From Methanobacteriota archaeon (GTDB lineage: Archaea > Hydrothermarchaeota > Hydrothermarchaeia > Hydrothermarchaeales > SZUA-236), in NCBI GenBank assembly GCA_003695745.1, contig RFHW01000063.1, forward strand, positions 1 to 23,100: a stretch of DNA of 23,100 bases, written 5' to 3'. This document shows, one piece after another, positions 1 through 23,100 of this stretch (the first letter of the stretch is position 1; each line of letters begins with the position of its first letter). A program made the translations under genes and the position numbers. The notes under the pieces are model-generated. The model was not told the origin of the DNA and did not search any database. It saw only the letters and a program-made list of their open reading frames with translations.

Positions 1-246
1 GCATTTAGCCTAAAAAAATTTAAATTCAATGTAACGCTGGCCTGGAAGTTTTTTGCTGTCGGTTTAATCTCATTTTTGATCTCCCGTTTACTCACCCGGC
101 GGTGTATTGGCTACTCAAATCTTTCTTGTGTTGAAGCAAATCCAGTCATGGCTAATACTTTACAAACGTGGGGATTTATTGGTATGTGGTTCTCAAGGAT
201 TTATTATCTGATGCCTGCTTTTATTTGTGTATATGGGGGTCTTTGA
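1..246 (+). CDS. C-terminal end of an unrecognised membrane protein (5' end outside window)
   Basis: Frame 1 is open from the first base to a TGA at 244-246, giving at least 81 residues with no visible start, so the gene begins outside the window. The peptide is hydrophobic, with one likely membrane segment near the start (around WKFFAVGLISFL) and another near the end (around FSRIYYLMPAFICVY). Between them lies a conserved-looking motif, EANPVMANTLQTWG. An E-A-N-P-hydrophobic-M motif followed by a membrane helix resembles small archaeal/bacterial membrane proteins of the DUF5658 type, but this is only a resemblance. The DNA is much richer in A+T than the genes from 426 onward, which suggests a different origin or weak constraint. 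An open frame of this length could still be chance. Confidence 0.45.
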   Translation, partial: AFSLKKFKFNVTLAWKFFAVGLISFLISRLLTRRCIGYSNLSCVEANPVMANTLQTWGFIGMWFSRIYYLMPAFICVYGGL

Positions 247-317
247 CGCCCTTTTCGACATCTATGTTATTATCAGGCTGTTGTTGGCTCGGCTGTTATA
301 CTTGACGTAAAAATGGT

Positions 318-339
318 GGGTGTGGGGGCAGGGAGGGGG
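318..339 (+). other. Potential G-quadruplex motif
   Basis: Four guanine runs (GGG, GGGGG, GGG, GGGGG) separated by loops of 3, 2 and 1 bases lie on the plus strand, in the gap between the partial left-edge gene and the 3' end of mtd. This fits the standard G3+N1-7 pattern. On the mtd transcript the same stretch would be C-rich. No function is shown by the sequence. Confidence 0.4.
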
Positions 340-346
340 AGGTGTC

Positions 347-353
347 AAAAAAA
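347..353 (-). terminator. Oligo-T tract downstream of mtd
   Basis: Seven consecutive A on the plus strand read as T7 in the mtd direction, 73 bases past the mtd stop. Archaeal RNA polymerase commonly terminates at oligo-T tracts without a hairpin. The only evidence is the T-run and its position. Confidence 0.3.
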
Positions 354-425
354 GACGTTTACCCTGCCCTTAAAATGTGCTGGATGCAAAGGTGGCCTTT
401 TATACCTTTCTCTTGGTTCGGCAGT

Positions 426-1241
426 TTAGGAAGGTTTTTCCAAAAGCCGGGTCTTGCGCAGGATCCTTCCATCTGGGCTGTGGGGTGTTCGAAGGAGCGT
501 GTCCTTCTGCTGCTCTATCAGGCGCGCCTCCTCCACCAGGGCCGCCGCTTGCCGCAGACGCTCATGGGCCTCTGCCACGGTCCTGATATACACATCAGGG
601 TCTTTCTCGATGAAGCAGCCCCTCACATTGAGCTTCCCCACCTCCTCAGCCATCTTATAGGCTTTCATGGCATTTTCCCTTGCCTTTTGGTCCTGATACT
701 CGGCGTGCTCCACCGCCTTTTCAGCTGACACTATGATCCTTGGCAGATAGACCTTCCCCTCCTTTAAGCCGGAAAGGGTCTTCCCGATCTCCACCTGCAT
801 CAACCGCACAACCCCGGTGCCCGCCAGCACCTTGAGGATGTCTGCGTTGAAAACCGCCATCTCAGTGGGGTCAAGGAACTCGCGGCGCGCCCCTATCATG
901 GCATCGGCCTTCACAAGGATATAGCCCAGGCCCCTCTCCTCGATAAAGTCCTTTGCCTTCACCGCCGGCCCGTCTGACACCACGATGGCCCGACGCCCCC
1001 TGAGCGCCTCAATCACCTTCCGGGGCCCCGGAGCAGAGGCATTCGGCGTGGCATATAGAACGAGGTCAGGACCCAGCTCTAAAACCCGCTTTGAAACATA
1101 ATCGGCCTCAGCCGGGGACATCTTGGCCCCTGAGGAGACAACCCTCACATCGATGTCTTTTCGGTCCGCACGCTCATCCAGCAGAAGGTCAAGAACAAGG
1201 GATGAGCCGATGTTACCGGTCTTTGCCACAACAAGGAGCAT
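426..1241 (-). CDS. mtd: F420-dependent methylene-tetrahydromethanopterin dehydrogenase
   Basis: This enzyme reversibly transfers hydride between F420H2 and methenyl-H4MPT to form methylene-H4MPT. It is a cytosolic step of the C1 branch of methanogenesis, methane oxidation or H4MPT-linked carbon metabolism. The 271-residue length matches the family (about 275-285). Family-specific stretches are easy to recognise: the N-terminal GNIGSSLVLDLLLDERAD, the central IGARREFLDPTEMAVFNAD, and LRTPHSPDG near the C-terminus. The ATG at 1241 lies 16 bases after the stop of the FrhB-like gene on the same strand, so the two are probably co-transcribed. Adjacency to an F420 oxidoreductase subunit fits shared use of F420H2. 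The ribosome binding site is weak (GGCGG-like). Mtd is a hallmark of methanogen-related archaea and is the main taxonomic clue in the window. Confidence 0.96.
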   Translation of the reverse strand: MLLVVAKTGNIGSSLVLDLLLDERADRKDIDVRVVSSGAKMSPAEADYVSKRVLELGPDLVLYATPNASAPGPRKVIEALRGRRAIVVSDGPAVKAKDFIEERGLGYILVKADAMIGARREFLDPTEMAVFNADILKVLAGTGVVRLMQVEIGKTLSGLKEGKVYLPRIIVSAEKAVEHAEYQDQKARENAMKAYKMAEEVGKLNVRGCFIEKDPDVYIRTVAEAHERLRQAAALVEEARLIEQQKDTLLRTPHSPDGRILRKTRLLEKPS

Positions 1242-1257
1242 CTCAACCGCCCCGCCC

Positions 1258-2346
1258 CTATTCTCTGAGCCCCTCCATGGTCACAGCCATGGAATAGATG
1301 GTTCCGGCCGTATCAAGAAGCTCCTTTGAATCCCTCACTATCGCGGTGTCAGGCTCCCAAGCCCTCTCACCCTGCTTGACAGTGACAACCCTCTCGACCT
1401 CCCCTGTGTCAAGGGCGTATGCAAGGAGCGCTGTCACAACGCCCCCATCCTGCCCCTCTATCTTGTCTGAAACTGCCCTGCCGGCGAGTATCTTTACATA
1501 GCGTCCCAGCTGCTCATCCCTATCATCCCCAGCAAAATCAATGGTCTTTTCAATGGCAGGTATGGGCATGGCCGTCCGCGGGCACGCAAGATAACAGAGG
1601 TTGCAGCCCTCCTTCTCCTCGCCAACCTTCACCGGCCGGTAATCGTCAAACTTGATGATGTCCACCGGGCACACGGCCGCGCAGGCGCCGCATGAGACAC
1701 ATGCCCCTGTGTCGATCACAATGTATTCAAGCTCCGCGAACTGCTTTCCCTTGGCATACTCCACAAAGGCATCAAAGCTCTCATCATTCATGCTGTAGAT
1801 GTGAGGCACCTTTATCCCCTTCTCCTCCCGTCGCCGGGCCTCGGCGAGGTTCTCCTCCCTCTTCTCCTTTGAAAGCCTCTTTATAATCCCCACACCGGGT
1901 TTGACCTCCCCGATGTCCTTAACCTCGATATACCCCTTGGCTGCAGCGCCATCCACAAGCTCAGCCCCTTTCTTCGTCCGCACGATCACAGTGGACCAGC
2001 CCTTAGGGGTTCCAACAGCGCCCACAGACACATCAGCAAGCTCGGCAGAGAAATCAAGACATATCTGGCAGTTGATCCTCACATAGGGATGGGTTTTCGC
2101 AAGGGGGATGTCGGTGACGGAATCGCCGTGGAATAGCTTGAGCTTCCCCTTCTTAATATCGAACCTGTCAATAGACTCCATCTTCACGCCGTAGTCATCC
2201 TCCACAAGGGCGCGCATGCAGGAGAAACTCCAGTTCTCCCGGCAGAACAGCCCAATACTGACTGTATCCTTGAAGTCGCCCACAAGCTCCTGTGTCTTGC
2301 GCAAAGCCTGAATCTGGCAGGGAACACCAACAAATGCAGTGGTCAT
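1258..2346 (-). CDS. FrhB/FpoF-type F420 oxidoreductase beta subunit with circularly permuted domains
   Basis: A 362-residue protein of the FrhB/FpoF/FdhB family, flavin and Fe-S subunits that move electrons between F420H2 and partner enzymes. Residues 1 to about 190 are the domain normally at the C-terminus: VGVPCQIQALRK at 6-17, IGLFCRENWS at 31-40, CQICLDFSAELADVSVGAVG at 93-112. Next comes a ferredoxin region with Cys 216, 219, 222, 226 (CxxCxxCxxxCP) and Cys 248, 251, 255 (CxxCxxxCP). Residues 295-362 are the normally N-terminal FrhB domain (GQDGGVVTALLAYALDTG, ending YSMAVTMEGLRE). Known FpoF/FrhB proteins run 4Fe-4S, N domain, C domain, so this one is permuted. The ATG at 2346 is chosen for its GGAGG six bases upstream and because it falls at the domain boundary. 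The frame stays open upstream to 2562, but that part does not look like FrhB. mtd follows 16 bases after the stop. Confidence 0.88.
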   Translation of the reverse strand: MTTAFVGVPCQIQALRKTQELVGDFKDTVSIGLFCRENWSFSCMRALVEDDYGVKMESIDRFDIKKGKLKLFHGDSVTDIPLAKTHPYVRINCQICLDFSAELADVSVGAVGTPKGWSTVIVRTKKGAELVDGAAAKGYIEVKDIGEVKPGVGIIKRLSKEKREENLAEARRREEKGIKVPHIYSMNDESFDAFVEYAKGKQFAELEYIVIDTGACVSCGACAAVCPVDIIKFDDYRPVKVGEEKEGCNLCYLACPRTAMPIPAIEKTIDFAGDDRDEQLGRYVKILAGRAVSDKIEGQDGGVVTALLAYALDTGEVERVVTVKQGERAWEPDTAIVRDSKELLDTAGTIYSMAVTMEGLRE

Positions 2347-2352
2347 AGCAAT

Positions 2353-2357
2353 CCTCC
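2353..2357 (-). promoter_or_regulatory. Ribosome binding site that fixes the frhB-like start
   Basis: GGAGG on the minus strand, six bases before the ATG at 2346. The upstream in-frame start candidates have no comparable site. This supports a protein that begins directly with the FrhB C-terminal domain. Confidence 0.7.
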
Positions 2358-2621
2358 ATTCAAGAAGTGGCTTTTCATTTATTAGCTTTTTGCCCGGCCC
2401 TTTCTCGATCAGGTGAAAATCGATCATAACCAGACTCGTGTGGAGCCGCCCTCTGATTGTGGACGAAAACGATTCCAGGGCTGCCAGGGAGGGCACTGCA
2501 AGAGAAGGGATACGGACAGATGAGAAGGCGATTGCCATCCTCAAGGTGGTGCTGGCGGCCATTCTTTACTTTGAATATCGGCGGGATAATCGCAGGTATG
2601 ATCGATGGCTGCGGTGGATAG

Positions 2622-2630
2622 CTTTATAAT
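2622..2630 (+). promoter_or_regulatory. TATA box for the DUF302 gene
   Basis: CTTTATAAT about 87 bases before the DUF302 start. Initiation about 25 bases downstream would give a leader of roughly 60 bases carrying the AAGGAGG ribosome binding site at 2703-2709. Called on sequence match only. Confidence 0.4.
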
Positions 2631-2713
2631 CGCCCATGTCCTTTGCATAGGTGCACAACAGACACGCCTGATCCAAAAGAAGGGCGAACTAAAAACGATA
2701 AAAAGGAGGCACG

Positions 2714-3118
2714 ATGGCAATGGAATATGGATATACGCGCGCTGTTCCCCTTGGCTTTGATGAGGCTGTGGCGCGGACCCGTGAATCGCTGGCAGGCGAG
2801 GGTTTCGGCGTTCTCACCGAGATCGATGTGAAGAAGACGCTGAAGGCGAAGCTCGATGTGGACTACGACGATTATGTGATCCTTGGCGCCTGCAACCCGC
2901 CCTTTGCATACAGGGCGCTGCAGAATGAAAAGGAGATCGGGCTTTTGCTCCCCTGCAACGTCATCGTCTATCGCGACGGCGGCAAGACCTTTGTCTCGGC
3001 GATCCTGCCCACCGCCGCCATGTCCATGGTGGACAACCCCGGGCTCAGGGATGTGGCTGTGGCGGTGGAGGCGAAGCTCAAGAAAGCGGTGGACGCTGTT
3101 GCAGGAGAAGGTCCATAG
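2714..3118 (+). CDS. DUF302 domain protein
   Basis: A 134-residue protein matching the DUF302 family over nearly its full length. The opening YGYTRAVPLGFDEAVARTRESL, interrupted here only for length, leads into the ILGACNPPFAYRAL motif at about residues 56-69 and LLPCNVIVYRDGG at about 78-90. DUF302 proteins are small cytosolic proteins of unknown function, widespread in archaea and bacteria, sometimes next to redox or stress genes. AAGGAGG lies 4 bases before the ATG at 2714, and a second ATG two codons later would also be well spaced. The gene has its own TATA box and converges on the dsbA-like gene with a 21-base gap. The family call is firm and the role is unknown. Confidence 0.9.
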   Translation: MAMEYGYTRAVPLGFDEAVARTRESLAGEGFGVLTEIDVKKTLKAKLDVDYDDYVILGACNPPFAYRALQNEKEIGLLLPCNVIVYRDGGKTFVSAILPTAAMSMVDNPGLRDVAVAVEAKLKKAVDAVAGEGP

Positions 3119-3139
3119 AATTGATAGGCCCGGAGAGGT

Positions 3140-3871
3140 TCACTCACCTTCCAGTATGCTGTCTATGATCTTCTCAAGGTTCTCCACAGAGGAGTCTGTG
3201 ACCTTGATGTTCCCGTCGATTATCAATGTTGGCGTGGAATCCACCTTGTAGTCGTTCAGAGCTGTTCTCACATGCTTGTTTATCTCTGGCAGGGCCGAGC
3301 GTGATGTGAGGGCCTTTGTGAAGACCTCCCTGTCAATGCCCACGGACTCAGCGATGTCGGCAAGGGTCTCTGTGTTCGAGATGTCGGCGCCGCCCTCCTC
3401 GTGAATAGCCCTGAACATGGCGTCCTTCATCTCCTCGCCCTTGCCAAGGTCCCTTGCGATCTCATAGGCCTCGATAGGCGGTATGGAGGAGTCTCTCAGC
3501 GGGAATCCATAGTCCACAAGCTCCACCCTGTCACCGTATTTCTGCTTCAGCGCAGGCCATCGCTCGGTGTGGAAGCGGTAGCAGTGGGGGCAGTAGAAGT
3601 CAAAGTACTCAACGATCTTCACCTTCCCTTTTTCATGGGTGTTTGGGAGCTCTGAGAAGAGGATGAATTTGCCTTTCAATGTGGTTGTGGACGGCCCTGT
3701 GTCAGACGGGCCGGCGGAGCGGCCCATAAGATAGTATCCGCCGGCAAGGATGAGCACCACGCCAAGGATCAGCAGCGCCCTGTTGCCTCCCTTCTCAGCG
3801 GCCTCCTTTTCCACGACAGCCGACTCCTTTTTAGCCCCTCTCTCCTTTTTCTTCCACTTCTTCCTTGCCAT
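3140..3871 (-). CDS. Membrane-anchored DsbA-like thiol-disulfide oxidoreductase
   Basis: A 243-residue protein with a very basic Lys-rich N-terminus (1-30), one membrane helix (about 31-50, ALLILGVVLILAGGYYLM), a linker rich in Ser/Thr/Gly/Pro, then a thioredoxin-fold DsbA domain. The catalytic motif is CPHC at 94-97 (FDFYCPHCYRF), and the cis-proline loop is STPTLIIDG with Pro214. By analogy with the DsbA/DSBA-like family it would make or isomerise disulfides outside the cytoplasmic membrane. Positive charges before the helix favour an inside N-terminus and an external catalytic domain. The ATG at 3871 is preferred over the TTG one codon upstream. There is no ribosome binding site, and an AT-rich box near 3893-3906 lies 25-30 bases upstream, so the mRNA is probably leaderless. 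No DsbB/VKOR partner is adjacent. Confidence 0.88.
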   Translation of the reverse strand: MARKKWKKKERGAKKESAVVEKEAAEKGGNRALLILGVVLILAGGYYLMGRSAGPSDTGPSTTTLKGKFILFSELPNTHEKGKVKIVEYFDFYCPHCYRFHTERWPALKQKYGDRVELVDYGFPLRDSSIPPIEAYEIARDLGKGEEMKDAMFRAIHEEGGADISNTETLADIAESVGIDREVFTKALTSRSALPEINKHVRTALNDYKVDSTPTLIIDGNIKVTDSSVENLEKIIDSILEGE

Positions 3872-3943
3872 CAACAGGGGGGATTGCGCTTATCAAATAA
3901 AAATATTGTGATTTCACAGCCCCTTTCATCAATGAGCAAAACC

Positions 3944-3952
3944 AATATAAAA
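3944..3952 (+). promoter_or_regulatory. TATA box for trpD-trpF
   Basis: AATATAAAA centred about 28 bases before the ATG at 3976, the spacing expected for a leaderless archaeal transcript. No ribosome binding site is seen before trpD. Confidence 0.55.
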
Positions 3953-3975
3953 CGGATGGACAATATAGTTCAGTG

Positions 3976-5001
3976 ATGACTATGAAGGAGATCATTTCCA
4001 AGCTCGTTGAGGGCAGAGACCTCACAAGAGAGGAGGCCCACTCCGCGATGAAGACCATCATGTCCGGCGAGGCCACACAGGCCCAGATAGGCGGGTTTCT
4101 CACCGCCCTCAGGGTCAAGGGCGAGACCATCGTGGAGATCGCCGAGTCTGCAAAGGTGATGCGTGAGTTTGCCTCGACCATCCACCCACGTGTGAAGGGC
4201 ACCCTTGTGGACACATGCGGCACAGGGGGAGACCGGCTGAAGACATTCAACATATCCACCATCGCATCCTTTGTGGTGGCCGGGGCCGGGATACCGATTG
4301 CCAAGCACGGAAACCGATCGGTGACCTCCAAATGCGGGAGCGCCGATGTCCTGGAGGCGCTGGAGGTGAAGGTGGACACAGAGCCCAGAGAGGTGGAGCG
4401 CATCATCGAGAAGATAGGCATAGGTTTCATGTTCGCCCCTCTCTTCCATGGTGCGATGAAACATGCCATCGGGCCGCGGAGGGAGCTTGGCATAAGGACG
4501 GTCTTCAACATCCTCGGCCCTCTCACAAACCCTGCTAACGCAGAGGCTCAGGTGCTGGGTGTTTTCAGCCCAGAGCTTACTGAGAAGCTTGCAGGGGTCC
4601 TCAAGGACCTGAGGCTGAAAAGGGCCCTTGTGGTCCATGGCATGGACGGCCTGGACGAGATATCCACCATCGGCGAGACCCGGGTTTCAGAGCTGAAGGG
4701 CGGTCAGATTGAGACATACACCGTCTCGCCTGAGGACTTCGGGCTGAAGAAGGCCTCCCCCGATGACATTGCCGGCGGCGACGCAGAATACAATGCAGAG
4801 CTTGCCAGAAGGATACTGCGCGGAGAGGAGGGCGGAGCGCGGCAGGACATTGTGGAGCTCAACGCCGGCGCAGGGATATATGTGGGCGGCGGCGCATCAA
4901 GCATAGAGGAGGGGATGGAGGTTGCCAGAGAATCCATTGAAAGCGGCAGGGCCTATGACAAGCTCCTCAAACTTTCTGTTGAGACCCGCGCCGGTGGATA
5001 G
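3976..5001 (+). CDS. trpD: Anthranilate phosphoribosyltransferase
   Basis: This enzyme catalyses the second step of tryptophan synthesis: anthranilate plus PRPP gives N-phosphoribosyl-anthranilate. The protein has 341 residues, the usual length for stand-alone TrpD. The N-terminal helical domain is followed by the PRPP/anthranilate motifs DTCGTGGD at 79-86, the NIST segment (FNISTIASFVVAG), and KHGNRSVTSKCGSAD at 110-124. LFHGAMKHAIGPRRELGIRT contains the second anthranilate-binding region. The ATG at 3976 follows a GTG one codon upstream and sits about 28 bases from a TATA box, suggesting a leaderless mRNA. The stop codon directly abuts the trpF ATG with no spacer, so the two genes are translationally coupled. 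No other trp genes are present in the window. Confidence 0.97.
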   Translation: MTMKEIISKLVEGRDLTREEAHSAMKTIMSGEATQAQIGGFLTALRVKGETIVEIAESAKVMREFASTIHPRVKGTLVDTCGTGGDRLKTFNISTIASFVVAGAGIPIAKHGNRSVTSKCGSADVLEALEVKVDTEPREVERIIEKIGIGFMFAPLFHGAMKHAIGPRRELGIRTVFNILGPLTNPANAEAQVLGVFSPELTEKLAGVLKDLRLKRALVVHGMDGLDEISTIGETRVSELKGGQIETYTVSPEDFGLKKASPDDIAGGDAEYNAELARRILRGEEGGARQDIVELNAGAGIYVGGGASSIEEGMEVARESIESGRAYDKLLKLSVETRAGG

Positions 5002-5649
5002 ATGACCCGTGTGAAGATCTGCGGCGTGACCAGCCTCGAAGACGCCTGCATGTGCGCAGAGCTCGGCGCAGATTTTATCGGCAACATAGTGGGCATCCCC
5101 TCTTCACCAAGGAACATCTCCATTGACAGGTCAAAGAGAATAATGGCCGGACTGCCTGCAGGTGTTCGAGGGATAATCGTCATGGCACCTCAGAGCCTGA
5201 GCGAGGTGAGGGAGGCGGTGGAGCGCATAGAGCCATGGGGCGTCCAGCTCCACGGCAGAGAGGGCACTGACCTTGTAAAAGAGGTGCGAGAAGACCTGTC
5301 ATGCAGGGTGATAAAGGCCCTTCACGTTGCAGGTGAAAGGACGCTTGAAGAGGCCCTTGAGCACTCAAAGGTCTGTGACGCCATCCTCCTTGACACGCCT
5401 GCAGAGGGGCTTGGCGGGAGCGGGGCCGTCCATGACTGGCGCATATCCAGAAAGATCCGGGAGAGCCTTCAGAGCCCTGTCTTCCTCGCAGGAGGCCTCA
5501 ACCCAGAGAACGTGAGCGAAGCCATCAGAGAGGTGGGCCCTTATTGTGTGGACACCTCAAGCGGCGTGGAAGCGCGGCCCGGTAAAAAAGACCCTGAGAA
5601 GGTGCGGCGTTTCATCGAAGGAGCTAAGGCCGCAGCACAGCCTCTTTGA
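5002..5649 (+). CDS. trpF: Phosphoribosylanthranilate isomerase
   Basis: Converts N-phosphoribosyl-anthranilate to CdRP, the step after TrpD. The 215-residue length and (beta/alpha)8 sequence features fit TrpF: VKICGVTSLEDA at the N-terminus with the catalytic-type Cys in KICG, VQLHGREG in the middle, LLDTPAEGLGGSGAVHDW, LAGGLNPENV, and the phosphate-binding VDTSSGVEARPGKKDPEKV near the end. The usual Y-P-K-S-P-R loop appears as GIPSSPRNIS. The ATG immediately follows the trpD stop. The last six codons and the stop lie within copy 1 of the 32-bp direct repeat (5633-5664), which recurs at the 3' end of the convergent CobD-like gene, so the extreme C-terminus may have been remodelled by that event. 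Confidence 0.96.
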   Translation: MTRVKICGVTSLEDACMCAELGADFIGNIVGIPSSPRNISIDRSKRIMAGLPAGVRGIIVMAPQSLSEVREAVERIEPWGVQLHGREGTDLVKEVREDLSCRVIKALHVAGERTLEEALEHSKVCDAILLDTPAEGLGGSGAVHDWRISRKIRESLQSPVFLAGGLNPENVSEAIREVGPYCVDTSSGVEARPGKKDPEKVRRFIEGAKAAAQPL

Positions 5650-5664
5650 TGGCGAGCCTCTCCT
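5633..5664 (+). repeat. 32-bp direct repeat, copy 1 (3' end of trpF)
   Basis: Identical over 32 bases to 6358-6389. It begins CAGCACAGCC and ends GCCTCTCCT. After one extra A in this copy, the match continues for TTCTG. The copy contains the final codons and TGA of trpF. On the minus strand it encodes the same peptide (ERLAIKEAVL) as the end of the CobD-like protein. The two copies bracket the PIN cassette, and their starts are 725 bases apart. Confidence 0.95.
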
Positions 5665-5681
5665 ATTCTGCACTGTGAAGG

Positions 5682-5690
5682 TTTTAATAT
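5682..5690 (+). promoter_or_regulatory. TATA box for the PIN-domain gene
   Basis: TTTTAATAT centred about 27 bases before the ATG at 5713, the expected spacing for a leaderless start. It lies inside the segment bounded by the 32-bp repeats, so the cassette carries its own promoter. Confidence 0.5.
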
Positions 5691-5712
5691 CTTGTGAGAG
5701 CGATTCAAAGTC

Positions 5713-6279
5713 ATGCTAAGAATATATCTGGACACAAGCATATGGTGCCGGCCCTTCGATGCACAAACGCAGAAAAGAGTAATTGAAGAGACAGAGGCAT
5801 TCTTTAAGACGTTGCGGAAAGTTGACACTGGCAATGTCATTATTATCGGCTCCAAAATTCTCAGCGAAGAGATCGAAGCAATGGAGGAGGTGGAAAAGAA
5901 AGAACTTGTTCAGAAGCTCATGGAGATGACAATTTCAGAATGGATCGACAGTGTTCCGGAGTTCTATAAGGACATAATGAAAACTGCAGAGTTAAAACTG
6001 CCAGACTCTGCCCATCTTGCCTGCGCAATCGATGGAGGTGCAAAATACTTTATAACAGTTGACGATGAAATATTAAAGAAGTGCTTAGTCCTATCGACTT
6101 TGCAGAAGAACAGTGAGGATCATGCCAACAGAAGTAGATGTGAAGGTTGTGGAAAAGGTCTTAGATCTGGCCAAGAAGGAGCTGTCCTTAGAGGAATATG
6201 CAAGGTTTTTGAGCTTTATCGGGCCAAAAATTGGAGACGCCGCCAGAGAGATAAGACATTTCCGGGATACAGTTGGTGA
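5713..6279 (+). CDS. PIN-domain (VapC-like) ribonuclease, probably frameshifted at its C-terminus
   Basis: Residues 1 to about 122 form a PIN domain, a Mg2+-dependent RNase fold typical of VapC toxins. The expected acidic residues are present: YLDTS at the N-terminus, the SEEIEAMEE segment, PDSAHLACA and TVDDE. After ILKK (about 6079) the open frame continues for some 65 residues of Cys/Arg-rich, non-family sequence that overlaps the next gene out of frame. One of the other frames at 6087-6113 reads SPIDFAEEQ then TGA at 6114-6116, the usual kind of PIN ending. So a small deletion or base error near 6075-6087 probably shifted the frame. The natural product would be about 134 residues. The DNA is AT-richer than its neighbours (26 G/C of 60 at 5821-5880) and the cassette lies between 32-bp repeats, both suggesting acquisition. 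Confidence 0.72.
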   Translation: MLRIYLDTSIWCRPFDAQTQKRVIEETEAFFKTLRKVDTGNVIIIGSKILSEEIEAMEEVEKKELVQKLMEMTISEWIDSVPEFYKDIMKTAELKLPDSAHLACAIDGGAKYFITVDDEILKKCLVLSTLQKNSEDHANRSRCEGCGKGLRSGQEGAVLRGICKVFELYRAKNWRRRQRDKTFPGYSW

Positions 6280-6331
6280 AGAAGAGTTTATCCGGCGTTT
6301 GAAGAAAAGAGGGGTTCAGATTACGCCATAA
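6122..6331 (+). CDS. Small helical protein, probable partner (antitoxin-like) of the PIN gene
   Basis: A 69-residue charged protein predicted to be largely helical (VKVVEKVLDLAKKELSLEEY; RHFRDTVGEEEFIRRLKKRG). No domain is recognised. The ATG at 6122 follows GAGG at 6115-6118, and a GTG at 6113 is an alternative start. It begins six bases after the proposed natural stop of the PIN gene (6114-6116), the tight spacing expected of a toxin-antitoxin pair, although here the toxin-like gene comes first, the reverse of classical vapBC. It lies within the segment bounded by the 32-bp repeats. Its frame is intact while the PIN frame appears damaged. The antitoxin role is inferred from context only; it could also be a small nucleic-acid-binding protein. 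Confidence 0.6.
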   Translation: MPTEVDVKVVEKVLDLAKKELSLEEYARFLSFIGPKIGDAAREIRHFRDTVGEEEFIRRLKKRGVQITP

Positions 6332-6348
6332 TTACGTGAACCCGTGGC

Positions 6349-7677
6349 TCAGCGCTCCAGCACAGCCTCTTTGATGGCGAGCCTCTCCTTTCTGTTGAGG
6401 TCATCCGGCTCCCTCCCTCCAAGGGCTTCCTGTATCCTGGCCACAACATCCTTTCTGTGCACATCCACACAGCCCTTGCAGCTCCATACCTCATGCCCCC
6501 TCTTCCCGACTATGAGCTTCCCTCTCTTCTCGTCGCCGCAGGGATAGAAGGGGCAGAAGCAGAAGGTGCAGTCCTGTCCCTCGAAGTGACAGGGGTAGTA
6601 GCTGCATTCAGGACCTCTTTCAGGGGCTTTTGCAGCCTCTTTTTCCAGCGCCTCCAGGAGCCTTTCGTTCTCCTCTCTTCGCCGGACGCTGACCCTTATG
6701 AACCTTGTGTCAAGGCCCGGGAAGGTGCTGCAGTCCCTTATGAGAAGACCCTCTCTCAAGAGGCTCTCCTTCACCTTCTTCGAGTTCCAGCTGTGTTTGA
6801 GGAGCAGGAAATTTGCCTCTGATGGATATACCCTGACACCCAGCTTGGCGATGGCGCTGGCAAGATAGGACCTCTCCCTTTCAACGAGACCTCTCGTCCG
6901 CTCCATATACTCCCGGTCCTCAAGGGATGCGATGGCTGCGTCGTGGGCGAGGATATTGATGCTCCATGGCGGCCTGATGGATGAAAGCCGCTCTATGATG
7001 GCAGGCGACGCAACACCGTATCCCACGCGCAGCCCGGGGAGGGCGAAGAACTTGGTGAAGCTCCGGAGGACGAAGAGATTCTCATAGTCGTTGACCAGCT
7101 CGGCATAGCTTTTCAGCCCTGTGAACTCGATGAAGACCTCGTCGAGAAAGAGGTATATGCCTCTCTCAAGGCAGAAGGCAATAAGCCCCTCCAGATCCCT
7201 CTCTTCCATGGCCCATCCCGTGGGGTTGTTGGGCCGGCAGAGGAATAGGACCCTTACATCCTCGTCCTCCCTGATCGCTTCAACCACATCTGCCGCGCTG
7301 TGCTCAAAGGCCTTTGAAGGGTATATGTCCAGGGCGCTGTCGCCGTAGATCTCGCCGTAGCGCCTGTATTCGGAGAAGGTGGGCTGGAGTATGGCGGCCC
7401 TCTGGCCCCTTCTCAGGAAGAGGCTGCAGAAATCCCTGATCAGCTCTATGGAGCCGTTGCCGACGGCGATGTTCCCTGCTTCAACGCCCACATACCGGGC
7501 CACCGCCTCTTTAAGCCTCACAGGGTCCTGTGGCGGGTAGTGCACTATCTTCCCGCTGTCAATGGCCTCAAGCGCCTTCTCTGACGGTCCGAGGGGATTG
7601 ATGTTTGCGCTGAAATCCACAAGCTCCCTGTTATACTCCCATATCTCCCCGCCATGGCGCAAGGTCATGGTATTCAC
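6349..7677 (-). CDS. cobD: CobD-type L-threonine-phosphate decarboxylase with Cys-rich C-terminal domain
   Basis: A 442-residue protein. Residues 1 to about 345 are a fold-type I PLP enzyme of the CobD/HisC group: DFSANINPLGPS near the start, LCRPNNPTG at 146-154, DEVFIEF at 179-185, and the PLP lysine K209 in SFTKFFALPGLRVGYG. Such enzymes make (R)-1-amino-2-propanol phosphate for the cobalamin nucleotide loop. Residues 358-403 carry eight cysteines (358, 363, 370, 373, 375, 380, 400, 403). Methanosarcina CobD with a similar tail is reported to combine threonine kinase and Thr-P decarboxylase activities and to need metal centres. A stand-alone histidinol-phosphate aminotransferase is less likely given this tail. 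The GTG start overlaps the upstream ATPase stop by 4 bases; an ATG three codons later is possible. The last 10 residues before the terminal Glu-Arg are encoded by repeat copy 2. Confidence 0.88.
   Translation of the reverse strand: MNTMTLRHGGEIWEYNRELVDFSANINPLGPSEKALEAIDSGKIVHYPPQDPVRLKEAVARYVGVEAGNIAVGNGSIELIRDFCSLFLRRGQRAAILQPTFSEYRRYGEIYGDSALDIYPSKAFEHSAADVVEAIREDEDVRVLFLCRPNNPTGWAMEERDLEGLIAFCLERGIYLFLDEVFIEFTGLKSYAELVNDYENLFVLRSFTKFFALPGLRVGYGVASPAIIERLSSIRPPWSINILAHDAAIASLEDREYMERTRGLVERERSYLASAIAKLGVRVYPSEANFLLLKHSWNSKKVKESLLREGLLIRDCSTFPGLDTRFIRVSVRRREENERLLEALEKEAAKAPERGPECSYYPCHFEGQDCTFCFCPFYPCGDEKRGKLIVGKRGHEVWSCKGCVDVHRKDVVARIQEALGGREPDDLNRKERLAIKEAVLER
6358..6389 (+). repeat. 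32-bp direct repeat, copy 2 (3' end of the CobD-like gene)
   Basis: Perfect match to 5633-5664. Here it encodes, on the minus strand, the last codons of the CobD-like gene up to two codons before its TGA (6349-6351). With copy 1 it flanks the 693-base segment 5665-6357 containing the PIN gene and its small partner. No terminal inverted repeats are seen at the segment ends. Confidence 0.95.
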
Positions 7678-9083
7678 TTGCTCTTCGCCTTCGTGGCGAG
7701 CGTGTGGAGTGTGTCCACCGCCTTGTCCGGATCCTCATAGTAGGTCTGGACGATGTTGTATATCCCGCCCAGCGGCAGCTCTGCCTCGACCATGGCCTCC
7801 ACGATGGTCTTGCGCCTCTCTATCTCCTCATCGATCTCGTTGATCTTGCGGCCTGTGAGCCTGGAGAGCTCATGGATTATCCTGCCGTTGAGCACCTTCT
7901 CCTCTATCGTCTTTGTCTTCGGATCGTATTTGAAGAGGGTGTTTGTCTGGAAGACATCGGCCTCCTTCCCAGAGACCTCCATGACCTCTGTCACCCTCCT
8001 TACAAGCTTCCCCTCCTCGTTTATCTGTCTGTTCTGGGCGACCATGAGGTCCAGCGCAGGTATCATGATGTCTGGCACGTTCATGGGGTGGCTCTGGAGC
8101 CTTGAAAGGGCCTCTCTCCCTGAATTGGCGTGTATGGTGGCAAGGGTCCCCTCGTGGCCGGTGTTCATGGCTGTGAAGAGCGTGAGAGCCTCCTTGCCCC
8201 TCACCTCGCCGACGATTATACGGTCCGGCCTCATCCTGAGGGAGTTCTTCAGGAGCTCGTCCATGGTCACCTCGCTGCCACTCTCGTGCTGGGGGAGCTT
8301 CGTCTCCATGGGGATCCAGTGCTCGTGCATGAGGCGCAGCTCAAGGGTGTCCTCAATGGTCACTATCCGCTCCCGCCTCGGGATGAAGACTGAGAGGGCG
8401 TTGAGGGTGGTGGTCTTACCGCTTGCGGTGCCGCCTATTATCAGTGTGTTGGCAGGTTTTATCCCTCCTATGCCCTCTATGACAAGCCACAGAAACGCTG
8501 CGAGGGAGGAGGTGAGGGTGCCCAGCTTGATGAGCTCCACGATGGTGAGGCTTCGTGTCTGGAACTTCCTGATCGTTATGGTCGGCCCCCTCGGAGTCAC
8601 ATCTGCAAGGGTTGCGTTCACCCTTGAGCCGTCGGGGAGCCTGCCGTCGAGGAGCGGATACTCTGAGTTCACAACCCGCCCCGAGTACCGTGCGATCCTC
8701 TTTATGATCTCCACCGCTTCCTCTTCCTCAAGGACGACAGGGGTCTTCACCATCCCCTTCTTTCTGTCAAAGACATAGATGGGCGCGCCCCTGCCGATGT
8801 ACATGATCTCCTCAAGCTCCTCGTTTAGAAGAAAGGGCGTGAGCTTTCCAAGGGCAAGCCTCTCGTTTATATAGAGATCGATGGACTCGTCGCTCACCGT
8901 GTTTTTCACAAGGGCCTTTAGCGCCTTCTTGACCTTTTCATGCTCTTCACGGGAGAGGACGAATGTGTTGGAGATGCTTTTGTCAAGCTTTGCAAGCCTG
9001 TCTATCTTCTCCAGATCATATCTTATCTGAAGAGCGCTTAAATCCTCCTTTGAGCCGGCTTCGCCGGCGCTGAGCCCTTCCAT
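7674..9083 (-). CDS. ArlI/FlaI-type archaeal secretion ATPase
   Basis: A 469-residue hexameric ATPase of the GspE/VirB11 superfamily, closest by eye to archaeal ArlI/FlaI: NEELEEIMYIGRGAPIYVFD in the N-terminal domain, LLDGRLPDGSRVNATL, Walker A GGTASGKTTT (217-226), Asp box TIEDTLEL (242-249), Walker B RPDRIIVGEVRG (285-296), His box TGHEGTLATIHA (308-319). These ATPases power assembly of archaella or type IV pili on the inner face of the membrane. No TadC/ArlJ membrane protein or pilin is nearby, so the partner is elsewhere or the ATPase has been re-used. The ATG at 9083 lies about 27 bases from a TATA-like element (9106-9115), suggesting a leaderless start. Its stop overlaps the CobD-like start (GTGA), implying co-transcription with an unrelated B12 gene. 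Confidence 0.93.
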   Translation of the reverse strand: MEGLSAGEAGSKEDLSALQIRYDLEKIDRLAKLDKSISNTFVLSREEHEKVKKALKALVKNTVSDESIDLYINERLALGKLTPFLLNEELEEIMYIGRGAPIYVFDRKKGMVKTPVVLEEEEAVEIIKRIARYSGRVVNSEYPLLDGRLPDGSRVNATLADVTPRGPTITIRKFQTRSLTIVELIKLGTLTSSLAAFLWLVIEGIGGIKPANTLIIGGTASGKTTTLNALSVFIPRRERIVTIEDTLELRLMHEHWIPMETKLPQHESGSEVTMDELLKNSLRMRPDRIIVGEVRGKEALTLFTAMNTGHEGTLATIHANSGREALSRLQSHPMNVPDIMIPALDLMVAQNRQINEEGKLVRRVTEVMEVSGKEADVFQTNTLFKYDPKTKTIEEKVLNGRIIHELSRLTGRKINEIDEEIERRKTIVEAMVEAELPLGGIYNIVQTYYEDPDKAVDTLHTLATKAKSK

Positions 9084-9105
9084 CCACCCAACTTCTGCGC
9101 TCTGC

Positions 9106-9116
9106 TTATAAAAAAC
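9106..9116. promoter_or_regulatory. Shared, bidirectional TATA element between the ATPase and HAD genes
   Basis: CTTATAAAAAAC reads as a TATA box on both strands. On the minus strand it lies about 27 bases before the ATPase ATG (9083). On the plus strand, initiation about 25 bases downstream would give a short leader containing GGAGG (9150-9154) before the HAD ATG at 9162. A second plus-strand candidate is CTTAAATAAT at 9131-9140. Confidence 0.45.
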
Positions 9117-9161
9117 TTATTACAAAAGAACTTAAATAATGATGGATGCGGAGGATATGCG

Positions 9162-10151
9162 ATGATATGCTTTGACTTGGAGGGACCCCTCTCCCCTCAG
9201 GACAACGCCTTTGAGGTGATGAAGCTTATCAGAGGAGGGGGGAAGGTCTTTGAGGCCCTGAGCCAGTATGATGATATCCTCGCCCTTCAGGGTAGGGAGG
9301 GCTATGAGCCCGGTGACACGCTCAGGCTGATCGTGCCCTTCCTCGTACTTCACGGTGTAAGGGCGGAGGATATTGCAGGGGTGTCAGAGAAGGCCGGGAT
9401 CGTGCCCGGTATGGCGGAGACGGTCCGGTGGCTCAGGGAGCAGGGAGTGGAGGTCCGCATAATATCCACAAGCTATGAGCAGCACGCCCATACAATAGGG
9501 GGCAGGCTCGGCATATCACCGGAGGCGACGGCCTGCACGAGGCTCGCCCTTGAGGAGCTGTCCTTTAAGCCTGAGCTGATGGATTCGCTGAAGCGCATAG
9601 AGGCCGCCATCCATTCAGAGGGGCTCAGCAAAGAGGTCATAAGGATGCTGGACGAGCTCTATTTCACACAGGGGCTCTTTGATGAGATCGGTGTCACCGT
9701 GGTGGGGGGGCAGAGGAAGGTGGATGCCCTCCTTGCCTTTGCCGAGGCTGCAGGGGAGGATGTGAGGGACGTCGCTGCCGTTGGCGACAGCATCACAGAC
9801 TATAAGATGCTTCGCGAGGTGAGCGGACGGGGAGGGCTTTCAATCGCCTTTAACGCAAACCAGTACTGCCTGCCCTACGGCGACGTTGGTGTGGCAACGG
9901 TGGATGGCAGGGCCCTCATCCCCGTGATAGAGGCCTTTCTCAGAGGCGGGAGAAAGGGGGCTCTCGATGCCGTGGACATCCTTGAAGAGGACATGGGCGC
10001 ATTTGAAGGGGACTACAGCTTTCTCCATGACATCGAACCCCGGCCCCTTTATACGAATCTCACAGGGAAAGGGACCCCTCCTGAAGATGTGCTGAAGGCT
10101 CACAGCAGGATACGGAACCTGGTCCGAGGGGAGGCTGGAAGGCTTGGCTGA
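9162..10151 (+). CDS. HAD-superfamily phosphatase (EhaR-like)
   Basis: A 329-residue HAD hydrolase. Motif I is FDLEGPLS with nucleophile D5 and Glu in place of the usual second Asp. Motif II is ISTSYE (S102-T103). A helical cap spans roughly 20-85 and 125-180. Motif IV is VGDSITDYKML (D209, D213). The layout resembles methanogen proteins annotated as energy-converting hydrogenase A subunit R (EhaR), a predicted phosphatase; no other eha genes are present, so that name does not imply the complex. The substrate is unknown. GGAGG lies 7 bases before the ATG. Its stop overlaps the TTG start of the PfkB kinase by 8 bases, so the two are probably co-translated and may act on related phosphorylated compounds. 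Confidence 0.85.
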   Translation: MICFDLEGPLSPQDNAFEVMKLIRGGGKVFEALSQYDDILALQGREGYEPGDTLRLIVPFLVLHGVRAEDIAGVSEKAGIVPGMAETVRWLREQGVEVRIISTSYEQHAHTIGGRLGISPEATACTRLALEELSFKPELMDSLKRIEAAIHSEGLSKEVIRMLDELYFTQGLFDEIGVTVVGGQRKVDALLAFAEAAGEDVRDVAAVGDSITDYKMLREVSGRGGLSIAFNANQYCLPYGDVGVATVDGRALIPVIEAFLRGGRKGALDAVDILEEDMGAFEGDYSFLHDIEPRPLYTNLTGKGTPPEDVLKAHSRIRNLVRGEAGRLG

Positions 10152-11058
10152 TGTCGTCGGGATAGGCGCGCTGAACTGGGACAGGCTCTATGTGGTGGAT
10201 CGCTTCGCCAGCGCAGGCGAGGAGATAGTGATAAAGGAAGCGAGGGAGGAGGCTGGCGGCTCTGCGGCGAACACCATAGCTGCTCTGGGCAGGCTCGGCG
10301 TTGAATGCGCCTTCATAGGGCTTGTGGGGGATGACCCTGAGGGCCGGGCCATAGCGGATGCCTTTGAGAAAGAGGGGGTTGACACATGCGGCCTTATCAG
10401 GGCAGAGGGGAGGACGGGAACGGTGATCGCCATTGTGGACGGCACAGGGGAGAGGACCATGTATGTCCATCCAGGCGTGAACGACCTTCTCAGCCCTGAG
10501 CACCTTGACAGCGGGCTCATAGCATCTGCCCGGATACTCCATGTCTCGTCCTTTGCAGGAGGCGATGCTCTGGAGACTGTCATAGGTCTGCCCGGGCTCA
10601 TGGGAGGCTCAAAGCTGAGCCTTGCCCCGGGTTTCCTCTGCCAGAGGGGTCTGGATTTTCTCGATCCCCTTGTTGAAAGGGCGGGTCTGCTCTTTCTCAA
10701 TGAAGAGGAGGCTTCGGCGCTCACCGGGCTCGGTCCTGAAGAGGCGGCCGAGCTCCTCCTGGACAGGGGCGTGGAGACCGTGGCCATCACCCTCGGCCGG
10801 AGAGGCGCCCTTGCAGCAGACAGGGAGGGGACCGTCCTTGCCGGCGCCATCGAGACACGGGTCGTGGACACAACAGGCGCAGGCGACGCATTTGCAGCAG
10901 GGTTCCTCTACGGGGTGTTGAAGGGTCTGCCCCTCGCCATGTGCGCGGAGCTGGGCAATTTCACAGCCTCAAGATGTGTGGGGCGCGTGGGGGCGAGAAG
11001 CGGCCTGCCAGGGAAAGGGGATGTGGAAGGCCTTTTAAAGGAGCGCCTCAGTGGATAG
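10144..11058 (+). CDS. PfkB-family sugar or nucleoside kinase
   Basis: A 304-residue ribokinase/PfkB-fold kinase. Signature 1 is AGGSAANTIAALGRLG (37-52), with a substrate-side VGIGALNWDRLY at the N-terminus. Signature 2 is DTTGAGDAFAAGF (242-254) with catalytic base D248. The substrate cannot be read from the sequence; archaeal members include nucleoside, ribose and hexose kinases. The TTG at 10144 is the likely start because the family begins just before VVGIGALN, GGAGG lies about 8 bases upstream, and the ATG at 10151 is out of frame. It overlaps the end of the HAD phosphatase gene, so a kinase and a phosphatase are translationally coupled. The stop is TAG. A separate TATA box precedes the next gene. 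Confidence 0.9.
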   Translation: MADVVGIGALNWDRLYVVDRFASAGEEIVIKEAREEAGGSAANTIAALGRLGVECAFIGLVGDDPEGRAIADAFEKEGVDTCGLIRAEGRTGTVIAIVDGTGERTMYVHPGVNDLLSPEHLDSGLIASARILHVSSFAGGDALETVIGLPGLMGGSKLSLAPGFLCQRGLDFLDPLVERAGLLFLNEEEASALTGLGPEEAAELLLDRGVETVAITLGRRGALAADREGTVLAGAIETRVVDTTGAGDAFAAGFLYGVLKGLPLAMCAELGNFTASRCVGRVGARSGLPGKGDVEGLLKERLSG

Positions 11059-11085
11059 GGAAAGGTCACATCAGTGTATACGTAA

Positions 11086-11095
11086 CTTTATTAAG
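11086..11095 (+). promoter_or_regulatory. TATA box for the CBS-domain gene
   Basis: CTTTATTAAG about 30 bases before the ATG at 11122, compatible with a leaderless transcript. Two further AT-rich elements (near 11098-11105 and 11109-11116) are too close to the start to work as TATA boxes. Confidence 0.4.
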
Positions 11096-11121
11096 CCCTA
11101 ATAAACGATTTATAAGCCACT

Positions 11122-11676
11122 ATGGAAGAGGTAAAGTTCATTGTTTCAGACATCATGAGCACACCTATTGTGGATGTCCCGCCCGGGACAAGCGTTGCAA
11201 AGGCGGCCCAGGTGATGCTTGAGAAGGGCATCAGCAGCCTGGCCATAAAAGAGGACGGCCATATTGTGGGCATAGTGACGGACAAGGATTTTGTGAAGCT
11301 CATCTCAAAGGGGGGGCGGCCTGAGAAGACAAAGATAAGGGACATCATGACCACAGAGCTGATCCACGTGGACCCCAAGCTCACACTGCAGGAGGCGGCC
11401 GAGGTGACGAAGAAGCACAACATACGCCACCTCCTTGTGAAGACCTCCGCCGAATATGTGGGCATCGTCTCTGTAAAGGACATCATTGAGAACCTCTATG
11501 AGGAGCTGAAGGAGCAGAACACAAAGCTCAGGGCCAAGATAGATGAGCTGGAGAAATTCTATCGCGTGGCCGTGGGAAGAGAGCTCACCATGGTGAAGCT
11601 GAAGAAGAAGATCCGGGAGCTGCAGAAGAGGCTGGGGGAGCCTGAGGATCTGGAAGAGACCCTTTTTATAGAGTGA
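11122..11676 (+). CDS. Two-CBS-domain protein with a C-terminal signalling-type helix
   Basis: A 184-residue cytosolic protein. CBS domain 1 is at about 8-60 (VSDIMSTPIVDVPPG, GIVTDKDFV) and CBS domain 2 at about 72-125 (IRDIMTTELIHVDPK, NIRHLLV, VGIVSVKDIIE). CBS pairs bind adenine nucleotides or related ligands. Residues about 126-175 are a long charged helix, LEKFYRVAVGRELTMVKLKK, resembling the coiled segment that links PAS sensors to kinase domains in methanogen histidine kinases, but no kinase or other output domain follows. It may be a sensor that acts by dimer contacts with a separate partner. There is no ribosome binding site; a TATA box about 30 bases upstream suggests a leaderless mRNA. 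It converges on the antiporter gene with an 18-base gap. Confidence 0.9.
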   Translation: MEEVKFIVSDIMSTPIVDVPPGTSVAKAAQVMLEKGISSLAIKEDGHIVGIVTDKDFVKLISKGGRPEKTKIRDIMTTELIHVDPKLTLQEAAEVTKKHNIRHLLVKTSAEYVGIVSVKDIIENLYEELKEQNTKLRAKIDELEKFYRVAVGRELTMVKLKKKIRELQKRLGEPEDLEETLFIE

Positions 11677-11694
11677 ACCCCCGTCTGCCACAGG

Positions 11695-12849
11695 TCACAC
11701 CGGCCGGGCGGTCCCGGCGCTCATCCTTCTGAAGAGCACAGGGCAGAGGGTGGTGGTGAAGATCGCAAGGAAGATGGCGGCAGCCTCGAGAGCCGCGTCT
11801 ATGAGGCCCAGGTTCCTCCCGATCTCAACGGCCGCGATGACAAGGCTCAGGTTTGATGTGAGGAGGATGCCTGATGCTATGGCGTCTTTCACAGGCAGCC
11901 TCCGGTAGTTTATGATGACAGAGGGTATGATCTTCACAAGGAAGGCTGCGGCGATGAGCGGGGGCACGATGGAGAGGCCCTGTTTGTTCAGGAGCAGGTC
12001 GAAGCGGAAGTTCACACCCACCCAGATGAAGAATATGGGTATGAGAAAGCCGTAGCCGATGGCATAGAGCTTCTCCTCAAGGATGGAGCCTCCGCGGAAG
12101 AGCACTGAGAGCAGCGCGCCTGCAAGAAAGGCGCCGAGGATCTCCTCCACACCCACGAGCTGTGAATAGGCCACGAAGGCAAGCATGATCGCGATCGCCG
12201 CCCTGACGCCCACCTCGGTGGGCTGCTCTGGCTTGAACCAGCTTGAGAGGAGGTCGGGGAAATGCCACACCGCCTCCCTGCCTATGAAATATGCTGCCAG
12301 ATAGGCTGCAAAGAGGGAGAGGACCACATATATCTTGAGCTCCATGGGGTCTCTCAGCCACACCGCATAGAAGGCCAGTATGACCACTGCAAGGAAGTCG
12401 GCAACCATCGTCATGAGGAGTATGGACTGTCCTTCCCGTGTCTTGGAGATCCCCATGCTCCTGAGGGTGGGCAGGACCACGCCGAGGGATGTGGTGGAGA
12501 GGATGATGGCCATGAGAAGACCGTAGCCCAGGATGAGCGCTGCCCCGTAGGAGAGCGAGAACATGAGGGTAAAGACAAGAAGCCCTTTCAGGACATCGCC
12601 CCATCCATGGCTTTCGATCTGGTTGAAATCTATCTCAAGACCGGCAAGGAACATGAGGAATACGAAGCCGAGGAAGGCAAGGAACTCGATGACAGGGTCC
12701 TCACCTATCAGGTTCAGGGCGTTCCTGCCAGCCGCCACGCCGAACAGTATCTCCACCACGATGACAGGGGCGCCGATCCTCTTCGAGGTGAAATGGGCGA
12801 TGAGCGCCAGAAAGGCTATGAGGGCCAGCGGGAAAAAGGAGACCTCCAT
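11695..12849 (-). CDS. CPA2-family cation:proton antiporter (Kef/NapA type)
   Basis: A 384-residue polytopic membrane protein with about 11-13 hydrophobic helices across its length. CPA2 features are visible: IGAPVIVVEILFGVAAG in the N-terminal repeat, FLMFLAGLEIDF at about 63-74, VEEILGAFLAGALLS in the second half, and a GILLTSNLSLVIA segment near the end. The family exchanges Na+ or K+ for protons across the cytoplasmic membrane; which ion is used cannot be read here. It has no C-terminal RCK/TrkA domain of its own. Instead the gene immediately upstream, 2 bases away, encodes a separate TrkA-N/Usp protein, which is likely its regulatory subunit. It is the last gene of a four-gene minus-strand run starting with the M42 peptidase. 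Confidence 0.93.
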   Translation of the reverse strand: MEVSFFPLALIAFLALIAHFTSKRIGAPVIVVEILFGVAAGRNALNLIGEDPVIEFLAFLGFVFLMFLAGLEIDFNQIESHGWGDVLKGLLVFTLMFSLSYGAALILGYGLLMAIILSTTSLGVVLPTLRSMGISKTREGQSILLMTMVADFLAVVILAFYAVWLRDPMELKIYVVLSLFAAYLAAYFIGREAVWHFPDLLSSWFKPEQPTEVGVRAAIAIMLAFVAYSQLVGVEEILGAFLAGALLSVLFRGGSILEEKLYAIGYGFLIPIFFIWVGVNFRFDLLLNKQGLSIVPPLIAAAFLVKIIPSVIINYRRLPVKDAIASGILLTSNLSLVIAAVEIGRNLGLIDAALEAAAIFLAIFTTTLCPVLFRRMSAGTARPV

Positions 12850-12851
12850 TG

Positions 12852-13961
12852 CTATCCCCTTGCTATGAGCACGGAGGTGGAGGCCTCCTGTATGATGCTT
12901 GTGGCCACGTCGTTCTTGAGGAGCGTCGCCCCGCCCCAGGGCAGCATCGTAAGCTCGTATTCCCGGCTCTTGACCTTCTTAACGGCCTCGATGTTCCTGT
13001 TACCCTCCACCTCGATCTCTCCAACGGCATATCCCTTCTCGGCGCCGTGCCCCTGCAGGGCCTCCATCGCCGCATCCAGCTCAGGCGAGTCGCCAAGCCT
13101 CAGCACATCCACCGCTGAGGAGAATATCTCCCCGAAGAGCCTTGCCATCTCAAAGAGCCGGGCAACCGCCTCTGAAGGATCGGCCAGGAGAAGGACCCTG
13201 CCATAGGGCCTGAATGTCCTTGCCACGAGTATGGGCGTTGCAGACCTCTCCAGAAGCCTCATGACAATGCTCTTCTTCAGAAGCCTCTCAAAATGGCTCA
13301 TCTCCTCATGGTCCATCACAATGAGGTCCACATCGCCAAGATGCTTCTCAATGGCGGCCACCATGTCGCCCTCCTCGATCTCAAGGTCCACGGGAACGTC
13401 AAGGAGCCTTGCCATCCTCTGCTCCTCGCCAAGATGCTCCTTGCTGTTCCCGATGAGAAGCAGCCCGGCATCGGTCCTCACAGAGATCTGAAGGGCCTCT
13501 TCAAAGGCCTTTTCCATGGTCTGCGGGCCGATGATGGGCACGAGCATCTTTTTTATGGGGAACTCCTCAGTCACCTTGGGATGGGCGAGGGTGCGGATGT
13601 AGTTTGCAACAAGTGTGGTGGGGCAGAGTGTCGCGCTTATCTTCAGCTCCTCAAAACGTCCCACATTCTCAGGGTTCTCAACCCGCGCTATAATGTTCTT
13701 CACACCATATCTCTTTGCGATCCCGGCGACCTCGTAGTTCGTCTTGTCATCGGCAGTGACGGCGATGACCATGTCCGCCTCCCTGATCCCTGCCTTCAAA
13801 AGCACCTCCTCATCCGAGGCGTCGCCCTGGACCACGTCGATGCCTATAAGACCCTGCAGCCTCTCCACCTTCTCAGGGCTCTTTTCGACTATGACGCTGC
13901 GCGGGATGTGCTTTGCAAGGTGATATCCTGTCCGTCCGCCGCCTATTATTATGATCCTCAT
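12852..13961 (-). CDS. TrkA-N domain protein with two Usp-like domains, probable antiporter regulator
   Basis: A 369-residue cytosolic protein. The N-terminal 120 residues are a Rossmann-fold RCK/TrkA-N domain: IIIIGGGRTGYHLAK with GGGxxG at 7-12, VVQGDASDEEVLLKAGI, and ADMVIAVTADDKTNYEVA. In place of the usual TrkA-C domain, the rest appears to be two universal-stress-type alpha/beta units: about 135-265 ending ATPILVARTF, and about 266-369 (GRVLLLADPSEAV, ending STSVLIARG). The pair mimics the end of Usp domains in other CPA2-associated proteins. It likely binds NAD(H) or nucleotides and gates the CPA2 antiporter encoded 2 bases downstream. The upstream GPN gene ends 17 bases before this start. 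The double-Usp tail is called by pattern and should be treated as moderately sure. Confidence 0.88.
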   Translation of the reverse strand: MRIIIIGGGRTGYHLAKHIPRSVIVEKSPEKVERLQGLIGIDVVQGDASDEEVLLKAGIREADMVIAVTADDKTNYEVAGIAKRYGVKNIIARVENPENVGRFEELKISATLCPTTLVANYIRTLAHPKVTEEFPIKKMLVPIIGPQTMEKAFEEALQISVRTDAGLLLIGNSKEHLGEEQRMARLLDVPVDLEIEEGDMVAAIEKHLGDVDLIVMDHEEMSHFERLLKKSIVMRLLERSATPILVARTFRPYGRVLLLADPSEAVARLFEMARLFGEIFSSAVDVLRLGDSPELDAAMEALQGHGAEKGYAVGEIEVEGNRNIEAVKKVKSREYELTMLPWGGATLLKNDVATSIIQEASTSVLIARG

Positions 13962-13978
13962 GCCAATCCCCTGATTTC

Positions 13979-14740
13979 TCAGTCAGGCCCAGCATCCTCA
14001 CCTGCAAAAAAGGTCTGCTGGACCACATTATATATGTCCTCCATACCTTCATAGGTCTTTGACGAGGCCGGGAAGGGGCTGCTCAAAAGCCCCATGTTCT
14101 CAAGGGCCCTGAAGAGCTCCACATCGGCCTCCCTGTGCATACCCTCCTCTCCCGACACAAGGCTCTCATACAGCCTTGAATAGTCGCTCCCCCATTCAAG
14201 GAGCTCCTCAAGCCGCTCCGGCGCCAGCAGATCGGATTTGGCGAGGATGTTCGAAAAGGGGGCCAGAAACCTGAACTGGGCCGAAGCAGAGAGCATGAGA
14301 AGGGAGACGAAGCCGGAAGGCGTGCCCCCAAGCACAGGGTCCATCAAAAAGAAGATGGCAGACCTGTCCTCGCCGAGGGACTCAAGGATCACCTTGCTGG
14401 ACTGCCGGAATGCAAAGAGCTCTATCTGGCCGGGCGTGTCTATGATGACATAGGGGCTTTTCACACTGGTGATGGCCTCCTTCACCTCCGGGAAGCGGAC
14501 CGCTATGAGGTCCGCGCTCAGTATCTGGGCGCCGTTGGGCCCCACACCATACTCCTCCATGACCGTTTTTACATCGAGCCAGTCCCGCACATCCACCTCA
14601 GGGGTGTATGGGAGCAGCTCGGCCCCTGGGTCTAGATTCACCGTTATGGCGTCAAGCCCCCTCTCTGTGAGCCAGTCATGAAAGGCGTGGGTGAGAGCCG
14701 TCTTCCCGCTCCCGGCTGTGCCTATGAAAAAAAGGTTCAC
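13979..14740 (-). CDS. GPN-loop GTPase
   Basis: A 253-residue SIMIBI-class GTPase related to archaeal PAB0955 and eukaryotic GPN1-3, which help assemble RNA polymerase II; the archaeal role is not settled. Motifs: G1 GTAGSGKT (7-14), NLDPGAELLPYTPEVDVRDW, the diagnostic Gly-Pro-Asn in YGVGPNGA (67-69), G3 DTPGQIELF (101-109), and the base-binding loop NILAKSDLL. The GTG at 14740 is chosen because family members start about six residues before the P-loop and AGGA lies about 8 bases upstream. A TTG at 14794 would add 18 residues and overlap the M42 gene. The gene sits 40 bases after the M42 peptidase and 17 bases before the TrkA-N gene. Confidence 0.92.
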   Translation of the reverse strand: MNLFFIGTAGSGKTALTHAFHDWLTERGLDAITVNLDPGAELLPYTPEVDVRDWLDVKTVMEEYGVGPNGAQILSADLIAVRFPEVKEAITSVKSPYVIIDTPGQIELFAFRQSSKVILESLGEDRSAIFFLMDPVLGGTPSGFVSLLMLSASAQFRFLAPFSNILAKSDLLAPERLEELLEWGSDYSRLYESLVSGEEGMHREADVELFRALENMGLLSSPFPASSKTYEGMEDIYNVVQQTFFAGEDAGPD

Positions 14741-14780
14741 CTGACGGTCCTGCAAAACCGGCTTAACCCCCTTTAACCTT

Positions 14781-15803
14781 TTAGAGACCCTCAATATAGG
14801 ACAGAACGAGCTTAACCGCGTTCTTCACGTCAGAGAGGCTTGCCACCTCCACAGGCGTGTGGATGTATCTCGTGGGCACAGAAACCACGCCTGAGAGCAC
14901 CCCGCCTCTGGTGAGCTGGATCGCCGTTGCGTCTGTGGTGCCTCCCTCGCCCACCTCCAGCTGATAGGGTGTCTTCAGCCTCTTGGCAGCCTTGACGAGG
15001 CCCTCTCTAACCCGGGGGTGGGTGATTATGCCCCGGCCCTTCCCGTCCACAACGGTGATCACAGGGCCTTTGTTGAGCTTTATAGATGCCTCCTCAGGCT
15101 TTGTGCCCGGGAAATCCCCTGCAGGCGCCACATCAAGGGCCAGCGCCACATCAGGCTCGATCCTGTATGCCGAGGTCCGGGCGCCTTTAAGGCCCACCTC
15201 CTCCTGCGCCGTCCCCACCGCATAGACCCTGTGCGGTGTGTCCACCTTTTTCATCACCTCCATCATCACTGCGCAGCCGAGGCGGTTGTCAAAGGCCTTG
15301 CCGGTGAAGAGCCCGCCCTTCAGCTCCCTGAAGGGCACATCAAAGGTGATGTAGTCGCCCACAGAAAGGCCCATCTTTGAGGCGCTCTCTCCATTCTCAG
15401 CCCCCACATCAATGAACATGTCCTTTGTCTTAATCACCTTCTCCCTCTCCTTCTCCTCCATGAGATGAGGCGGCTTAGAGCCTATGACCCCGGGGAGCCG
15501 TCCCTTCCTGGTGTGGACTACCACCCTCTGGTTGAGCAGGGTCTGGTCAAAGAAGCCGCCCAGCGTTATGAACCTGATAAAGCCATTTTCATCGATATGT
15601 CTCACCATGAGCCCGATCTCGTCCATATGGGCGGCGAGCATCACCGTCTTCCCATCGCCCTCTTTTTTTGCGATGAGATTTCCCATCACATCCTCCTCTA
15701 TCTCGCAACACCCCTCCAGCTCCTCCCTCATGATAGACCGTATCTCATCCTCGCTTCCAGGCACACCGTGCGCCTCTGAAAGCCGCTTTATGAGCCCTTT
15801 CAT
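14781..15803 (-). CDS. M42-family metallo-aminopeptidase (TET type)
   Basis: A 340-residue cytosolic co-catalytic zinc aminopeptidase of family M42, the group that forms dodecameric tetrahedral (TET) particles and trims peptides after proteasomal digestion. The expected metal and catalytic residues are present: H59 and D61 in AAHMDEIG, D172 in KAFDNRLG, E201-E202 in TAQEEVG, D224 in ALDVAP, and H315 in RYIHTPVE. The length matches the family. The ATG at 15803 is preceded by GTGAGGG about nine bases upstream, and a TATA-like ATATTTATATT near 15840-15850 lies about 40 bases away, giving a short leader. It is the first gene of the minus-strand run leading to the GPN GTPase and the antiporter pair. 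A cellulase/endoglucanase label sometimes given to this family is not supported. Confidence 0.94.
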   Translation of the reverse strand: MKGLIKRLSEAHGVPGSEDEIRSIMREELEGCCEIEEDVMGNLIAKKEGDGKTVMLAAHMDEIGLMVRHIDENGFIRFITLGGFFDQTLLNQRVVVHTRKGRLPGVIGSKPPHLMEEKEREKVIKTKDMFIDVGAENGESASKMGLSVGDYITFDVPFRELKGGLFTGKAFDNRLGCAVMMEVMKKVDTPHRVYAVGTAQEEVGLKGARTSAYRIEPDVALALDVAPAGDFPGTKPEEASIKLNKGPVITVVDGKGRGIITHPRVREGLVKAAKRLKTPYQLEVGEGGTTDATAIQLTRGGVLSGVVSVPTRYIHTPVEVASLSDVKNAVKLVLSYIEGL

Positions 15804-15899
15804 ATTTCATCCCTCACAAACCTCTTACAGCACCGCCTCCAATATAAATATTCTCTTGGAAGCAGCCCACACAGCTGGGACGGCCTGATGCAGGGGCAT

Positions 15900-15909
15900 C
15901 TTTATATAG
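15900..15909 (+). promoter_or_regulatory. TATA box and long leader of the cold-shock gene
   Basis: CTTTATATAG at about 15899-15908. Initiation about 25 bases downstream would leave a leader of roughly 90 bases before the ATG at 16023, unusual among the mostly leaderless genes here. The leader contains a T6 run (15977-15982) and ends in a full AAAGGAGGTGA ribosome binding site at 16007-16017. A regulatory leader, as seen for bacterial csp genes, is possible. Confidence 0.45.
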
Positions 15910-16022
15910 TTGAAGGCTTTTAGGATACCTCATAGTTAGTGTGAAAGTTAAAAAGTGAGTTAGAATCAGATGACTGTTTTTTCTACTTTATTTCTCAATA
16001 AACGTGAAAGGAGGTGACAATG

Positions 16023-16214
16023 ATGGCTACCGGTACTGTGAAGTTTTACAACAGGATGAAGCGCTTCGGGTTCATCGCTCAGGATGAAGGCGAGGATGTC
16101 TTTGTCCATGAGTCAGGCATCGTAGAAGGACCTATCAACGACAACGATCGTGTAGAGTTCGATGTTGAAGAAGGGCCAAAGGGCCTGAAGGCAGTGAACG
16201 TCAGGAGGGTTTAG
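16023..16214 (+). CDS. Cold-shock domain protein (CspA family)
   Basis: A 63-residue single cold-shock domain, an OB-fold that binds single-stranded RNA and DNA and can act as an RNA chaperone. RNP1 is RFGFI at 14-18 and RNP2 is DVFVHES at 25-31. The C-terminus, FDVEEGPKGLKAVNV, is typical of the family. The usual Trp in the N-terminal strand is Phe here (GTVKFYN). The start at ATG 16023 is chosen from the AAAGGAGGTGA at 16007-16017, five bases upstream; GTG 16014 and ATG 16020 overlap or crowd that site. The stop overlaps the stop of the convergent GalT gene. CSPs are patchy in archaea and commonly attributed to transfer from bacteria. Confidence 0.94.
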   Translation: MATGTVKFYNRMKRFGFIAQDEGEDVFVHESGIVEGPINDNDRVEFDVEEGPKGLKAVNVRRV

Positions 16215-17248
16215 AACCCTTTTTTCATGGCAGAGGCCACATCCTCAGGCAGCATCTCCACGATCTTCTCAAGGTGGAGGGTCTCCATAAAACCTGTGTC
16301 AGAGGTGTGGTATGGAGCTGGCAGGGGTCTGGCTATGATCCTGATGTGGAGGCTGAACCCCTCTGCCGCCCCTTCCATGGGGCCGGAGAAGGTGGACAGA
16401 TTAAAGCTTTCCACACCCATCGCGGCATAGCCTCTCAGGATCCTCACAACCCCTCTGGAGAGCTGTGAAAGATCCCCCCGGTCCAGCTCGGAAAGGGAGG
16501 AGCGCCCGTCAAAGACGGCGAGGACCTCGCCATTCCCGAATGGAGCGTATGCTGCGAGGAATGTGATCCTGCCAAGACTCCCGATATAGCGCTCGCCAAG
16601 CATCCTCTCCTCCCGCACCAGATCTGCCCAGTAGCTGCTGCCCCTCTCTTCAATATATCTTCTGCACCCCTCCAGCACCAGCCCTGTGAGATATGTTGGG
16701 CGGCTGTCCATGATGATCTGAAGATGTGGGTGGACTATGCTTGCGCCAGATGGGGAGAGGTGGTTCCAGCCAATGGCAGGGAACCTTGCCCCGGTGTCCC
16801 TGTTGTGGACCCTTTCCAGGAAGTCGACGCCTGCTGAGAATGCGTCCTCTATCTGCCGCGCTTTGAACTCCCCTGTCCTGAGGAAGTGGCTCCTGGTGAG
16901 TGTGGCAACGGCATGATACCTGGCGAAGGGAAAGAGGTTCGGGAAGAGCCGTGTCTCGCCTCTGGCTATGAAACCCTCTGGTATGAGGTCCGGGCTGAAC
17001 CTCGGCGTTTTCTCATCCATATTCTCTGGACAGAAGGCGCACCCATCCCTTGACCGCCTTGCAAGCCCCTCATAGTCAACACTGCCCGCGGCATCTTCGA
17101 GACGCCCCGCTCTCCGGACGTTTATCCGCGACCACCTGCCTGTTAGAGGGTCTCTGCGATGCTCTATCCTCTGCGCCTCCTCCTTAAAACCACCTGCCGG
17201 GGGACGGAGCCCCATCTCTTCAGCTACCTTCTCAAACATCCAAGACAT
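16211..17248 (-). CDS. GalT-family nucleotidyltransferase (galactose-1-phosphate uridylyltransferase-like)
   Basis: A 345-residue HIT-superfamily protein of the GalT branch. The zinc-type pair is C70 and C73 (CAFCPEN), WNHLSPSGAS is at 161-170, and the active site is HPHLQ at 173-177, where the second His (H175) is the likely nucleotidylated residue and Leu replaces the common Gly. Such enzymes swap nucleotidyl groups between NDP-sugars and sugar 1-phosphates. No Leloir-pathway neighbours are seen, so the true sugar and nucleotide are uncertain, and an ADP/UDP-sugar phosphorylase-like role is possible. The ATG at 17248 lies near an AT-rich TATA core shared with the divergent pheT gene. Its TAA stop overlaps the TAG stop of the cold-shock gene. 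Confidence 0.88.
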   Translation of the reverse strand: MSWMFEKVAEEMGLRPPAGGFKEEAQRIEHRRDPLTGRWSRINVRRAGRLEDAAGSVDYEGLARRSRDGCAFCPENMDEKTPRFSPDLIPEGFIARGETRLFPNLFPFARYHAVATLTRSHFLRTGEFKARQIEDAFSAGVDFLERVHNRDTGARFPAIGWNHLSPSGASIVHPHLQIIMDSRPTYLTGLVLEGCRRYIEERGSSYWADLVREERMLGERYIGSLGRITFLAAYAPFGNGEVLAVFDGRSSLSELDRGDLSQLSRGVVRILRGYAAMGVESFNLSTFSGPMEGAAEGFSLHIRIIARPLPAPYHTSDTGFMETLHLEKIVEMLPEDVASAMKKGF

Positions 17249-17262
17249 ATCTATGGCCCGGC

Positions 17263-17275
17263 AATTTTTATATAT
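17263..17275. promoter_or_regulatory. Shared TATA core between galT-like and pheT genes
   Basis: AATTTTTATATAT is the only AT-rich element in the 54 bases between the two divergent start codons. It reads as TTTATATA toward pheT and TATATAAAAA toward the galT-like gene, with both ATGs about 22-32 bases from its centre. Both transcripts would be leaderless or nearly so. The two genes therefore seem to share one core promoter. Confidence 0.55.
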
Positions 17276-17302
17276 CTACCCGTTCATATTAGCTGGTTCC
17301 CT

Positions 17303-18928
17303 ATGCCAGTGATAGAGCTTGATGTTGAGGTTCTTTGCAGCCTGATCGGCGAGAGGATGCCGCCAGAGGACCTTGTGAAGGCCATATCAGAGCTTGGAGC
17401 GGATGTGGAGGGGGTGAAAGGCAGAACCATAACGGTGGAGTTCTTTCCAGACCGGCCTGACCTGCTGTCAGCGGAGGGCGTGGCAAGGGCGCTCAGGGCC
17501 TTCCTTGGCATCGAGCCCGGTCTGAGAACATACAGTCTGGCGCCGCCAGCTGCAGAGCTCTCTGTGGACCCCGGGGTCCTGCCCATAAGGGGATGTGTTG
17601 AATGCGTGGATGTGAGGGGTGTGAGGCTTGATGACGACCTTTTGAAGAGATTGATGGAGATGCAGGAGGACCTTCACTGGGCCCTTGGAAGGGATCGCAA
17701 GAAGGTGGCAATCGGCGTCCACGACCCATCAAAGACAACCCCTCCTTACACATACAGGGCAGCCCGTCCTGACGAGATACGGTTCGAGCCTCTGGCAATG
17801 CCGGGCGCTGAGCTGACCCTCGGAGAGATACTTGAGAAACACCCAAAGGGCAGGGAGTACGCCCATATACTCGAAGGGTTCGACAGATACCCTGTCATCC
17901 TTGATTCAAAGGGGAGGGTGCTCTCCATGCCCCCCATCATCAACGGCGAGCTCACAAAGCTTACAGAGAGGACCACCGCCCTCTTCGTGGAGATGACAGG
18001 CACCGATGAAAGGGCCGTGGGCAAGGCCATGAACATACTCTGCGCCGCCTTCGCAGAGCATGGCTGGAGGCTTTCAAAGGTGAACGTGAAATACCCAGAC
18101 AGGACCGTGGAAACGCCGAACATGGAGCCCCAGACACGCAGGCTCTCAGTGGCATATGCCAACAGGATGCTCGGCCTCACGCTCACACCGGCGGAGATCA
18201 AGACCTGTCTTGAGAAGACCGGATACGGTGTGGAGACCGATGGTGATGAGCTTCTCATCAAGGTCCCGCCCTACCGGGCCGACATCCTGCACCACATCGA
18301 CATAGTGGAGGACGTGGCCATCGGATACGGCTACGGGAACTTCAGGCCAGAGCTGCCCCCTCTTTCAACAACAGGCCGCCGTCTGCCAGAGGATGCGAGG
18401 ATGAGGAAGGCGCGCAGCGCTATGCTGGGCTTGGGCTTCACAGAGGTGGTGACCCTCATGCTCTCCAATGAGGAGGACAACTACAGGAAGATGGGCCTCT
18501 CCGGCAATGCCGTGAAGATCCAGAACCCTATAAGCGAGGAGCAGACCATAGTGAGGACCCATCTCCTGCCAGGGCTACTCGGCGTCCTCTATCTCAACCG
18601 CCACCGGGAGCTTCCCCAGAGGATCTTCGAGACAGGGGACGTGCTAAGGCTCGATCCAGAGTCAGAAACAGGCGCAAGAAGAGAGCGGCGCCTCGCCGCC
18701 TGCATCATCCATCACAGGGCAAACTTCTCAGAGGCTAAATCCATATTCAACGCACTGCTCCGCGACCTCCAGATCAAAGGCAAGGTCAAAGCAGTCAAAC
18801 ATCCAAGCTTCATACCGGGGAGATGCGCTGGGATAGAGGGCAGGGGATACTTCGGCGAGCTGCACCCGCAGGTGCTGACAAACTTCGGGCTCGAGTATCC
18901 GGCGGCGGCGCTGGAAATCATGTTATAA
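17303..18928 (+). CDS. pheT: Phenylalanyl-tRNA synthetase beta subunit (archaeal type)
   Basis: A 541-residue protein of the short archaeal/eukaryotic PheRS beta class, which lacks the EMAP-like tRNA-binding and FDX-ACB domains of the bacterial enzyme. It forms an alpha2beta2 complex with PheS to charge tRNA-Phe. The N-terminus MPVIELDVEVLCSLIGERM and the segments FFPDRPDLLSAEGVAR, KVAIGVHDPSK (B3/B4 editing region), KVPPYRADILHHIDIVED and IGYGYGNFRPELP (B5 and core) are all family-typical. The ATG at 17303 matches the family start and sits next to the shared TATA core; the frame stays open upstream, but that part is antisense to the galT-like gene. pheS is not in the window. A small hairpin-forming sequence (18936-18958) follows the stop. 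Confidence 0.96.
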   Translation: MPVIELDVEVLCSLIGERMPPEDLVKAISELGADVEGVKGRTITVEFFPDRPDLLSAEGVARALRAFLGIEPGLRTYSLAPPAAELSVDPGVLPIRGCVECVDVRGVRLDDDLLKRLMEMQEDLHWALGRDRKKVAIGVHDPSKTTPPYTYRAARPDEIRFEPLAMPGAELTLGEILEKHPKGREYAHILEGFDRYPVILDSKGRVLSMPPIINGELTKLTERTTALFVEMTGTDERAVGKAMNILCAAFAEHGWRLSKVNVKYPDRTVETPNMEPQTRRLSVAYANRMLGLTLTPAEIKTCLEKTGYGVETDGDELLIKVPPYRADILHHIDIVEDVAIGYGYGNFRPELPPLSTTGRRLPEDARMRKARSAMLGLGFTEVVTLMLSNEEDNYRKMGLSGNAVKIQNPISEEQTIVRTHLLPGLLGVLYLNRHRELPQRIFETGDVLRLDPESETGARRERRLAACIIHHRANFSEAKSIFNALLRDLQIKGKVKAVKHPSFIPGRCAGIEGRGYFGELHPQVLTNFGLEYPAAALEIML

Positions 18929-18935
18929 CCTATCA

Positions 18936-18958
18936 TTTCATTCATTGAGTAAATGAAA
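18936..18958 (+). other. Inverted repeat after pheT
   Basis: TTTCATT and AATGAAA, separated by nine bases, can form a 7-bp stem immediately downstream of the pheT stop. It may be a transcript-end hairpin or an operator for the small downstream ORF. It is AT-rich and no T-run follows, so a terminator role is weak. Confidence 0.3.
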
Positions 18959-19004
18959 GGGGTGACATAGGTGGAGTCGTGGAAAAAAGGAGCAGTGATT
19001 CTAA

Positions 19005-19136
19005 ATGGAAGCAGATGAAAAGATTGAGTATGATTCAATTAAACAAGATCAATCAAATGAACTGCCGAGTTGGGATCCAAAATTAGGAGGAGATATTAAT
19101 TGGGTTAAAGTCATAATCGGATTTTTAAATGGTTAA
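19005..19136 (+). CDS. Small unrecognised ORF, possibly the intact part of a broken gene
   Basis: A 43-residue frame: an acidic N-terminus (MEADEKIEYDSIKQDQ), then LPSWDPKLGGDINWVK and a short hydrophobic end (VIIGFLNG). The DNA is markedly AT-rich against its neighbours. Just upstream, a GTG at 18971 has a good GGGGTGA ribosome binding site and opens a 15-codon frame (ESWKKGAVILNGSR) that ends at 19018, overlapping this ATG. Its beginning resembles the starts of small archaeal membrane proteins. The two frames may be pieces of one frameshifted gene. The stop TAA overlaps the TAA of the convergent Fe-S gene, the same tail-to-tail geometry as the cold-shock/galT pair. No function can be assigned. 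Confidence 0.35.
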   Translation: MEADEKIEYDSIKQDQSNELPSWDPKLGGDINWVKVIIGFLNG

Positions 19137-19600
19137 ATAAAGTCTATCGCCCCTTTGATCGGGCATGAGTCGATGCAGATCCTGCAGGGCTCTGACTGCA
19201 TCTCGCTCTCGTTGCGGCGGCAGATGTCGATGTTCAGGACCGTTATGGTGCCGTCTTTCACACCCATTATCACGTCCTTTGTGAGCGGGCCCTTGCCGCC
19301 TGAGACGTCCTGGCTGACGCTGACGTTAAGGGGGCATGCCACAACGCAGTTCCCGCAGCCTGTGCAGAGGTCGCCCCTGATAACAAGCCTTGTGGGGGTG
19401 CTCTTCTGGACCTCTGCCTCGACCTCCTTCAGGGCTATGCGCTTGCCGATGTATTCCGGTTTCTGGAGGGGCGGACAGTCGCCCACCCTCTTCTCGCCCT
19501 TCAGGAACTTCACGGCAAAGGCCATGCAGCTTGGCAGGCCGCATTCCCTGCAGTTAGTCCGTGGCAGGAGCCTCTGGATCTCAATGGGTGATCTGGACAT
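19133..19600 (-). CDS. Three-cluster Fe-S protein with CdhE/AcsC-type N-terminal motif
   Basis: A 155-residue cytosolic Fe-S protein. The N-terminal motif LLPRTNCRECGLPSCMAFA, with Cys 17, 20, 25 and 42 (CX2CX4CX16C), is the 4Fe-4S module found at the N-terminus of the CODH/ACS corrinoid subunit (CdhE/AcsC) and other acetogen/methanogen proteins. A ferredoxin-like part follows, with Cys 79, 82, 85, 89 and Cys 127, 139, 142, 146, so three 4Fe-4S clusters are likely. No catalytic domain is present, which suggests an electron carrier or docking protein; its partner is not evident locally. GGAG lies six bases before the ATG at 19600, and a TATA-like CTTATATG at 19642-19649 fits a short leader. 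It is divergent from cysS. Confidence 0.87.
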   Translation of the reverse strand: MSRSPIEIQRLLPRTNCRECGLPSCMAFAVKFLKGEKRVGDCPPLQKPEYIGKRIALKEVEAEVQKSTPTRLVIRGDLCTGCGNCVVACPLNVSVSQDVSGGKGPLTKDVIMGVKDGTITVLNIDICRRNESEMQSEPCRICIDSCPIKGAIDFI

Positions 19601-19641
19601 GGCAACTCCAAGATAGACCAGTGAACTATAACGTTTAAAAC

Positions 19642-19664
19642 ATATAAGGGTTTAAATTAAATAT
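19642..19664. promoter_or_regulatory. Divergent promoters of the Fe-S gene and cysS
   Basis: The minus-strand element CTTATATG (19642-19649) would start a roughly 20-base leader with GGAG for the Fe-S gene. The plus-strand TTTAAATTAAATAT (19651-19664) lies about 30 bases before the cysS ATG at 19689, which has no ribosome binding site and is probably leaderless. The two boxes nearly abut. Confidence 0.45.
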
Positions 19665-19688
19665 GTGGCAGTCCTAGATTAGGTTTTG

Positions 19689-20915
19689 ATGGCCCTTAAG
19701 CTGTATAACACCCTTACACGGAGGAAAGAGGTTTTCAGACCGCTGAAGAAGGGCGAGGTCCTCTATTACACCTGCGGCCCCACCGTCCATGACTACGCCC
19801 ACATAGGGAATTTCAGGACCTTCGTGGTCCAGGACGTGCTCAAGCGCTGGCTCCAGTCCAAGGGCTATCGTGTGAGGCATGTGATGAATATCACCGACGT
19901 GGATGAGAAGACCCTTGAGAGGGCGGCCAGGAAGAAAATCCCCCTCGAAGAGCTCACATCAAGGTATGAGAAGGCCTTTTTCGAGGACCTGGACTGTCTG
20001 AACATAAAGCGGGCGGACCGCTATCCACGGGTCTCTGACAACATCCCGGTGATAGCAGGGATGGTGGAGGGGTTGTTGGGCCGCGGCCACGCCTTCAGGG
20101 ACAGCGACGGCTCCATATACTATGACATCAACACCTGCCCGGACTATGGAAAGCTCTCAGGCAACAGGCCTAAACGGCGTATCAGGGCGAAGATGCCGCG
20201 GGAGGACTATCAGAGGCCCAAGAACTTTCTCCTATGGAAGAGATGCGAAGGTGGCGGGGAGATGGGGTGCTGGGACTCCCGCCTTGGAAGCGGCAGACCG
20301 GGCTGGCACATAGAGTGCGCCGCGCTGGCCAACAGGTATCTGGGCGAGACCATTGACATCCACTCAGGGGGTGTGGACCTCATATTCCCCCATCACGAGA
20401 ACGAGATCGCCGAGGCAGAGGGCTTCTCAGGCAAGCCCTTCTCCCGCTTCTGGGTTCATGTGGAGCATCTCATCGTCTACGGCAGGAAGATGTCCAAGTC
20501 GGCCGGGAATTTCTTCACCCTGCGCCAGATCATAAGACGGGGGTATGACCCCCGCGCCATGCGGCTCCTTTATCTGAAGACCCACTATCGGGAGAGGCTT
20601 GACTTTGACTTTGAAAGGCTTGAGGAGGCTGGTTCAGAGATAGGGTTCCTTCTTGAGCTGGCCCGGAGGCTGGAGGGGATAAAAGGCCCAGCTGGCAGCG
20701 GGCTCTCAGAGGAGATAGAGGCCTTTAAAAGGGATTTCACCGCGGCAATGGACGATGACCTGCACACGGATCTGGCGTGGAAGACCTATCTCGCCCTGCT
20801 CCATAAGGCGGATGAAGCCATGGAGAGTGGGGGGCTCTCGAAGGAAGGGGCGGGAAGGCTGAGATCTGCTATGGAATGGGTTGACTCCATATTCGGGCTC
20901 ATGGGGGAATGCTAG
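19689..20915 (+). CDS. cysS: Cysteinyl-tRNA synthetase, short C-terminus
   Basis: Class I synthetase charging tRNA-Cys. Features: the zinc ligand C29 in YYTCGPTVHDYAHIGN, the HIGH-type motif HIGN (38-41), MNITDVDEK, the zinc ligands in WHIECAALA and SGGVDLIFPHHENE, and KMSKSAGN. At 408 residues it is shorter than common CysRS proteins (about 460); the catalytic and DALR-like helical parts are present, and the far C-terminal anticodon-binding extension seems missing. Many methanogens instead use SepRS, so a direct CysRS is worth noting. The ATG at 19689 is preferred over TTG 19686. The TAG stop is in the same frame as the following ABC ATPase gene, 15 bases before its first usable start codon. 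Confidence 0.94.
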   Translation: MALKLYNTLTRRKEVFRPLKKGEVLYYTCGPTVHDYAHIGNFRTFVVQDVLKRWLQSKGYRVRHVMNITDVDEKTLERAARKKIPLEELTSRYEKAFFEDLDCLNIKRADRYPRVSDNIPVIAGMVEGLLGRGHAFRDSDGSIYYDINTCPDYGKLSGNRPKRRIRAKMPREDYQRPKNFLLWKRCEGGGEMGCWDSRLGSGRPGWHIECAALANRYLGETIDIHSGGVDLIFPHHENEIAEAEGFSGKPFSRFWVHVEHLIVYGRKMSKSAGNFFTLRQIIRRGYDPRAMRLLYLKTHYRERLDFDFERLEEAGSEIGFLLELARRLEGIKGPAGSGLSEEIEAFKRDFTAAMDDDLHTDLAWKTYLALLHKADEAMESGGLSKEGAGRLRSAMEWVDSIFGLMGEC

Positions 20916-20930
20916 ATCAACACGGTAGAG

Positions 20931-21887
20931 GTGCGCGGGCTCACAAAGGTCTTTGAAGGCGGGATACATGCATTAAGAGGCATTGATTTCCATATAAAGG
21001 ACGGCGAGATATTCGGTCTCTTAGGCCCCAACGGCGCTGGAAAGACGACCACCATAAACATCCTTGCCACGCTGCTGAAGCAAACCTCTGGAGAGGCCGT
21101 TGTAAACGGCTTTGACTGTCTTGAGGAGCCTCATAAGGTGCGCCAGAGCATCGGCATAGTATTTCAGGACCCCTCAAGCGACGACATGCTCACCGGGAGG
21201 GAGAACCTGCACCTCCACGGCCTCATGTACGGTCTCAGGAAGGCGGAGCGGGAGAAGCGGATAGAGGAGGTCCTGCGCCTTGTCGAGCTCACGGACCGGG
21301 CCGACGACAGGGTGCGGAGATACTCAGGCGGGATGCGCCGGCGCCTTGAGCTTGCGCGGGGGCTGCTCCATAAACCGAAGGTGCTCTTTCTGGACGAGCC
21401 CACCCTCGGCCTGGACCCGCAGTCCCGGGAGCACGTGTGGCGTTATATCGGGGGGCTTGTGGACGAAGGCGGTCTCTCCATCCTGCTCACAACCCATTAT
21501 ATGGAGGAGGCTGAAAAGCTCTGCCATCGCGTGGCCATAATAGACAGGGGCAAGATAATCGTGCTGGACACTCCGAAGGGTCTTACAGAGAGCGTGGGCG
21601 GCGACGTGGTGGCCCTGAAGACAGGCAACCCTGATGTGACGGCCCTTGCGGAGAAGGAGTATGTGCTGAGCATTGAGCAGAAGGAAGGCCTCCTCACGCT
21701 CACCGTAAGGGACGCAAAGCAGAACCTGCCTGAGATCCTCAGGCTGGCAGGCAGGGTGGAGTCTGTGGAGATGCACTCCCCCACACTGAACGATGTCTTC
21801 CTCCACTACACCGGGCGTGAGATCAGGGAGGGGCCTGAGGAAGGCGGATATGGCACGAGAATGATGATGAGCGTGAAGAGAAGATGA
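20931..21887 (+). CDS. ABC-2 exporter ATP-binding subunit (DrrA/CcmA-like)
   Basis: A 318-residue ABC ATPase. Walker A is GPNGAGKTT (32-40), the Q-loop FQDPSSDD, the signature YSGGMRRRLELA, Walker B KVLFLDEPTLGLD and the H-loop TTHYMEEAE; a DUF4162-like C-terminal part follows. It pairs with the ABC-2 permease downstream, whose ATG overlaps this stop (ATGA), as an efflux system for lipids, polysaccharide or hydrophobic compounds; the substrate is unknown. The start is uncertain. GTG 20931 has only a weak ribosome binding site. The five codons before it (ATC AAC ACG GTA GAG) look like the missing N-terminus of the family, with ATC where ATG would be expected, directly after the cysS TAG and in the same frame. 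Confidence 0.93.
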   Translation: MRGLTKVFEGGIHALRGIDFHIKDGEIFGLLGPNGAGKTTTINILATLLKQTSGEAVVNGFDCLEEPHKVRQSIGIVFQDPSSDDMLTGRENLHLHGLMYGLRKAEREKRIEEVLRLVELTDRADDRVRRYSGGMRRRLELARGLLHKPKVLFLDEPTLGLDPQSREHVWRYIGGLVDEGGLSILLTTHYMEEAEKLCHRVAIIDRGKIIVLDTPKGLTESVGGDVVALKTGNPDVTALAEKEYVLSIEQKEGLLTLTVRDAKQNLPEILRLAGRVESVEMHSPTLNDVFLHYTGREIREGPEEGGYGTRMMMSVKRR

Positions 21888-22636
21888 GCGAGCTCCTTGG
21901 ACTGTATGCCCTGTGGCTTCGAGAGGTCAAGGTCTATTCCAGAGAGCGCTCAAGGATAGCCTCGTCGGTCTTCACACCCATCCTCTGGCTCTTTGTCTTT
22001 GGCAAGGGCCTTGGCGCGACCATATCCATCGGCGGGCTGGCCTATGACATCTTCCTATACCCCGGCATCATAGCCATGTCCACCCTTTTCACCTCTCTCT
22101 TCTTCGGCGTCTACATCGTCTGGGACAAGCGCGTGGACTTCCTGAAGGAAGTGCTGGTATCCCCTCTTTCAAGGACAACGGTCTTCCTTGGCAAGGTCCT
22201 TGGCGGCATGACAGACACCATCATACAGGTCACGATCCTGCTCCTTCTGGCGCCTTTCCTTGGCATCTCCATAGGGCCTAGAACGATCGTCCTCATATAT
22301 GGGACGGTCTTCTTCCTCTCGCTGGGGATCGTGAGCATCGGCCTCATCATCGGGTCGGTGATGGAGAGCCCTGAGGGGTTCGGCCTTGTGGTGAGCTTTG
22401 TGGCATATCCCTTATTCTTCCTCTCAGGCGCCCTCTTCCCTATCTGGAACCTTCCGCCCTGGCTGCGCGCCTTCGTCATGCTCGATCCTGTTACATACGG
22501 CGTGGACGCCCTGCGCACGGTCATCCTTGGAGGTGGCGCAATCCCGCTGGAGGTGAGCTTCGCCGTTCTCACAGCCTTCTCAGCAGCGATGGTCTACATA
22601 GGCACAAAGGCCTTTGAAAGGATGAAGGCATATTGA
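21884..22636 (+). CDS. ABC-2 type permease (DrrB-like)
   Basis: A 250-residue membrane protein with about six helices: an N-terminal cytosolic stretch (LWLREVKVYSRERSRIASS), helices near 27-45, 55-80, 100-125, 135-160, 165-190 and 225-245, and the ABC-2 signature region PLFFLSGALFPIWNLPPWLR before the final helix. It forms the membrane channel of the exporter with the ATPase encoded immediately upstream, whose TGA overlaps this ATG. The gene converges on cobT with a gap of about 100 bases that shows no further gene. The substrate is unknown. Confidence 0.92.
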   Translation: MSELLGLYALWLREVKVYSRERSRIASSVFTPILWLFVFGKGLGATISIGGLAYDIFLYPGIIAMSTLFTSLFFGVYIVWDKRVDFLKEVLVSPLSRTTVFLGKVLGGMTDTIIQVTILLLLAPFLGISIGPRTIVLIYGTVFFLSLGIVSIGLIIGSVMESPEGFGLVVSFVAYPLFFLSGALFPIWNLPPWLRAFVMLDPVTYGVDALRTVILGGGAIPLEVSFAVLTAFSAAMVYIGTKAFERMKAY

Positions 22637-22735
22637 ATAGAACATATTGGGCGGAGTGTGCAGGCAATTGATCTGGCGCTGTTGCACTTCCAGAAGCGCT
22701 ATGCTGCAGCTCTCGGCGGGCTTGCCGTCATAGCC

Positions 22736-23100
22736 TCAGCCGCTTTTCTCGGACACGCCGGCCTCATCAAAGGTGGCCATCTCATCAAGGACCTTGCAGG
22801 CCGCCTCCACTATGGTTATGCCGAGGGCTGCGCCTGTGCCCTCTCCGAGGCGAAGCTCAAGGTCGAGCAGCGGTTTCAGCCCGAGGTGTTTTAAAACAGC
22901 TTTGTGGCCCTTTTCAACAGACTGATGAGCGGCTATCATGTAGTCCTTGGCCTGGGGTGCGATGGCTGCTGCAATGAGCGCCGCCGCCCCTGAGATATAG
23001 CCGTCTATGACCACCGGAACCCTGTTTGCTGCGGCGCCGAGGATGACACCGGCAAGGCCTCCGATCTCAAAGCCCCCGATCTTGGCAAGCACATCAACGC
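22736..23100 (-). CDS. cobT: Nicotinate-nucleotide-dimethylbenzimidazole phosphoribosyltransferase, C-terminal part
   Basis: The last 121 or so residues of a CobT protein; the 5' part lies beyond the right edge, and the frame is open to the last base. Recognisable family segments are [41 protein letters not shown], the catalytic-domain motif [15 protein letters not shown] and the closing [12 protein letters not shown]. CobT activates the lower-ligand base (alpha-ribazole phosphate formation) in cobalamin nucleotide-loop assembly. By eye this matches the common bacterial-type CobT better than the divergent archaeal type. With the CobD-like gene it is the second cobalamin gene in the window, though 15 kb away. 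Confidence 0.93.

Follow-up and report, generated by a model that had tools for sequence, protein, structure and literature searches.

A permuted FrhB-family gene beside mtd

The window, by which we mean the whole stretch of 23,100 nucleotides analyzed here, carries a gene of the FrhB family that is followed on the same strand by mtd (Table 1). As proposed in the initial annotation, one continuous frame of 362 codons starts at the ATG at 2346, six bases after a GGAGG motif, has VGVPCQ from residue 6, and ends in TMEGLRE. The 16-base spacing to mtd was likewise confirmed. Starting instead at another ATG in the same frame, at 2562, would make the protein 72 residues longer. This N-terminal extension is absent from the other listed rows of 71-83% identity, where full-length members have 360-376 aa and three shorter pieces have 208, 254, and 318 aa. 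Elsewhere in the window are a gene for a class I/II aminotransferase fused with a small cysteine-rich domain (PF04071; 6349-7677) and tandem CPA2-type antiporter-like and TrkA-like genes (11695-13961).

Table 1. Coordinates of the permuted gene, its parts, and the adjacent mtd gene in the window
Feature	Position	Strand	Basis
FrhB-family gene with permuted order C-Fd-N (362 aa)	1258..2346	-	Translation, Pfam, phmmer, homologues, predicted fold
FrhB_FdhB_C domain, residues 3-146, with putative cluster cysteines C10, C35, C93, C96	1909..2340	-	Pfam, superposition, alignment
Ferredoxin part, residues 204-262, with C216, C219, C222, C226, C248, C251, C255, E244	1561..1737	-	Pfam, structure comparison, alignment
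FrhB_FdhB_N domain, residues 288-357, with QDGG 299-302 and Y351	1276..1485	-	Pfam, phmmer, alignment
GGAGG, ribosome-binding-like motif, ATG 6 bases on	2353..2357	-	Sequence
Gap between permuted gene and mtd, 16 bases	1242..1257	-	Sequence
mtd	426..1241	-	NF002162, 347.8 bits vs cut-off 297

Pfam places the FrhB_FdhB_C domain first (PF04432; E = 3.1e-43, 147.7 bits against a cut-off of 23.3), then Fer4 models inside residues 204-257, and the FrhB_FdhB_N domain last (PF04422; E = 9e-19, 67.8 bits against a cut-off of 22), and thereby bears out the order C-FeS-N that had been predicted. The protein thus falls within the FrhB/FdhB superfamily, for which both domain models must exceed their curated cut-offs. 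In a phmmer comparison with the PDB, residues 5-181 correspond to FrhB 99-280 and residues 280-355 to FrhB 3-80. Together, the Pfam and phmmer results support the earlier assignment to the FrhB/FpoF-type F420 oxidoreductase family, and they identify the suspected re-joining at the N/C domain junction as a true circular permutation. The protein scores below the cut-offs of more specific models, with 224 bits in two pieces against 331.5 for the FrhB equivalog (TIGR03289) and 143.4 bits against 475 for FpoF (NF040616).

The initial annotation took 4Fe-4S motifs, N domain, and C domain to be the canonical order, which holds for FpoF but not for FrhB, which is N-C without a ferredoxin part, or for FdhB (7bkb_E), which is N-C-Fd. 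A passage of PMC3448663 describes FrhB plus two clusters in both FdhB and Fsr-N, with the clusters C-terminal in FdhB and N-terminal in Fsr-N. The three modules of the window protein are also those of FpoF/FqoF, Fsr-N, and the CODH zeta subunit (8riu), where they run Fd-N-C. We infer that one cyclic order, rotated in three ways, accounts for the three arrangements: Fd-N-C in Fsr and FpoF, N-C-Fd in FdhB, and C-Fd-N in the window protein. The further claim that no FrhB in this last order had been described did not hold. The printed legend to Fig. 9 of the eLife 2013 Frh paper already notes the domain exchange in the F420-dependent glutamate synthase of M. marburgensis, where the N-terminal 182 residues align with the C terminus of FrhB and the other end aligns with the FrhB N terminus. 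By that legend, the F420 subunit of this enzyme (ADL58239) resembles the window protein in having its C part first and its N part last, whereas its linkage to glutamate synthase genes sets it apart from the window gene.

The predicted model of the window protein is a single confident fold (pLDDT 94.2, pTM 0.93, 0 residues below 50), consistent with the expectation that the two halves form one FrhB-like fold. In a structure search, model residues 1-182 superpose on FrhB 95-282; because such a search aligns by chain order, the position of the N domain relative to the C domain rests on pTM rather than on superposition. The search also matches model residues 1-268 to FdhB 94-382, and the ferredoxin part finds a weak match in FdhB 340-356 (E 0.0053), both in agreement with the cyclic order proposed above. 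Structure-search ranks 14, 15, and 17 onward (hydrogenase SHI, malate synthases, and others) were weak matches and were set aside.

Shared with FrhB are the C-domain fold (by superposition), the N domain (by sequence), the QDGG motif, and four cysteines (C10, C35, C93, and C96) that would hold the FAD-proximal [4Fe-4S] cluster. These four are kept in all 61 aligned rows, as are C216, C219, C222, and C255 of the ferredoxin part, and C226, C251, and C248 are present in 56, 56, and 50 of the 61, respectively. Position 244 is Cys in 44 of these rows and Glu in 12, including the window protein; E244 occurs in 27 of 162 permuted rows, some of which are copies of one gene. Judging from this Glu, the second ferredoxin cluster of the window protein may be incomplete. 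Among rows linked to genes for pyruvate:ferredoxin oxidoreductase (POR), Cys is missing at 226 in 8 of 16 and at 251 in 9 of 16, so part of this group appears to have lost its second cluster. In place of Lys75 of the FrhB FAD loop, the window protein has Ile, and the Tyr that follows is kept in 61/61 rows.

Spread and ancestry of the permuted order

We classed the best 120 of 2499 matches to the window protein, the window's own ORF included. By domain models built from the permuted alignment, C precedes N in 119 of these 120 listed homologues, and the exception (P0069) is without the C part. A further query, a distantly related permuted paralogue, contributed 116 new proteins among the best 120 of 213 matches, comprising 8 permuted, 107 canonical, and 1 unclassed. 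Over all classed rows, which are proteins and locus ORFs and include some copies of one gene, the order is C-Fd-N in 162, Fd-N-C in 131, and N-C without a ferredoxin part in 6. Of three loci from a search of named genomes, two (L028, L029) match across the whole permuted length, and the third (L030) has 28% identity over query residues 4-228. These comparisons indicate that the rotated domain order is real, old, and common to many archaea. In databases, this order is masked by labels like 'coenzyme F420 hydrogenase subunit beta'.

The same distribution bears on whether the gene is an assembly chimera, a frameshift join, or a decaying pseudogene. The contig belongs to a MAG and ends 425 bases beyond mtd, which leaves some room for an artefact. 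However, the order is shared by nearly every listed homologue, and a locus from another genome (L031) has both the same order and the same mtd neighbor, which places the junction in independent contigs. Comparison with the gene of G002 (pN 0.129, pS 0.732, with pS near saturation) indicates purifying selection on the permuted gene, which argues against decay. We regard an artefact as vanishingly improbable.

For phylogenetic analysis, we took rows with all three parts present, reduced them from 292 to 105 (53 permuted, 52 canonical) by identity filtering, and brought them into one order. Fifty-one permuted rows form one set with support 91, and L062 and L063, which with L046 and L047 are long rows, are loose. 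Constraining all 53 to group together improves the likelihood by 36 lnL units over the unconstrained quick search (AU p 0.873), and a single origin of the permutation is thus not rejected. A more careful tree, built from 34 permuted rows, is midpoint-rooted and has short inner branches; it places the window pair in a clade of 18 rows (99/95) that also contains 15 POR-linked rows and a row from G004. Within this clade, the window pair is next to, and not part of, a weakly supported set (85/61) that unites the POR-linked rows with the row from G004. Outside this clade lies a second group of mtd-linked paralogues (family f2), and forcing the two mtd-linked groups into one clade gives a worse fit (AU p 0.026). 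Linkage to mtd therefore either arose twice or predates POR linkage and was lost toward POR, and the position of f2 outside the window and POR rows allows it to be ancestral. Two rows linked to glutamate synthase (GltS) form a clade of their own (100/100).

Gene neighborhoods of the permuted family

As had been anticipated, the pairing with mtd recurs in related genomes. Of the 18 mtd-bearing genomes of the phylum, nine have a permuted gene immediately ahead of mtd; in the other nine, none was seen in that position, and the mtd of one of them, G007, is split by contig ends. The pairing is present in the window genome (G000) and in G002, a member of the same family. In family f2, whose complete members have 486-493 aa, the paralogue is followed by mtd in seven of eight loci, and the eighth runs to a contig edge. 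One mtd-linked paralogue (L051:6210-7673) carries about 90 additional C-terminal residues with no Pfam match. In G028, mtd is followed by genes for an ATP-grasp protein, a canonical Fd-N-C FrhB, and a CbiA-type NTPase (L064:6812-10147). MetF (PF02219) occurs in 20 of 29 genomes, all within the 23 of the phylum and not including G000; considered as a partner, it is not adjacent to the permuted gene, and in G021 (C11) it is about 6.5 kb off on the same contig. In three genomes (G005:C74, G006:C9, G011:C178), metF lies about 5-6 kb from mtd. A search for Mer gave PF00296 luciferase-family matches in 5 of 7 genomes.

A second recurrent neighbor is POR. In the phylum sample of 23 genomes, with neighbors called by gene coordinates, PorC is the next gene downstream of the permuted gene in 16, among them G012, whose permuted gene is cut. 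Here porC, porA, and porB were identified by Pfam at L036 and elsewhere by a PF01558 search and BLAST clusters. The window gene has mtd rather than porC directly downstream, and the downstream gene in G004 is neither of these and encodes a bifunctional nuclease domain. No full-length permuted gene was found in G001, G008, G011, and G022 (completeness 90, 62, 62, and 81). A gene for a two-motif ferredoxin (porD) separates porC from porA at 14 of the 15 loci examined, with L047 as the exception. Its presence rules out the permuted protein as a stand-in for PorD, and the protein would thus be an extra subunit in POR operons that replaces nothing. The porC gene also follows the permuted gene in G028, outside the phylum. 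In G044, a permuted FrhB is fused in-frame with PorB (L062:5036-6667; PF04432, Fer4, PF04422, PF02775), preceded by porC, porD, and porA, in a frame that exits the contig end. The POR genes of the window genome are scattered, with porC-porD-porA on one contig and porB beside ftr on another. In G000, G002, and G003, porB is followed by ftr (PF01913/PF02741; L108:596-2478, L109:1438-3373, and L107:730-2683), so that genes for POR and for the C1 pathway are interleaved; the porB of G001 is close to a contig end.

Two other settings were encountered. In G023 and G045, the permuted gene lies between GXGXG and glutamate synthase genes, with GATase also flanking, as judged by Pfam at L049 and by clusters. 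The permuted proteins at these loci (L048, L049) are 39-40% identical to the window protein but differ from it in having Lys at 350 and in belonging to a separate clade, which holds P0189, a protein named Methanobrevibacter. A third permuted paralogue, present in four genomes, is located between a Tat-signal molybdopterin oxidoreductase, Fe-S proteins, and a multihaem cytochrome, with neighbors assigned by Pfam at L050 and by clusters in the other three. At L050 (1812-10749), a COX1-like protein is encoded next to the multihaem cytochrome, on the same side of the permuted FrhB.

A possible link between F420 and ferredoxin-type partners

The observed domain order, cysteine conservation, fold confidence, and gene linkage lead us to consider it fairly probable that the window protein is an FrhB-family protein with the circularly permuted order C-Fd-N, which is encoded in a tight pair with mtd and provides an electron path between F420 and a ferredoxin-type partner. 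Cofactors, F420 use, cluster assignment, direction, and partner are projected here from what is observed and from the known chemistry of the FrhB family. By this analogy, electrons are most likely passed between F420(H2) and a ferredoxin-type partner. F420H2 would donate a hydride to FAD within the FrhB fold, on a path that should be reversible, and FAD would release single electrons to the [4Fe-4S] cluster held by C10/C35/C93/C96. Next in line would be the ferredoxin part, with one cluster on C216/C219/C222/C255 and a second involving C226/C248/C251 and perhaps E244, which would pass electrons to an external ferredoxin-type acceptor. In this manner, the F420 pool, which Mtd either feeds or draws on, might be coupled to low-potential Fe-S partners. 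Weighing against this reading are the Ile at the FrhB Lys75 position, the Glu at 244, the nine mtd-bearing genomes in which no permuted gene was seen immediately before mtd, and the worse fit of the two mtd-linked groups as a single clade. We give roughly even chances to the more specific proposal that the protein has a free-standing F420:ferredoxin role tied to Mtd. Close adjacency to mtd in two groups favors Mtd as the partner. However, most rows of the window protein's clade are POR-linked rather than mtd-linked, and thus the partner could be either Mtd or POR.

It is therefore possible, although we would not bet on it, that the window protein is the F420 subunit of a POR whose genes lie elsewhere in the genome, with electrons running from PorD through the permuted protein to F420 and in reverse during pyruvate synthesis. 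Its 15 POR-linked clade members, the frequency of PorC as the next gene downstream, the PorB fusion, and the scattered POR genes of the window genome would all fit such a role. Yet the window gene is joined to mtd, Glu at 244 occurs in 0 of 16 POR-linked rows, and the region upstream of porC contains no permuted gene in G001, in G004, or in G000, where the contig ends after 301 bases. A comparable protein may be FrhB6 of ANME-1, an FrhB homologue described inside POR gene clusters (PMC9012536); the main text of that paper contains neither 'permut' nor 'domain order'. Service as the F420 subunit of glutamate synthase, an enzyme named FGltS(II) in a passage of PMC3448663, seems very unlikely for the window protein. 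Its order does equal that of the M. marburgensis protein as given in the eLife 2013 legend, and GATase, GXGXG, and GltS genes do surround the permuted genes of G023 and G045, but the GltS-linked rows form their separate clade, and in G000 GltS is on other contigs, with mtd on one side of the window gene.

A broader scenario, which we offer with considerable doubt, is that one ancient permutation created a mobile F420 plug-in module with an early tie to Mtd, which later became an extra POR subunit, once fused to PorB, and coupled pyruvate metabolism to F420. The lineage of the window would have kept the Mtd link, with its protein docking to Mtd as a dedicated F420H2-to-ferredoxin converter.

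Among the literature titles and abstract openings listed, with subscription journals and preprints outside that scope, none concerned a permuted FrhB with Mtd or POR, and the links of the permuted protein to Mtd and to POR seem not to have been described before. What is new is the breadth of linkage (mtd, porC, the PorB fusion, glutamate synthase, and a molybdoenzyme), the permuted order itself being partly known. All three rotations are present in the FrhB family, and the permuted form is widespread and found beside several enzymes. If POR or Mtd exchange electrons with F420 via the permuted protein, then models of carbon flow in these uncultured archaea would have to be revised where they take ferredoxin as the partner of POR.
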